Shown piece by piece: positions 1 through 57,203 of a stretch of DNA of 57,203 nt. A model generated the notes under the pieces. It made no database searches. It was given only the letters and a program-made list of their open reading frames with translations, and had not been told where the DNA came from. Positions within the stretch are counted from its first letter, which is position 1; the number at the start of each line of letters is the position of its first letter. The stretch lies in the NCBI GenBank assembly GCA_947588655.1, contig CANPYS010000007.1, positions 1 to 57,203 of the forward strand. Reading direction: 5' to 3'. This DNA is from an uncultured Alphaproteobacteria bacterium (lineage in GTDB: Bacteria; Pseudomonadota; Alphaproteobacteria; RF32; CAG-239). A program made the position numbers and the translations under genes.

Positions 1-95
1 GGCACAGTAGTTTGGATATTTTTTATGCAGATATTCACTTTTAAAGCCTGTACCCCGTAATTTGAAAAAGAGCCAAATTTAACGAAGTTTTCCAT
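1..95 (-). CDS. Partial 5' end of a reverse-strand gene cut by the window edge
   Basis: On the reverse strand an ATG at 95-93 is preceded by a good ribosome site (AAAGAGG, 8 bases upstream) and the frame stays open for 31 codons to the window edge. The visible N-terminus starts MENFVKFGSFSNYGVQALKV. It has no signal peptide and I do not recognise it. It is divergent from the RNase J-like gene. The frame is short, so it could be chance, but the ribosome site supports a real gene. Confidence 0.4.
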   Translation of the reverse strand, partial: MENFVKFGSFSNYGVQALKVNICIKNIQTTV

Positions 96-158
96 AAACT
101 TTTCCTCTTTAAAGGATATAAGATGCGTAAAAATTTTTTCAAGGGACACAAAAAAATC

Positions 159-186
159 TTGATTTTTGACAAAATTATGCTATTCT
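159..186 (+). promoter_or_regulatory. Putative sigma-70 promoter of the RNase J-like gene
   Basis: TTGATT at 159-164 and TATTCT at 181-186 are separated by 16 bases. The start codon lies 26 bases downstream, with AAGGA at 198-202 as ribosome site. Read by eye only. Confidence 0.4.
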
Positions 187-211
187 TTGACCATTATAAG
201 GAAAAAAAATC

Positions 212-2074
212 ATGTCAATGGTACATAGTCAAGATAAAGAAGATACAAGAATTGTATTTATCGGCGGTTTGAACAATGATCGCATTGGGGGAAACTGTTG
301 CATTGTTGAACACTTAAATAAAGGCAAAAAAGCCGTGCGCCTGATGTTTGATGTTGGGTCTATTTTTCCGCCGCAAGAATCGGGGTTTAGCGTGGCTTTC
401 CCGAATATGGAAGAATACTTTGATAAAGAAGATGCACAGGGCGAGATTATAAAAGCCAAAAAGCCCATTGATTTTTTGTTTATCACGCATGCGCATGAAG
501 ATCATATTGGCGCCTTAATCAACTATGTCAAAATGGGTTACAAATTGCCCCCAATTAAAACGGGGCAGTTTACACGTAATTTTATCCGACTAGCTTTTAA
601 GCGCGCGGGACTTGAAGCTCCACTTATTGAAAAGCTTAAAAATCGCGATTTTATTTCATTTAATAAAGATATTTATGTTGAAACTATGAATATGAGTCAT
701 AGTATTGTTGATTCTTTAGGCTTTCATATTTTATCATGTCATCAAAAAGCGCCTTATGCTTCCATTTTGCACAACGGCGACTTTCTTACCGAAGAATCCA
801 TGCCTGTGGGCAATGCTTTTAACATGGATGCATACTTAGACCTTTTATTGCGCAAAGCCACGCCGACAACGGTTTTACTTTTAGATTCCACCTCAACCGT
901 TCCCTACAGTTCAAAGCGGATTGGTTTTGAACAAGCGGTTAAAAATACGCTAGAGGTTGTTCAAAAGCATTCCGATAAAAAATTAATTATTTCGCCAGTC
1001 ATTTCGCGCAGTGTACAAAACATTGCTATTGATATAAATGTTGCGCGTGCCCTTAAAACAAAGGTTTGTTTTGATGGTCAATGGCTTTTGCTTGTTAAAG
1101 AAGCCCTCAGTTTAAGCAATTATAAGGACTTTGACGATGTTTTATATAATGGGTCGTTGCAATCTTATATGAGCGATAAATCTATACCCCTAAAATACAT
1201 TGTATGCACGGGTGCTTTTGCACAGGGTCTTGAAAATTATGAAAACAACCTCGGCATTGACGAAACATCGCCAATTCCAATGTCATCAGCAACCAAAATG
1301 GCGCTTGATTTGCACCCCTTTGTTCGTATAGGTAAAGACACGCTTGTCCTAGCGCGCCAACGCATTATTGATGAAATCAACGGTAAAACCGGTCCTAAAA
1401 TGCTTCAAATGATGGCCTCTCAAGGCGCAACCGTTGTTATTACGCCGTGCGGTCGCAAAATTGGCAATTTTGAAGAGGTTCAAATGCAAGATTCAGGGCA
1501 TATCAACGCCGAAGCCATGAAAGATTTTTTAGCAAAAGTCAAGGCGCAAGTTTTCAATGCAATTGTCGTGCCCATCCACGGCAACCCCGAACAATGCCAA
1601 AACACCAAGGATATTGCCGATTCTATTAAAATGAGAACATGCATTGCCACCAATGAAGACATCTTAAAAATAGGCTTCAGTTCGGTAACGCCTGTTAAAA
1701 ATCCAAAAAGCATATCTTGGATTGCCACAAAAATAGTTTTACCCTCCCCAACTTCAGAATATCAGGATTTGCCACCTGAAGGCGTAACCGAATTTTGGGA
1801 AGTTGATAAAGATACTTATGAGCCGATTAGAAAAATCTGCATTGTACCGAATTTTGGTAATCAAAAGCCCTCAGATGCAGATTATCAAAAAAACTACCGA
1901 ATAGAGTTAAATGATGAACGAATTTCTCGGTTTAAAAAACAACAAGAGCAAAAAGATCAGAAAAAACGGAAAAAATGGGTAAAAAATGAAAATCGCGTGT
2001 ACAAATATCCGCGATCCAAAGTCCTTACAGAGGCATTTTTAAAGCGCTATAAAAAAGATTTTGGTAAAAATTAG
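212..2074 (+). CDS. RNase J-family metallo-beta-lactamase ribonuclease
   Basis: This is a 620-residue metallo-beta-lactamase/beta-CASP protein of the ribonuclease J type, a family acting as 5'-3' exo- and endonucleases in RNA decay and maturation in the cytoplasm. The metal site is visible as THAHEDHIG (H93, H95, D97, H98), with H163 (MSHSI) and D190 (HNGD) as the further ligands. The family C-terminal histidine motif appears as VPIHGN near residue 455. The tail (about 570-620) is very lysine-rich, which could bind RNA. It is somewhat longer than typical RNase J (about 555). The ATG at 212 has AAGGA 9 bases upstream. It stands alone, convergent with the lactate dehydrogenase gene. The family is clear. 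The precise cellular role is inferred, since alphaproteobacteria carry both RNase E and RNase J. Confidence 0.85.
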   Translation: MSMVHSQDKEDTRIVFIGGLNNDRIGGNCCIVEHLNKGKKAVRLMFDVGSIFPPQESGFSVAFPNMEEYFDKEDAQGEIIKAKKPIDFLFITHAHEDHIGALINYVKMGYKLPPIKTGQFTRNFIRLAFKRAGLEAPLIEKLKNRDFISFNKDIYVETMNMSHSIVDSLGFHILSCHQKAPYASILHNGDFLTEESMPVGNAFNMDAYLDLLLRKATPTTVLLLDSTSTVPYSSKRIGFEQAVKNTLEVVQKHSDKKLIISPVISRSVQNIAIDINVARALKTKVCFDGQWLLLVKEALSLSNYKDFDDVLYNGSLQSYMSDKSIPLKYIVCTGAFAQGLENYENNLGIDETSPIPMSSATKMALDLHPFVRIGKDTLVLARQRIIDEINGKTGPKMLQMMASQGATVVITPCGRKIGNFEEVQMQDSGHINAEAMKDFLAKVKAQVFNAIVVPIHGNPEQCQNTKDIADSIKMRTCIATNEDILKIGFSSVTPVKNPKSISWIATKIVLPSPTSEYQDLPPEGVTEFWEVDKDTYEPIRKICIVPNFGNQKPSDADYQKNYRIELNDERISRFKKQQEQKDQKKRKKWVKNENRVYKYPRSKVLTEAFLKRYKKDFGKN

Positions 2075-2111
2075 CATATAATTTTGCTGTTTTAACAATT
2101 AACGCTAAAAA

Positions 2112-3050
2112 TTAAGCACTAAAATTTATTTGTTCAGCATAATCCTTCAGTTTTTGAGCGCTCACACGCAATAAGGCGCGTTCTTCCTCATCAAGTGGCG
2201 GGTACAAAACGCGTGACACCCCGTCTTTATTAATAATGGAAGGCAACGACAAACACACATTTTTAACGCCCTCAACATCTTCATGAAAGCTTGAAACCGT
2301 CAAAATAGCATTCTCATTGGTGCCTATCGCCTGACAAATGCGCGTTAAACCACCCGCAATACCATAACAGGTGGCGCCTTTGCCTTCAATAATGCGATAA
2401 GCAGCATTACGAACTTTATCATCAATCAGGGCTTTAATTTCAGGGGTTATTGGGCAGTCAAATTCTTTGGCAATTTGCCCAATCGGGAGAGTGCCGGCAT
2501 CGGCGTTTGACCATGCCAAAACCTCACTATCACCATGTTCGCCCAAAACATGAGCGTGAATAGACTTTGAAGAAATCCCAAAATGTTCACCCAAAAGCGT
2601 TCTAAACCGTGATGTATCTAAAACTGTGCCACTGCCAAAAACGCGATTTTTTGGTAATTTTGAAAGTTTGAGCGTCAATGAGGTCATAATATCCACAGGG
2701 TTTGTCGCCACCAGCAAAAAGGCATTAGGCGCGGCATCAACGGCTTGCGACACAATACTTTCAAAAATAGCGGCATTGCGCGCCATGAGGTCAATCCGCG
2801 TTTCGCCAGGGCGTTGATTAGCGCCAGCTGTAATGATAATAACATCTGCGCCCTTCAAATCTTGATAAGAGCCGGCATAAACCTTGCTTGCATAAGCAAA
2901 AGTGGTGGCATGCGTGATGTCTAAAGCCTCAGCTTGGGCTTTAGCGGTGTTTGTATCAATCAAAATCACTTCGCGCGCCACACCGCGCATCACAAGCGCA
3001 AATGCAGTTGCACTGCCCACAAAGCCCGCGCCGATAATCCCGATTTTCAT
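2112..3050 (-). CDS. ldh: L-lactate dehydrogenase
   Basis: This NAD-dependent enzyme interconverts pyruvate and L-lactate in the cytoplasm (312 residues, usual length). It has the N-terminal Rossmann motif GAGFVGS (residues 7-13), the substrate loop GANQRPGETR (Q79 at the position that separates lactate from malate dehydrogenases, and R85), the LDTSRFR motif (D145, R148) and the catalytic GEHGDSE motif (H172). A glutamine rather than arginine at Q79 favours pyruvate/lactate over oxaloacetate/malate. The start has a strong ribosome site (AGAGGAG). It is transcribed alone, divergent from acpP. Its presence suggests fermentative disposal of pyruvate, which is unusual among free-living alphaproteobacteria. 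Confidence 0.92.
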   Translation of the reverse strand: MKIGIIGAGFVGSATAFALVMRGVAREVILIDTNTAKAQAEALDITHATTFAYASKVYAGSYQDLKGADVIIITAGANQRPGETRIDLMARNAAIFESIVSQAVDAAPNAFLLVATNPVDIMTSLTLKLSKLPKNRVFGSGTVLDTSRFRTLLGEHFGISSKSIHAHVLGEHGDSEVLAWSNADAGTLPIGQIAKEFDCPITPEIKALIDDKVRNAAYRIIEGKGATCYGIAGGLTRICQAIGTNENAILTVSSFHEDVEGVKNVCLSLPSIINKDGVSRVLYPPLDEEERALLRVSAQKLKDYAEQINFSA

Positions 3051-3083
3051 TCTTTTTCTCCTCTTTTACTCAAATTTTAAAGC

Positions 3084-3111
3084 TATATAAGTCCGATTTT
3101 TATAAAAACAA
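3084..3111 (-). promoter_or_regulatory. Putative promoter of ldh
   Basis: On the reverse strand, TTGTTT (3111-3106) and TATATA (3089-3084) are spaced by 16 bases. They lie upstream of the ldh ribosome site. By eye, moderate support. Confidence 0.4.
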
Positions 3112-3219
3112 TTCATTTTATACACTTTTTATAAGTTTTATTTCAAACCAATTTTTGCGAATTTTCAAGGGCTTATTAAAATATAAACTCTTTTTTTAGG
3201 GGCAATTTTAAAAAAAAGC

Positions 3220-3248
3220 TTGTCAAAAGGCATAAAATTGTGTAGCTA
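3220..3248 (+). promoter_or_regulatory. Putative promoter of acpP
   Basis: TTGTCA (3220-3225) and TAGCTA (3243-3248) are separated by 17 bases, with TG directly before the -10 box (extended -10 style). A leader of about 50 bases leads to the acpP ATG. Confidence 0.4.
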
Positions 3249-3306
3249 TCAAAGCAAGGCCTTAATCGGTCTGAAATTTGTTTTAATTTTTTTGAGGTTT
3301 AAATAC

Positions 3307-3540
3307 ATGACTGATACCGCAAATCGCGTTAAAAAGATCGTTGCTGAACACCTTGGTGTTGAAGAATCTAAAGTGACTGAGAACGCCAGCTTTATTGATG
3401 ATTTAGGTGCTGACAGCTTGGATACTGTTGAGTTGGTTATGGCATTTGAAGAAGAATTTGGTTGCGAAATCCCTGATGACGCGGCTGAAAAGATTCTGAC
3501 CGTAAAAGATGCTATTGACTACCTTTCAAAGAATGCGTAA
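3307..3540 (+). CDS. acpP: Acyl carrier protein
   Basis: This is a 77-residue acidic acyl carrier protein that shuttles growing acyl chains in fatty-acid synthesis. The phosphopantetheine attachment motif is GADSLDTVE with Ser37, the standard position. The reading frame is open further upstream, but the ATG at 3307 gives the family's usual length and has TGAGG about 11 bases upstream, so I chose it. fabF follows 85 bases downstream, beyond a hairpin terminator. Part of the acpP transcripts therefore probably end before fabF, giving more ACP than FabF. Confidence 0.95.
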
Positions 3541-3566
3541 GTCTTGTGGCTTAAATGAAGTGAGAG

Positions 3567-3594
3567 AACTCGCTGCTATCAGGCGAGTTTTTTC
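3567..3594 (+). terminator. Intrinsic terminator between acpP and fabF
   Basis: The inverted repeat AACTCGC (3567-3573) / GCGAGTT (3583-3589) is followed by a T-run. It lies between acpP and fabF in the same direction, so it may attenuate read-through. Confidence 0.75.
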
Positions 3595-3625
3595 TTATAA
3601 TTGTTTATGGTAAAGGTTTTTGAAT

Positions 3626-4894
3626 ATGAGAAGAGTTGTCATCACGGGTTTAGGTGTCATTTCGCCTTTAGGACGTGGCGTTGAGCATAACTGGAAGAGG
3701 CTTTTAAACGGCGAGTCCGGCATTAAAAAGATTGAGGATATTGACCTTAAAGACATTCCGGTGCGCATTGCCGGTCGGGTGCCTTGGGGCACTGAAGAGG
3801 GCGAATTTAATCCAGATACCGTCTTGCCGCCCAAAGATCAAAAGAAAAATGATAAATTTATTCTTTACGGCCTTGCCGCCGGCTCAGATGCTATTCGCGA
3901 CAGTGGTTACATACCGCAAACGGAAGAAGAAAAATATCGTTTTGGGGTTATGATGGGCTCCGGTATTGGTGGTTTAGAAACCATTTACGAAAATTCGCTC
4001 GCTTTTCATGAAACAGGCATTAAACGGATTTCGCCATTTTTTATTCCGGCATCGCTGATTAACCTGATTTCAGGCAATCTTTCCATTATGTTTGGCTTAA
4101 AAGGCCCCAATCACGCTTGCGTAACGGCTTGCTCAACAGGCACGCATGCCATTGGCGACGCCGCTCGTATGATTGCGATGAACGATGCTGACGCGATGGT
4201 TGCCGGTGGTGCGGAATCGGCTGTAAATGTTTTAGGTTTGTGCGGGTTTGCCCGTATGAAAGCGATTACGGCAGATTTTAACGACACGCCGGAAAAGGCA
4301 TCACGCCCTTGGGATAAACATCGTAGTGGCTTTGTCATGGGCGAAGGCTCTGGCGCCGTGGTGTTGGAAGAATTGGAGCATGCCAAAGCGCGTGGCGCTA
4401 AAATTTATGCTGAAGTGGTGGGTTACGGTCTTTCAGGCGATGCTTATCACATTACCGCCCCTTCGGGTGACGGCGCGTATCGCGCGATGAAAATGGCGGT
4501 TGAAAAGGCAGCGCAATGTGGTGTGACACTTGATGACATCAACTATATCAACGCGCACGGCACATCAACACCGGCAGGCGATGTCGGCGAGGCTTTAGCG
4601 GTCAAACGTCTGTTTGGCGATAAAATCAAAAATGTTTCCATGTCGTCCACAAAATCAGCCATCGGGCATTTGCTTGGTGCGGCTGGTGCGGTTGAGGCGG
4701 TTTATACCACCTTGGCGCTACGTGATCAAATCTGCCCGCCGACACTCAACTTGGAAGAAGTGGAAGACGAGGTTGCAGATATGGATTTGGTGCCTCTTAA
4801 AGCCAAAAAACGCGAGATTAAGGCCGCTATGTCCAATTCGTTCGGATTCGGTGGCACAAACTCAAGCTTAATCTTAAAAAAATATATTGCATAA
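3626..4894 (+). CDS. fabF: 3-oxoacyl-ACP synthase II
   Basis: This elongating condensing enzyme of type II fatty-acid synthesis joins malonyl-ACP to acyl-ACP. The thiolase-fold catalytic triad is complete: C169 in TACSTG, H311 in NAHGTST and H348 in AIGHLLGA. It has 422 residues, close to the usual 412-415. A TTG two codons upstream of the ATG is possible, but the ATG at 3626 fits the family N-terminus (MRRVVITGLG). It follows acpP, the standard fatty-acid cluster pairing. No fabD or fabG is present here. Confidence 0.95.
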   Translation: MRRVVITGLGVISPLGRGVEHNWKRLLNGESGIKKIEDIDLKDIPVRIAGRVPWGTEEGEFNPDTVLPPKDQKKNDKFILYGLAAGSDAIRDSGYIPQTEEEKYRFGVMMGSGIGGLETIYENSLAFHETGIKRISPFFIPASLINLISGNLSIMFGLKGPNHACVTACSTGTHAIGDAARMIAMNDADAMVAGGAESAVNVLGLCGFARMKAITADFNDTPEKASRPWDKHRSGFVMGEGSGAVVLEELEHAKARGAKIYAEVVGYGLSGDAYHITAPSGDGAYRAMKMAVEKAAQCGVTLDDINYINAHGTSTPAGDVGEALAVKRLFGDKIKNVSMSSTKSAIGHLLGAAGAVEAVYTTLALRDQICPPTLNLEEVEDEVADMDLVPLKAKKREIKAAMSNSFGFGGTNSSLILKKYIA

Positions 4895-4912
4895 GTCATC
4901 TTGTTGCAAAAC

Positions 4913-4945
4913 AACCCCATACATTTGAGATGTATGGGGTTTTAT
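4913..4945 (+). terminator. Intrinsic terminator after fabF
   Basis: A perfect 12-bp stem, AACCCCATACAT (4913-4924) with ATGTATGGGGTT (4930-4941), has a 5-base loop and is followed by TTTATTT. Confidence 0.9.
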
Positions 4946-4989
4946 TTAAAATCAAGAAATTATTTAAATACACCCATGTAAAAAAATGC

Positions 4990-5017
4990 TTGACATTTTC
5001 TATCGTTGTATTATACT
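4990..5017 (+). promoter_or_regulatory. Strong sigma-70 promoter for the 5.0-5.17 kb RNA
   Basis: TTGACA (4990-4995) is a perfect -35 box. TATACT (5012-5017) is a near-perfect -10 box after 16 bases. No protein-coding gene lies downstream on this strand before a terminator at about 5157. Confidence 0.7.
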
Positions 5018-5023
5018 AATATT

Positions 5024-5166
5024 TGTTATAGTACTTAACTTTAAATTGTTAACGTACGCGCTTGGTGCGGTACAACCAACCCATCAAGTATCTTAGTTAA
5101 GGGGCGGAGAACAAGATGACAACGGGGGTCACCCTATTCTGAGACGTTCTTCCGCCCTTTCTTTTT
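5024..5166 (+). ncRNA. Candidate structured small RNA, about 140 nt, family unknown
   Basis: A strong promoter and a terminator bracket a stretch without a substantial reading frame. Visible structure comes in two domains. In the first, an outer stem CTTAACT (5034-5040)/AGTTAAG (5095-5101) encloses the hairpin 5054-5073 (GTAC and CGC arms, one bulged G, loop TTGGT). In the second, the stem GGGCGGA (5102-5108)/TCCGCCC (5151-5157), extended by GAAC/GTTC, ends in TTTCTTTTT and can act as terminator. The second stem contains an 8-codon frame (5116-5142) with GGAG 6 bases upstream. I do not recognise SRP RNA, tmRNA, 6S or RNase P motifs. Transcription is inferred from the signals only. Confidence 0.55.
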
Positions 5167-5256
5167 ACTCCTTTTATTCTTTTGTACTGAACTTTTTTTC
5201 TAACAATCCCAAACTTGTTCCTGCATCTTATTAATACGTTTTCAGAACAATTTTGG

Positions 5257-5269
5257 AATGACGATTCGG
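5257..5269. repeat. Left copy of a 13-bp inverted repeat flanking an unknown gene
   Basis: AATGACGATTCGG here is the exact reverse complement of 6645-6657. The two copies bracket the 362-residue protein gene, about 1.4 kb apart. Confidence 0.5.
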
Positions 5270-5287
5270 AAAGTTTTCTTGTTACAA

Positions 5288-5318
5288 AAAAACGCGCCTT
5301 GGAGGGCGCGCTTTTTAT
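5288..5318 (-). terminator. Intrinsic terminator of the 362-residue protein gene
   Basis: A GCGCGCC/GGCGCG stem with a 6-base loop lies immediately downstream of the reverse-strand gene and is followed on that strand by seven Ts. A T-run on the other side also makes it potentially bidirectional. Confidence 0.75.
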
Positions 5319-5330
5319 TGTGAGCTGTCA

Positions 5331-6419
5331 TTAACGACCGTCGTTGCCATTATTAATCGGAGGAACATGGCCACCGTTGCTTGGCGTTGGCTTTTCCGGC
5401 TCTTCTGTGGTCTTAGCAGTTTTCGCAGCAGTAATTCGTTCTTTAGCCGAATTAATCAAACCTTGTTTATCAGGGTTTATTTCAACTCCTACCACATTAG
5501 CATTCAAAGCTTCATCATCTTCAGCTCTGTTTCGTTTAATACGCGCTCTCCTTTCTTTTCTCTCTTCTTCTACTTTTTGTATTTTTTTATCCAATTCTTC
5601 AATATCAGAAGATATGCTATCCGCCATATCAGGACGAACTTTGCTAATTACATTTAAAGTTTCAATGAGGGCTTTGCCAACATCTGCCTGGTTTATACGT
5701 GACCTTAGATTTTTAGGATAAAGATCAGGAGCCATAAACTCATAAGCGTAACCTGCAAGTTCCGGATTAACTTGGACAGCCTTACCTGCAAATTTAAAAG
5801 CCTCTATCGTTCTACAATTTTCATACACAATTGGGTTATTAAAAGAATCTTTTACAAGTTCAAAGGCTTTTGTTTCAAATTTTGGATCAACTTTGATAAT
5901 CTCAACCAAAGTGTCATAAGCGGCTCCATATGAATATTCGTTGTTTTCATCTGATTTCATCAGGTTTTCTACCTCTTTTATCACTTTCGGCGCAGTTTGC
6001 GGTTCAGCCTTTACAAGATTACCCATAAATCGGTATTGAGCTGTCAGAATATAGCTACTTTCTTCAATAGGATTGAAGTTTTCTTTGGCAAGTTGTTTAA
6101 TTTCCGGCGCAAATTCAGGATGATTCCGCATGATATTACTTAAAATAAACATAGATCTTTGATCACAATGTTGGCAGCGGATTTCCTCATCGGAATCTAG
6201 CAATTTATTTTCCTTAATAAGATTGATAAGGTCTTGAGCGTCTTCTTTATCTAGTTTGAGTGCCAATGGGGCTAAGTCGCATAAAACTTGAAAAGAATCA
6301 TATTCATAAGAGTTATCATAGAAATAATTGAAATCTTGTTTCAATTCCTGATATTTTTCTTTTATCTCTTGAGGGGTTAATTTATTTAATTCTTCCATTT
6401 CTTCATCAACAGTACTCAT
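5331..6419 (-). CDS. Hypothetical acidic, helical-repeat-like protein
   Basis: I do not recognise this 362-residue protein. It has no signal peptide or membrane segment. Residues 1-260 look like a run of helix pairs with recurring (A/V)xxNPE or xxDPK turns (for example VQVNPELAG, KVDPKFET), as in ARM/HEAT or TPR-like solenoids. A CQHC motif sits near residue 83. Residues 265-300 are a highly charged coiled-coil-like stretch (KVEEERKERRARIKR). The C-terminus is Pro/Gly/Asn-rich and probably disordered. The ATG has AAGGAG as ribosome site. It lies in a gene-poor island, flanked by a terminator and inverted repeats, with an 11-C tract 214 bases upstream. Function unknown. Confidence 0.75.
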   Translation of the reverse strand: MSTVDEEMEELNKLTPQEIKEKYQELKQDFNYFYDNSYEYDSFQVLCDLAPLALKLDKEDAQDLINLIKENKLLDSDEEIRCQHCDQRSMFILSNIMRNHPEFAPEIKQLAKENFNPIEESSYILTAQYRFMGNLVKAEPQTAPKVIKEVENLMKSDENNEYSYGAAYDTLVEIIKVDPKFETKAFELVKDSFNNPIVYENCRTIEAFKFAGKAVQVNPELAGYAYEFMAPDLYPKNLRSRINQADVGKALIETLNVISKVRPDMADSISSDIEELDKKIQKVEEERKERRARIKRNRAEDDEALNANVVGVEINPDKQGLINSAKERITAAKTAKTTEEPEKPTPSNGGHVPPINNGNDGR

Positions 6420-6632
6420 TGTTTTTCTCCTTGTTTGCTATGTTAACCTGATGTACTCAGGTATCTAATTTAAACGTACTATATTTTTGAAGATTTGTCA
6501 ATAATTTTTATTAAAGGAAAATCAAGTACTTATTTTTTAAAAATGTTCAAAAAATGCACAAAAAAACGTACATTTTCTTGAGATGCTTCTTATATGTATT
6601 TGATTTTGCTTGTTATTTTAAATCGTTCTTTT

Positions 6633-6643
6633 CCCCCCCCCCC
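6633..6643. repeat. Poly-C tract of 11 bases
   Basis: Eleven consecutive Cs lie in an AT-rich spacer (poly-G on the reverse strand), 214 bases upstream of the 362-residue protein gene. Tracts of this kind are prone to slipped-strand length change. A second tract (9 C) interrupts the acetyltransferase gene near the other end of the window. Confidence 0.9.
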
Positions 6644-6644
6644 G

Positions 6645-6657
6645 CCGAATCGTCATT
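6645..6657. repeat. Right copy of the 13-bp inverted repeat
   Basis: CCGAATCGTCATT is the exact reverse complement of 5257-5269. A related partial copy (CCGAATCGGCAATTT) follows at about 6670. Confidence 0.5.
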
Positions 6658-6912
6658 TTAAAATCTATCCGAATCGGCAATTTGTAACAACTTTTTCATT
6701 ATTTTTAACCTTTTTTTGTCACACCAAGGAGTTTACTCCGTAGAGTCCAGAACACCCCTCCACTATCACTCTAACACCCGAAGGGTGGAAGAGTCCATGA
6801 CAACAAATTAGCTAATTTTTTTCCACCTGAATTCTTCGGCAATAAATTGCCTCAGAATGACAATTTTTGAGGGGTTTCAGAGTGACGAACGGCGGCAACC
6901 GCCCCTTTTGCA

Positions 6913-7047
6913 CCCAAGCCAAGGAAAAGCGGATAGCGTGCGCAGATAGAGCGAAAAACAAAGCGGTCAAAATTCTAGTGTACATAAATAGTACATTAAT
7001 TTTGACCGTTCTGCAGTTTTTCGCTCTAGATGCCAGCGATAAGCATT
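6913..7047. repeat. Palindromic repeat unit 1
   Basis: This unit begins CCCAAGCCAAGGAAA and carries a long imperfect hairpin. Outer arms are TAGAGCGAAAAAC (6947-6959)/GTTTTTCGCTCTA (7016-7028), middle arms CGGTCAAAATT (6964-6974)/AATTTTGACCG (6998-7008), and inner arms TGTAC/GTACA. The arms pair perfectly while the internal loops are asymmetric. The related unit 2 follows 135 bases on. Confidence 0.75.
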
Positions 7048-7186
7048 CCCAAGCCTAGGAAAGGCGGAGAGTGGTGCAGATAGCGTGGCTTTTGGGGCAA
7101 AAGTACCGCAACGTACAAAGACGTACGTGAGGACACTTTTGCCACAAAAACTGCGCTAGATGTGCCGCTATACGCATTTCCTTTCA
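7048..7186. repeat. Palindromic repeat unit 2
   Basis: This unit begins CCCAAGCCTAGGAAA and has flanks like unit 1 (GCAGATAG on the left, CGCTAGATG and GCATTTCC on the right), but its stems differ: TAGCG/CGCTA (7081-7085/7154-7158), GGCAAAAGT (7096-7104)/ACTTTTGCC (7135-7143) and ACGTAC/GTACGT (7111-7116/7123-7128). It runs into the 3' end of the 124-residue reverse-strand gene. Confidence 0.75.
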
Positions 7187-7542
7187 ACCAACAACTGGGC
7201 GGCGTCAGCCGTTAGGGAGTCAACTTTCTTCAACATTTTGACCTCTTCCGGTCGCCCTCGTAAAATGAGTTTAACCTGATTTTCGCCGGTCAGACCCCAT
7301 CTTTTGATATAATCTAAGGTCAGAGCGGGAAAATCCCTGTTTAAGAAAGCGGTTTCAGCTTCATCTATCAGCCAATACAGCGATGTGTATAGCTTCAAGA
7401 CTTCTTCCGTTTCTTTTTTTGCAAGCAAGGTTTCAGCTTGGCTTGCCATACGAAATTCGCGGATATACGCGATTTTTTCTTCTTGAGAAGCTTTTTTAAG
7501 AAATTTAATTTCTTCAGCTTCCGTCATTTTTTTAATTTCCAT
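7168..7542 (-). CDS. Hypothetical small helical-repeat protein
   Basis: This 124-residue soluble protein has no signal peptide. Its N-terminus is acidic and helical. Residues 55-100 align without gaps to the 75-residue protein encoded at 21253-21480, sharing E, A, R, Y, LT, K, L, RG, EE and K at matching positions (about 13 of 41). This suggests a small helical repeat family with the pattern AxxAhxxR-Y-LT-LhxRGxxEE, where h is hydrophobic. No clear ribosome site is visible, so the start (residue 1 or methionine 6) is uncertain. The 3' end overlaps palindromic unit 2. Function unknown. Confidence 0.6.
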   Translation of the reverse strand: MEIKKMTEAEEIKFLKKASQEEKIAYIREFRMASQAETLLAKKETEEVLKLYTSLYWLIDEAETAFLNRDFPALTLDYIKRWGLTGENQVKLILRGRPEEVKMLKKVDSLTADAAQLLVERKCV

Positions 7543-7703
7543 AATTATTTAAATGAATAATATTATTTGTAAGCTTATTTTACAAAAAGCGCCCGTTTTG
7601 TCAAGTTATTTGTTCAAAATTGTTTATGCCACTTAAAAAATTGTTTTATTTGCTTTTGAATTACTTTATATTGAGAGCAAAAAACAAAAGAGGATTATCA
7701 AAT

Positions 7704-8375
7704 ATGAAAAAATATTTTCTTTCACCTTTCTTTACGCCTGTGGCATTCAGCCTATGCTGGGGCGTTATGCTTGCAATTGTTTTGCTTTTCTTTCCGGAAT
7801 ACAAGTTCAAAATAACCGAAGACGGGCAAATTTTAGAATTTTTAACAAATCTTGGCTATATTTCCATGCTTGCCGCTTTGCTTATTTTAAGCAAAGACTT
7901 TTCAACAAAAATGACGGATTGGGGCATTTACTTATTTTTGGGCATAGCCGCTTTTTTGCGTGAAGCCGGTATTCAGCATCATCTTTCGCGCACCGATTCC
8001 ACGCCTTTCAAATCGCGTTTTTTCTTGAACCCCGATAATCCTTTGAGTGAAAAAATTATTTTTGGTCTGATATTGCTAATTATTTTTGGCACTTTGCTTT
8101 ATTTAGCAATCAAGTACAGCAAACATTTAGTTGTTTCGTTTTTTAAGCTCAACACCATAACATGGTCAACGGCTACTTTTTGCACAGTTTTGGTTTTTGC
8201 CAAGTTTGCTGATCGGTTTCCCGGCAACTGGCGCCACATGCACGATGGCGTTTCATTGCCACGCAATCAGGTTGAAATTTGGTCGCTTTTAGAAGAAAGC
8301 TCCGAGGTTTTTCTGCCCTACTTGGTTGTGATTATTCTTCTTCAATATCATTTATTTCAAAATAAAAAGGGATAA
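7704..8375 (+). CDS. Hypothetical multi-pass membrane protein
   Basis: This 223-residue integral membrane protein has about five or six hydrophobic segments. I do not recognise it. A conserved-looking polar stretch lies before the last segment (GNWRHMHDGVSLPRNQVEIW, then LLEESSEVFLP), where paired glutamates within a membrane helix could be functional. I chose the ATG at 7704 because AGAGG lies 9 bases upstream. An upstream TTG at 7620 in the same frame has no ribosome site. It sits 15 bases before the SpmA-SpmB gene, so it probably begins a three-gene operon ending with dtd. Confidence 0.7.
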   Translation: MKKYFLSPFFTPVAFSLCWGVMLAIVLLFFPEYKFKITEDGQILEFLTNLGYISMLAALLILSKDFSTKMTDWGIYLFLGIAAFLREAGIQHHLSRTDSTPFKSRFFLNPDNPLSEKIIFGLILLIIFGTLLYLAIKYSKHLVVSFFKLNTITWSTATFCTVLVFAKFADRFPGNWRHMHDGVSLPRNQVEIWSLLEESSEVFLPYLVVIILLQYHLFQNKKG

Positions 8376-8390
8376 AGGAACAAGCTTTTT

Positions 8391-9614
8391 ATGCTCAATA
8401 TTTTATGGGTTGGTTTTTTCTTGGTATCTTTTGCCGCCGCGGTTTTTCAAAGCTTTAACGGCGAGTGGCAAATATGGACAACCCTTGTCAACGGCTTAAC
8501 TGACGCCGCGCAAAATGCCTTTACACTTTGCCTTAATTTAACAGGCTTACTGTGTTTTTGGTTAGGGCTCTTAAAAATTGCCGAAAAATCCGGCTTAACA
8601 AATCTGCTTGCCAAGGCGTTAGCACCGCTTTTTAGGCGCATATTTCCAGAAATTCCGGCAAATCACCCGGCCTTAGGCTCAATTGTTATGAATATGGCCG
8701 CCAATATGTTAGGCCTTGACAATGCCGCCACCCCGATGGGCTTAAAAGCTATGGAACAGATGCAAGAACTAAATCCCAAAAAAGATACGGCCTCTAATGC
8801 TGAAATTATGTTTATGGTTTTAAATGCCTCAGCGGTAACGCTTATCCCTATAACAATTTTAATGTATCGCGCTCAAATGGGCGCAACATATCCAGCGGCG
8901 GTTTTTATCCCGATTCTAATTGCCACTTCTTGCTCCACGCTAGCAGGATTTTTGGCGGTTACCCTCAAACAAAAGCTTAAAATTTTTGATAAAGTTGTTT
9001 TGGCTTATTTGTTATTTTTCGCCCTACTCATTGGCGCGCTAGCTTTCTTTTTCTTTGAGCTTTCGCCTGAAACACGCCTTAAGGCCGCCGCTGACTTTGG
9101 CAATTTGATTCTTTGCGGCTTTATTTTTGCATTTTTAACAGCCGGAATAATACGCTCTGTCAACCTGTTTGAAACTTTTGTGGAAGGCGCAAAAGAAGGC
9201 TTTGAAATTGCCGTGCGCCTTATTCCTTATTTAGTGGCAATGCTCACCGCTATTGCCGCCTTGCGTTCAAGCGGTGTTTTAGATATGCTGATTGAGGGCA
9301 TTTCTTCTGTCCTAAACGCCTTTCATATAAATGCCGATTTTGTGCCGGCCTTGCCAACCGCTTTAATGAAGCCCATTTCAGGCAGCGGCGCGCGTGCAAT
9401 GATGTTAGAAGCCATGAAAACTTATGGTCCAAACAGCTTTGAGGCCTTTACATCAGCCGTTATTCAGGGCTCTACCGAAACAACGCTTTACGTTTTAGCC
9501 GTTTACTTTGGTTCTATCAAAGTCATTAAGACAAGGAGCGCCCTGCCCTTAGCATTATTTGCCGATATTGTCGGCATAACGGTAGCCATTTTGATGGCTT
9601 ATGTTTTTTATTGA
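8391..9614 (+). CDS. Fused SpmA-SpmB nucleoside-recognition membrane protein
   Basis: This 407-residue polytopic membrane protein joins two halves that are separate proteins in Bacillus. Residues 1-200 match spore maturation protein A (LGLDNAATPMGLKAMEQM motif), and about 245-407 match protein B (GAKEGFEIAVRLIPYLVAML, then KPISGSGARAMM and QGSTETTLY). Both belong to the nucleoside-recognition (Gate) domain family found in transporters. The fusion is known in non-sporulating Gram-negative bacteria, where its function is unclear and transport is likely. It sits 15 bases after the membrane protein gene and 7 bases before dtd. Confidence 0.85.
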   Translation: MLNILWVGFFLVSFAAAVFQSFNGEWQIWTTLVNGLTDAAQNAFTLCLNLTGLLCFWLGLLKIAEKSGLTNLLAKALAPLFRRIFPEIPANHPALGSIVMNMAANMLGLDNAATPMGLKAMEQMQELNPKKDTASNAEIMFMVLNASAVTLIPITILMYRAQMGATYPAAVFIPILIATSCSTLAGFLAVTLKQKLKIFDKVVLAYLLFFALLIGALAFFFFELSPETRLKAAADFGNLILCGFIFAFLTAGIIRSVNLFETFVEGAKEGFEIAVRLIPYLVAMLTAIAALRSSGVLDMLIEGISSVLNAFHINADFVPALPTALMKPISGSGARAMMLEAMKTYGPNSFEAFTSAVIQGSTETTLYVLAVYFGSIKVIKTRSALPLALFADIVGITVAILMAYVFY

Positions 9615-9621
9615 GGGAAAA

Positions 9622-10062
9622 ATGAAAGTTTTAATTCAGCGCGTGTTAAGCGCCTCGGTAGAGGTTGAAGGAAAAGTTGTTTCAGCGATTAACTGTGGCT
9701 TTCTGATATTTATCGGCATTGAAAAAGGCGATTCCACACTTCAGGCCGATTATTTGGCGCGCAAAACCGCAAATTTGCGTATTTTTGAAGATAAAAATGG
9801 CAAAATGAATTTAAGCCTTCAAGATATGGACGCTGAGGCGCTTGTAGTTTCACAATTCACACTCGCCGCAAGCTTAGAGAGAGGAAATCGCCCGGGGTTT
9901 GATCAAGCGGCAGCGCCTGAGGAAGCGCAAAAATTATACGCCTATTTTACAAAAAAGCTAAAAGAAGAAAACATTAAAACACAAACCGGAATTTTTCAGG
10001 CGGATATGAAGGTAAGCCTCATTAATGACGGACCGGCAACTTTTTTGCTAGAAAAGCATTAA
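9622..10062 (+). CDS. dtd: D-aminoacyl-tRNA deacylase
   Basis: This is a 146-residue homodimeric enzyme that hydrolyses D-amino acids (and misattached glycine) from tRNA, a proofreading step. The two family signatures are present: SQFTLAAS in the middle and NDGPATF near the C-terminus, whose Gly-Pro forms the cross-subunit chiral filter. I chose the ATG at 9622 because it gives the family N-terminus (MKVLIQRV) and has GAGGG upstream. It lies 7 bases after the SpmA-SpmB fusion gene, so it is co-transcribed. It converges on the reverse-strand gene that ends at 10059. Confidence 0.93.
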   Translation: MKVLIQRVLSASVEVEGKVVSAINCGFLIFIGIEKGDSTLQADYLARKTANLRIFEDKNGKMNLSLQDMDAEALVVSQFTLAASLERGNRPGFDQAAAPEEAQKLYAYFTKKLKEENIKTQTGIFQADMKVSLINDGPATFLLEKH

Positions 10063-10958
10063 GAAGATAATTCGCGCCCTAAAGCTTTTTGCTCCAATCT
10101 TTGCGATTCGTTATGCTCAATTTTAGAAAGGAGCGCTCGCCCCGCTTGCTCCATAAGTTTTTGAAGCATCTGGTTAGCAATGTTTTGCTGATTTTCCGAC
10201 GCATCAAACAAAACAAAACGGTTTTGAGATTGCTCGGCAAACAACGCGCCTTGCGCCATTGTTTCCAAAACAACCACCATGTGCAACCTTTTTTGCCCTT
10301 GCTCAGTCATATCCACTTTTGCGGTTATAACTTTCGGCCGAATAACATAATCGGCAATTTCAGCATCATCAGTTAAATAAAAGTAAGGATTATCAGCATA
10401 CATATTTTTAAGATAATCGCTTAATTTTGGAAAAGTCGCGCCGTTAAAAAAGACGACATCTCCAATATAAACCAACGACAATTCTTGAGGATTTTTTGGC
10501 TCTAAGCTAATTTCTCTAACCGATTCGTCGGCAATTTCCTCCATAAGCTCAAAAGGTGTGACGGAAGTCTTTGACTTTTCGGCATAAAAATCTTCCACAA
10601 CACGCTTAATGTCTATAGGTTTCAACCAGCCCTCAATTTGCACACAAACCTTTGCATTTTCATCAGGCAAAGTTACAACGGACAAATCTTCAACATATTC
10701 ATCTACCAAACGATAAACCAAAATATTGACATCATGATCATTAAGCTCAGAAGTGGCTTGCGTTAATTGTTTAAGCTTTTTCACACTGTTAAAAGAAGCC
10801 TTATCGGCCGCTCTGATTTGCGCCCCTGCGCGACTTTCGCCGGCCAAAAGCTCCTCGCACGCCGTCGCTGAAAGCCTGACTGCCGCCTTTTCGGCATTTT
10901 GTGCAAAAGCGTCAAAGGCGGCAACAACAGAAACAAACAATGTAAAAATCAAACGCAT
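10059..10958 (-). CDS. Hypothetical secreted protein (LPP20/FlgT-like N-terminus)
   Basis: This 299-residue protein has a signal peptide (MRLIFTLFVSVVAAFDAFAQ). Residues 25-115 follow the pattern of LPP20/FlgT N-terminal domains: an alanine-rich helix, then a strand ending in VCVQIEGWL. The C-terminal half (residues 165-290) includes ADYVIRPKV and a long helix, reminiscent of CsgG/LpoB-type periplasmic lipoprotein domains. These resemblances are weak. Its ATG directly abuts the stop of the lipoprotein gene upstream, so the two are translated as a pair and probably act together at the outer membrane. It is not near any flagellar gene. Confidence 0.65.
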   Translation of the reverse strand: MRLIFTLFVSVVAAFDAFAQNAEKAAVRLSATACEELLAGESRAGAQIRAADKASFNSVKKLKQLTQATSELNDHDVNILVYRLVDEYVEDLSVVTLPDENAKVCVQIEGWLKPIDIKRVVEDFYAEKSKTSVTPFELMEEIADESVREISLEPKNPQELSLVYIGDVVFFNGATFPKLSDYLKNMYADNPYFYLTDDAEIADYVIRPKVITAKVDMTEQGQKRLHMVVVLETMAQGALFAEQSQNRFVLFDASENQQNIANQMLQKLMEQAGRALLSKIEHNESQRLEQKALGRELSS

Positions 10959-11747
10959 TTATAACCAGCTCTGATTACTTGTTTGGCGAACAACTTCAAC
11001 CCATTCGTCAATTTTCTGATGATTTTTATCATACAAAGCGGTACGATACAAAATTGCTGGCGCGGTTTTGGTTGGTGTATCAAACCAATCTACGGATGTT
11101 TCCAAAAAATAATCAGCGCCCGAGGCATTTTCAGTAAGCTCAAACATAGAGGCGTCAAGGAGCTTATTTTTCATTGTTGCGATACCACTCTCAACACCCG
11201 CGGGTAAATCCTGACTACGAACTTCAGCTTTCTGTACATACAAAGAGGGCTTTTGACTGCACCAAGACGATATATCTACTAATATCCGGCTAAAAGTGCG
11301 GTTTGCCGCCAAAATGTAAGCTTGTGAAGCCGCCGGCACACTAATTTTTTGTGTACAAGGGGCTTTAACTTCAACATTTTTAAAGGTGGAGCAAGTGTTT
11401 TGACCACACAATACGGCTTGTTTATCCATCGGGCAATTAGGGCACTTTTTCTCAACCTTAACTTCCGTTACACGCGGATGCAAAACCGCACGGCACGGAT
11501 TCGGCTTATATAAGCACGAAGTGCATGTAGGCTCAGGCTCTTTGGCACAATAAGGCACTGAAGAAAGTTCCACCTCAACTTTTGTCACATAAACCGCGTT
11601 TTGAGGTTGTTCATGACTTTGAGCCGTTTCCGCCACATTTTCATCAACAAAATATGTTTGTGTATCAAGTTCTTTTTCGCACGGCATATCAAACCAAGCG
11701 CAGGCCGCCGACATAAAACTTAAGGACAGAATAAAATATTTCCGCAT
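10959..11747 (-). CDS. Cysteine-containing lipoprotein, LpoB-like C-terminus
   Basis: This 262-residue predicted lipoprotein has the signal peptide MRKYFILSLSFMSAAC with a lipobox (MSAAC). The mature N-terminal third carries about a dozen cysteines in CxxC-like pairs (TCTSCLYKPNPC, KKCPNCPMDKQAVLC). The C-terminal part (residues 145-262) holds GADYFLETSVDWFDTP and RTALYDKNHQKIDEW, a layout like LpoB/GNA1162-type periplasmic domains (weak). I chose the methionine at 11747 because GGAG lies 7 bases upstream. A perfect palindrome sits just upstream. It is the first gene of a two-gene unit with the 299-residue secreted protein. Confidence 0.65.
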   Translation of the reverse strand: MRKYFILSLSFMSAACAWFDMPCEKELDTQTYFVDENVAETAQSHEQPQNAVYVTKVEVELSSVPYCAKEPEPTCTSCLYKPNPCRAVLHPRVTEVKVEKKCPNCPMDKQAVLCGQNTCSTFKNVEVKAPCTQKISVPAASQAYILAANRTFSRILVDISSWCSQKPSLYVQKAEVRSQDLPAGVESGIATMKNKLLDASMFELTENASGADYFLETSVDWFDTPTKTAPAILYRTALYDKNHQKIDEWVEVVRQTSNQSWL

Positions 11748-11770
11748 ATACATTCTCCTTATCAATTTTG

Positions 11771-11788
11771 GGATAGGTTATCCTATCC
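11771..11788. promoter_or_regulatory. Perfect palindrome in a divergent promoter region
   Basis: GGATAGG (11771-11777) and CCTATCC (11782-11788) have a 4-base spacer. It lies 24 bases upstream of the lipoprotein start and 101 bases upstream of the DUF1294 gene. It may be an operator, since no T-run makes it a terminator. Confidence 0.4.
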
Positions 11789-11888
11789 TATTTTATATAA
11801 AATTGCAAATTTTATTTTTTATATAATTATCTGTTTGCGTTTTTCAAAAAAATATTCTAAATATAATCCTAATTGAGGTATATAAACA

Positions 11889-12329
11889 ATGCTTTTGACA
11901 TTTGCCGCCCTGCTAGGGCTGATTTTGGCTTTAATTCGCCCTTTACAACGCAATCCGTTTTTTGTTTTGCACTTTGGATTGGTCATAGCCTTGGCCTATA
12001 TAACCGAAAACTATTTTTTTAAGGTAACACCTTTTGTTTACAAAACATTTTTGCTTTTTATACCGTATCATCTGTTTTCCATAAACTTGGTCACATTTAT
12101 AGCTTACGGCATAGACAAGCGCGCAGCTAAAAGAGGCGATTGGCGTGTGCCAGAAATCAGGCTTCATACTTTAGAGCTTTTAGGCGGATGGCCAAGCGCA
12201 TATCTTGCGCAAAAGTTTTTTCATCACAAAACCAAGAAAAAAAGTTATCAAAGCATGTTTTGGCTTATTCTTGCTTTTCAGATAATTCTTTGTTATTGTA
12301 TCTTGAACTATTTAAGGATCATACATTAA
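11889..12329 (+). CDS. DUF1294 family membrane protein
   Basis: This 146-residue protein has three to four membrane segments. The DUF1294 signature is clear in the second half: AYGIDKRAAKRGDWRVPE, then LELLGGWPSAYLAQ, HKTKKKSYQ and a final hydrophobic segment. The family is widespread and has no established function. Its stop overlaps the start of the ABC exporter gene by one base (TAATG), so the two are translationally coupled. Confidence 0.85.
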   Translation: MLLTFAALLGLILALIRPLQRNPFFVLHFGLVIALAYITENYFFKVTPFVYKTFLLFIPYHLFSINLVTFIAYGIDKRAAKRGDWRVPEIRLHTLELLGGWPSAYLAQKFFHHKTKKKSYQSMFWLILAFQIILCYCILNYLRIIH

Positions 12330-14089
12330 TGGCAGAATTTGACACCTTTGAACATAAAATGAACTTTACCGAGCATTATCAAGCAATGTGGCCTTTTGTA
12401 AAGCCTTATTTGTTTCGGGCAATTTTAGCGGTGCTGATTAGCATACCGATTGGCGCGCTAGATTCGGTTGTGGCGTTATCTTTAAAGCCGTATATGGACA
12501 TTGTCTTGGTTGATAAATCAGCGCAATCGCCTGATTATATTCCTTTTTTAATCATTGCCTTCACAACTGTTCAAGGCTTTTTGAACTATATGGCAAATTA
12601 CTTAAACACTTGGGTCGGAACAAAGATAAATCAAGATTTAAAACGCGTTTTGTTTCAAAAACTTTTGTGCTTGGAAACCTCGTTTTTTGACACACATAAT
12701 TCTGGCGTAATTATTCAACGCTTTTCTTCAGATAGCGATACAGCTTGCAGTGGTTTGCTCGCCAATCTAAAGACTTTTATTTCGCAATTTTTCTCATCTG
12801 TTTCGTTGGTTTGCGTTTTAATTTATAATTCTTGGCAACTTTCTATTATTGCCATTATCGTTTTGATTACGGCGTTGTTACCCTTAGCCTCTATCAGAAA
12901 GCGGATAAAGAAAACCGTTAATCAAAGCATTAAGGAATCAACCAAAATTTTCACAGAATACAATGAAACTTACAATGGCAACAAAACAATCTGCGCTTAT
13001 AATTTGCAAAACAACATTTACAAACGCTTTGACAACACTTTGCAACAGCTTTTTAAGCTCACGATTAAAATGGTGCAAAAAACAGGGTGGATAACGCCTT
13101 TAATGCACATTATTGTTTCGGCAGGTATTGGCGGTGTCATTTGGTTCGGGAGTACCTTAATTGTTGAGCACAAAATTTCAGCTGGGAACTTTGTTTCTTT
13201 CATCACGGCGCTGATTTTGCTTTATACGCCCATTAAAAACATCGGCAAAAGCTTTAACAACGTACAAGTTTCGTTTTTAGCAATTGAACGCATTTTCGCC
13301 CTCTTAAACCTCAAGCCAAAAATCATTGATTGCCATGGCGCACATAAGCTTGATAAAGTCAAAGGCGAAATTGTTTTTGACCACGTTTATTTTTCTTATG
13401 TTGAAAACAAACCCGTGCTCTCCGACATTAATTTAAAAATCAAAGTTGGCAGTAGCATTGCGCTTGTCGGCAATTCGGGTGGCGGCAAAACGACTTTGGT
13501 TAATTTGCTCCCTCGTTTTTACGATGTCATAAAAGGCAAAATCTTAATTAACGGACAAGATATTCGCAGTTATACCTTAAAATCTTTACGCGATCAAATG
13601 GCTGTGGTGTTTCAAGATAACTTTTTATTTGCCGGCACCATACGCGAAAACATTTTGTTTGGCAAGCCTGACGCAACGGAAAAAGAAATTAATAAGGTTT
13701 TAAAACTTGTTTATTTAGATGACTTTGTAAAAGGCCTGCCTTGCGGCATAGATACGGAAATTGGCGAACGCGGCACACTTTTATCAGGCGGGCAGAAACA
13801 ACGCTTAGCGATTGCGCGCGCCTTAATTAAAGATACGCCGATTGTTATTTTGGACGAAGCAACTTCAGCGCTTGACAACAAGTCAGAGGCCATTGTTCAA
13901 AAAGCGATTGAAAATCTGATGAAAAACCGCACGGTCTTTATTATTGCGCATCGCTTATCAACCATTAAAAACGCTGATAACATTGTTGTTATAAACAATG
14001 GCGAAGTGGCAGAATCCGGCACACACGAAGAGCTTTTAAAGAAAAACGGCGCTTATGCCGTCCTTTACAACGCCCAATTCAAAAAATAA
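12329..14089 (+). CDS. MsbA-like ABC exporter (fused membrane and ATPase domains)
   Basis: This 586-residue half-transporter has an N-terminal six-helix membrane domain (about 1-315) followed by an ATP-binding domain. The Walker A motif GNSGGGKTT begins at residue 381, the signature LSGGQ at 485, Walker B and D-loop ILDEATSALD near 508, and the switch histidine IIAHRLST near 540. Overall it resembles the lipid A/phospholipid flippase MsbA, working as a homodimer in the inner membrane. The substrate is inferred. The frame is open far upstream, but the ATG at 12329 is coupled to the DUF1294 stop and has AAGGA upstream. It ends 3 bases from the convergent YbjN-like gene. Confidence 0.85.
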   Translation: MAEFDTFEHKMNFTEHYQAMWPFVKPYLFRAILAVLISIPIGALDSVVALSLKPYMDIVLVDKSAQSPDYIPFLIIAFTTVQGFLNYMANYLNTWVGTKINQDLKRVLFQKLLCLETSFFDTHNSGVIIQRFSSDSDTACSGLLANLKTFISQFFSSVSLVCVLIYNSWQLSIIAIIVLITALLPLASIRKRIKKTVNQSIKESTKIFTEYNETYNGNKTICAYNLQNNIYKRFDNTLQQLFKLTIKMVQKTGWITPLMHIIVSAGIGGVIWFGSTLIVEHKISAGNFVSFITALILLYTPIKNIGKSFNNVQVSFLAIERIFALLNLKPKIIDCHGAHKLDKVKGEIVFDHVYFSYVENKPVLSDINLKIKVGSSIALVGNSGGGKTTLVNLLPRFYDVIKGKILINGQDIRSYTLKSLRDQMAVVFQDNFLFAGTIRENILFGKPDATEKEINKVLKLVYLDDFVKGLPCGIDTEIGERGTLLSGGQKQRLAIARALIKDTPIVILDEATSALDNKSEAIVQKAIENLMKNRTVFIIAHRLSTIKNADNIVVINNGEVAESGTHEELLKKNGAYAVLYNAQFKK

Positions 14090-14092
14090 GGC

Positions 14093-14581
14093 TTATTGCA
14101 TAAACAATCTTTCAGAAAACAAAGCTTGTTGAGGCGTAATGTGTTGTGTTAAAACGGCATCAAAAATAGGATACAGCCGCTCGCACTCATAAACGGCAAT
14201 TTCAATCATCTGTTCAAGTTTTTGAGCAAAGCCCTCATCTTCCTTATCAATAATAGCGGCATGCTTAAAAATTGGCATTTTATGCGCGCTCCAATACGAA
14301 AAATGCCCAAGCCACAAGTTTTCATTAACCATAGCCATCAGCTCAAAAAGCTGATGACAATCGGCATTTTCAGCTTTCAGATTCATCAAACACGAAATAT
14401 GCAGACAACGCATATTTTCTTCCCAAGCCACAAACAGGAGCATATTATCCCATTTGCCCTCAACTTCAACGACAATATCATTTTCTGAGCGACGTTCAAA
14501 TGCATATGACTTGCTTTTAAAAATCATTTCAACCGTATCAATAGGATTTTGATCTAACCGAATCGCCTGCTCAGCCAACAT
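14093..14581 (-). CDS. YbjN domain protein
   Basis: This 162-residue cytoplasmic protein matches the YbjN family, related to type III secretion chaperone folds and common in alphaproteobacteria. The fold elements visible are an N-terminal helix, a strand pair around EVEGKWDNMLLFVAWEENM and a helix ELMAMVNENLWLGHFSY. Its function is not settled in the family. I chose the ATG at 14581 because AAAGGA lies 6 bases upstream. The alternative TTG six codons earlier would put the ribosome site inside the gene. Confidence 0.75.
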   Translation of the reverse strand: MLAEQAIRLDQNPIDTVEMIFKSKSYAFERRSENDIVVEVEGKWDNMLLFVAWEENMRCLHISCLMNLKAENADCHQLFELMAMVNENLWLGHFSYWSAHKMPIFKHAAIIDKEDEGFAQKLEQMIEIAVYECERLYPIFDAVLTQHITPQQALFSERLFMQ

Positions 14582-14817
14582 TTTGTGTCCTTTATTCAAT
14601 TACGATATCATAACAATGACACAGCCGAGTCGCCAAAAACAATTTTTATTCAAAAGTTTTCCACTTTAGTACAAAAAATTTTTTTTAATTAAATTGTTTC
14701 ATCAGATTTTACAACGGCTTAAAAATAATTTGTGCAAATATTTCATTTTATATGTGGATTATGCGCGCGTTATTAATATACTTTTAATCAATATTATAAA
14801 CAGACGGATAAAAAAGT
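14582..14817. other. AT-rich divergent intergenic region
   Basis: This 236-base region separates the reverse YbjN-like gene from lgt and must hold both promoters. It is AT-rich with no clear hairpin or convincing -35/-10 pair that I can single out. GGAT lies 9 bases before the lgt start. Confidence 0.4.
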
Positions 14818-15624
14818 ATGATTGGTTTGCATTATCCCGACATTTCGCCGGTGATGTTTTCTATAGGCCCTTTAGACATCAGGTGGTATTCCATGGCTTA
14901 TTTGTTTGGAATTATCGCGGCGTGGTTTTTGGTGCGTTTAAACATCAAAAAATATAATTTGGCAATTGATAAGCACGCGCTGGAAGATTTGGTTTTTTAT
15001 GTCACGCTCGGCATTATTTTAGGTGGCAGAATGGGCTATGTTTTGTTTTACGGCACAGATGCTTTTTGGAGCAATCCGCTTGAAATTTTTGCCATTTGGC
15101 ATGGTGGAATGTCCTTTCACGGCGGTATCATTGGTGTTATTATCGCTTTATGGTACGGCGCGCGCAAAATCAACTATTCTTTTTTAGGTTTAACGGATTT
15201 AGTCGCGCTTTACGCGCCAATTGGCATTTTCTGCGGACGCTTAGCAAACTTTGTCAACGACGAGCTTTGGGGACGCGTCACCAATGTGCCTTGGGCGGTT
15301 CGTTTTCCAAACGGTGGTTATCTGCCGCGGCATCCCTCTCAATTATATGAAGCGGCTTTAGAGGGCGTGGCTTTACTTATAATCTTAAACTTGCTTTGGC
15401 TTTCGCCTAAAATCCGGCAACGCCGCGGTCTAATTTCAGGTGTGTTTTTGCTAAGCTATGGTTTGTTTAGAATTTTTTTGGAGCAATACCGCGAACCAGA
15501 CGCGCAACTTGGCTTTTTATGGGAGCATATAACCATGGGGCAAATGCTTTCCTTGCCGTTTTTAATTTTAGGCATATATTTGGTGGTGCGCGCATGCAAA
15601 ACAGATATTAAGCCACAGAAGTAA
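14818..15624 (+). CDS. lgt: Prolipoprotein diacylglyceryl transferase
   Basis: This inner-membrane enzyme transfers diacylglycerol from phosphatidylglycerol to the lipobox cysteine of prolipoproteins. It has 268 residues and about seven membrane helices. Family motifs are HYPDISPVMFSIGPLDIRWY at the N-terminus, GGMSFHGGIIG and the signature GRLANFVNDELWGR. The window encodes several lipoproteins that would be its substrates. Its 3' end overlaps the convergent GGDEF gene by 17 bases. Confidence 0.95.
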   Translation: MIGLHYPDISPVMFSIGPLDIRWYSMAYLFGIIAAWFLVRLNIKKYNLAIDKHALEDLVFYVTLGIILGGRMGYVLFYGTDAFWSNPLEIFAIWHGGMSFHGGIIGVIIALWYGARKINYSFLGLTDLVALYAPIGIFCGRLANFVNDELWGRVTNVPWAVRFPNGGYLPRHPSQLYEAALEGVALLIILNLLWLSPKIRQRRGLISGVFLLSYGLFRIFLEQYREPDAQLGFLWEHITMGQMLSLPFLILGIYLVVRACKTDIKPQK

Positions 15625-16750
15625 TATTTTGCGTAAACTTATAAGTTTTTTGCAAAACTTCGCGCGCTCTATCTAAAACCGCCTGAACATTGGCATCACT
15701 GCGCTTTTTCTCAGACAATCCGGCGGAAACGGTAACCTTAAGCACACTGTTTTTAGAAAGCACAAATTCGCTCCCAGCAACAGAACGCCTGAAATCTTCA
15801 ACATATTGAAGAGCTTGCTTTTTATCTTCATTTTTAAATATCAAAACAAACTCGTCCTCAGCGTAGCGATAAAAGCTAGCCTTTGTTCCAATTTTGAGCA
15901 TTTTAGAAACAATAAGCTGGAGCAGAACTTTCATCTCTGAAGCTTTAAAAATTTTACAAAGCCTGTCATAATCATCAATACAGACAACACAAAGGGCATA
16001 TTTTAACGGGAAGCGCTTTGCGGTTTGCCTATAAAAAGAATTTCGGCTGTAAACACCTGTTGTTTCATCTCTAAAATAAGCATAAATCAAATGACTTAAA
16101 GCAGAAAGAATAACAATAAGGCCGGCAAGCGCAAAATAAAGACAAAGCGCATTGCTATCTTCTCCATAAACAAAGCCGCCGAGCACAGAAAGGGTAGCAA
16201 AAAAGAACGAGGCATCAATCAATTTGCCACTCAAGCTCAAGTGTAAGAGCATAAAAGCAATAACAGCCGACCAAATCAACCAGCTTAGGTGCAAAATCAA
16301 CGGCGATAAAGATACAAGCCAATGCGCGGGAAAATTTTCAAGCAAAATGCCTTGCGCCAACAAAAAGCACAAAATATCAAACCGAACGGACGCTGAAAGC
16401 ATACGTTGCGGCAGACAAAACAGAAAAACCAGATTGAGCGGACACAAAACAAACAAAGCCAATTGAGCGCTTGTCAGCTGATATTGTGCGCCAAACTGCC
16501 ATTTTAAAGACTGGAGCAAAAGATAAGTTCCCAAAAGAACAATCAGCAAAAAGCAAGTTTTATATGCCCGAAATATTTTAAAAAACAGAATGCCCAAAAC
16601 AGATAAAGCAACAAATGTTGTATGGAAAAAAACATTATTATCAGCGCTTCGCACCGGAAAAAACGCGCCATAAAAAACCAACGCGGCAAAAATCAACGCC
16701 GGCAGATAAGAGCTTTTAACACTCAAGAGCATTTTTTTTATAAAAGTCAA
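15608..16750 (-). CDS. Membrane GGDEF-domain protein with a degenerate AEDEF site
   Basis: This 380-residue protein has about eight N-terminal membrane helices (to residue 227) and a C-terminal GGDEF domain, the diguanylate cyclase fold. The entry motif is DETTGVYSRNSFY, and the active-site loop reads RYAEDEF (residues 295-301), so both glycines of GGDEF are replaced. A terminal VSAGLS strand is present. Activity is doubtful, and a regulatory role is possible. The TTG start at 16750 is supported by GAGGAG 7 bases upstream. It lies 40 bases after queA and is probably co-transcribed with it. Confidence 0.8.
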   Translation of the reverse strand: MTFIKKMLLSVKSSYLPALIFAALVFYGAFFPVRSADNNVFFHTTFVALSVLGILFFKIFRAYKTCFLLIVLLGTYLLLQSLKWQFGAQYQLTSAQLALFVLCPLNLVFLFCLPQRMLSASVRFDILCFLLAQGILLENFPAHWLVSLSPLILHLSWLIWSAVIAFMLLHLSLSGKLIDASFFFATLSVLGGFVYGEDSNALCLYFALAGLIVILSALSHLIYAYFRDETTGVYSRNSFYRQTAKRFPLKYALCVVCIDDYDRLCKIFKASEMKVLLQLIVSKMLKIGTKASFYRYAEDEFVLIFKNEDKKQALQYVEDFRRSVAGSEFVLSKNSVLKVTVSAGLSEKKRSDANVQAVLDRAREVLQKTYKFTQNITSVA

Positions 16751-16790
16751 AAATTTTCTCCTCAGGAAAGCAATTTTAGCAAGGAGAAGT

Positions 16791-17873
16791 TTAAATTTTG
16801 TTTACACACTTTAAAATAGAGCTATCGCCGTACGAATAAAACCGATATTTTTGCGTCATAGCGTGCTGATAAGCCTCTTTCATTTGTTCCGTGCCGGCAA
16901 TCGCGCAAATCAGCATAAAAAGGGTTGACTTTGGCAAATGAAAGTTTGTGATAATGTAATCAATTACCTTAAACTTGTATCCTGGCGTAATAAAAATGTC
17001 AGTTTCGCCGTTAAACGGATGCACAATGCCGGCATCGTCAGCGGCACTTTCCAAAAGGCGTACAGACGTTGTGCCGACAGCAATAATGCGGCGACCCTCG
17101 GCTTTAGCCTGATTAATACGCCGTGCCGATTCTTCGCTAATAATACCATATTCGGCATGCATTTTATGATTATCTGTATCAGCGGTTTTAACAGGCAAAA
17201 ATGTTCCTGCGCCCACATGAAGTGTTAAGAACACACGTTCCACTCCCTTAGCATCAAGCGCGTCAAGCACATTTTGCGTAAAGTGCAGACCAGCGGTTGG
17301 CGCGGCGACAGCGCCCTCGTATTGGGCATAAACGGTTTGATAATTTTCGCGATCGTTATATTTGTTCCAAAGTCCTTGGCCGGGCTTGTCACGTTTGATA
17401 TAAGGTGGCAAGGGCATAAAGCCATATTGTTTTAAAAGCGAATCCAAGTCATCTGGCGCGCAATTAAAGCGCAAAGTCAGACCATCTTCGCCATTTTTAG
17501 CGAGCACATCGGCAGAAAACCCCGATTTTTCGGGTTCAATCGAGTCGGTATAAAAAACAATGGTATCATTTTCCTTAAGGCGTTTGGCATTTTTAACAAA
17601 GGCGTGCCATGTCAAGCCGTCCACTGGATGATAAAGCGTAACCTCAACATGCGCCATGCCGTGCAAACCGTACAGACGCGCCGGAATAACCTTGGTATTG
17701 TTAAAAACCAAAACATCCCCTTTTTCCAAAATTTTCGGCAAATCATAAAAATGACGATCTATAATTGATTTACCGTCTGAAAAATCAAGCAAGCGTGAGC
17801 TATCACGCGGATTTGCAGGTTCAGAGGCAATCAAACGACGGTCTAAATCAAAGTCAAAAAGGTCAACACGCAT
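16791..17873 (-). CDS. queA: S-adenosylmethionine:tRNA ribosyltransferase-isomerase
   Basis: QueA transfers and isomerises the ribosyl group of S-adenosylmethionine onto preQ1-modified tRNA to give epoxyqueuosine, the penultimate step of queuosine synthesis. It has 360 residues against about 350 usual. Motifs are MRVDLFDFDL at the start, FNNTKVIPARL, EGAVAAPTAGLHF and AVGTTSVRLLE. I chose the ATG at 17873 to match the family N-terminus. The usual partner tgt is not adjacent. Confidence 0.95.
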   Translation of the reverse strand: MRVDLFDFDLDRRLIASEPANPRDSSRLLDFSDGKSIIDRHFYDLPKILEKGDVLVFNNTKVIPARLYGLHGMAHVEVTLYHPVDGLTWHAFVKNAKRLKENDTIVFYTDSIEPEKSGFSADVLAKNGEDGLTLRFNCAPDDLDSLLKQYGFMPLPPYIKRDKPGQGLWNKYNDRENYQTVYAQYEGAVAAPTAGLHFTQNVLDALDAKGVERVFLTLHVGAGTFLPVKTADTDNHKMHAEYGIISEESARRINQAKAEGRRIIAVGTTSVRLLESAADDAGIVHPFNGETDIFITPGYKFKVIDYIITNFHLPKSTLFMLICAIAGTEQMKEAYQHAMTQKYRFYSYGDSSILKCVNKI

Positions 17874-17904
17874 TTTTTTAAACAAAATTCTTTACACGAA
17901 AGCA

Positions 17905-17933
17905 TTTATATGGTATTATTAAGCATAAAGCAA
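17905..17933 (-). promoter_or_regulatory. Putative promoter of the queA-GGDEF unit
   Basis: On the reverse strand, TTGCTT (17933-17928) and TATAAA (17910-17905) are spaced by 17 bases, about 30 bases upstream of the queA start. Confidence 0.5.
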
Positions 17934-18018
17934 GAAGATTTTTTTATATTATTTTCCAAAGTTTTGAACAAAATTTCCATTTTTTTGGAAAAATTGTCAT
18001 TTTTTCGGCAAAAAGTTC

Positions 18019-18047
18019 TTGCAATTAAAAAAAAACTATGATATATT
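18019..18047 (+). promoter_or_regulatory. Putative promoter of the 1020-residue protein gene
   Basis: TTGCAA (18019-18024) and TATATT (18042-18047) are separated by 17 bases, giving a leader of about 30 bases to the ATG at 18085. Confidence 0.5.
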
Positions 18048-18084
18048 CACTCGCAGTTAAACATTTTTGAATGGAGATACTCTT

Positions 18085-21000
18085 ATGGCTGAACAAGTTA
18101 GAGAAATGAATTTTGATGAAGCTGTTAAGCTTTTAACAGATGGGCTTTGGATTTTATCGCAAGAAGAAATTTCAAAAGCATTGAAAATTGTGCGTGCTCA
18201 AAATCCTAATCATCCGCTTTTGAAAAAGGTTGAAACTGAACTTAAGGTTAAAAAGGCTGAAGACGAGGCTCTTCAATATGCCTCTAATTTAGAACGTGTG
18301 GAAGCTCTTAAAGAAACTTATGATTCTTTCGTACAAGATAAAGAAAATGAATCTGATACAACTGCCTTAATTAATGCAACTGAAATTGAAGATGAAAAAG
18401 GCGAGGTTTTAAGTCCGGAAGCAGCCCAAGAACATTTTAAGAATCTTTATGAAAATGCACAAGAAAAGGCTGTTATCAGCATTGCATCAGATCCTGAAAC
18501 CAGCAAAAAAACAGACGAAGAATTAAAAGCTGACTTTAAAGACAGAACAAAGACTATATTCTTTACTGACTTTGCCGCTATTATTGCCGGCTCTCAAATG
18601 GATAAACCCACAAAAGCCGAGCAAAAAGTTGGTTCGCAGGCGTTTAACGCGTTTATCACTCGTCAGGTTGAAAAGGCTCAAACCGTTATTGGGAATATCC
18701 TTACAAACAATAATGGCAAATTACGCGCTAAATCAGATGCCTTTATTGCATCGGCGCTTCATACAGAAGATCAAATTGCTAACCACATTAAAGATTTGAG
18801 CAAAAAATTAAAATCTAAATATGTGAAGGCTTCTGAAAAAGCGACTGAAATTTATCAAAAAGTCGCATCAACGTGGCAAACAAAACTTAATTCATTGCGC
18901 AACAAAGCCAGAGCGCTTTGGAAAACCCGTTATGATATTATGAAAAACATCAAAAACAGCTTGAAAGATAACAAGTATAAATTGATAACAGATGCCGGTA
19001 TGGCTTTTGCCACCTTAGGTCTTATGCCTGCCGCCGGTGCTGCAATTGCCACTTACGCGGCATATCATGCGGCTGGTTCTTGGGTATGGCCTGTGGTATC
19101 TGAAATGCGCAAAATGAACCGCGAAAGAAAACAAGCTGGTGAAGCTAAATTACCTTTCAAAAAGCAGTTTATGTTGGCTTGGCGTGCTAAAACTGGCGAT
19201 CCCAAAAAGTCTTGGCGTGAAAAGCTTAAAGATCCTACGGCGCGTACATACTTCATCAGTGGCGCTGTCAACACGATTGGCGCTATTGTGGGTGCAAGCG
19301 TTTTGTCACAAATTGTCAAGGCACATAACGCCACACAAGCTGTTGCAGATACTGTCAACGGTGTCACACGCGGCACACGTCGGGCTATCTCTTTAGGACG
19401 TGCTGGTATGGCGGCTTTTGCTGGTGTAACGGATGGTACAACGGATAAAGTTATTGCCAACAGATTGGCAAAGAAACTTGAACAAGTTCAAGATCCGGAG
19501 GAAAAAGCCAAACTTCAAACCCAAATTGCCACTTTAAAGAAAGGGGCGAACATGAAATTTATGGGCGCAGGTATAGGCGTTGCTGCAGCTATTATTGGAC
19601 AAGCGGCAATGGGTTATTTTGCCAACAATAAAGTTGAAGTCAGCCCTGAAGAAGTGAATGCGGCTTTAAACACAGGCAATACCACCCTCTCGCCTGATGA
19701 GATTGTTCGTAACGGAAACTTGGGCAAAGCCTTTAGCTTCCAAGATTCGCTCTTAAACAAGAACGATACAACCAACTTGATGCCTATTGAGCCGGCAACA
19801 GACACTTCAGGTCTTGAACATGCCAATGCGCTTTTGGACGGCGAATTTGCATCTGATATGGCTCAACCTGAACCTTTCCCGACAGAATGGAACAAAGACA
19901 TGGGCATTACCCAAAAACAGTTTAAAACTTTGGTTTCCACAATGGAAGGTAGCTTAAAAACAAATAACATCACGCTTGATAATGCTTATATCAATCTTGA
20001 TGAATCCATGTCATATTTTGACGGTATGACTAAAGAGCAGGTTTTATACAAATTCAACCGTTTGTATGCCTTTATGCGCAAAGCTGTTAATGTTGGCGAT
20101 GGAACATATCGTGAAACACCGTCCGGCGAGGCTTATCTGCAAGGCAAGTTCACAAAACTTGGCTTTGAGAGCGATAAGGTTGCCGAATTAACCGCTTTTG
20201 CTCAAGAGCACACTTATGATTCCAAATCTGCTTTGAAAGAAGCGTTAGAAAACACCTTCGGTGACGATTTGAACGCCAAGCAAACAAAAGAAGTGATGAT
20301 GGTCATTGGTAGCAACGCACGTTTCTATCAACATGGTGAAGAAATGGAAGCCATGCTCAAAGCTTTAAGTTGCGGCGAGGCATTATCTGAAGAAAACGCC
20401 AGCAAAATGAAAGCGTTGTTTGTTGAAACAGATGCTTTGTTCAAGACAGGTAACCGTCAAGTTATTATGACAGGTATGAACTTGGAAAACTGCAATGACG
20501 ATAATGGTCAATGGCACAATGTGGCACAAAAAGTTGTGGAAGAAAAACAGGAATATCGCTTTGTAGAACCCACAACAGAATCTACATCTGAACCTACACC
20601 TGAGCCTAAGCCTGAGCCTGTGGTAACACGCTCTATGGAGCCAGTTGTTAAAGAACAAGAACAAGCACCAGAACCAACACCGACACGTACGATTGAAAAA
20701 GTAGCTGGTAAAGGTGTTGAAACAGTAACTGGTGAAAATAAAGACGTATGGCGCAAAACTGTTGGTGAAACAACATACACGGGTTCTCATAACCCTGATG
20801 TTTCGGATGGTGCCACAACTGTTTCGGAAAAAGTTAAAGGCGCAGGTAGTGCAAACGCACGCGCTGTAAACTACGAGGCGGCAGATTCTTTTGAAAAGGT
20901 CGCCAAGGGTGAAGCTGATTACTCTCAAGAAGCTTTCCGAACAACGGCTGAAAGCACTCAACAGCCTGAAACATCAGACGATGTTTCTTCAAAAACAGCG

Positions 21001-21147
21001 GCTGAAAAAGAGCCGAAGCAAAGCTGGCGTGAAAGAAGAGCGGAAAGACGCGCTGAAAGAGCAGCAAGACACGCGACAGGAAATGCAGGAAATCGTAAAA
21101 TTGAAAGAGTTGTTCTTACTGGAGAACAATTGTATTCAGGCCGTTAA
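18085..21147 (+). CDS. Large hypothetical protein with hydrophobic core segments and charged tail
   Basis: I do not recognise this 1020-residue protein. Residues 1-290 are charged and helical. There are three Ala/Gly-rich hydrophobic stretches at about 297-330, 385-410 and 493-513, which could be membrane-inserting. A mixed globular part (about 600-820) follows, with a region of all-helical pattern. A Pro/Glu/Thr-rich linker (about 832-870, repeated PEP) and an Arg/Ala/Glu-rich tail (WRERRAERRAERAARH near 985-1000) end the protein. It lacks an N-terminal signal peptide. I chose the ATG at 18085 because GGAG lies 8 bases upstream. It is a single-gene unit with its own promoter and terminator. 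The architecture is compatible with an exported or membrane-perturbing effector or a structural protein, but that is speculation. Confidence 0.8.
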   Translation: MAEQVREMNFDEAVKLLTDGLWILSQEEISKALKIVRAQNPNHPLLKKVETELKVKKAEDEALQYASNLERVEALKETYDSFVQDKENESDTTALINATEIEDEKGEVLSPEAAQEHFKNLYENAQEKAVISIASDPETSKKTDEELKADFKDRTKTIFFTDFAAIIAGSQMDKPTKAEQKVGSQAFNAFITRQVEKAQTVIGNILTNNNGKLRAKSDAFIASALHTEDQIANHIKDLSKKLKSKYVKASEKATEIYQKVASTWQTKLNSLRNKARALWKTRYDIMKNIKNSLKDNKYKLITDAGMAFATLGLMPAAGAAIATYAAYHAAGSWVWPVVSEMRKMNRERKQAGEAKLPFKKQFMLAWRAKTGDPKKSWREKLKDPTARTYFISGAVNTIGAIVGASVLSQIVKAHNATQAVADTVNGVTRGTRRAISLGRAGMAAFAGVTDGTTDKVIANRLAKKLEQVQDPEEKAKLQTQIATLKKGANMKFMGAGIGVAAAIIGQAAMGYFANNKVEVSPEEVNAALNTGNTTLSPDEIVRNGNLGKAFSFQDSLLNKNDTTNLMPIEPATDTSGLEHANALLDGEFASDMAQPEPFPTEWNKDMGITQKQFKTLVSTMEGSLKTNNITLDNAYINLDESMSYFDGMTKEQVLYKFNRLYAFMRKAVNVGDGTYRETPSGEAYLQGKFTKLGFESDKVAELTAFAQEHTYDSKSALKEALENTFGDDLNAKQTKEVMMVIGSNARFYQHGEEMEAMLKALSCGEALSEENASKMKALFVETDALFKTGNRQVIMTGMNLENCNDDNGQWHNVAQKVVEEKQEYRFVEPTTESTSEPTPEPKPEPVVTRSMEPVVKEQEQAPEPTPTRTIEKVAGKGVETVTGENKDVWRKTVGETTYTGSHNPDVSDGATTVSEKVKGAGSANARAVNYEAADSFEKVAKGEADYSQEAFRTTAESTQQPETSDDVSSKTAAEKEPKQSWRERRAERRAERAARHATGNAGNRKIERVVLTGEQLYSGR

Positions 21148-21165
21148 TTTCTTGCCTTTCACAAC

Positions 21166-21200
21166 AAAAATCCCCGAAATCATTTTCGGGGATTTTTTTT
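21166..21200 (+). terminator. Intrinsic terminator of the 1020-residue protein gene
   Basis: An 11-bp stem AATCCCCGAAA (21169-21179)/TTTCGGGGATT (21184-21194) is followed by a run of Ts. Confidence 0.9.
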
Positions 21201-21212
21201 AAGTGAAGACAA

Positions 21213-21244
21213 AAAAAATCCCTGATTTAATTCAGGGATTTTAG
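21213..21244 (-). terminator. Intrinsic terminator of the 75-residue protein gene
   Basis: An AAAATCCCTGA/TCAGGGATTTT stem has a short loop and is followed by eight Ts on the reverse strand. It lies just beyond the stop of the reverse gene. Confidence 0.75.
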
Positions 21245-21252
21245 GTTTAGCA

Positions 21253-21480
21253 CTACGATAAATCGTCTCTATCGCGTTCAGCTTTTAGTTCTTCATAATT
21301 GCCACGCTCCAAAAGCTTTTTATAAGCGGCACGCGTGAGAAAATGACAATTAACGTATGCCATAATCTCATCATGATCACCGCGTTCTATGAGCGCAACT
21401 TCTTGTTCTTCCAATGCGGTTTCTTGTTCTTTTGACGCGGTTTCATCTGCACCGAGCGCCAATAAACGATTCTCTTCCAT
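21253..21480 (-). CDS. Hypothetical small helical-repeat protein
   Basis: This 75-residue acidic, all-helical protein has no signal peptide. Its second half (ALIERGDHDEIMAYVNCHFL, then a segment with LLERGNYEELK) aligns ungapped with the 124-residue protein at 7168-7542, so both belong to one small repeat family. A run of alternating EQE/ALEE precedes it. I see no good ribosome site, but a strong terminator follows the gene. Function unknown. Confidence 0.6.
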   Translation of the reverse strand: MEENRLLALGADETASKEQETALEEQEVALIERGDHDEIMAYVNCHFLTRAAYKKLLERGNYEELKAERDRDDLS

Positions 21481-21600
21481 ATTGTTAATATTAATAATTT
21501 AACATAATTATCTTTAAGTGTGAGGAGTATATCAAAACTTATATACAAAATCAAACAAAAAATGAAACCGCCTTTTTATTAAAAAGCGGCTTCATTTTAG

Positions 21601-24600
21601 TTAGTTTTTCTTGGTTTTGGTCTTTTCAGAAGACTTTCCTTGTATCGGCTTTAGTCTTCCTTTGTTTTCCGTCATGGTTTGCACCAAAATATACAACAGC
21701 GGAATAACAATCAAACCACCAGCCGTTCCAAGCAACATGCCATAAAACACCGGCACACCAATCGCCACACGGCTTCCTGCGCCCGCACCTGTTGCCACAA
21801 TCAACGGGAACACGCCCAAAATAAATGTAAACGCTGTCATCAGCACGGCACGGAATCTTTCGCGCGTGCCGACAATCGCAGACTTTTCAATGGTTGAGCC
21901 TTTCATGTGTTCATCACGCGCAAATTCAACAATCAAAATAGCGTTTTTACTCGCTAACCCAATCAACAAAATCAAGCCAAGTTGGGCATAAATACTCAAA
22001 GGTTGAGCGCAGATAAAAATACCAATAAATGCGCCGAGCATAGCCACCGTAACTGACGTCAACACCGAAATCGGCAACATCCAGCTTTCATACTGCGCCA
22101 CCAAGAACAAATAACCAAACAGCACCGCCAAAGCAATCAAAAAGCCCACCTGCCCTTGGTTACGGCGCTCTTGCAAGCTCATACCCGACCACTCATAGCT
22201 ATAACCAGCCGGCAAAGTTTTTTGTGCCAAATCTTCAATAGCCTGCATAGCTTGTCCGCTAGAAACACCCTGCGCCGCCATAGCGGTAATTGTTGCAGAC
22301 GGATATTGGTTATAACGCTCCATACTCCGCGGTGCTTGAATGGTGCGAATATCAATCAAGCTCCCCAAAGGCACCATTTTACCGGTAGCGCTTTGAACAT
22401 AAAGCTTTTTAATGCTTTCCAAATCTTTACGATACGGCCAATCAGCTTGAATCATCACTTTATTAACTTGTGTTCCGATATTAATATCGTTGATATAGCC
22501 CGAACCCAAATAATTTTGCAAAACCGTATAAATACTGCTGATACTAACCTGCATCACTTCAGCTTTTTCTTTATTAATATCAATAAACGCATGCGGTGTT
22601 TCAGCGGTATAAGTTGAAAAGGCATACATCACTTCAGGCAACTGATTAAGCCGCCCCAAAAAGCTCTTAAGCGTTGCCTCAAGCTTTTTAGGATCAGTGC
22701 TATCCAACGATTGCAACCTAAAGTCCATACCACCTGTTGTACCAAGCCCCGGAATAGCCGGAAATTCAAACAAGTTAATATTTGCATCTGGAATAGCATC
22801 AAACTTGGCTTTAATTCTATTCAAAATAGTCGTGGAATATTCCGATGCCGCCGTACGTTCTTTCCAAGGTTTTAAGCGCAAGATATTAATAGCGACATTT
22901 TCGCCCTGCCCTGAAAGCATACTAAAACCCATAATCTGTTGCACAGCTGAAACGCTTTCTTCTGCCATGATCAGAGGCAAAATCTCGTCCATAACCTTTT
23001 GCGTACGCGGTTGAGTCGCGCCCTCTGGAAGCTGAATATTGGTCAAAATCACGCCTTGATCTTCAGCCGGAATAAACGTCGTGTGGCTAAATTGAAGCAT
23101 GATCCAGTTAAAGAACAATAACAACCCAAGCAAAAGCGCAATTACAGTCACTTTGCGCCCAATATACCCAACAATAGCCAAATAGCGGTTGCGTGTCCGA
23201 TCCAATAATTTGTTAAACCACATCAAAGGTCCGTGTTCAACAGGCTTAAGCGGACGCAACAAAGTCGCGCACAAAGCCGGCGAAAGCGTTAAAGCATTAA
23301 TCGCGGAGAACACCACGGCAAATGAAATAGAAATAGCAAACTGCTGATAAATTTTACCAGTAATACCGCCCAAAAAGGCAATCGGCACAAAAATTGCTAA
23401 CAGCACCAACGTTGTGGCAACAATCGGGCTAGAAACTTCTTCCATAGCGCGAATAGCCGCCTGTTTCGGTGTCATTTTTTCATTTTCCATAAGCGTTAAA
23501 ACGCGTTCCACCACCACAATAGCATCGTCCACCACCAAGCCGATAGCCAAAACCAAGCCAAACAATGTTAAAATGTTTAAGCTATAACCCATCGCAAGCA
23601 TCACGGCAAAGGTTGCAAACAACGAAACAGGAATGGTAATAGAAGGCACAAGCGTGGAGCGCCAATCTTGCAAAAAGACATAACACACCGCCACCACCAG
23701 CACAAAGGTCAACAAAAGCGTCCAAACAACTTCTTCAATAGATGCTGAAATATAATCAGTCGCGTCATAAAAGACATTAATTTCAAAATCTTCCGGATAG
23801 AATTTTGAAAGTCTGTCAAGCTCAGCGCGCACCGCTTTCATAGCCTGAATAGCATTTGCGCCTGAAAGCGTGTTTAACGAAATAGCAATAGACGGTTGAC
23901 CATCACGCGTACCTTTAAACATATAGTTTTCAGAACCAATTTCCACACGTCCGACATCTTTAAGACGCACCAATCCACCGTCTTGCTCTGTGCGAACAAT
24001 AATATTTTCAAAGTCTGAAGCCTCGTTTAAGCGTCCTTGCGTCTGGAGTGTATAAACCATCTGCTGATGACCGTCGCCAGGCATAGAACCGACTTGCCCA
24101 AGTGACGGCTGAAAGTTTTGACTTTCAATCACAGACCTTACCTTTTCAATCGGGATATTCAAAGCCGTAATTTTATCAGCATCAAGCCACACGCGCATCG
24201 CCAAAGGCGCGGCGTGCACACTCACATCGCCCACACCATAAACACGGCTTAAGTTGTTTTTGATGTTATTTTCAACATAGTTACTCAAAAATTGTTCGTC
24301 ATGCGTACCATTTGGCGAGCGAACATTCAAAAAGCCCAAAATATCCGAGGATCTGCGCCGCACATTCACACCATTGCGTTGCACGTCTGTCGGCAGTTTG
24401 CTCATAGCCTGTTGCACGCGGTTTTGAACCTTCACTTGCGCCATATCCGGATCTGTACCCACCTCAAAACTAATGGAAAGGCTATAATCGCCCGAGTTTG
24501 AAGATGTGGAACTCATATAAAGCATATCTTCCACGCCGTTGACTTGTTGCTCAATCGGGATGCCAACCGTATTAGCAACCACTTCCGCACTCGCGCCGAT

Positions 24601-24750
24601 ATAGTTTGCCGAAACATTAACCTCCGGCGGCGTAATTTGCGGATAAAGCGAAATCGGCAATGAAAAAATAGAAATCACACCGGCCAAAGTCATCACAACG
24701 GCAATGACAATAGCAAAACGAGGACGCTCAATAAAAAACTTTGAAAACAT
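21601..24750 (-). CDS. RND efflux pump inner-membrane transporter (AcrB/MexB type)
   Basis: This 1049-residue transporter of the hydrophobe/amphiphile efflux (HAE1) family expels drugs and other lipophiles using the proton gradient and works as a trimer. The N-terminus MFSKFFIERPRFA is typical. The proton-relay aspartates appear in VVDDAIVVVE (about residue 405), and the partner lysine in SKNAILIVEFARDE near 935. There are twelve membrane helices and two large periplasmic loops. It is the last gene of a TetR-MFP-RND operon, 41 bases after the adaptor gene. No outer-membrane TolC-like gene is present here. Length is usual, with no sign of decay. Confidence 0.95.
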   Translation of the reverse strand: MFSKFFIERPRFAIVIAVVMTLAGVISIFSLPISLYPQITPPEVNVSANYIGASAEVVANTVGIPIEQQVNGVEDMLYMSSTSSNSGDYSLSISFEVGTDPDMAQVKVQNRVQQAMSKLPTDVQRNGVNVRRRSSDILGFLNVRSPNGTHDEQFLSNYVENNIKNNLSRVYGVGDVSVHAAPLAMRVWLDADKITALNIPIEKVRSVIESQNFQPSLGQVGSMPGDGHQQMVYTLQTQGRLNEASDFENIIVRTEQDGGLVRLKDVGRVEIGSENYMFKGTRDGQPSIAISLNTLSGANAIQAMKAVRAELDRLSKFYPEDFEINVFYDATDYISASIEEVVWTLLLTFVLVVAVCYVFLQDWRSTLVPSITIPVSLFATFAVMLAMGYSLNILTLFGLVLAIGLVVDDAIVVVERVLTLMENEKMTPKQAAIRAMEEVSSPIVATTLVLLAIFVPIAFLGGITGKIYQQFAISISFAVVFSAINALTLSPALCATLLRPLKPVEHGPLMWFNKLLDRTRNRYLAIVGYIGRKVTVIALLLGLLLFFNWIMLQFSHTTFIPAEDQGVILTNIQLPEGATQPRTQKVMDEILPLIMAEESVSAVQQIMGFSMLSGQGENVAINILRLKPWKERTAASEYSTTILNRIKAKFDAIPDANINLFEFPAIPGLGTTGGMDFRLQSLDSTDPKKLEATLKSFLGRLNQLPEVMYAFSTYTAETPHAFIDINKEKAEVMQVSISSIYTVLQNYLGSGYINDINIGTQVNKVMIQADWPYRKDLESIKKLYVQSATGKMVPLGSLIDIRTIQAPRSMERYNQYPSATITAMAAQGVSSGQAMQAIEDLAQKTLPAGYSYEWSGMSLQERRNQGQVGFLIALAVLFGYLFLVAQYESWMLPISVLTSVTVAMLGAFIGIFICAQPLSIYAQLGLILLIGLASKNAILIVEFARDEHMKGSTIEKSAIVGTRERFRAVLMTAFTFILGVFPLIVATGAGAGSRVAIGVPVFYGMLLGTAGGLIVIPLLYILVQTMTENKGRLKPIQGKSSEKTKTKKN

Positions 24751-24791
24751 AGCCCGAGAGTTCCTTTCTTTTTTACTTCGGTTAAATTAAC

Positions 24792-25943
24792 TTATTTCGG
24801 CTGAATTAAAGCCGCGCGGACTTTTGCGCCATTCTGAACACGTTGCAAGCCCTGAATAATGACCTTATCGCCTTCTTTTAAGCCTTCCAACACAACCTGT
24901 TGCGAACCAACCACATCACCTAAAACCAAGCGACGCTCCTCAACCGTATCATCATCAAGCACCACAAAGGTATAAAAACCATGTTCATCTTGAGCCAAAG
25001 AGGCTTGCGGAATCATCACTTTCATTTCAGGATGTTCATGAACCAAAGCAATTTGAATATAGTTGCCCGGCAAAAGCTTCTCGTCGCTATTTTCAAAATC
25101 GCTATAAATAGCAACAGTTGCCGTATCGGTACTCACTTCGTTGTTCACAAAGCGTGAGGTAAAATCTTCAAGCATAATCGTCCCATCTGGAAGCGTTAAA
25201 CGTGCTTTCATAACCTCGCCGTTACCGCCTTCATATTCTTTTTTCAAAAGCAAAAATTCTTTATCCGTCAACGAAAAAGTCACCCGAACCGGACTAACCT
25301 GAACAATGCGCGCCAAAACCTGCGCCGTTGCCGTGGCATAGTTGCCTTTTGTCACAAGCGCTTTGCCGATATAGCCGCTAATAGGGGCCTTAACCTTTGT
25401 ATCTTCCATATCAATTTTTGCCAAGCTCAAACTGGCTTCTGCCTGATTAACAGCCGCCTTCGCGCGCAAAAACGCGCTTTCCGCCGCATCAAACGTGGCT
25501 TTGGAAGCAATGTTTTGCTTTGTCAATTTAATTTGACGGTTATAATTGCGTTCCGCTTCTGTCAGGTTTGCCTTAGCGCTCGCAAGTTCCGCCTCGCGCA
25601 ATTCCAAAGTCGCCTTATAACGATCCGGATCAATCACAAAAAGAACATCGCCGGCTTTTACAAAGCTTCCTTCTTTAAAAAGAACATCATCAACCGTACC
25701 ACTTACTTGTGAAAGCAAATCAACGCTATTAATAGCTTCAACATGGGCAATATGATTTTCAGCCTGCGCCGCCTCTTCCGACTGCACTGCCTGCACCAAA
25801 ACATAAGGCATACCGCCACCCATGCCACCCATAGAATTGCTTGGCGTCATGCGACCTTTCAAATACCAGCCCAAGGCAACGCACACAAACACAATAGCGA
25901 CACGCTTCAAAATCAACTTTTTACTTGGAGTACTAACACGCAT
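24792..25943 (-). CDS. RND efflux periplasmic adaptor (membrane fusion protein)
   Basis: This 383-residue AcrA/MexA-type adaptor links the inner-membrane pump to an outer-membrane channel. It has an N-terminal signal anchor (LKRVAIVFVCVALGWYL), then a Gly/Met-rich linker. The first half of the lipoyl domain is QVSGTVDDVLFKEGSFVKAG, followed by a coiled-coil hairpin (about 115-185) and the second lipoyl half KAPISGYIGKALV, then beta-barrel domains. The frame is open upstream, but the ATG at 25943 has AAAGGA 6 bases before it. It overlaps the 3' end of the tetR-like gene by 11 bases, which fits coupled translation. It has no lipobox, unlike AcrA. Confidence 0.93.
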   Translation of the reverse strand: MRVSTPSKKLILKRVAIVFVCVALGWYLKGRMTPSNSMGGMGGGMPYVLVQAVQSEEAAQAENHIAHVEAINSVDLLSQVSGTVDDVLFKEGSFVKAGDVLFVIDPDRYKATLELREAELASAKANLTEAERNYNRQIKLTKQNIASKATFDAAESAFLRAKAAVNQAEASLSLAKIDMEDTKVKAPISGYIGKALVTKGNYATATAQVLARIVQVSPVRVTFSLTDKEFLLLKKEYEGGNGEVMKARLTLPDGTIMLEDFTSRFVNNEVSTDTATVAIYSDFENSDEKLLPGNYIQIALVHEHPEMKVMIPQASLAQDEHGFYTFVVLDDDTVEERRLVLGDVVGSQQVVLEGLKEGDKVIIQGLQRVQNGAKVRAALIQPK

Positions 25944-26562
25944 TTTCAGTCCTTTCTTTGATGATACCATTAAAAATAATTTTAAAAGATTTTTCCGTAA
26001 CCTCAGATAACTTGGACAAGCACCGATGAGAATGATAACCACTGAGTATGCCCATCCAGTTATTAATCAGCATATGCGCCAAAAGCGCAGACGTAATATC
26101 TTGCGTAATGACACCTTTTTCCTGCAAATTTTGCAAGGCACGGCGAATATGTTCATACCAAAAATCTGTATTTTCCCGAATTTGAGGAACAACCTTTTGC
26201 ATAACGCCTTCTGACCATTCCATCTGACAATTTAAGAAAAAACAAATTTTCAGATTACTTTCCGAACTTTCCATAAACTCTATCCGATAAAGGAAATGGT
26301 TTAAAATATCATTAAGGGTGTCAAAACTTTTCATTTTTTGAATAATAAAAGCCTTTTGACGTTCAAAATAATCATTAATCAAAGCGGCAACCAAATCTGG
26401 CTTATTGCTAAAGTGCCAATAAACTGCGCCTTTGGTTAAATTAATCCGCTTGGCAATTTCCTCAAAAGTTGTTTTGGAGTAACCTTTTTCGCAAAAAGTG
26501 TTTAAAGCCGACTGCATAATTGCCAAACGGGTTGCTTCAGTTTCTTCTCTTGTTTTACGCAT
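25933..26562 (-). CDS. TetR/AcrR-family repressor of the efflux operon
   Basis: This 209-residue regulator has an N-terminal helix-turn-helix (about residues 28-52, TTFEEIAKRINLTKGAVYWHFSNK in shape) and a C-terminal ligand domain of the AcrR/TtgR class. It is the first gene of the operon with the adaptor and pump and presumably represses it until a drug binds. An inverted repeat lies directly upstream. Autoregulation is inferred from position and family. Confidence 0.92.
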   Translation of the reverse strand: MRKTREETEATRLAIMQSALNTFCEKGYSKTTFEEIAKRINLTKGAVYWHFSNKPDLVAALINDYFERQKAFIIQKMKSFDTLNDILNHFLYRIEFMESSESNLKICFFLNCQMEWSEGVMQKVVPQIRENTDFWYEHIRRALQNLQEKGVITQDITSALLAHMLINNWMGILSGYHSHRCLSKLSEVTEKSFKIIFNGIIKERTENAC

Positions 26563-26565
26563 AAA

Positions 26566-26604
26566 ACCTTACCATAAATTAACATTCCAACGGTAGGTAT
26601 AATA
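26566..26604 (-). promoter_or_regulatory. Candidate TetR operator and -10 region of the efflux operon
   Basis: ACCTTACC (26566-26573) and GGTAGGT (26592-26598) form an imperfect inverted repeat next to TATTAT (reverse strand, 26604-26599), a likely -10 box. Binding here would block the operon. I see no good -35 box. Confidence 0.4.
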
Positions 26605-26642
26605 CAAATCAGAAAAAAAGCAAGTTATTTTTTTAAAATTTT

Positions 26643-27200
26643 TTAATTAAAAGAAATGTCTTTAAGGGTGCATTCAAATGGCTTTTCAGTTGCCGAAGAA
26701 AGATAAACGCCCGCCTTAAGATTTTGAGAATCAAGCCCGAATTGACGCAACCGAACATAATTAATGCCATCAAACGAATAGGAGCTTACAAAGTCAAAAC
26801 CGTGGCGAATAAGCTTAAAATACATTTGCGGATTTTGCTCTTGAGCCAAAACGCCCGCCCAATCTGAACGTCCATTAATGGTAAGGCTTGAGCCAATTTC
26901 AATCGATTCGCCCTCAAGTTTGACCACACCCGCCTTAAACCAATTTTGCGCATCAACGCGGAGCATAATGCCGCATTGATGATATTTTTCAGCTTTTTCA
27001 AAATGCCATAAAACCGTTAATTCAAAATCTTGAGGAGCATTTTTATAAAAAAAGTGCGCGTTATCTTTTAAAATATGATGATTCGGATTAAGCCAAAAAT
27101 CAGTAAACGGCAAAGAAACGACCGTCATTTCCGCCTCTTTAAACAAAACATTTTCAGGCTCGTTATACCAATCAAAATCTTTTAAATTTTCAAGTTTCAT
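26643..27200 (-). CDS. DUF1349 family protein
   Basis: This 185-residue cytoplasmic protein has the concanavalin-like beta-sandwich pattern of DUF1349, seen in FFYKNAPQDFELTVLW, GIMLRVDAQNWFKAGV and SYSFDGINYVRLRQF. Members occur widely and are thought to bind carbohydrate-like ligands, but no activity is established. Its ATG overlaps the stop of the dnaJ-like gene by one base (TAATG), so the two are coupled. Confidence 0.8.
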   Translation of the reverse strand: MKLENLKDFDWYNEPENVLFKEAEMTVVSLPFTDFWLNPNHHILKDNAHFFYKNAPQDFELTVLWHFEKAEKYHQCGIMLRVDAQNWFKAGVVKLEGESIEIGSSLTINGRSDWAGVLAQEQNPQMYFKLIRHGFDFVSSYSFDGINYVRLRQFGLDSQNLKAGVYLSSATEKPFECTLKDISFN

Positions 27201-28144
27201 TAAAACGTCCTGACGGCGGTATCGGTAAAATTATGAAGCGCATCTTCAAGTTGTTTATCAGGCTTTTGCGGCGTCATGACTTTTAAGGTAATAATTTCAT
27301 CGCCTGTCATTTTTCCCTTAGCGATGCCTTTACCTTTCAAGCGAAGTTTTTCGCCACTGGAGGAATACGGCGGCACGCTAACTTTAACTTTGCCGTTTAA
27401 CGTCGGCACAGTAATTTTAGCGCCCAACACGGCCTCTTTAATACTAATTGGCAACTCAAGCAACACATTTTGCCCTTCGGTTTTAAAATAAGGATGCGTC
27501 CCCACCCGAACGGTAATCAGCGCATCGCCCGATTCGCCACCTTGCGCGCCGGCATATCCGAGTCCCTTAAGACGTAGCGTTTGACCATTTTCCGTGCCAG
27601 CCGGAATTTTAACCTGAATTTTTTTGCCATTAAGTTGAATACTTTTTTCAGCCCCCAAAGCGGCTTCCAAAAAACTAACATTCATCGTATACGCGGCGTC
27701 TTGACCTTTCTGCGGGCCACCAAAACCAAAACCGCCACGCCGACGTCCACCGCCCGTAAATTGCGACATAATATCATCGCCAAAAATAGAAGAAAAATCA
27801 AAACCGCCTGCATCTCCAAACGGATTTCCACCCCGACTTTGATAGGTGCGATATGTGCCATTGCCAAACGGATTCCCATCAAACCCACCTTGACCGAAAC
27901 CTGCGCCGAAACCCGTCGGTTTGCCCTCAGCGTCTATTTCTTTGTTATCATATTTTTTGCGCTTTTCTTTATCGCCCAAAATTTCATACGCCGATGAAAC
28001 TTCCTTAAATTTTTCGGCGGCATTTTTATCATCTTTATTCAAATCAGGATGATATTTACGCGCCAATTTACGGTAGGCTGACTTAACCTCCGCATCGGAC
28101 GCGTTTTGAGAAACGCCTAAAACATCATAAAGATTCTTACTCAT
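27200..28144 (-). CDS. DnaJ-class co-chaperone without zinc finger (CbpA-like)
   Basis: This 314-residue J-domain protein has the J-domain at residues 3-70 with the HPD motif (H32-P33-D34) that stimulates DnaK ATPase. A Gly/Phe-rich linker (about 75-140) follows, then the C-terminal substrate-binding domains ([38 protein letters not shown]). The four CxxCxGxG zinc motifs of DnaJ are missing, which places it with CbpA/DjlA-type class II proteins. The main dnaJ is presumably elsewhere. It forms a two-gene unit with the DUF1349 gene. Confidence 0.9.
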
Positions 28145-28188
28145 ATAAAACCTTCAAAACTCTTTCATTAAAGGTTTATATAGGGTGT

Positions 28189-28629
28189 TTATTTTTCGTT
28201 TGCAAGATGAAAACAGTCAAATGTTGCGCGACGCATATAATTACGATAAACGATTATATCACGCAACGCAAAATTCTCATAACCCTTTTGTTTACAATAC
28301 GATTCGGCCCAGCCACGAAGCTGATCCACCCGAATATCTTTATATTCGTATGTCACAAAATTTTCACCGCGAGCTTTAACAGAAACACCTGTTGAGCGCT
28401 GAGCCATAGCCGGTTGAGCAATAACTGGTTGAGCCTTAACAGGTTGAGCGGTAGCTTGTTTCGGAGCCGTTTCCTGTGTTTGCGCATAGGTTACCTTAAC
28501 AGGAGCCTTTTCAGATGCGCGCACATAAGTTTTAGGCTGTGACGGGGAATCTGATAAAACAGTCCCTCTGCCCATTAAAGAACAAGCGCACAACAAAAAG
28601 ATTCCAGCAAGCAAAATAAATTTTTTCAT
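28189..28629 (-). CDS. Hypothetical lipoprotein with Gln/Pro/Val repeats
   Basis: This 146-residue predicted lipoprotein has a short signal peptide ending in the lipobox LLCAC. Residues 55-80 carry a degenerate repeat (QPVKAQPVIAQPAMAQ) likely to form an extended linker. A small C-terminal domain (about 85-140) holds two cysteines (SYCKQKGY, FDCFHL) that could form a disulfide. The ribosome site GAGAAAG is good. I do not recognise the family. Confidence 0.65.
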   Translation of the reverse strand: MKKFILLAGIFLLCACSLMGRGTVLSDSPSQPKTYVRASEKAPVKVTYAQTQETAPKQATAQPVKAQPVIAQPAMAQRSTGVSVKARGENFVTYEYKDIRVDQLRGWAESYCKQKGYENFALRDIIVYRNYMRRATFDCFHLANEK

Positions 28630-28683
28630 TTTCTTTCTCCCACAAAGTTATAGTCATCATAAAAAAATAAGCTTAAACAATCC

Positions 28684-28992
28684 TTAACGATAAAGTTCAT
28701 CATAAATTTCTTTGCCAGCGCGTTGCAAAATTTGATACACGCGGCGGTTTTTACCTGTTTTGGTGCGACTATTCGTTAGTTTATCCAACATTTTTTGCAA
28801 ATCGCTATTAAATTTTTTGTTCTGTCTTAATTTTTCCATATCTTGAAGAACTTCTTCATCATTAATTTTATAATCCGTCACAGCTTTGAGCGTTGCCAAA
28901 TAAGCCGCTTCTTTTTGCGCCGCAAACTGAGCCTGTGCCTGATAAAGCGGACACAAAACCATTAAAACCAAACACAAAAACAAACCTCTCAT
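28684..28992 (-). CDS. Hypothetical small secreted protein
   Basis: This 102-residue protein has a signal peptide (MRGLFLCLVLMVLCPLYQAQA). The mature part is basic and helical with no cysteine. The ribosome site AAGGAG is strong. It lies 54 bases upstream of the lipoprotein gene and is probably co-transcribed with it. Both would act in the periplasm. Function unknown. Confidence 0.65.
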   Translation of the reverse strand: MRGLFLCLVLMVLCPLYQAQAQFAAQKEAAYLATLKAVTDYKINDEEVLQDMEKLRQNKKFNSDLQKMLDKLTNSRTKTGKNRRVYQILQRAGKEIYDELYR

Positions 28993-29067
28993 AGCTTTCT
29001 CCTTGACGTTTTTAATTTTCTGTTTTTATATAGTAATACAGTTTTTAATTTTTAGGAAGACATATTT

Positions 29068-30036
29068 ATGAAAAAAATTTTATGGGTTCTTTTAGACAGT
29101 CGCACCGGTAGCGTCAATCAGGCGCGTGGCGTGGTTCAGCAACTTAACCCTGACAAATTTGAGGTCGTTGAAAAAACGCTTGTTTACAACAGGCTGTCCG
29201 GTTTGCCAAACTTTATGCGTGGCAAAACGCTGATTGGTCTTGCCCCCAAAAGCAAACACATTATCATCAGACCATGGCCCGATATTGTGCTTTCCACAAG
29301 CCGTCGCACTGTTCCTGTGGCGCGATATATCAAAAAGCAAAGCCCAAACACAAAATTGGTTCAGCTGATGTACCCTGGGCGAACAGGCTTAAAAGAATTT
29401 TCTTTAGCAATTGTGCCTGAACACGATAAAAACAAAGCTTATTTTCCAAACATCAGATACATTGTTGGCAGTCCGCACCGAACAACAGCGCCCGTTTTAG
29501 CTCAAGCGCGCGAAAAGTGGCAAAAAGCCTTTGAACATTTGCCAAAACCCTTAACAGCACTGATTATTGGCGGAGCGATTAAAGGGGGCGAATTTTCAAT
29601 TGAAAACGCCGAAAATTTAGCGCGCGCCGCCCGCAAAATGGTAGAATCTAAAGGCGGTTCGCTTTTAATAACAACTTCCCGCCGAACAGGTGCTAAAGCC
29701 GAAAAAGCCATTATAGAAATTTTGAAAGGCATTCCCTCATACACATTTTTATGGGGCGACAAAACCGACAACCCTTATTTAGGCTACCTTGCCTTGGCCG
29801 ATAACATTATTGTAACGGGCGATTCGGTTTCCATGTGCAGCGAAGCCTGCGGCAGTGGCAAACCTGTCTTTATTTTTACAGGCAGACACTGGCTCACCAG
29901 AAAGCATATCCGCTTTATTGCCTCGCTTTATAAAAACGGTTACGCCGCCGCCTTAAAGGAAAGAAACGCAAACTTTAAGCCCAAAGGCACACTAAACGCC
30001 GCAATAGACGCCGCCGCCCTGATTGAAAAGCTCTAA
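29068..30036 (+). CDS. ELM1/GtrOC1-family putative glycosyltransferase
   Basis: This 322-residue cytoplasmic protein of the family annotated as mitochondrial fission ELM1 resembles GT-B glycosyltransferases and is conserved across alphaproteobacteria. Visible hallmarks are the N-terminal MKKILWVLLDSRTGSVNQARG, an LVQLMYPGR segment, IIGGAIKGGEFS in the hinge, and ADNIIVTGDSVSMCSEACGSGKPV, which is the donor-site region. The acceptor and reaction are not established, though lipid or surface glycan modification is likely. The ribosome site is AGGAAG. Its 3' end overlaps yejB by 4 bases in the convergent orientation. Confidence 0.85.
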   Translation: MKKILWVLLDSRTGSVNQARGVVQQLNPDKFEVVEKTLVYNRLSGLPNFMRGKTLIGLAPKSKHIIIRPWPDIVLSTSRRTVPVARYIKKQSPNTKLVQLMYPGRTGLKEFSLAIVPEHDKNKAYFPNIRYIVGSPHRTTAPVLAQAREKWQKAFEHLPKPLTALIIGGAIKGGEFSIENAENLARAARKMVESKGGSLLITTSRRTGAKAEKAIIEILKGIPSYTFLWGDKTDNPYLGYLALADNIIVTGDSVSMCSEACGSGKPVFIFTGRHWLTRKHIRFIASLYKNGYAAALKERNANFKPKGTLNAAIDAAALIEKL

Positions 30037-31106
30037 ATTTTATCAAAATTAACGCGCGGATCAACGGCAAAATACGTTAAATCGCTCACAAGCTTAAGCA
30101 CCAAACCGATAAGCGCAAAAATATACAGTGTGCCAAAAATAACAGGGTAATCACGCGTCATAATCGCTTCATAGCCCAAAAGCCCAAGCCCGTTTAATGA
30201 AAAAATAACCTCAATAAGCAAAGCGCCAGTAAAAAGCATTTTGATTAAAAGTGTCGGAAAGCCGGCAATCACTATCATCATTGCATTGCGAAAAACATGC
30301 TTATATAAAATCTGATTTTCGCTCAAACCTTTGGCGCGCGCCGTCAACACATATTGCTTGCTGATTTCATCTAAAAAAGAGTTTTTTGTAAGCATTGTCA
30401 GCGAGGCAAAACCGCCCACCACAATAGATAAAACCGGCAAAGCGATATGATGAAAATAATCTAAGACTTTTCCTAAAAGGCTCAAATTTTGAAAATCATC
30501 AGAAGTCAAACCCCGTAGCGGAAACCATTGAAAATAAACACCACCGGCAAAAAAGACAATCAAAAACACCGCAAACAAAAAGACCGGTATAGCTGAACCA
30601 AACACCACCAAAAGCGAGGTCAAAAAATCAAACCGACTACCGTCTGTCATAGCTTTTTTAATCCCGAGCGGAATAGCAATCAGATAAATAATTAAGGTTG
30701 ACCAAAGCCCCAATGAAACCGAAACCGGCATTCGCTCCAAAATCAACGCGCCAACAGATTTATCCTGATAATAGCTTTGACCAAAGTCAAACATTGCGTA
30801 ATTTTTAACCATTTTCACAAAACGTTTTGGCCAAGGCTCATCAAACCCAAATTGCTTTTCCAAAGCCTTGATTAAATCTTCCGGAACACCTTGCGCACCC
30901 TGATAATGCGTTGTTTGCGCTGTTTTAATTTGCGTTGTTGTGGCGGTAAATTGGGCTTTTGAATCAACATTCATACCCTGATATTTAGCGAGCATATATT
31001 CCACTGGGCCACCTGGCGCTAACTGAATAATGCAAAAATTAACCGTTAAAATACCTAAAAGTGTCAACGGAATAAGCAATAATCTTTTTAAAACATACTT
31101 CTTCAT
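30033..31106 (-). CDS. yejB: Oligopeptide/microcin C-type ABC permease YejB
   Basis: This 357-residue inner-membrane permease of the DppB/OppB class has an N-terminal helix, a periplasmic insert (about 30-110) and five further helices. The EAA-like loop appears as QYVLTARAKGLSENQILYKHVFRN. It overlaps yejA by 4 bases, so the two are coupled. The second permease yejE and ATPase yejF, normally next, are absent because a convergent gene starts immediately. The transporter must be completed by genes elsewhere. Confidence 0.9.
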   Translation of the reverse strand: MKKYVLKRLLLIPLTLLGILTVNFCIIQLAPGGPVEYMLAKYQGMNVDSKAQFTATTTQIKTAQTTHYQGAQGVPEDLIKALEKQFGFDEPWPKRFVKMVKNYAMFDFGQSYYQDKSVGALILERMPVSVSLGLWSTLIIYLIAIPLGIKKAMTDGSRFDFLTSLLVVFGSAIPVFLFAVFLIVFFAGGVYFQWFPLRGLTSDDFQNLSLLGKVLDYFHHIALPVLSIVVGGFASLTMLTKNSFLDEISKQYVLTARAKGLSENQILYKHVFRNAMMIVIAGFPTLLIKMLFTGALLIEVIFSLNGLGLLGYEAIMTRDYPVIFGTLYIFALIGLVLKLVSDLTYFAVDPRVNFDKI

Positions 31107-32917
31107 TTTTGCTCCAAAGATTTATCCCACCATGTCAAAGGTTGAAAGCCAACTTTTTCTTCTGGACGGGGCAGACCAAACTTGTTGCGATATCCCACCC
31201 GATGATAAGGCGAATACCACTGAAAAATAAGATAATTTTCATCAAGCAAAACTCTGTCCAAAGCCCGAACATAAGCTTCATATTCTTGGCGATTTTGAGC
31301 GCGGACAACACCGTCAATCAAGGCATCAACCACTTTATTTTGAATGCCCATAATATTATAACTGCCTGCCACATCGGCAGCTTGAGAGCCAAACATTTCT
31401 TTGAGCTCGTTACCAGGAAGATTACTCATACGGTACGACATAATAGCCATATCATAATCAAAATGATCCATACGATTTTTAAAAACATTAACTTCCAAAT
31501 TCCGAAAAGTTGCTTCAACGCCTATTTTTTTAAGATTCGCAATAAAAGGCAACATAACGCGTGTAAAGGTCGTACCATTGGCAGAGTTGCTTAAAACTTC
31601 AAATGCGAGTGGCTCGCCTGTTTTGAGGTTCGTCATTTTGCCCTCAACAAAATCATAGCCGGCCTCTTTCAAAAGTCGCACCGATTCGCGCAAGTTTTCG
31701 CGAACTTTTTCCAAAGACGAATGATCCGGAAGCTTAAACGGCTTATTAAAAACAGAGGCATCAAGTTTGTCTTTAAACTTTTCTAAAATTTGTTTTTCCA
31801 AACCCTGTGGCAAACCTTTTGCTTCCAAGCCGCTGTTTGTAAAATAACTATACAAACGCTGATACTGTCCATAAAAAAGTTTTTCATTCGCAAAATCAAA
31901 ATTAAAAGCCAAATTAATAGCTTGTCGCACGCGTTTATCTTGAAATTGAGGCTTTCTCAGATTAAAAGCAAAAAACTGCAACACGGCGGGTTCGTGGTGC
32001 ATAAAGCTTTCTTTTATAACATTCTTTTGACGAACTAAATCGTTATCATACCCAAGCGCCCAAATTTTAGCGATATATTCTTCCCGAACATCAATATCCC
32101 CTGAAAACAAAGCTTGCAAAGTAACCGTTGTATCCTGATACCAATCAACCCTAATTTCATCAAAATTAAAAAAGCCACGACGGCTCGGCAAATTTGCCGC
32201 CCAATAATTTTTATTTTTTTCAAAAACAATAAAGCGCCCAACCTGAAAATCTTTTATTTTATATGGACCGCTACCCAAAAAAGGACGCAGTGTCGGCTTA
32301 GAAAAATCAAGCCCTTCCCAATCTTTGGCAGAAAAAATCTGTAACTGACTTAGAATAAGTGGCAATTCTTTATTCTGCGCGCCTTTTTTAAACCAAAAGC
32401 GAACATGGTGCGCGTTTACTTTTTCAACATGATCCACATCGGCATAATACACTTTATAAATAGGCGCGCCCTTTTCAATTAATGTTTCAAAGCTAAAAAT
32501 AACATCATCAGCCGTCACGGGCGAACCATCGGAAAACTTAGCGTTTTCATCTAGAACAAACCCAACAAATTCATTTTTTAAATCAAGCTCAAAAGCTTTA
32601 GCAATCAGCGGATAAACAACGGCAGAATCATCTGAAGGCGAAACACCAAGCGTATCTAAAGTTAGTTGCGCCACGGTTGATGTTGCTGTACCTTTGAAGA
32701 TAAACGGATTAAAATTATCAAAACCGCCATATTCGGGCATTACCAAGCGGCCACCTTTCGGCGCGTCAGGCCGAACATACGAAAAATGCGAAAAATTTTC
32801 CGGATATTTCGCCTGCCCATAAATAGAAAGATTTTTCTCAAAAGAAAAAGCCTTTAAGGAAAAAAACAACGTGAGGCAAAAGCAACATAAAGCCTTAATT
32901 TTAAGATTTATCTTCAT
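31103..32917 (-). CDS. yejA: Extracellular solute-binding protein YejA (family 5)
   Basis: This 604-residue periplasmic peptide-binding protein feeds the Yej ABC importer (microcin C and antimicrobial peptides in enterics). It has a signal peptide (to about residue 25) and then FSHFSYVRPDAPKGGRL, a classic start of the family 5 fold. VTADDVIFSFETL and later RQAINLAFNFDF are also characteristic. Its ATG lies inside the 3' end of the upstream 355-residue membrane-protein gene (17 bases overlap). Confidence 0.92.
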   Translation of the reverse strand: MKINLKIKALCCFCLTLFFSLKAFSFEKNLSIYGQAKYPENFSHFSYVRPDAPKGGRLVMPEYGGFDNFNPFIFKGTATSTVAQLTLDTLGVSPSDDSAVVYPLIAKAFELDLKNEFVGFVLDENAKFSDGSPVTADDVIFSFETLIEKGAPIYKVYYADVDHVEKVNAHHVRFWFKKGAQNKELPLILSQLQIFSAKDWEGLDFSKPTLRPFLGSGPYKIKDFQVGRFIVFEKNKNYWAANLPSRRGFFNFDEIRVDWYQDTTVTLQALFSGDIDVREEYIAKIWALGYDNDLVRQKNVIKESFMHHEPAVLQFFAFNLRKPQFQDKRVRQAINLAFNFDFANEKLFYGQYQRLYSYFTNSGLEAKGLPQGLEKQILEKFKDKLDASVFNKPFKLPDHSSLEKVRENLRESVRLLKEAGYDFVEGKMTNLKTGEPLAFEVLSNSANGTTFTRVMLPFIANLKKIGVEATFRNLEVNVFKNRMDHFDYDMAIMSYRMSNLPGNELKEMFGSQAADVAGSYNIMGIQNKVVDALIDGVVRAQNRQEYEAYVRALDRVLLDENYLIFQWYSPYHRVGYRNKFGLPRPEEKVGFQPLTWWDKSLEQK

Positions 32918-33968
32918 TCATCCAGCCACCAAACGGATAAGCATATTCATCATTGGACGCAGGCTTTTTCTCATCGTCTTTTCCTGCCAACGAAATATCA
33001 AGCCGCGGTTCGGCAGATTCTTGCAAAGAAGGTTGTTCTTCTGCCGATTCGCTATCCATTTTTTCACGCAAAGTTTCAAAAAAATGCGCATCATCATCTT
33101 CTTGCGCTAAATCAGCGGCATTTGCCGATGTTTGTTCATCAGAACTTTTTTCAAATGGATTAATTTTTTGCCAAAACGATGTTTCAGGTTGTTGCTCTTT
33201 TTCAACAAAATCAGGCTCTGGATTGTTATTTTCCTGATTTTCAAGCATAACCTCTTTATCTTGATGAAGATTAGAAACCGATTCGGCAACCGGTGCTAAA
33301 ATAGAATAAACCTTACCCAAAACTCCTGTTTCCAATATATTGATAAAGACACGGTCGCGATCATGTTTTTCAAGCAAAGCGCACAAGTTTTGATACCGAT
33401 TGCAAAACTCCAAAAGCGTGCCGTTAAAAATGGAATCTTTGGCGGCTTTATCAGCAAGATAAGTGCTAAAATCATCATAATTATTTGATTCTTCAATCAA
33501 GGTTTTTCCAATAACCCAACGCTCGCCATTTTTAACCCGATGCCACAACTGTTCCATTTGCATAGAAGACGAAACATTGCAACGTTGTACAATTTCAGCC
33601 AAAAGTTCATTCAAATCTGCCACAAAAACATCAAACTTATGAATAATAAAACCGTCTTTAATCTCGTGTTCAGCCTCCAAAAGCACGCGCGCGACCAAAT
33701 CGGTATAATCTAAGTTGCGTTTCATCAAATCAGAAAGTTTGAACATTTTATCATCAAACGACTGATCTCTTAAATAGCGATGAACTAACCCAAAAACCTG
33801 CCAAATAATCCAAATTGGCAAAAAGATAAGCGCGGTATACATCATAAAGACAACTGGCGTGAGCGAGGAAAAAGCCTCACTACCCAATTGCCCAAAAATA
33901 TAGGTCAAAACATACACAACCCAAACAATTGTTGTAAAAACAGAAAAAATCAACGCTGCCAAAAACAA
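32901..33968 (-). CDS. Hypothetical membrane protein with long acidic cytoplasmic tail
   Basis: I do not recognise this protein of about 355 residues. It has two N-terminal membrane helices (ALIFSVFTTIVWVVYVLTYIF and a second near residues 45-62), a mixed helical domain to about residue 230, and a long acidic Glu/Ser-rich low-complexity tail ending in YAYPFGGWMNEDKS. I chose the TTG at 33968, which has GAGGGAG 8 bases upstream. The frame is open 21 codons further to a TTG at 34031 with no ribosome site. It overlaps yejA by 17 bases, so it could be linked in expression to Yej transport. Confidence 0.6.
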   Translation of the reverse strand: MFLAALIFSVFTTIVWVVYVLTYIFGQLGSEAFSSLTPVVFMMYTALIFLPIWIIWQVFGLVHRYLRDQSFDDKMFKLSDLMKRNLDYTDLVARVLLEAEHEIKDGFIIHKFDVFVADLNELLAEIVQRCNVSSSMQMEQLWHRVKNGERWVIGKTLIEESNNYDDFSTYLADKAAKDSIFNGTLLEFCNRYQNLCALLEKHDRDRVFINILETGVLGKVYSILAPVAESVSNLHQDKEVMLENQENNNPEPDFVEKEQQPETSFWQKINPFEKSSDEQTSANAADLAQEDDDAHFFETLREKMDSESAEEQPSLQESAEPRLDISLAGKDDEKKPASNDEYAYPFGGWMNEDKS

Positions 33969-34141
33969 TTTATCCACTCCCTCATCAAATGAAAGACAAC
34001 ATATTTTAGGCACAAATATCCGACTTTTCAACGAAAATTAACTTGATATGAAAAGAAAAATTAACAACAAAAAAATTATCTGATGAAATTATAAAAAAAA
34101 AGTGCTATGAAAGCTTATAAACAACCATAAGAGAGGGTAAT

Positions 34142-35137
34142 ATGCTTTCTGAAGATGAACAAACCGTGCTTGACTTTGAAAAAAACATTGTTGAGATTGA
34201 AGAAAAAATCAAGCATTTGCAAGTTTTAACCAAAGACGAAGACGTTGACATTACCAAAGAGATAAAACGCCTGCAGTCTAAGTTAAACCGCTCTCTTAAT
34301 CAGGCTTATCAAAATCTAACGCCGTGGCAGAAAGCGCAGATTGCGCGTCATCCCAACCGCCCGCACTGTTTAGATTACATCAAGGCTTTAATAACCGACT
34401 TTGTGCCTTTATCAGGCGACCGACTTTTTGGCGATGACGAGGCTATGATTGCCGGTATCGGGCTTTTTGACGGTGTTTCGGTTGCTGTGATTGGGCAAGA
34501 AAAAGGTCATGACTTGGAAACGCGTATGAAGCATAATTTCGGCATGGCGAAGCCCGAGGGTTATCGCAAGGCGCAACGCCTAATGGATATGGCATCACGG
34601 CTTAAAATGCCTGTTTTGGCTTTTGTAGACACAGCTGGCGCATACCCTGGCGTAGATGCTGAAGCGCGCGGGCAAGCCGAAGCGATTGCATCTTCTATTG
34701 AAAAGTGCTTTCAAATCAAAACACCCTTAATTGCAACAATCATTGGTGAAGGCGGCTCCGGCGGGGCTATTGCTATTGCCACGGCAAATGTGGTTTTAAT
34801 GCTAGAACACGCTATTTATTCGGTTATTTCGCCCGAAGGATGCGCCTCCATTTTGTGGCGCTCGGGCGATAAAACAAAAGAAGCAACAGAAGTTTTAAAA
34901 CTCACCGCGCAAGATTTGAAAAATTTTGACGTGATTGATGAAATTATCCCCGAACCTTTAGGTGGCGCGCATCGCAAGCCTGAAGTCGTGTTTGAAAACT
35001 TACGCAAAGCTTTGCGCCGTTACATTAACCAAACAATCAACTTAGATGCTGATGAAATCAAGCGTCGTCGGACGGAAAAATTTTTGGATATGACGCGCCA
35101 TTTAAAGCAAATTCCACAAACACCAAACAAAAAGTAA
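34142..35137 (+). CDS. accA: Acetyl-CoA carboxylase carboxyltransferase subunit alpha
   Basis: AccA and AccD together transfer the carboxyl group from carboxybiotin to acetyl-CoA, giving malonyl-CoA for fatty-acid synthesis. It has 331 residues, slightly longer than E. coli AccA (319). Family landmarks are LTPWQKAQIARHPNRPHCLD, GDRLFGDDEAMIAGIG, FVDTAGAYPGVDAE and GEGGSGGAIAI. The ribosome site GAGAGGG is 5 bases upstream of the ATG. accD is 20 kb away at 55225. The next gene begins 9 bases downstream. Confidence 0.96.
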   Translation: MLSEDEQTVLDFEKNIVEIEEKIKHLQVLTKDEDVDITKEIKRLQSKLNRSLNQAYQNLTPWQKAQIARHPNRPHCLDYIKALITDFVPLSGDRLFGDDEAMIAGIGLFDGVSVAVIGQEKGHDLETRMKHNFGMAKPEGYRKAQRLMDMASRLKMPVLAFVDTAGAYPGVDAEARGQAEAIASSIEKCFQIKTPLIATIIGEGGSGGAIAIATANVVLMLEHAIYSVISPEGCASILWRSGDKTKEATEVLKLTAQDLKNFDVIDEIIPEPLGGAHRKPEVVFENLRKALRRYINQTINLDADEIKRRRTEKFLDMTRHLKQIPQTPNKK

Positions 35138-35146
35138 TCAGGCTCA

Positions 35147-35743
35147 ATGACTTTTATTCGTGGCATATTGCATAAAACATACAACGCCATGCTTGTAGCA
35201 TCGGCGCATCGTTATGCCTTGTGGTTTTTGTTTGCGGTTTCGTTTGCCGAAAGTTCTTTTTTCCCGATTCCGCCTGATATTATGCTCATCCCAATGATTT
35301 TAGCAACGCCTTCAAAAGCTTGGCGGATTGCATTTTTATGTACTTTTGCAAGCGTGTTAGGCGGTTTTTTGGGTTATTTTATTGGCGTTTATTTGTTTGA
35401 ATTGGTCGCCGAACCCTTGCTCCAGTTTTATGGTTACTTAGAAAAATTCAAAACTTTTGAAGGTTATTATCAGCAATATGGCGCATGGATTGTTTTTGGC
35501 GCGGGCATTACGCCCTTTCCCTACAAAATCATCACCATCGCAAGCGGCGCGGTACATTTAAACTTAGCGGTATTTACCATTGCTTCCATTTTAGCACGCG
35601 GTATCAGGTTTTATTTAATTGCTTGGCTTTTAAAAAGATATGGCGCGCCCATGAAAACATTTATTGAAAAAAACCTTGGTTGGCTTTCAATTTTGTTTTT
35701 AATCTTGCTTATTGGCGGATTCGCGCTTTTGAAATGGTTTTAA
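35147..35743 (+). CDS. YqaA/DedA-type VTT-domain membrane protein
   Basis: This 198-residue polytopic membrane protein of the YqaA branch of the SNARE-associated/DedA (VTT) superfamily has an N-terminal FAESSFFPIPPDIMLIPM motif. A G-rich stretch (VLGGFLGYFIG) follows, then YGAWIVFGAGITPFPYKIITIASGA, the re-entrant loop. Relatives affect lipid translocation and membrane homeostasis, but the exact function here is unknown. It is 9 bases after accA and likely co-transcribed. It directly abuts the convergent reverse gene (stop next to stop). Confidence 0.85.
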   Translation: MTFIRGILHKTYNAMLVASAHRYALWFLFAVSFAESSFFPIPPDIMLIPMILATPSKAWRIAFLCTFASVLGGFLGYFIGVYLFELVAEPLLQFYGYLEKFKTFEGYYQQYGAWIVFGAGITPFPYKIITIASGAVHLNLAVFTIASILARGIRFYLIAWLLKRYGAPMKTFIEKNLGWLSILFLILLIGGFALLKWF

Positions 35744-37132
35744 TCAGTCGCCCTGCCTAATTTTTTCAATCAGCTCTTTAACTGTCGGGATTCCGTTGCG
35801 ATACAGCGGATCTGTTGCAAACCGATAAACCTGATGCCCCGCAAACAACAAATGATCTTTAATACTGCCGCCATGTCCAACTTCGTAAAGTGTTTTATGA
35901 ATACAATACGTTCTCGGATCAGGCAATTTTCCGGTTGTGCCATTAGCGCGCGACCATGTTGAAAACTGGCAAGCCGAAAGGCATCCCACGCATTCCGCGC
36001 GATCTTTCTTCATTTTTTGCCATTCTTCCGGCGTTAAAAACACAACGGTTTGATCCGGCGTTTCCTGAACAACCGTAAAGCCCTCGTTCATTTGACGCTC
36101 GGCTTTTGGCGCATCTTCCGGCTTAATATAAACCGTGCGATTAGGGCTCATTTCAAGCGCGTGTGAAAAGGTTTCATTGGGTTCTTTTTCAAAAGCCACC
36201 TCACCTTTTTGACGCTCAATCAAACGTTCCAGGAAAGAGTTTTTAATCGCGGACGAGAAAAAGCCTGTCGGGCTGAATTTTTGCAAAATGACATCGCCTT
36301 TTTTAAGATTCAACATCAAATTTTTCCAAGCATCACTAATCGGGCTTTCTTGGGTAATCATCGGCCGTGTGCCAAACTGAAACGCCACATCGCCTAGCTC
36401 CGGATTATCAATATAATCTTCCCAATCGCTTAATTTCCAAACACCGCCGGCAATAATAATCGGCGTTTTTTCAAGGCCCAAAGCACGCATCACGCGCCTT
36501 AACTCCACCAACCGCTGATACGGTGGTTCGGGCTGAGTCGGATTTTCGGCATTGGAAAGCCCGTTATGCCCGCCAGCAAGCCACGGATCCTCATACACAA
36601 CGCCACCCAAAAACTCAGCGCATTTAGAATAAGCCCTTTTCCACAAAATTTGAAAAGCGCGCGCAGAAGAAATAATTGGGTAATAATACACGCCGTACTT
36701 TGAAGCTAATTCGCCCAAATGATAAGGGAGTCCAGCGCCACAAGTCACACCGTGAATAAGACCTTTAGCGCCTTGTAAAATACGTTCAATCATTTGCTCT
36801 GAATCAGCCATTTCCCAAAGCATATTCATATGAATCCGCCCCTTGCCACCACTAATTTCATAAGCAAGTTTAGCTTGATCTATACCGCCTTGAACGGCAT
36901 ATTCCACCATTTCAGAATGTCGTTCCGTCCGAATACGTTTTGTAAAATGCTCCAAAATCACATGCCCCTGATTATCAAGCGCATCAGGGCTCACGCCCGA
37001 AAACGTACCCACGCAATTTTCATGCGCCCAAGCGCCGGCACTACGCCCATTGCTAGCATTAATGCCTTTACCGCCCTCAACAAGGGGCAAAACTTCTTTG
37101 CCCGATAAAATAATGGAATTTAATTTTTTCAA
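35744..37132 (-). CDS. Nitronate monooxygenase-family flavoprotein
   Basis: This 462-residue FMN-binding TIM-barrel protein belongs to the nitronate monooxygenase (2-nitropropane dioxygenase) family, longer than the basic form. Landmarks are the GRSAGAWAHENC region, GLIHGVTCGAGLP, IIIAGGVWKLSDWEDY and VAFQFGTRPM, which match the flavin phosphate-binding strands. The C-terminal extension carries CVGCLSACQFSTW and other cysteines, perhaps a metal site. The substrate is not known. Its stop abuts that of the YqaA-like gene (convergent). It is upstream of, but 145 bases away from, the TerY-P kinase stop. Confidence 0.85.
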   Translation of the reverse strand: MKKLNSIILSGKEVLPLVEGGKGINASNGRSAGAWAHENCVGTFSGVSPDALDNQGHVILEHFTKRIRTERHSEMVEYAVQGGIDQAKLAYEISGGKGRIHMNMLWEMADSEQMIERILQGAKGLIHGVTCGAGLPYHLGELASKYGVYYYPIISSARAFQILWKRAYSKCAEFLGGVVYEDPWLAGGHNGLSNAENPTQPEPPYQRLVELRRVMRALGLEKTPIIIAGGVWKLSDWEDYIDNPELGDVAFQFGTRPMITQESPISDAWKNLMLNLKKGDVILQKFSPTGFFSSAIKNSFLERLIERQKGEVAFEKEPNETFSHALEMSPNRTVYIKPEDAPKAERQMNEGFTVVQETPDQTVVFLTPEEWQKMKKDRAECVGCLSACQFSTWSRANGTTGKLPDPRTYCIHKTLYEVGHGGSIKDHLLFAGHQVYRFATDPLYRNGIPTVKELIEKIRQGD

Positions 37133-37277
37133 CTTCGGATCCTTTTCAAAAAACTTTTTCTAATATAATCATTTCCGAAAAAAAGAAAAGTAGGCACTTT
37201 CCGAACATATAGTTTCCTTCAAGAAACTATTGGCGTGTTTCCTGATGTTTTGAAAAAAATATTTTTTGGATAATTTA

Positions 37278-38729
37278 TCAGGGAGCGACTGAAAACAAAA
37301 TTTGCCTGATTTGATTTAATAAAACAAAAGACAAGCCCAAATTAACATAGGCATAAATCAGGAGCATATTCATCAAAGCCTGATTTTGCAATAGCGGCAA
37401 CTTTTTTTGAGCAAATGACAAAACCCCTTGAAGTCCTTGCGCCACAAGAAACATAGCCAAAATCTGAACACTCCATCCACCAGATGTCAAAATATTTTTA
37501 AACGGCAAAAGCATAAAGCTTAAACAACCCCAAAAAACAAAATAAAGCGCCACAAAAGCCAAAGCAATTTTATGAAGTTTAATAAATTCGCGTTGTTTTT
37601 GACGGCGCAATTCCTGATTTTTTTCATTATTGATTTCGGTAATCGGCATACCGCGAACTTTTGCGGGGCTTTCATTTTCCTCTTTCACCGCGGCCAATTT
37701 GCGTTCAAATTTTTCTTCAACAGCGCAAAGCCCACAGCCTTTAGACGTAAAATAGGAGTGATCCGGATTTTTTTTGCAAGTTTTTAAGTTTCGGAACAAG
37801 CTTTCCAAATGGACTTGCCAGTCTTTGGCAGAAGGTCTTTTTTGCCCTTTAAGAAAGGCGCGATCAAAAAGACCGAGCGTTTTTTTATCAAAGTAAGTAT
37901 GAATACTATATGGATGCGGCTCTTGATATGTATCAGGCCACATACCATAAGCATAATGATATTGTTCAATACGCGTTTGAATGGGCAGATTTCCATCTTC
38001 CGATTTGCGAGGCGTCCCTGAAAACGGATGAATCCCGTTATTTAAAAGCTTAAAGATAATAACCGCCAAGGCAAACCGATCTTGTTCTTCGCCCATTTCC
38101 GCGCAAGTTTGCGTCATGCCTTCGGGATAAATATATTCTTCGCTCACATATTCGGCAGGAAAGCGCTCTTTTAAGCCAGCAATAGAAAAACCGTCGCAAT
38201 CAAACATAGCGACCAACATATTTTCTTTATAAACTGAAACATTGGCCGGCTTTAAATCTACAATATAATGTCCGCATTTATGAAGTGCCGCCACCATAGA
38301 GGCAACATTATACGCGGCATATAAGCGGTTAGCATAGCTTTCCGAAAGCCCCATTTTGCGCCGAACGGCTTTTTGCATTAAATGATCCAACGAAACAGCG
38401 TCTTCTGTTTTAATCAAAGGCATCAGATAGCCAACGCAAAAGCCTTTATCATCTTCCAAAACAGCCTTTGGCCACGCCAACTGAACAAAAGGTCTGTCAT
38501 CATAAATAATCGGATCAATATGAGGTTGATTTTGGAGCATAGCTTCAAGCTTGGGACGATATTGCCGACTTTTATTTTTATCATGAAAAATTTTAGCCAC
38601 CAAATCTGGATGATCTATAACGGCATAAATTTTACCGCCGGCACCGCCTTTATTCAAAATTTTGCCAAGACTAATTTTTTCAAAGCTCCCGTCGGCATAT
38701 AAGGCATGATAAATAACTTCTTCCGGCAT
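37278..38729 (-). CDS. TerY-P-type protein kinase with C-terminal membrane segments
   Basis: This 483-residue eukaryotic-like kinase has a glycine loop GGAGGK (28-33), ATP lysine K46 (VAKIF), catalytic loop D158-L-K-P-A-N163 and metal site D177-C-D-G-F. The cysteine/histidine cluster CKKNPDHSY...GCGLC (about 317-337) matches the zinc ribbon seen in TerY-P kinases. Three hydrophobic segments (about 398-418, 425-445, 452-475) should tether it to the membrane, which is unusual. It is the last gene of a VWA-PP2C-kinase operon, and the PP2C stop abuts its start. Role: phosphorylation-based control of an envelope or stress response (family knowledge). Confidence 0.85.
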   Translation of the reverse strand: MPEEVIYHALYADGSFEKISLGKILNKGGAGGKIYAVIDHPDLVAKIFHDKNKSRQYRPKLEAMLQNQPHIDPIIYDDRPFVQLAWPKAVLEDDKGFCVGYLMPLIKTEDAVSLDHLMQKAVRRKMGLSESYANRLYAAYNVASMVAALHKCGHYIVDLKPANVSVYKENMLVAMFDCDGFSIAGLKERFPAEYVSEEYIYPEGMTQTCAEMGEEQDRFALAVIIFKLLNNGIHPFSGTPRKSEDGNLPIQTRIEQYHYAYGMWPDTYQEPHPYSIHTYFDKKTLGLFDRAFLKGQKRPSAKDWQVHLESLFRNLKTCKKNPDHSYFTSKGCGLCAVEEKFERKLAAVKEENESPAKVRGMPITEINNEKNQELRRQKQREFIKLHKIALAFVALYFVFWGCLSFMLLPFKNILTSGGWSVQILAMFLVAQGLQGVLSFAQKKLPLLQNQALMNMLLIYAYVNLGLSFVLLNQIRQILFSVAP

Positions 38730-39476
38730 TTAGAACCCCGCCCACAAAAGTGTTTTATCATCAGGATTTAAGCGATGCGCCGTCGGTGTTGAAAGCGTGT
38801 TATTAAGTGCGCGCAAAGCCCTGCCCCGATTTTTTTCCAAACGCAAAAAAGCATCAATCGGCGTCACAAATTTTTGTTCCAAATATTCCAAGCCGTCTTT
38901 AAAGGCAAAGCCTGTCACACCGTCAGTCATCAGCATTAAGCTTTTTGCTTTTTCAAAAGGTGTAAAGCGCAGACTATCTTGCCAATCATCCATGGTATAA
39001 AAATATGTTTCGCAAGAAAAAACACCATTTTCAGGACGTGAAATAACCGCGCCGCCATTTTCTTTAAGCAAAGCCACAGCCGCCCCGTCGCCAATATGAA
39101 AAAACAAGCCTTTGTTTTGATGACAAACAGCGCCTACAACGGTTGCGGCAAAATCAATTAAGCCCTCTTCACTCTTAAGCGCATTAAAACGATGCAATAT
39201 CAACTTTTGGCGCGCTGTTTCCAAAGCCTCTGAAACTTTGCGCCTCATATCCTGAAATTGCGCGCCGATAAGCATATCACAAAGTGTCTCACACACAATT
39301 TTAGCCCCGATTTTACCATATTTCGCCGAACCCGCGCCGTCAGCAACCACAGCAACGAGCTTTGAACCGCGCGTTAAATGGCAAAAATAATCCTGACAAG
39401 GCAGATTTTTGCTTGTATGATAAGCGCCACGGACACTTGCGGCAACAACGGAAATTTGAGAAGGCTTATTTTTCAT
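38730..39476 (-). CDS. PP2C-family Ser/Thr phosphatase (TerY-P triad)
   Basis: This protein has about 248 residues. The metal-binding PP2C motifs are VVADGAGSAKYG (about residue 50), FHIGDGAAVAL, MTDGVTGF and PDDKTLLWAGF near the C-terminus, so the enzyme looks catalytically intact. It presumably reverses phosphorylation by the neighbouring kinase. It overlaps the upstream VWA gene. I chose the ATG at 39476. A TTG four codons earlier is an alternative. Its stop abuts the kinase start. Confidence 0.85.
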   Translation of the reverse strand: MKNKPSQISVVAASVRGAYHTSKNLPCQDYFCHLTRGSKLVAVVADGAGSAKYGKIGAKIVCETLCDMLIGAQFQDMRRKVSEALETARQKLILHRFNALKSEEGLIDFAATVVGAVCHQNKGLFFHIGDGAAVALLKENGGAVISRPENGVFSCETYFYTMDDWQDSLRFTPFEKAKSLMLMTDGVTGFAFKDGLEYLEQKFVTPIDAFLRLEKNRGRALRALNNTLSTPTAHRLNPDDKTLLWAGF

Positions 39477-40146
39477 TCCAATCGTCAATATCCTTTAACA
39501 AATCGTCCGCATTCGGAGCGGCCTTAGAAACACAAGAAACGCTTCGCGACAACCACAGAAAAAATTCGGTAAATTTAAGACCTGTCAACCGTTTGGGCGA
39601 AATTTCAGAAAACCGCGCCAACTTCTCTAAATTAGCGCCTTGTGTTCCAACGGCATGAATAATCACTTTTTTATTGTGTTGAGCCAAACGGCATTTATCA
39701 GCGGCCTGCTCCCAGCCATAATCGGTTGGTTCGCCGTCTGAAATCAAAAAAATCCACGGCCGTTTAGAAGTTACGCCACAAGAATCATAAAGCGTTTTTT
39801 GTTTTTCAATTTTATCAAGCGCCAATTCCATAGCCTTACCCAAAGGCGTCAAGCCACCGGCTTCCATAACAGGCGCCGTAAAGTCCATAGCATCAACCCA
39901 ATCAGCGCTAACAACCGCCTCGTCTTTGCCACAAGCCTTAATAACCAAAATTTGCACGCGCGAACTAGCATCAATATCGTCTTTAAGTTCTTTTTCCAAG
40001 GCGGCTAAACCGGCGTTGAGCTGTTTAATCGGCTCGCCCCGCATAGAACCTGAACAATCCAAAACCAAAACACAAGGCGTGCGTTCATTAGCATTATCAG
40101 CAAATTCCACATACGGAATAACAACTTCTGAAACGTCTTTTGCCAT
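39466..40146 (-). CDS. TerY-like von Willebrand factor A domain protein
   Basis: This 226-residue VWA protein has a complete MIDAS metal site: D30-x-S32-x-S34 (LDCSGSM), the threonine in GGLTPLGKA and the aspartates in ISDGEPTD. It closely follows TerY in layout, ending with a helix-rich tail. TerY proteins with PP2C and kinase partners form the TerY-P triad. I chose the ATG at 40146, with AAAGGA 7 bases upstream. The 3' end overlaps the phosphatase gene by 11 bases. It follows the small lipoprotein gene at once (11 bases). Confidence 0.88.
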   Translation of the reverse strand: MAKDVSEVVIPYVEFADNANERTPCVLVLDCSGSMRGEPIKQLNAGLAALEKELKDDIDASSRVQILVIKACGKDEAVVSADWVDAMDFTAPVMEAGGLTPLGKAMELALDKIEKQKTLYDSCGVTSKRPWIFLISDGEPTDYGWEQAADKCRLAQHNKKVIIHAVGTQGANLEKLARFSEISPKRLTGLKFTEFFLWLSRSVSCVSKAAPNADDLLKDIDDWNEK

Positions 40147-40157
40147 CTTCAAATCCT

Positions 40158-40280
40158 TTAATAAGCGGGGTACGAATGCGGATAACCGCTACCTTCCGGC
40201 GGCACCGGACTTGAGATTTTACCGCACGCTGAAAGCGTTAAAAGCGCGCACAAAACCAAAAAGCAACATAAAATTTTCAT
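40158..40280 (-). CDS. LptM-like 40-residue lipoprotein
   Basis: This is a small reverse-strand gene. The ATG at 40280 starts MKILCCFLVLCALLTLSACG, a lipoprotein signal with lipobox LSAC. The remainder, GKISSPVPPEGSGYPHSYPA, fits the short LptM/YifL-type lipoproteins of alphaproteobacteria, which usually read CGxKGxPxPP...YPxxYP. LptM helps LptD assembly in E. coli, and the same role here is inference. It lies 11 bases upstream of the VWA gene and probably heads the TerY-P operon. Confidence 0.7.
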   Translation of the reverse strand: MKILCCFLVLCALLTLSACGKISSPVPPEGSGYPHSYPAY

Positions 40281-40371
40281 TTTTTCACCTTTTTTCTTGT
40301 AAGTCTTTTCAAAACAGATTATATTCGCTCCAAAATAAATTACAAAGCAAATTTAAGGATTTTAACAGGCA

Positions 40372-40908
40372 ATGAACAAACTTTTTAAAAAAATCGCTCT
40401 GCTGGCTCTTCTTTTATGGCCAATAGTTGTAAGCGCCAAAGAAGGCATTAAACTTTATGATGAACCGCGCAACGTTTCGCAACGAGCATTTCAGCATCAA
40501 AGCGGGCAAATGCTTAAGTTAGCTGATTTTAAGGGCGATTTTGTTTTAGCACTCTTTTGGTCGCGCGATTGTGGTCCTTGCATTAAAGAGCTTAAAAGCC
40601 TGAATAATTTTTATAAAGAGACTTCGTCACACGGTGTTCAATTAGTACTCCTTTCGCCCTCCAACGAGTGGGATTCTGTGGCCGAACAAAAAAAGTTTTT
40701 AAAAAAGTACGGCGCGCCTGATGTACCTTTTTACATAGACGAACGTGGACGTTTAGCTTCTGATTTAGGCGTATATTCGCGTCCGCACACGGTTTTAATC
40801 AATCAAAACGGGCAAGAGATTGGTCGCATTCGCGGCAGTGCCAAATGGGATGATCCCCGCGTCATTGATTATATCTACAAATTAAAAGAAAAATCCTCCA
40901 ACTCTTAG
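40372..40908 (+). CDS. TlpA/ResA-like periplasmic thiol-disulfide oxidoreductase
   Basis: This 178-residue thioredoxin-fold protein has a signal peptide (cleavage near SAKEG, residue 22) and the active site WSRDCGPC (C67, C70). The cis-proline loop is YSRPHTVLI. It probably reduces or isomerises disulfides in the periplasm. It stands 81 bases upstream of a gene for a secreted protein with 31 cysteines, a plausible substrate. The ribosome site is AAGGA, about 13 bases from the ATG. Confidence 0.88.
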   Translation: MNKLFKKIALLALLLWPIVVSAKEGIKLYDEPRNVSQRAFQHQSGQMLKLADFKGDFVLALFWSRDCGPCIKELKSLNNFYKETSSHGVQLVLLSPSNEWDSVAEQKKFLKKYGAPDVPFYIDERGRLASDLGVYSRPHTVLINQNGQEIGRIRGSAKWDDPRVIDYIYKLKEKSSNS

Positions 40909-40989
40909 ACTTGTTTAACCATTTATTTAAACTTGACTTTTAAAATAAATTGTGATACATTTAAAGGAGTTGGAACAAGGACAACGAAA

Positions 40990-41979
40990 ATGCGCAGAAT
41001 TTTGTTTATTCTTATGTATTTAACTGTCACATGCTTTGCTTATGAAGCAAGGGCGCGTTCTTGCCTTTTGGCTACCCAATTTGCAACCGGCGACTGTATT
41101 GTTTTTAAGCCAGGTTTTTGTGAAACACTTGGTACTGAGAAATGTGTATCAACTGGCGTGATAGAGTATAGCTGTATTTCTGATGTAGACGGCAAAGAGC
41201 ACTTTTACTGTGGCACTTGTACAGAAAAATCTTATCCGCCAGCAGAAGTTGCTGGTCCATATGAACAAAATTCAAAAAAGACTTATCGTTGTGAAAAAGA
41301 TTTTAAAGATAGTGCTTGTGGGTGCTCTATAGAAGACACAAAATGTAACACTGATGTTTTTCCACACCAAGCTGAAGATTGTGATGCTGCTGGGTTTACA
41401 AATGCTTACTTGGGCGAAAAGGGTGCTTGTATAGACCCGAAAACCATTGGCAAAACAAATGTAAAACATTTAAGCTCCTGCGAATGTGACCGTCAAAAAT
41501 ATCCATTCACATGTTCGGAAGAAGGTTTCAAAATACCTCGCGCAGCCACTCAAACCGACTACTGCAAAGATAGTGCGGGTCATACTTATTACTCTTATTG
41601 CGACTGCAACAACAACGAGGACTGGGTATCAGAACCATGCGCAGATCGTGTTGATGGCTGTACATCTGAAAAAGAACAAAAAGCCAACAATGCCGCGCAT
41701 ACATCTCTATGCTACCATTGCCAAAACACGCCCTGCTCCATCAGAAGTCAAGATACACCTAGCAATCAATTAAATTTGGAGGTTTTGTATTGCAAAGACA
41801 ATGCTGAAAAAATCAGACAGAACTGCGCTAAAAACGGCACTTTAGCTGAGGGCTATATTGGCGCTGAATGTTGCGCCGCATTTAACTACTCTTATGTCGG
41901 AAGCGGCACATGCAAAAATGGAAGTACCGGACCTCTATGCCCATTTGATAAAAACTATATGTTCTGTCAAGCAAACTAA
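40990..41979 (+). CDS. Secreted cysteine-rich protein, 31 cysteines in the mature part
   Basis: This is a 329-residue protein. The signal peptide is MRRILFILMYLTVTCFAYEARA, and the mature protein holds 31 cysteines (about one in ten), spread in pairs such as CGTC, CGC, CEC, CDC, CYHC and a CC near the end. No known domain is obvious. An EGF-like or metal-free disulfide scaffold is likely. I chose the ATG at 40990, because AAGGA lies 8 bases upstream and the signal peptide then begins at residue 1. It follows the thiol oxidoreductase gene. A large hairpin ends the gene. Confidence 0.75.
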   Translation: MRRILFILMYLTVTCFAYEARARSCLLATQFATGDCIVFKPGFCETLGTEKCVSTGVIEYSCISDVDGKEHFYCGTCTEKSYPPAEVAGPYEQNSKKTYRCEKDFKDSACGCSIEDTKCNTDVFPHQAEDCDAAGFTNAYLGEKGACIDPKTIGKTNVKHLSSCECDRQKYPFTCSEEGFKIPRAATQTDYCKDSAGHTYYSYCDCNNNEDWVSEPCADRVDGCTSEKEQKANNAAHTSLCYHCQNTPCSIRSQDTPSNQLNLEVLYCKDNAEKIRQNCAKNGTLAEGYIGAECCAAFNYSYVGSGTCKNGSTGPLCPFDKNYMFCQAN

Positions 41980-41993
41980 AAATTAAAAAAGCC

Positions 41994-42050
41994 CCACTTA
42001 TGAACTGTTCCCACAAAAATTTGAACAGTTCCCAAAGCGGGGCTCTTTTT
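41994..42050 (+). terminator. Bidirectional intrinsic terminator between cysteine-rich gene and tRNA-His
   Basis: A GCCCC/GGGGC stem has the inner arms GAACTGTTC/GAACAGTTC, and both outer ends have runs of A/T (TTTTT downstream, and Ts on the reverse strand). It can end transcription of both the cysteine-rich gene and the reverse-strand tRNA. Confidence 0.75.
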
Positions 42051-42052
42051 AA

Positions 42053-42129
42053 TGGGGCGGACGATGAGGCTCGAACTCACGACAACCGGTACCACAAACC
42101 GGGGCTCTACCAACTGAGCTACGTCCGCC
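42053..42129 (-). tRNA. tRNA-His (anticodon GTG)
   Basis: On the reverse strand this 77-base cloverleaf has the extra 5' G (G-1), acceptor GCGGACG/CGTCCGC, a D-arm with AGCTC, and anticodon stem CCGGT/ACCGG around the 7-base loop TTGTGGT with anticodon GTG. GTTCGAG follows in the T-arm, then C73 and an encoded CCA. G-1 and C73 are specific identity elements of histidine tRNA. Confidence 0.95.
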
Positions 42130-42245
42130 GTCAGTAAATGCGTTTTTACACAGATTATTTTTGAAAGTCAACAAAAAAATTAATTCTCTAAAATTTTTAT
42201 AAAATTAACTCTTTATTCGCGATTTAAGGGTTAAAATACACATAT

Positions 42246-43436
42246 ATGCACCTTAAAAAGATGAAAAAGATGAAAATAAGATTTTATAGTTTAATACTTT
42301 TATGCCTTTTAATATTAACCCCCTCTTTAGCAAGGGCTTCCGTTTCTTCCATTATGATTGATGCGGAAAGTGGCTCTGTTTTATACGATGACAATGCCGA
42401 TACTTTGCGTTACCCGGCATCTTTAACCAAACTCATGACGCTTTACATTACCTTTGATGCCTTAGAAAAAGGCAAACTTTCCTTAGATGATGAGCTCAAA
42501 ATTTCTTATACTGCCGCCAATCGTTCCCCTTCTCGTTTAGGCTTAACCCCTGGTAAAACCATTGATGTTCGCACCGCCATTTTAGCCACAATCATAAAAT
42601 CAGCCAACGATTGCGCTTCCGTTTTAAGCGAGGCTTTAGCCAAAGACGAGCGCGAATTTGCCCATTTAATGACAGAAACGGCACATAAACTGGGCATGAA
42701 AAACACCACCTTTAAAAATGCGTCTGGCTTACCAAACCGCGCGCAAAAAACAACCGCGCGAGATATGGCTATTTTAGCCTCTGCGCTTTATCATCATTTT
42801 CCACAATATTACACTTGGTTTTCCATACAGTCTTTTGAATTTGAAGGCAAAACCATATCTTCACACAACCCAATTTTAAAAGATTTTGCCGGCGCGGATG
42901 GTCTCAAAACAGGCTACACAGCCGCCGCGGGGTTTAATATTGTGACTTCCGCAAAGCGGGGCAATCATCGTGTGATAGCCGTCACCATGGGACACAAACA
43001 AGCCAAAGAACGCGACCAAAAAGTTTATGCAATGATGGATAAAGCATTAACGCAAATGGAGCGCTCCAACAAGGTCAATCCTAAAGCCTTAAAAACAGAA
43101 ATCAACCGCTCTGTCAAGCCTTTGCCCCAAGCTAAAAAAGTTCAAAAAAAGACAAATAGTTTAGCGCAAAATTGGGTTATTCAAATGGGCGCGTTTAACA
43201 CATATCAAGCGGCCTTGAATTTAGCGCAAAGAAATCATAAAAAATTATCTGCTAAAATGAGTGCCGGCAAAATTTATATTGAAAAATCAAACTCTGCAAA
43301 GGGATATATTTATCGGGCGGAACTTGCCGGCTTAAGCCGTACAAACGCTCAAAGAGCCTGCTCAATTTTGAAAAAACAAAACCAAAGTTGCTTAATAAAA
43401 CAAGCGCTTAAAGCCAAAACATACGCGCAGAGGTAA
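42246..43436 (+). CDS. D-alanyl-D-alanine carboxypeptidase with SPOR domain (DacA type)
   Basis: This is a 396-residue class C low-molecular-mass penicillin-binding protein. It has a signal peptide (about 1-30). The catalytic motifs are S59-L-T-K62, S119-A-N121 and K221-T-G. It trims the terminal D-Ala of peptidoglycan. A C-terminal SPOR domain (about 309-385, WVIQMGAFNTYQAALNLA) binds denuded glycans at division sites. The SPOR fusion and the MipZ-like gene 2 bases after it suggest a division-linked role. The exact start is uncertain, as several in-frame methionines lie nearby. Confidence 0.92.
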   Translation: MHLKKMKKMKIRFYSLILLCLLILTPSLARASVSSIMIDAESGSVLYDDNADTLRYPASLTKLMTLYITFDALEKGKLSLDDELKISYTAANRSPSRLGLTPGKTIDVRTAILATIIKSANDCASVLSEALAKDEREFAHLMTETAHKLGMKNTTFKNASGLPNRAQKTTARDMAILASALYHHFPQYYTWFSIQSFEFEGKTISSHNPILKDFAGADGLKTGYTAAAGFNIVTSAKRGNHRVIAVTMGHKQAKERDQKVYAMMDKALTQMERSNKVNPKALKTEINRSVKPLPQAKKVQKKTNSLAQNWVIQMGAFNTYQAALNLAQRNHKKLSAKMSAGKIYIEKSNSAKGYIYRAELAGLSRTNAQRACSILKKQNQSCLIKQALKAKTYAQR

Positions 43437-43437
43437 T

Positions 43438-44112
43438 ATGACTCAAATTATTGCGTTAACGAGCTTTAATCATTTATCAGGCAAAACGCTCATAGCCGCG
43501 CATTTAGCGGTAATGCTCGCCAAAGACTACAAAACTGCCGTCTTTGAAGAGGCAAACAAGCAAAGCCCCTTATCCGAATTTATTGCCAAGCGTTGTCATT
43601 TAAACATCAGCGACAAGCATGCGCTTTCTTTGCCGGCTTATCATCAGCTTTTTAAGACAAACTTCAAAGAACTCTCCGCGCCTTTTGACGTTGTGATTTT
43701 AGATTCGCCTGCCGCAGAATTTTTACCGCTAGCAGATATTGTCATTACGCCTTTAAGGCATTTAGAAGGGTTTAAGTCTTTAAGCAATGCGCAAAGTCCT
43801 TTTGCTTCCACCATTTGGGAGGCCAAAAAGCAACGCGCATCAAAAGGCAAGAACACTTTCAAATGGATTGTTTTGCCAAACGATGATGACGCGGCTTTTG
43901 ATAATCTACAACTTCAAAAGTCAGCGCAACTTTTAGGTTTTGAAATTGCCCCGCATTTGGAAAATCGCGCCGAGTATGCGCAAGGCATCAAAACAGGCAT
44001 TACCGTTATAGACAAGGATATTCAATCTTTAAAAAACCTTTTTGATATGTCCGATTTATATGCTAGACGCAACTTAAAAAAAATAACCGATTTTATTTGG
44101 CGAAATAAATAA
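43438..44112 (+). CDS. MipZ-like ParA/MinD ATPase with degenerate P-loop
   Basis: This 224-residue protein aligns with MipZ, the alphaproteobacterial division-site inhibitor that forms a gradient from the poles. The diagnostic stretch STIWEAKKQRASKGKNTFKW matches MipZ's central insertion, and FDVVILDSPAA is the Walker B region. The deviant Walker A motif, normally KGGxGKS/T, reads N11-H-L-S-G-K16-T. The signature lysine and both glycines are replaced, though K16 is kept. Nucleotide-dependent dimerisation may be altered. It lies between DacA and phosphoglucomutase genes in a cell-cycle neighbourhood. Confidence 0.7.
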   Translation: MTQIIALTSFNHLSGKTLIAAHLAVMLAKDYKTAVFEEANKQSPLSEFIAKRCHLNISDKHALSLPAYHQLFKTNFKELSAPFDVVILDSPAAEFLPLADIVITPLRHLEGFKSLSNAQSPFASTIWEAKKQRASKGKNTFKWIVLPNDDDAAFDNLQLQKSAQLLGFEIAPHLENRAEYAQGIKTGITVIDKDIQSLKNLFDMSDLYARRNLKKITDFIWRNK

Positions 44113-44177
44113 ATTTTGCTTTACGTTTCAAATATTTTAGAGTTAAATAAATATTATTATGAAAAGGAGTGAGACGC

Positions 44178-45797
44178 ATGATTAAAACTGTTCAAACCAC
44201 ACCATACACGGATCAAAAAATGGGCACCGCCGGCATCAGAAAAAAAGTAACGGATGTTGTGCGCCAAAATTATGTTGAAAACTTTATCCAAAGCCTGTTT
44301 GACGCCATTGGCGGCGTGAAAGGACAAACTTTTGTGATTGGCGGTGACGGCCGTTTTTATAATGATATTGCCATTCAAAAAATCATCAAAATTGCCGCGG
44401 CAAACGGTATGAAAAAACTCATCATCGGGCAAAACGGCTATATGTCAACGCCGGCAAGCTCCAACGTTTTGCTCAAAAATCATGCCGACGGCGGCTTAGT
44501 GCTTTCCGCCTCGCATAACCCTGGTGGCGAAAAAGGCGATTTCGGCATCAAATACGCCACCAAAAGCGGCGGACAATGCTCCTCACAAATCAGCGATGCG
44601 ATTTATGCCAAAAGCAAGGAAATCACATCTTTCAAGATTGAAGATGCGCCCGATGTTAACTTGAAAAACATCGGTGTGCAAAAACTCGGCAACATGGAAA
44701 TTGAAATCATTGACCCGATTGTTGATTATGTTGAGATGATGCAAAACATTTTTGACTTTGAGGCCATTAAAAAACTTTTCAAATCAGGCTTTACCATGTG
44801 CTTTGACGCGATGAACGCTGTCACAGGTCCTTATGCGATTCGCATTTTTGAAGAAATTTTGGGCGCGCCCAAAGGCTCTGTCAAAAACTTTACGCCAAAG
44901 CCTGATTTTGGCGGGCTTCACCCTGATCCGAACCTGATTTATGCCAAAGAGCTGGTTGACTTAATGTATTCTGATCACGCGCCGGATTTTGGAGCGGCAA
45001 ATGACGGCGACGGCGACCGTAATATGATTTTGGGACGCAAATTTTTTGTAACCCCGAGTGATAATTTAGCCCTTTTGACCGATAATTACAAACTTATTCC
45101 GGCTTATAAAAACGGCATTTACGGCGTGGCAAAATCGGCGGCGACTTCAACGGCGGTGTGCCGTGTGGCAAAAGCTTTAAATGTGGATTGCTATGAAGTG
45201 CCGACAGGCTGGAAATATTTTTGCAATTTAATGGATTCTAAGCGCATCACATTTTGCGGCGAAGAAAGCTTTGGCGCAGGTTCAAGCCACATTCGTGAAA
45301 AAGACGGCATTTGGGCTGTTTTATTCTGGCTTAATATTTTAGCCGTCACAGGCAAAACGGTGGAAGAAGTCGTCCGCGATTTTTGGGAAAAATACGGCCG
45401 GAGCTATTATTTGCGCTTTGACTTTGAGGGCATTGACACAACCGTCGCCGATAAGCTGATGGCAGATTTAGAAACAAAACTCCCAACCTTAAAAGGCAAA
45501 GATTTTAACGGTTACAAAATTTCCGAGGCAGGCGCCTTCATTTATCACGACCCTGTGGACGGCTCAAGCACCAAAAACGGCTTGGTCGCACGGTTTGAAA
45601 ACGGCGCGCGGATTGTTTACCGCCTTTCAGGCACAGGCACAAACGGCGCAACGCTTCGTGTTTATTTAGAAGTTTTTGAAAAATCAAACTTTGATGCCGA
45701 ACCGAAAAAAATGTTAGAACACCTTGCCGAAGTTGCCTTTGAAATTGCAGAAATTAAAGCGCGCACGGGCAAAACAAAAGCGGATGTCATCACATAA
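44178..45797 (+). CDS. pgm: Phosphoglucomutase (alpha-D-glucose)
   Basis: This 539-residue enzyme interconverts glucose 1-phosphate and glucose 6-phosphate, supplying glycan precursors. The phosphoserine loop SASHNPGGEKGDFG carries the catalytic serine. The metal loop is DGDGDRN, and the sugar-binding loop GEESFGAGS is intact. I chose the ATG at 44178, with AAGGAG 8 bases upstream (a GTG three codons earlier overlaps the ribosome site). The stop lies 13 bases before cckA. Confidence 0.92.
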   Translation: MIKTVQTTPYTDQKMGTAGIRKKVTDVVRQNYVENFIQSLFDAIGGVKGQTFVIGGDGRFYNDIAIQKIIKIAAANGMKKLIIGQNGYMSTPASSNVLLKNHADGGLVLSASHNPGGEKGDFGIKYATKSGGQCSSQISDAIYAKSKEITSFKIEDAPDVNLKNIGVQKLGNMEIEIIDPIVDYVEMMQNIFDFEAIKKLFKSGFTMCFDAMNAVTGPYAIRIFEEILGAPKGSVKNFTPKPDFGGLHPDPNLIYAKELVDLMYSDHAPDFGAANDGDGDRNMILGRKFFVTPSDNLALLTDNYKLIPAYKNGIYGVAKSAATSTAVCRVAKALNVDCYEVPTGWKYFCNLMDSKRITFCGEESFGAGSSHIREKDGIWAVLFWLNILAVTGKTVEEVVRDFWEKYGRSYYLRFDFEGIDTTVADKLMADLETKLPTLKGKDFNGYKISEAGAFIYHDPVDGSSTKNGLVARFENGARIVYRLSGTGTNGATLRVYLEVFEKSNFDAEPKKMLEHLAEVAFEIAEIKARTGKTKADVIT

Positions 45798-45810
45798 AAA
45801 GGCTATAAAA

Positions 45811-48399
45811 ATGCAAAAGCAAAACACGCCCGATAGGCCTTATCAGCAATTACAATCTACACTTATTGCCTTAGTGTATGTTTTGATTGCGCTATGCATA
45901 AACTTGCTTTTGTTTTTTGTTTTTCCGCAATATTCGCTCGCGCTTGGTTTAGGCGTTTTGTTTATTACGGCTTTATCAGTCATTTTAACGATTCGCACCT
46001 TAAGCGTGAGTGAAACAGCTATTGCTTACGGCGGTTTTGTACATGAAATGATGCAAAGCAATGACGTTATCAAACGTATTGAAGACGCGCTTGATAACCC
46101 TTTAATTGAAAACGTGCCGTCCGAGCAATTTTTTCAAGATTCGCCGAGCGTTATGTCAAAACTGCGTTCTATGTTGATTGAAAACGAAGATTCTTTTGGG
46201 TTTAAGCGCTTAGAAGAAGCACACCGCCACTTAAGGGAAGAAACGGTTGAGCTAAATCTTTATAACCACGGACAAGTACAATGGTTCAACGTTCATTTTA
46301 AGCCTGTTTCACTTAAGAAGACGGAGATTTTTGAAGAAGAATATTCCATTGAAAAGATCAAACGCGAAACATATTTTTTGTGGACGCTAAAAGACATCAC
46401 GGCGCAAAAAAACATGGAGCAGATTTTTGAAGAAGAACGACGCAATTTAAATAACTTTATTCAAAATATGCCCATTGGCATTTATATAACTGATTCCAAG
46501 GGCAACATTGAATACGCCAACGAAACTTTTGCGCAACAGCTTTTAGCCTCACGCGATGAAATTTTGGGTCAAAACATTGCAAAGTGGAACACCTCTGAAC
46601 ACCCCTTAGAGACCTTTAAAGGTTTTGGAATTTTTCAAACTCAAAGCGGCACAAAAGAAAATTTTTACCTGATTCAAAACATTTTCAAAGAAAATGATGA
46701 ATTAAAAATCAAAGGTTACACGCTTCAAGAACTGCCTGACGGCATGGAAGTTTTGGAAAGCTTAAACGATTCGCTTGATAAAATAAATTGGTTGTTCAGA
46801 TATGCACCCACAGGCATTTTATTTATCAATCATCAAAAGCAAATAGAAAAAGCCAACGCCAAAGCCGCCGAAATTTTGGGGACTACGCTCAAAGATTTAC
46901 AAGAGCAAAACTTATCGCATTATTTTCAAGACACAACCTTAAAGCTTTTGGAAGATTTAGATTCGCGTTATGAAAAATCTGCTCAGAAAAGCAAAGAACT
47001 ACACAAAATTGAATCGCGGCTTAAAAATAATAAAATCGTGCGCATCATCACAGCACCCCAACAGCACAAACACACGAAAGCGCAAACCTATGACGGGCTT
47101 ATTTTATACTTAACAGACGCCACCGAGCAAAAAGATTTAGAGCTTAAGTTTGCGCAAGCACAAAAAATGCAAGCTATGGGGCAATTGGCCGGCGGTGTAG
47201 CGCATGACTTTAACAATCTGCTGACCGCTATGATTGGTTTTTGTGATTTGTTGCTCCAACGGCACAGCATCGGCGATCCCTCTTATGCCGATTTAACGCA
47301 AATTAAACAAACAGCGATTCGCGCGACCAGACTTGTCCGCCAACTTTTGGCTTTTTCGCGGCAACAGCCCTTAAAGCCTGAGCTGATTGATGTGACTGAA
47401 AACTTTATGGATTTAAGCCAAATGCTCAAACGCATTTTAGGCGGGCAAATTCAGCTTGAATTTCAACATGGCTCGGATTTAGGTTACATCAGAGTTGATC
47501 CCGTACAATTTTCGCAAGTCATTATCAATTTAGCCGTAAACGCTAAAGACGCGATGGAGGGCAAAGGCAAGCTCAGCATATCCACCTATGCCGAAACTTT
47601 GCGCGAACCTTATCAATTTGGCGCTGACATCATCGCGCCTGGCGAGTTTGTGGTTATTAACGTGACCGATACAGGTTGTGGCATTCCGCCCGAAAACTTA
47701 AACCGCATTTTTGAGCCGTTTTTCTCTACCAAAGAAAATGTTGTTGGCTCCGGAACAGGCTTAGGCTTAGCAATGGTTTACGGCATTGTTCGCCAAACGG
47801 AAGGTTTTATTAAAGTTCAAAGCACGCTTAAAAAAGGCACAACGTTTTCCATTCATTTGCCACGGTTTACTTCTAAAGATGTGCCTGAAGCCGAAAAGCC
47901 ACAATCTACCGAATCTCCACAAACACCGCTTTTGACCTCGCTCAATGCCCAAAACGGCAAACTGATTTTAGGGTTAAACGTTTCTAAAATAGATCATAGC
48001 TTTGTTTTAACTGATAACTTACACAAAACCAAAATCTTGTTTGTTGAAGATGAAGATTCCGTCCGCACTTTCGCTGTTCGGGCGCTTAAAAAGAAAGGCT
48101 TTGACGTCTGCGCTTGTGAAAACGCTGAAGCCGCTTTAGAGCTATTAGAAAAAGATAAAAACTTTGATTTGCTCATCACCGATATGATGATGCAAGGGCT
48201 AAATGGTGTGGAGTTAGCAAAAAAGGTCATTCAGCAAATTCCAAATATCAAAGTCATTGTTTCATCAGGCTATTCGGAAGAGATTTTCCGGCACGAGATA
48301 AAAGATTGCGCCGACTTTGGGTTTATTGCCAAGCCTTATAGTTTGGGCGACTTAACCAAGAAAGTACAAACCACCTTGGAAGGAGAGTCACAAACATGA
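45811..48399 (+). CDS. cckA: CckA-type hybrid histidine kinase
   Basis: This 862-residue cell-cycle kinase/phosphatase has two N-terminal membrane helices (about 15-60). PAS-like regions span about 80-440. HisKA carries the phosphorylated His465 (GQLAGGVAHDFNNLL), followed by an ATPase domain (NLAVNAKDAM, DTGCGIPP, GSGTGLGLAMV). A receiver domain with Asp791 (LLITDMMMQG) forms the C-terminus. The CckA order and the HisKA sequence are diagnostic. CckA phosphorylates CtrA and CpdR via ChpT and is controlled by DivL. I chose the ATG at 45811, 13 bases after the pgm stop with AAGG upstream. The hdaA gene overlaps its end by 4 bases. Confidence 0.9.
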   Translation: MQKQNTPDRPYQQLQSTLIALVYVLIALCINLLLFFVFPQYSLALGLGVLFITALSVILTIRTLSVSETAIAYGGFVHEMMQSNDVIKRIEDALDNPLIENVPSEQFFQDSPSVMSKLRSMLIENEDSFGFKRLEEAHRHLREETVELNLYNHGQVQWFNVHFKPVSLKKTEIFEEEYSIEKIKRETYFLWTLKDITAQKNMEQIFEEERRNLNNFIQNMPIGIYITDSKGNIEYANETFAQQLLASRDEILGQNIAKWNTSEHPLETFKGFGIFQTQSGTKENFYLIQNIFKENDELKIKGYTLQELPDGMEVLESLNDSLDKINWLFRYAPTGILFINHQKQIEKANAKAAEILGTTLKDLQEQNLSHYFQDTTLKLLEDLDSRYEKSAQKSKELHKIESRLKNNKIVRIITAPQQHKHTKAQTYDGLILYLTDATEQKDLELKFAQAQKMQAMGQLAGGVAHDFNNLLTAMIGFCDLLLQRHSIGDPSYADLTQIKQTAIRATRLVRQLLAFSRQQPLKPELIDVTENFMDLSQMLKRILGGQIQLEFQHGSDLGYIRVDPVQFSQVIINLAVNAKDAMEGKGKLSISTYAETLREPYQFGADIIAPGEFVVINVTDTGCGIPPENLNRIFEPFFSTKENVVGSGTGLGLAMVYGIVRQTEGFIKVQSTLKKGTTFSIHLPRFTSKDVPEAEKPQSTESPQTPLLTSLNAQNGKLILGLNVSKIDHSFVLTDNLHKTKILFVEDEDSVRTFAVRALKKKGFDVCACENAEAALELLEKDKNFDLLITDMMMQGLNGVELAKKVIQQIPNIKVIVSSGYSEEIFRHEIKDCADFGFIAKPYSLGDLTKKVQTTLEGESQT

Positions 48400-49121
48400 T
48401 TAAGCCTGCCGATCAGCTTTTCTTTAAGTTTGAGAACAGCCCCGACTATTCGCGCGAAGATTTTATGCCTTCAAAGTGCAATGAAGAGGCTTTACGCGCG
48501 GTAGAATCTTGGCCGAATTGGTCGTTTTTTGCCTTGGCATTATACGGACCATCAGGTTGTGGCAAAACGCATTTAGCGCATATTTTTGCCTCCAAAGTAC
48601 AACAAAGCTTGCAAAAACCTGTTCGCGTTTCAATTTTGCAAACAGCGCAGATTAACCTTAAAAAAATTGACCGCATTTATGCTGAAAATCCTTGCTTGGT
48701 GATTGATAATTTAACCCAAGTTGTTGACAATGAGGCGCTTTTTCATTTGTTCAATATGTACCAAAACAGTGGCGGTTATTTGCTGATAACTTCAGAAGAA
48801 GCTTTGGCGCGTATGCGTTTTAAGTTGCCTGATTTACAATCACGCTTAAAACTCATACCAAGCATTGCCATTGGCGAACCTGATGATGAAATGCTTTCAG
48901 CCCTTATTGTTAAGCTCTTTTTTGATAGACAGATGACAATTTCGCAAGAAGTTTTAAATTACATTTTGCAAAATATGCAACGTTCATTTGCTTACGCGCG
49001 CAAGCTTGTCGCCGAAACAGATGCTATTTCTTTGGCAAGACAACGCGCCGTCAGCATTCCAATAATCAAAGAAGCGATGAGCATTATCAACAGTAATATT
49101 CAGCCAGATTTTTTCAAATAA
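48396..49121 (+). CDS. hdaA: HdaA/DnaA-like ATPase
   Basis: This 241-residue protein has the DnaA AAA+ domain without the DNA-binding domain. Walker A is GPSGCGKTH (about 50-58) and Walker B is LVIDNL near 100. HdaA stimulates ATP hydrolysis by DnaA with the clamp after initiation. The sequence fits HdaA better than DnaA because of its length. It is coupled to cckA (4-base overlap), a neighbour pair seen in alphaproteobacteria. It stops 3 bases before the convergent methyltransferase gene. Confidence 0.9.
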   Translation: MIKPADQLFFKFENSPDYSREDFMPSKCNEEALRAVESWPNWSFFALALYGPSGCGKTHLAHIFASKVQQSLQKPVRVSILQTAQINLKKIDRIYAENPCLVIDNLTQVVDNEALFHLFNMYQNSGGYLLITSEEALARMRFKLPDLQSRLKLIPSIAIGEPDDEMLSALIVKLFFDRQMTISQEVLNYILQNMQRSFAYARKLVAETDAISLARQRAVSIPIIKEAMSIINSNIQPDFFK

Positions 49122-49124
49122 AAC

Positions 49125-50042
49125 TCAAAAATTGCGATATTTAAACACGCCGTTTTCATAACCTTGAATAGATTTATCTGTTTCAGCATTTTCAAGGCGT
49201 TTAAGAGCATAAGCGACATATTCTTTTTCGCGTTCAATACCAATAAAATGACGCCGCAATTTTTTAGCCGTCACCGCTGTTGTGCCTGAACCACAGAATG
49301 GGTCAAAAACAACATCGCCCTCATGGCTAGATGCTAAAATAAGTTTTGCAATTAATTTTTCGGGTTTTTGCGTTGGATGCGGTGTATTTTCAGACATTGA
49401 CCAAAATGGAATAGAAATATCTGTCCATATATTAGACGGCGCCGTCAAGCGAAATTTACCGCCCTGATGTTCGCCCCAATCTTTCGGCTTACCATTTTCA
49501 TCGCGATAAGGCGCGCGAACCGGCCGCATCATTTTAACATCGTCAAGGTTAAAAGTATAACTTTCCCCTTTTGTTAAAAACCAAATATCTTCCAAGCAAT
49601 TTTTCCAATTATTCCGTGCGCCGCGCCCTTTATCTCTTTCCCAAGAAATGCGGTTTTGCAACATCAAATACTTTGCCGCCACAGGTGCAACGACAAGCGA
49701 ACTTTTCCAATCAGCGCAAATATAAACAGAGGCATTATCTTTTAACAACCTAAGTGTTTTTTTAAGCCACTTATCAAGCCACTTAGCATAAGCGCGATTA
49801 TCCATAGCCTTAAAAGTTTTACCCGAAAAAACTTTCGTCAGATTATAAGGCGGATCAACAATCATTAAATCAACCGATTTTTCAGGCAAATAATCAAGCG
49901 CCTTAAAGGTATCTTGCCAAATAATGGAATCCAAAACCACATCTAAAGGCTGCGCCGACTTCAGTTGTAATGCTTTTGCCGCCAATTTAGAAATTTGACG
50001 GGCATTTAGCTCAAGTGTTCGGTTTCGGGGCGCTTTCGGCAC
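49125..50042 (-). CDS. Beta-class DNA methyltransferase, orphan
   Basis: This 305-residue methyltransferase has the catalytic DPPYNL (residues 63-68) preceding the AdoMet motif FDPFCGSGTT near residue 252, the order of beta-class enzymes. HPTQKPEKL is also present. The C-terminal domain that marks CcrM is missing and the sequence does not look like CcrM. No restriction enzyme is adjacent. The GTG start overlaps the HPr stop by one base, so it belongs to the PTS operon. Target sequence unknown. It may modify adenine or cytosine. Confidence 0.88.
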   Translation of the reverse strand: MPKAPRNRTLELNARQISKLAAKALQLKSAQPLDVVLDSIIWQDTFKALDYLPEKSVDLMIVDPPYNLTKVFSGKTFKAMDNRAYAKWLDKWLKKTLRLLKDNASVYICADWKSSLVVAPVAAKYLMLQNRISWERDKGRGARNNWKNCLEDIWFLTKGESYTFNLDDVKMMRPVRAPYRDENGKPKDWGEHQGGKFRLTAPSNIWTDISIPFWSMSENTPHPTQKPEKLIAKLILASSHEGDVVFDPFCGSGTTAVTAKKLRRHFIGIEREKEYVAYALKRLENAETDKSIQGYENGVFKYRNF

Positions 50043-50320
50043 TATTCTTCCCCAAACTTTGAACCGACAAGCAACGTCAAGGCATCAAGCGCTTCTTTGG
50101 CTTGTTTGCCACCAACTTTAACATGAATAGATGTTCCTTTAGAGGCAGCAAGCATCATCAAACCCATAATAGAAGTGCCACTCACACATTGCCCCAAGCG
50201 CTCCACTTCAACTTCAGCATCCAAATTTTCAATAGCTTTCACAAAAGCGGCAGCGGCACGCGCATGCAACCCTTTTTGATTAAGAATTTCCAAATCAGCT
50301 TCAAGCAGTTGTTCCGTCAT
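50042..50320 (-). CDS. Phosphocarrier protein HPr
   Basis: This 92-residue HPr has H19 in LHARAAAAF, the PEP-dependent phosphorylation site, and S50 in SGTSIMGLMML, the regulatory serine. HprK is not in the window. With EIIA(Man) next door it forms the alphaproteobacterial regulatory PTS, which senses phosphorylation state rather than importing sugar. Its start overlaps the EIIA gene end by 4 bases. Confidence 0.93.
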   Translation of the reverse strand: MTEQLLEADLEILNQKGLHARAAAAFVKAIENLDAEVEVERLGQCVSGTSIMGLMMLAASKGTSIHVKVGGKQAKEALDALTLLVGSKFGEE

Positions 50321-50721
50321 TTTTTCTGCCCCAAAATTTCAGAAGCGATATGAATATATTTTTTACCAGCTTCCTGCGCGCCCAACACAGCGTCTTTCAA
50401 GCCACATTCCTTGCGTAACGAGGCAAGTTTAATCAACATAGGCAGATTAACGCCGGCCAAAATTTCAACCGGTGACTTATCCATAATAGAAATAGCCAAA
50501 TTAGAAGGTGTGCCGCCAAACATATCGGTCATCACAATCACGCCTTCGCCGGTATCCACATGCTTAACTTTATCCAAAATTTCCGCACGGCGACTTTCCA
50601 TATCATCTTCAGGCCCAATGCAAACCGTCCCAATTTGACTTTGTTTGCCCACGACATGTTGCATAGCCGACAAAAACTCGTCAGCCAAGCGTCCGTGCGT
50701 TACTAAAACCAAACCTATCAT
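50317..50721 (-). CDS. PTS mannose-type EIIA domain protein
   Basis: This 134-residue EIIA of the mannose family has H9 in LVTHGRLA, the phosphorylation site, and MTDMFGGTPSN, which completes the active-site region. No EIIB/C/D genes are nearby, so it likely receives phosphate from HPr for regulation. I chose the ATG at 50721. A TTG seven codons earlier exists but lies inside the upstream gene. Its start overlaps the 139-residue gene end by 4 bases (ATGA). Confidence 0.9.
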   Translation of the reverse strand: MIGLVLVTHGRLADEFLSAMQHVVGKQSQIGTVCIGPEDDMESRRAEILDKVKHVDTGEGVIVMTDMFGGTPSNLAISIMDKSPVEILAGVNLPMLIKLASLRKECGLKDAVLGAQEAGKKYIHIASEILGQKK

Positions 50722-51137
50722 GCTTTGTGTCCGCCTGTCCAACTTTTAACTGTACCAAAAGATTCAATAACTTCAGCGCGACTTTTAGCTTTCACGAGTT
50801 CATCAGCGCGTGTTTGCCGTCCGTTAAAGACAATCTCTTCCACATTATCAACCGGGACGCCATAAACTCTTTGAACAACATCGCCCAAAAGTTCCACAAT
50901 CATCACAAACTCGGATTCGGCTAAAACATTTCTAGTTTCAGCGTCAATATTATCTAAGCGGACGGCCAAACGTTCATCCCGACGCAACAATGCAGTTTGT
51001 TTACCGTCAAAAGCCAACGTTGGATTAACCGGCGTCCCCGGCCGAGCATCAATAAAAATAGCAAGCTCGCCGTATTTGTTTTGAATAATCTCATAAAAAT
51101 CCTGTTTTTCAACGAGAGTATAATACTGATTTTCCAT
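50718..51137 (-). CDS. Hypothetical protein heading the PTS operon
   Basis: This 139-residue cytoplasmic protein has no signal peptide. It has mixed strand/helix composition, with features such as FIDARPGTPVNPTLAFDG, LLRRDERLAVRLDNID and VYGVPVDNVEEIVFNG. I do not recognise the family. It overlaps the EIIA gene by 4 bases and is the first gene after a consensus promoter, so it is probably functionally linked to the regulatory PTS. The ribosome site GAGGAAA is good. Confidence 0.7.
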   Translation of the reverse strand: MENQYYTLVEKQDFYEIIQNKYGELAIFIDARPGTPVNPTLAFDGKQTALLRRDERLAVRLDNIDAETRNVLAESEFVMIVELLGDVVQRVYGVPVDNVEEIVFNGRQTRADELVKAKSRAEVIESFGTVKSWTGGHKA

Positions 51138-51172
51138 AAATTTCCTCTTTCATGTTACAAGTTGATAAAGGT

Positions 51173-51201
51173 ATTATAAAACAATCTCTCAAGACTGTCA
51201 A
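51173..51201 (-). promoter_or_regulatory. Consensus sigma-70 promoter of the PTS-methyltransferase operon
   Basis: On the reverse strand, TTGACA (51201-51196) and TATAAT (51178-51173) match the consensus exactly, with a 17-base spacer. It lies 35 bases upstream of the first gene start. Confidence 0.85.
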
Positions 51202-51214
51202 TTTAAGAGTTTTT

Positions 51215-52051
51215 TTATCGGCTTAAATTATCATCACGTTGCGCCATGGGCTTTGTTGGTCTTTGTTCTTGCTGTGTTTTATTTGTTTTTTGCGTTTTTG
51301 CAACTTTCTTTTTAAGCTTTGTTTTTTGAATATCTTGCCCTGATTTTTCCAAAATCAGCTCTGCAATAGACTTTTCATCTGTTTTTCTTTCGCCAACGCG
51401 CACAATATCCTTTACATCAAGCTCTTTTAGGGCTTTGTCACCGGCGGTTTGTTGAATTTGCCGAACCCCTTTAACAAAAGGTTTTATTTTCTCGCCTTGA
51501 ACTTTTCCTTTCAGGCTAAAATGTTGACGAGCCTCTTTTTGAACCAGATTTTTCTTCATTTTTTCAGGATCATAAACGGTTTGTTGCAAACTTTGCGCGG
51601 CGGCCTTACGCGAAACAGCGACAAGCCCCATATCCTTCACAAGTTTATTAGCTGTGCGCAAAGCCTCAAGGCGACCTGTTTCTTGTTGCATATTGGTTTG
51701 CTTAAGCGTATTTTTTTGCATAAACAGATTTTTTTCAGCTTCATTGAGTGACTGATACATCAAATGTTCGTCCTCTAAAAGCCGGATAGGAACATAAGTG
51801 CCGTTTTCCTCATCATCTTCATCAAAAGCGTCTTTAATTTTAGCTGGGATTTTACCTAGCGGCAAAATTTTTGTTGGCTTTTGCAAAATTTTCTTTTGTT
51901 CTTTTTGGTTTTGCTTGGCGCGATACTGCTCAGCCGCAAGCGTATTATGTTTTAAGGTCAAACGCTCCTGAAAATCAAAGCCCGACTTTTTCCAATCAAA
52001 GCTTGCTTCTTCTTCCGTTTGTTGTTGTAAATCAGTTTCGTCTTTCGTCAT
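51215..52051 (-). CDS. Hypothetical charged coiled-coil-like protein
   Basis: This 278-residue very hydrophilic protein, rich in Lys, Gln and Glu, has no signal peptide or membrane segment. It has few strands and several predicted coiled-coil stretches. The C-terminus is Lys/Thr/Gln-rich and probably disordered. I do not recognise it. It starts 9 bases after the PAS protein gene stop, so both are in one transcript. It could be a scaffold or partner of the PAS protein. Confidence 0.65.
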   Translation of the reverse strand: MTKDETDLQQQTEEEASFDWKKSGFDFQERLTLKHNTLAAEQYRAKQNQKEQKKILQKPTKILPLGKIPAKIKDAFDEDDEENGTYVPIRLLEDEHLMYQSLNEAEKNLFMQKNTLKQTNMQQETGRLEALRTANKLVKDMGLVAVSRKAAAQSLQQTVYDPEKMKKNLVQKEARQHFSLKGKVQGEKIKPFVKGVRQIQQTAGDKALKELDVKDIVRVGERKTDEKSIAELILEKSGQDIQKTKLKKKVAKTQKTNKTQQEQRPTKPMAQRDDNLSR

Positions 52052-52060
52052 ATCGGTATC

Positions 52061-53704
52061 CTATTTTTGGAGTTGATATATAATCATCGTAGACTGATCT
52101 GGCAACGCAAAAGGTTGCGCTTCAACCACCTGCCCGTCATCACGCTCCGCCAAAAAGCGCGCGCAGACATCAAACATTTGGCGCATCATCTGAAGTTTAA
52201 GAACATTCCAGTCTTCCGCCGATTGGAAAAAGCCCTTTTGCATATCTAAAACCTCTGAAACAAAAGGCATTTCTTGCAATTGCTCGGGCGAAACATTCCA
52301 AAAGCGGCAGTATGCCGGATTATAAAACCGCAAATGCCTATCAGCGCCAAACACCACAATTGGTTTATCCATGTGTTCCAAAATATTTTGCTGAACACCA
52401 ATAAATTCATTAAGCATACGCGTTGCCGCAAGCCTATCTGAAACATCTTCATAGGCAAACATTAAACCGTTGGGATGCACAGCAACCAAGCGCCGCACCG
52501 TGCGTCCGTCAGGTAAATGCATCAAAAGTTCCTGCGGTTCAATCAGGTTTTGAAAAAGCTTTTCCTCCGCGTTTTTATAAGACTTAAAATCACTAACTTC
52601 CGGCAACAGCCGATTATCGCGCACTGCTTCCAAAAAGTCTTGATAAGAGGGCGTATTATCTAAAAATTCTTTTTTCAACTGCCACATTTTCATAAAAGCT
52701 TCGTTATAAAAAACAAGCTTTTTTTCAGGGTTAAAAAGCGCAAACGCCGTTCCCAAAGCCGAAAGCACATTCAAATGCGCGTCTTGATGAATTTGAAAGC
52801 GCCGCTTAACTTCATCAAGCTCTGAAACATCGGTTAGCATGCCGACAGTTCCCGATTCGCTTGTTGATTTTGAAGGATGAAGAGGTGTTTCAAGAGCCTC
52901 AAACAAATAAACGCGCCCTGCCACAACAATATGCAGATTTTCTTTTTGAGTTTTGCCCGATTCTTGCGCTTTTTGCGCCATATTTTTCAAGAACAAATCT
53001 GTTTGCGGATTAATTTCAAACGGATTTTGCGCCCCACCATGACAAAGCGCCTTATAATAAGCGTTTGCCAAGATAATTTCCGATTTTTCATTTCTTAGCC
53101 AAACCGGCGTATTCATTTGTTCAAACATATTTTGATAAAGTGTCAATTGGCGAACAAAGTCATCTTTTTCCGCCCGGAGATGATTAATTTCAAGCATTTC
53201 AGGGCTTAAATCTTTAAACCAGATTGTATCAGCATACAAATTACCATCTGCGCCATTAATTTTAAGCCCCCAAACAGCCAAAATCTGCTGATTTTCTTTA
53301 AGCTTGGCGCGATATTCAAAATCAAGTCCATCTGTGCGGAGCTTTTGGACATAAGCTTTAATTTGAAGAGCGTCATTTTCCTCAAAAGCGCTCAAAACAT
53401 CGTCAAACGAAGCGCTTGTTCCTTGCTTAAGGTTAAGCATAACCGCCAACCGCCGTGAGCATTTCTCACGCACATTACGACGCGGATCTTTAATGCGCTC
53501 ATCAGGATAAATAAAGGCAAAGCACCCCTCTTGCAAAGCGTAAAGTGTTTCGGCATAACGTTCACGATCGCGATTCAAAAAATAATTTTTTTGTTTCAAG
53601 CGGGCAATCGTTATCCGCAAAAAAATAACGACACCAGCCAAAACAGCGCCCAGCCCAAGGCAAATAACAAGCAAATCTTTTAATGTGGTAACATTCATCA
53701 TCAA
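52061..53704 (-). CDS. DivL-like PAS protein lacking the kinase domain
   Basis: This 547-residue membrane-anchored protein has a single N-terminal helix (about 8-30) and four or more PAS-like modules. Residues 310-547 match the DivL/PAS7-type region: LSALGTAFALFNPEKKLVFY, YEDVSDRLAATRMLNEFIGV and VVFGADRHLRFYNPAYCRFW. In DivL the next element would be a HisKA domain. Here the protein ends at TMIIYQLQK and no HisKA or ATPase follows in any frame I can see. It may control CckA by protein contact alone (inference). It is divergent from tsaB. Confidence 0.8.
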   Translation of the reverse strand: MMMNVTTLKDLLVICLGLGAVLAGVVIFLRITIARLKQKNYFLNRDRERYAETLYALQEGCFAFIYPDERIKDPRRNVREKCSRRLAVMLNLKQGTSASFDDVLSAFEENDALQIKAYVQKLRTDGLDFEYRAKLKENQQILAVWGLKINGADGNLYADTIWFKDLSPEMLEINHLRAEKDDFVRQLTLYQNMFEQMNTPVWLRNEKSEIILANAYYKALCHGGAQNPFEINPQTDLFLKNMAQKAQESGKTQKENLHIVVAGRVYLFEALETPLHPSKSTSESGTVGMLTDVSELDEVKRRFQIHQDAHLNVLSALGTAFALFNPEKKLVFYNEAFMKMWQLKKEFLDNTPSYQDFLEAVRDNRLLPEVSDFKSYKNAEEKLFQNLIEPQELLMHLPDGRTVRRLVAVHPNGLMFAYEDVSDRLAATRMLNEFIGVQQNILEHMDKPIVVFGADRHLRFYNPAYCRFWNVSPEQLQEMPFVSEVLDMQKGFFQSAEDWNVLKLQMMRQMFDVCARFLAERDDGQVVEAQPFALPDQSTMIIYQLQK

Positions 53705-53787
53705 CCGCTTAAAAAAATTATTGTTTACAAAACGATTCTATCGTATAACCGAAAATACGCAAATTAATTTTTAAGGACAGTGAATAA

Positions 53788-54444
53788 ATGTACAGTCTTA
53801 GTTTTGACACAACCGCTTCATATTGTTCGGTGGCGCTTTATAAAGAAAACGCTTTGCAAGCCCGCTTTGAAAAACAAATGGAATTTGGTCATGCCGAGTC
53901 TTTGCTAATTGAAATTCAAAATATTTTGGAAAAAGAAAAGCTTCAATTTACAGATTTAAGTCTCGTTAATGTTTGCACTGGTCCGGGTTCATTTACGGGT
54001 GTTCGCTCAAGCTTAGCGGCGGCAAGGACTTTTGCTTTGGCTTGTCCCAAGCTTCAAGTTTGCGGTGTTTCAGCCTTTGAGGCTTATGCCGATTCTCTAG
54101 AGCCTTCCGAGCAAGCAGAAATCAATGCCGTGCTTATTGAAACAAAGCGCGAGGACTATTATGTACAATATTACGACCAAAATATGGAAAAACTTGAACC
54201 ACCTTCAACGGCCTTTGAAGATAACATTTTAGAAAAGCTTCGTGGCAAAAAGGTTTCATTGGCAGGCGATGCTGTGGAGCGTTTTTTAAACAAGCCCCGT
54301 GGTTTAAGCCTGCATGCGCTTAAGTTTTTTGACCATGTTCCGCTTGAAAATTTGGCGCGCCACGGCTTAAAGAAATACCGCCAAAAAAAGACTGATTATC
54401 CCAAGCCGCTATATTTAAAAGCGCCTGATGTATGCATAAAATAA
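53788..54444 (+). CDS. tsaB: tRNA t6A synthesis protein TsaB
   Basis: This 218-residue ASKHA-fold protein is the partner of TsaD in the N6-threonylcarbamoyladenosine (t6A37) modification of tRNA. Motifs are LSFDTTASYCSVALY at the start and GPGSFTGVRSSLAAART. The ribosome site is AAGGACA. It is divergent from the DivL-like gene and upstream of ihfB by 82 bases. The usual partners tsaE and rimI are not adjacent. Confidence 0.93.
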   Translation: MYSLSFDTTASYCSVALYKENALQARFEKQMEFGHAESLLIEIQNILEKEKLQFTDLSLVNVCTGPGSFTGVRSSLAAARTFALACPKLQVCGVSAFEAYADSLEPSEQAEINAVLIETKREDYYVQYYDQNMEKLEPPSTAFEDNILEKLRGKKVSLAGDAVERFLNKPRGLSLHALKFFDHVPLENLARHGLKKYRQKKTDYPKPLYLKAPDVCIK

Positions 54445-54526
54445 AAAAAGTAGTGGAAATCAGAATATTTTACGTATAAACTCAGAGCAGAAATTTAAGT
54501 TTAACAATAATAAAAGTGAGGCAAAA

Positions 54527-54832
54527 TTGACAAAGTCAGAATTAATTTCAAAAATAGCGGCTAGAAATCCAAACCTGTTACAACGCGATGTTGAGCATAT
54601 TGTTGAAATCATCATTGAATCAATCACGCAAGCGCTTATTCATGGTGATCGGGTTGAGTTTAGAGGTTTTGGCGTATTTTCGGTTCATATCAGACCGGCG
54701 CGTATGGCTAAAAATCCGCGCACGGGCGAAGATATCCACATTGGCGAACGTTGGTCACCTCATTTTAAGGCCGGCAGAGAACTCCTTTCTATGATTAACG
54801 GTGGAAAACTTTACTCAACGAGGCGTAAGTAA
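54527..54832 (+). CDS. ihfB: Integration host factor subunit beta
   Basis: This 101-residue DNA-bending protein has the DNABII arm RPARMAKNPRTGEDIHIGER, carrying the intercalating-proline region, and FKAGRELLSMIN. IHF bends DNA and supports recombination, replication and transcription. It starts with TTG, supported by GTGAGG 7 bases upstream, giving the expected family N-terminus. The lapA-like gene overlaps its stop by one base (TAATG). Confidence 0.93.
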   Translation: MTKSELISKIAARNPNLLQRDVEHIVEIIIESITQALIHGDRVEFRGFGVFSVHIRPARMAKNPRTGEDIHIGERWSPHFKAGRELLSMINGGKLYSTRRK

Positions 54833-55215
54833 TGAATTTTTTGCGGTTGCTTATTAAAATTCCGTTGTTGGTGATTGTCATTATTTTTGCTGTCATCAAC
54901 AACGATTTTGCAACCTTTAACATTAAGCCGTTTGATATAAGTATCACGGTTTCATTAAGTGTTTTGATTTTGGCATTGTTTTTTGCGGGCTATTTGCTTG
55001 GGCGTATAGATTCTTTTGTGGCAAATGCGCCGTTGCGCGCACAATTACGGAGTCAAAAAAAGACCAACAAAGCCTTAAACAAAGAGCATGAAAAGCTAAA
55101 TGCGACAGTTTCAAATCTTCAAGAAAACCTTGAAAATCTTAAAAATGCCGAGCCAGCTACGCCCAAAACACCTTTTAGCGAAAGATTTAAGAGCTTTTTT
55201 TCATTTAAAAAGTAA
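54832..55215 (+). CDS. LapA-domain membrane protein
   Basis: This 127-residue protein has two membrane helices (about 7-23 and 40-58). The domain includes VIIFAVINNDFATFNIKP and LALFFAGYLLGRID, as in lipopolysaccharide assembly protein A (LapA/YciS). A coiled-coil tail (about 75-110) follows. LapA with LapB regulates LpxC turnover in E. coli, and a similar role is inferred. ihfB-lapA is a common pair. accD begins 9 bases downstream. Confidence 0.8.
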   Translation: MNFLRLLIKIPLLVIVIIFAVINNDFATFNIKPFDISITVSLSVLILALFFAGYLLGRIDSFVANAPLRAQLRSQKKTNKALNKEHEKLNATVSNLQENLENLKNAEPATPKTPFSERFKSFFSFKK

Positions 55216-55224
55216 GAGGTTCAC

Positions 55225-56085
55225 ATGAACTGGCTAACAGATATTGTACGTCCGAAAATTCAAAAGACAACGCCTAAAGAAATTGCTGACAATTTATGGG
55301 TAAAGTGTCCTTCTTGCGGGCAAATGCTTTTTTCAAAAGAACTAAAGAACTCGCTTTATGTTTGTACTTCTTGCGGGCATCATTTGCGTTTATACATCAA
55401 CAAACGTTTTAAAATGCTTTTTGACGATGAAAATTTTGAAGAAATTGCCTTACCAGAAACCCCTGATGATCCACTCAAATTTAAGGATTCGCAAAAATAT
55501 ACCGATCGTTTAAGAAATTACCGCAAATCAACCGGCAATCGCGATGCTATACGAGTCGGCAAAGGCAAAATTGGCGGCATTGACGCAGTTTTGGCTGTTA
55601 TGGATTATTCTTTTATGGGTGGTTCAATGGGTACCGCGGTTGGCGAGGGCATTGTGAAAGCGGCGGAATTAGCTTTGAACCAAAAACTACCGTTAATCAC
55701 GGTTTCGTCTTCAGGTGGCGCACGCATGCAAGAAGGCATTTTATCTTTGATGCAAATGGCGCGCACAACCGCCGCAATCAATATGTTGAAAGAAAACGGC
55801 GTTCCGTTTATTTCTATTTTAACAGACCCAACAACCGGTGGTGTTTCGGCGTCTTTTGCGATGCTTGGTGATGTCAACATTGCTGAAAAGGGTTGCCTGA
55901 TAGGTTTTGCCGGCCAACGAGTAATTGAACAAACCATACGCGAAAAGTTGCCTGAGGGCTTTCAACGTGCTGAATATTTGAAAGAACATGGCATGGTAGA
56001 TATTGTTGTGGATCGGGCGCACCTGAAAGAAGAGCTTGTCAAAATTCTTAAGATTCTGACCAACAAAAACCGCCACGCCGCTTAA
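55225..56085 (+). CDS. accD: Acetyl-CoA carboxylase carboxyltransferase subunit beta
   Basis: AccD is the partner of AccA in malonyl-CoA formation. It has 286 residues (E. coli 304). The N-terminal zinc ribbon is C28-x2-C31 and C47-x2-C50 (CPSC, CTSC), followed by the carboxyltransferase crotonase-fold (GGSMGTAVGEG, SSGGARMQEG, DPTTGGVSASFAM). It follows lapA by 9 bases. folC, a frequent neighbour, does not follow. Confidence 0.96.
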   Translation: MNWLTDIVRPKIQKTTPKEIADNLWVKCPSCGQMLFSKELKNSLYVCTSCGHHLRLYINKRFKMLFDDENFEEIALPETPDDPLKFKDSQKYTDRLRNYRKSTGNRDAIRVGKGKIGGIDAVLAVMDYSFMGGSMGTAVGEGIVKAAELALNQKLPLITVSSSGGARMQEGILSLMQMARTTAAINMLKENGVPFISILTDPTTGGVSASFAMLGDVNIAEKGCLIGFAGQRVIEQTIREKLPEGFQRAEYLKEHGMVDIVVDRAHLKEELVKILKILTNKNRHAA

Positions 56086-56139
56086 AAGCCCCAAAAAAAA
56101 GTTTTTGATAATGTATATAAAATTTTAAGGAGTTTCAAA

Positions 56140-56962
56140 ATGTTAAAGTGTTTTACCCCCCCCCAACTGGCTTTTTAGGGCTGAAATTAAGAAAAAATAT
56201 GAAGATGGTTTTTTAGTTCATACGAAAAAATTTATTTACATTTTAGGTTTTAAAATAAAATCTAAGCGACTAGAAACACCTAAAGTTTTTGGCGAAAATA
56301 ATCATATTATTTTGAATGGACGTGAAGTTCAAAAAATTAAAGGTTTTAAAATTTACATTGAAGGAAACAATAATAAAGTTGAAATTTCTTTAAATGAAAA
56401 ATCTAAAATTTTTGATAATGTCATTTATATTTCGGGTAATCATAACTCTGTACATATAGAATCTCCAAATTACATGGCAGGAACAGCCATTCGTATTGGG
56501 AAAGATAGTAATCAGGTTTATGTCGGTGCAGAATCCACTTTTTGTGAAGTAAAAGTATTTATTTGTAATAGAAAAATAAGCGATTTTCATCATTGTCAAC
56601 TTTTTATTGGGAAAAATTTTTCCTGTGGTGCAAATTTGCACATCAATCTCAGTGGTATTCGGCGAAAAATCAGCATAGGTGATGACTGTATGGTTTCATG
56701 GAATGTTTATGTTTGGGCAGCGGATGGACATTTAATTTATGATAAAACTAGCGGTAAACGTTTAAACCAAGAGCAAGATGTTATGATTGGCAATCACGTT
56801 TGGATTGGGCGGCATGCTTCGGTTCACAAAGGAGCTATAGTGCCGGACGGTTGCATTGTTGGAGCAAATTCTTTTGTAACAAAAGCCTTTGATGAAAATA
56901 ATGTTATTTTGGCGGGAACACCCGCAAAAGTTGTTCGCAGAAATATCCGTTGGGAAAGATAA
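56140..56962 (+). CDS. Hexapeptide acyltransferase, frame interrupted at a 9-C tract
   Basis: The continuous frame is a 216-residue left-handed beta-helix acyltransferase from 56312. Hexapeptide turns are visible (IGKDSNQVYVGAE, VMIGNHVWIGRHASVHKGAI, GCIVGANSFVTK, then AGTPAKVVRRN at the end), as in maltose/serine/xenobiotic acetyltransferases acting on polysaccharide or lipid sugars. A perfect ribosome site (AAGGAG, 7 bases) precedes an ATG at 56140. That frame hits a stop (56176) after 12 codons. The nine Cs at 56156-56164 are the cause: with eight Cs the ATG reads straight into the acetyltransferase, making 273 residues. The shown sequence is thus an off (or miscalled) version. An internal TTG start at 56312 is a weaker alternative, with no ribosome site. 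Confidence 0.8.
56156..56164 (+). repeat. Poly-C tract of 9 bases inside the acetyltransferase start region
   Basis: Nine Cs begin 16 bases after the ATG at 56140. The reading frame is restored by the loss of one C (eight in total) or the gain of two (eleven). Slipped-strand change here would switch the enzyme on and off. Confidence 0.9.
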
Positions 56963-57041
56963 AACGGCCTAAGTCACCAACCTTAAGCCAAAGACAGAGA
57001 ATCCAAAGCAATTGGTGCTTGGAAAATGACATCACACGTAT

Positions 57042-57203
57042 GTTAGCTTGCTTTGGCGCTGACCGAAGCAAGCTAACTTTGCGTTAAGCGCAAATTTACG
57101 AGCAAGAATGTTTCGGGATCTCATAAGAGATGCTGAAACATTCTTGCTCGTAAGCTCTGCTCTTTGAGCAGTCGCTAACTCGCTTCGGTCACCGCTCTGT
57201 AAC
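57042..57203. repeat. Nested palindromic hairpins at the window edge
   Basis: Several inverted repeats follow one another: GTTAGCTTGCTT (57042-57053)/AAGCAAGCTAAC (57066-57077), TTGCG/CGCAA (57079-57093), and ACGAGCAAGAATGTTTC (57098-57114)/GAAACATTCTTGCTCGT (57135-57151), a perfect 17-bp arm with inner ATCTC/GAGAT. CTGCTC/GAGCAG (57157-57171) comes last. The element may continue beyond the window. Also, 57059-57077 is an imperfect inverted copy of 57174-57190. Confidence 0.7.

Follow-up and report, generated by a model that had tools for sequence, protein, structure and literature searches.

Phase variation by tracts of C or G is best known from cultured pathogens, namely Campylobacter, Helicobacter and Neisseria. 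The tracts of the Campylobacter phasome occur at many loci per genome, lie mostly within reading frames, affect glycan genes, and peak at lengths of 9 (53%) and 10 (26%) (PMC6321876). In Neisseria, a poly-G tract in the promoter of porA provides a transcriptional counterpart. Surface acetylation can also be switched by repeats. NeuO, the polysialic acid O-acetyltransferase encoded by prophage CUS-3 of E. coli K1, is turned ON and OFF by slippage of a heptanucleotide repeat near the 5' end of its gene, which gives a truncated product when out of frame and also adds heptads to the protein (PMC3046976). OatWY, the capsule O-acetyltransferase of Neisseria meningitidis W/Y, acts on a sialic-acid heteropolymer capsule.

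Here we describe an acetyltransferase gene with a poly-C tract in the genome (G000) of an uncultured alphaproteobacterium. The gene was found in the window, by which we mean the whole stretch of 57,203 nucleotides analyzed. Its product shares the left-handed beta-helix acetyltransferase type of NeuO, and changes of tract length near its 5' end likewise separate full-length from truncated products in silico. In contrast to neuO, the gene carries a tract of one nucleotide, C. The prophage-borne NeuO has polysialic acid as its acceptor, whereas the genome studied here encodes no NeuB homologue. Judging from the sequence, the tract is very probably a translational contingency switch of a surface-glycan O-acetyltransferase of the OatWY/NeuO type, and it belongs to a group of about 57 tracts spread across the genome.

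A poly-C tract at the start of an acetyltransferase gene

The gene lies on the plus strand behind the core gene accD (55225..56085, plus strand), with its ATG at 56140, 54 bases after the end of accD. A Shine-Dalgarno sequence, AAGGAG (56127..56132), is found 7 nt upstream of this ATG. Codon 5 is followed by an A and then by nine Cs (56156..56164), which form codons 6–9. Downstream of the tract, the frame continues through CAA CTG GCT TTT into a TAG stop at 56176-56178, so that the assembled open reading frame has only 12 codons in total (56140..56178). A frame of 265 codons encoding the acetyltransferase extends from the tract to position 56962 (56165..56962). This layout had been proposed in a sequence-only reading, and its coordinates and counts proved exact when the sequence was re-read; the 216-residue frame that it placed at 56312 also exists, and starts with TTG (56312-56962).

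We varied the tract length in silico. Eight Cs gave a product of 273 aa, which bears out the earlier proposal that removing one C joins the start to the acetyltransferase frame, and 11 Cs gave 274 aa. Lengths of 6, 7, 9, 10, and 12 Cs all gave products of just 11–25 aa. The locus has two of the features by which poly-G/C contingency loci are recognized, namely a mononucleotide G/C tract of at least 7–8 bases in a reading frame and a change of length that toggles, here in silico, between full-length and truncated products. The acetyltransferase frame stays open over the 49 codons that separate the tract from the TTG, with a coding score of +10.3 and no stops, compared with scores of −26.9 (4 stops) and −49.2 (8 stops) in the other two frames. 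C8 matches were enriched in the window, with 6 observed and 0.36 expected from dinucleotide shuffles, and none of 100 shuffles reached 6. A second tract of 11 Cs (6633..6643, plus strand) is intergenic, ~214 nt upstream of the start of a minus-strand ORF (5331-6419), and no clear promoter was found around it in the window.

The predicted joined protein (P0001) contains hexapeptide repeats, with both PF14602 and PF00132 above cut-off. Among solved structures, its closest match by sequence was OatWY of N. meningitidis (E 8e-28), and NeuO of E. coli K1 was also matched (E 1e-22). Six active-site residues of NeuO and OatWY have been described (Met134, His147, Trp171, Arg174, Trp220, and Arg222 in NeuO; PMC3046976), and all six were identical in the alignments of P0001 with the two enzymes. 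The catalytic residues His197 and Trp221 (numbering of the joined protein) were invariant in 32 homologues. We infer that the window enzyme is an acetyl-CoA-dependent O-acetyltransferase of the OatWY/NeuO type that targets a surface polysaccharide. Because no NeuB homologue was found in the genome, a sialic acid polymer of the cell's own making is unlikely, and not supported, as the acceptor. The acceptor of the window enzyme likely differs from that of NeuO.

The nearest relative of P0001, at 44% identity, was found in a genome of another genus of the same family (G140). The G140 protein begins MLKILDKVCGAFFRVEIRKKYS... and the joined window protein begins MLKCFTPPNWLFRAEIKKKYE..., and the two N-termini align (MLK...FRVEIRKKY in G140 and MLK...FRAEIKKKY in the window protein). 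This match supports the ATG at 56140 as the start and indicates that the ATG before the tract and the acetyltransferase frame behind it are parts of one gene. The G140 gene has its own C8 tract at a different position (~codon 47), and is out of frame as assembled. Tracts were also present, again at different positions, in homologues from G070 (G9, in frame) and G071 (G8, out of frame by reading) and in two paralogues in the same genome, at C18:238 (G10, in frame) and C44:2699 (G9, out of frame). Tract-bearing homologues thus occur in three other genera and as two paralogues of the own genome, some of them ON and some OFF, and the differing tract positions within one enzyme family suggest that tracts were gained repeatedly. 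Orthologues with a normal start and no tract had been named in the sequence-only reading as an observation that would speak against switching. Most of the distant homologues indeed have no tract, but the nearest one has a tract of its own and an N-terminus that confirms the start. The genus is represented by one further genome, and a search of it for an orthologue gave no match at E ≤ 1e-20.

This other genome, of the sister species G001 (MAG 'Lapin-021'), has an accD gene 89% identical to that of G000. The lineage was placed by means of accD; a search of the genome contigs with P0001 gave no relative. In both relatives examined, accD is followed by other genes, which suggests that the acetyltransferase gene is an accessory insertion at this site. 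The contig ends 240 bases downstream of the gene.

The genome-wide set of C/G tracts

The genome comprises 1.55 Mb in 55 contigs and contains 57 runs of at least 8 Cs on the two strands; a further run, the 58th, is truncated by the end of a contig. This number was extreme among 152 genomes of the family, since the other 151 had at most 15 such runs, and most of them 0–9. Run lengths were counted in 235 kb of sequence, consisting of the stretches around the tracts. C/G runs of 4, 5, 6, and 7 numbered 429, 44, 2, and 0, respectively, and runs of 8, 9, 10, 11, and 12 numbered 7, 32, 16, 2, and 1. The distribution is bimodal, with a steep drop, a gap at length 7, and a separate class of 8–12 in which length 9 accounted for 55% and length 10 for 28%. 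The same gap at length 7 was found in the sister species. With many G/C tracts, a peak at 9–10, and mostly surface-glycan genes affected, the genome resembles that of Campylobacter, and its tract repertoire (about 57) is comparable in size.

When the best tract phase was chosen, 51 tracts lay within reading frames of at least 100 aa (median 319 aa); the phase was picked by maximal codon score, and a few assignments may be wrong, chiefly for tracts near gene ends. As assembled, 22 of the 51 frames read through, and the remaining 29 were frameshifted and needed one or two bases fewer. The coding strand carried poly-G in 39 frames and poly-C in 12. Four tracts with a short reading frame or none (C13:46499, C16:40998, C27:16209, and C41:6796) were not counted to any gene.

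According to Pfam matches, most of the 51 tract frames belong to glycosyltransferase, fucosyltransferase, capsule-modification, outer-membrane, or DNA-methyltransferase genes. The glycan genes include GT2, GT4 (group 1), GT6, GT10, two GT11, WbsX, two polysaccharide pyruvyltransferases, and AlgX-like and acyltransferase-3 genes. NAD-dependent epimerases, GDP-sugar enzymes, a DegT aminotransferase, KASIII, transketolase, the acyl-CoA reductase LuxC, and SAM methyltransferases were also matched, as were C5, N6/N4, and EcoRI-type DNA methylases and, among the tract-linked genes, an Opacity-like outer-membrane protein. A surface-polysaccharide cluster of 31 kb (C4:33301-64601) alone contains 18 C/G tracts of 8–11, with both ON and OFF genes.

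Elsewhere, GT6, GT10, and GT11 enzymes serve in the synthesis of Lewis and blood-group-like sugars. Tract genes at C5:42998, C16:25370, C22:23735, C22:22342, and C36:68 resemble GT10/GT11 fucosyltransferases, GT6 blood-group transferases, and GDP-fucose synthase, and such genes could possibly give rise to phase-variable, host-like fucosylated glycans. The methyltransferase tract genes lie at C34:6257, C3:30513, and C3:23682 (C5, N6/N4, and EcoRI-methylase-like), the first two frameshifted as assembled, and tract-bearing DNA methyltransferases possibly constitute phasevarions. In the sister species, paralogous genes for cysteine-rich secreted proteins (C34:5542 and C41:596) have a tract at codon 33, one a G8 in frame and the other a G9 out of frame. 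Tandem, near-identical genes of 604 and 606 aa in the same genome (C6:3192 and C6:5112) both carry G11 at codon 54, and are homologous to the tract gene at C22:21802 of G000.

Two outer-membrane protein genes have a C/G tract in the promoter, as does Neisseria porA. Upstream of the Opacity-like porin gene (C3:10646), TTGACA and TAGACT are separated by a 16-nt spacer that contains G10; at C28:6820, a C8 abuts TATAAT upstream of a gene for a 213-aa outer-membrane-barrel-like protein (L078:1638-2279). This porA-like, transcriptional arrangement was found at these other loci and does not concern the window gene.

Differences in tract state and length were seen at several places. A 602-aa gene common to G000 and the sister species has a tract at codon 137 in both genomes and is OFF in the former and ON in the latter. 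The dN (0.055) and dS (0.375) of this pair were alike upstream and downstream of the tract, indicating that purifying selection continues to act on the OFF copy. The ends of contigs C1 and C22 share 66 + 37 identical flanking bases around tracts of 10 and 12 Cs, and those of C36 and C18 share 26 + 67 identical bases around 10 and 9 Cs. Six of the 110 contig ends were within 100 nt of a tract, compared with 0.41 expected; with pairs counted once, there were four breakpoints near tracts (Poisson P ~9e-4). Contigs C16 and C49 each have an end where the break is at a tract, too. Breaks at tracts fit reads that disagree on tract length, although homopolymer read errors could produce the same pattern.

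Functional mismatch repair is missing in C. jejuni. In G000, both MutS and MutL were found as open frames above curated cut-offs, and we therefore rejected the idea that the tracts expanded because mismatch repair was lost. Repair loss is a property of C. jejuni that phase variation does not require, and given MutS and MutL, slippage may be slower here than in C. jejuni. The sequence context of the tracts is another difference from the Campylobacter phasome. TA precedes 51% of the C tracts of at least 8 in G000 and 64% in the sister species, compared with ~5% of runs of 3–4 Cs, and G precedes 2% of the long tracts but nearly half of the short runs. The upstream TA/T bias holds in both genomes whichever strand is coding. 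We rejected a G-run followed by a TAA stop as the source of the TA, because the context also occurs where poly-C is coding (compared by eye). A lineage-specific process by which C tracts arise or are kept at a preferred TA context in this genus is a tentative idea that we consider rather unlikely. If true, with MutS and MutL present, it could mean directed tract birth or maintenance instead of simple slippage and selection.

Proposed switching and its alternatives

In the proposed mechanism, slipped-strand mispairing during replication would change the number of Cs, and the ATG at 56140 would be in frame with the enzyme only at 8 or 11 Cs (n = 2 modulo 3). At these ON lengths the ribosome would read through to the acetyltransferase, and at other lengths, including the assembled 9 Cs (OFF), a short peptide would be made. 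The population would be a mixture of ON cells, which have one acetyl decoration, and OFF cells, which lack it, and the window tract together with the other tracts would produce many surface types and a combinatorially variable cell surface. Slippage would presumably take place in living cells, the acetylated sugar would be that of a surface polysaccharide, and the benefit may be the evasion of phage, antibodies, or host lectins.

Poly-C phase variation of a surface-glycan O-acetyltransferase is the reading best supported by the bimodal tract class, the bias toward surface and methylation genes, the tract found in the sister species at one and the same codon but in the other ON/OFF state, and the tracts of the homologues. 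The main alternative named in the sequence-only reading was a homopolymer error in sequencing or assembly, with a true gene of 8 Cs that is always ON. The organism is known from its assembly alone, a one-base change in a run of nine Cs is the commonest assembly error, and the fall of contig ends at tracts would suit such errors. However, errors shift a run by about one base and cannot make a separate class of 8–12 without any 7s. Neither can they place tracts in surface and methylase genes, nor put a tract at the same codon, with a different state, in an independently assembled sister genome; the independent tracts of the homologues point the same way. A true length of 8 would, moreover, still lie in the hypermutable range. 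We thus judge a read error to be improbable.

The gene is accessory and frameshifted in the assembly, as a decaying pseudogene inserted after accD, with a permanent frameshift, would be. Yet 265 codons without any other stop or frameshift and with intact catalytic residues argue against decay, and apart from the frameshift the 29 affected tract genes are open, with the one tested pair under purifying selection. We regard decay as highly improbable. The tract could also be real but neutral, or merely tune expression, if translation restarted downstream, for example at TTG 56312, and the enzyme was made in every state. In P0001, the core that aligns with OatWY starts near residue 66, downstream of this TTG, and NeuO does not need its N-terminal extension for activity (PMC3046976). 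However, no recognizable ribosome site precedes the TTG, the segment N-terminal to it is conserved with the G140 relative and therefore matters, and the other tracts of the genome mostly interrupt catalytic domains. Production in every state is accordingly a poor prospect in our view, while the position of the core downstream of the TTG means that the OFF state of a phase-variable gene may leak through internal initiation.

Implications for gut bacteria

The window locus appears to be a well-supported poly-C contingency locus of a class already known in kind, and of greater interest is the genome-wide set of which it would be a member. Among open-licence papers on homopolymeric-tract phase variation in Alphaproteobacteria or gut metagenomes, we found no description of this lineage in the titles and abstract starts, which is weak evidence. 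A gut alphaproteobacterium of commensal type has a tract set no smaller than that of C. jejuni, covering GT6, GT10, and GT11 enzymes, pyruvyl and acyl decorations, and DNA methyltransferases. This suggests that large phasomes arise independently in bacteria of the animal gut. Metagenome reads that already exist allow tract lengths to be counted, so that the selective pressure exerted by phage, IgA, or host lectins could be tested without culture.
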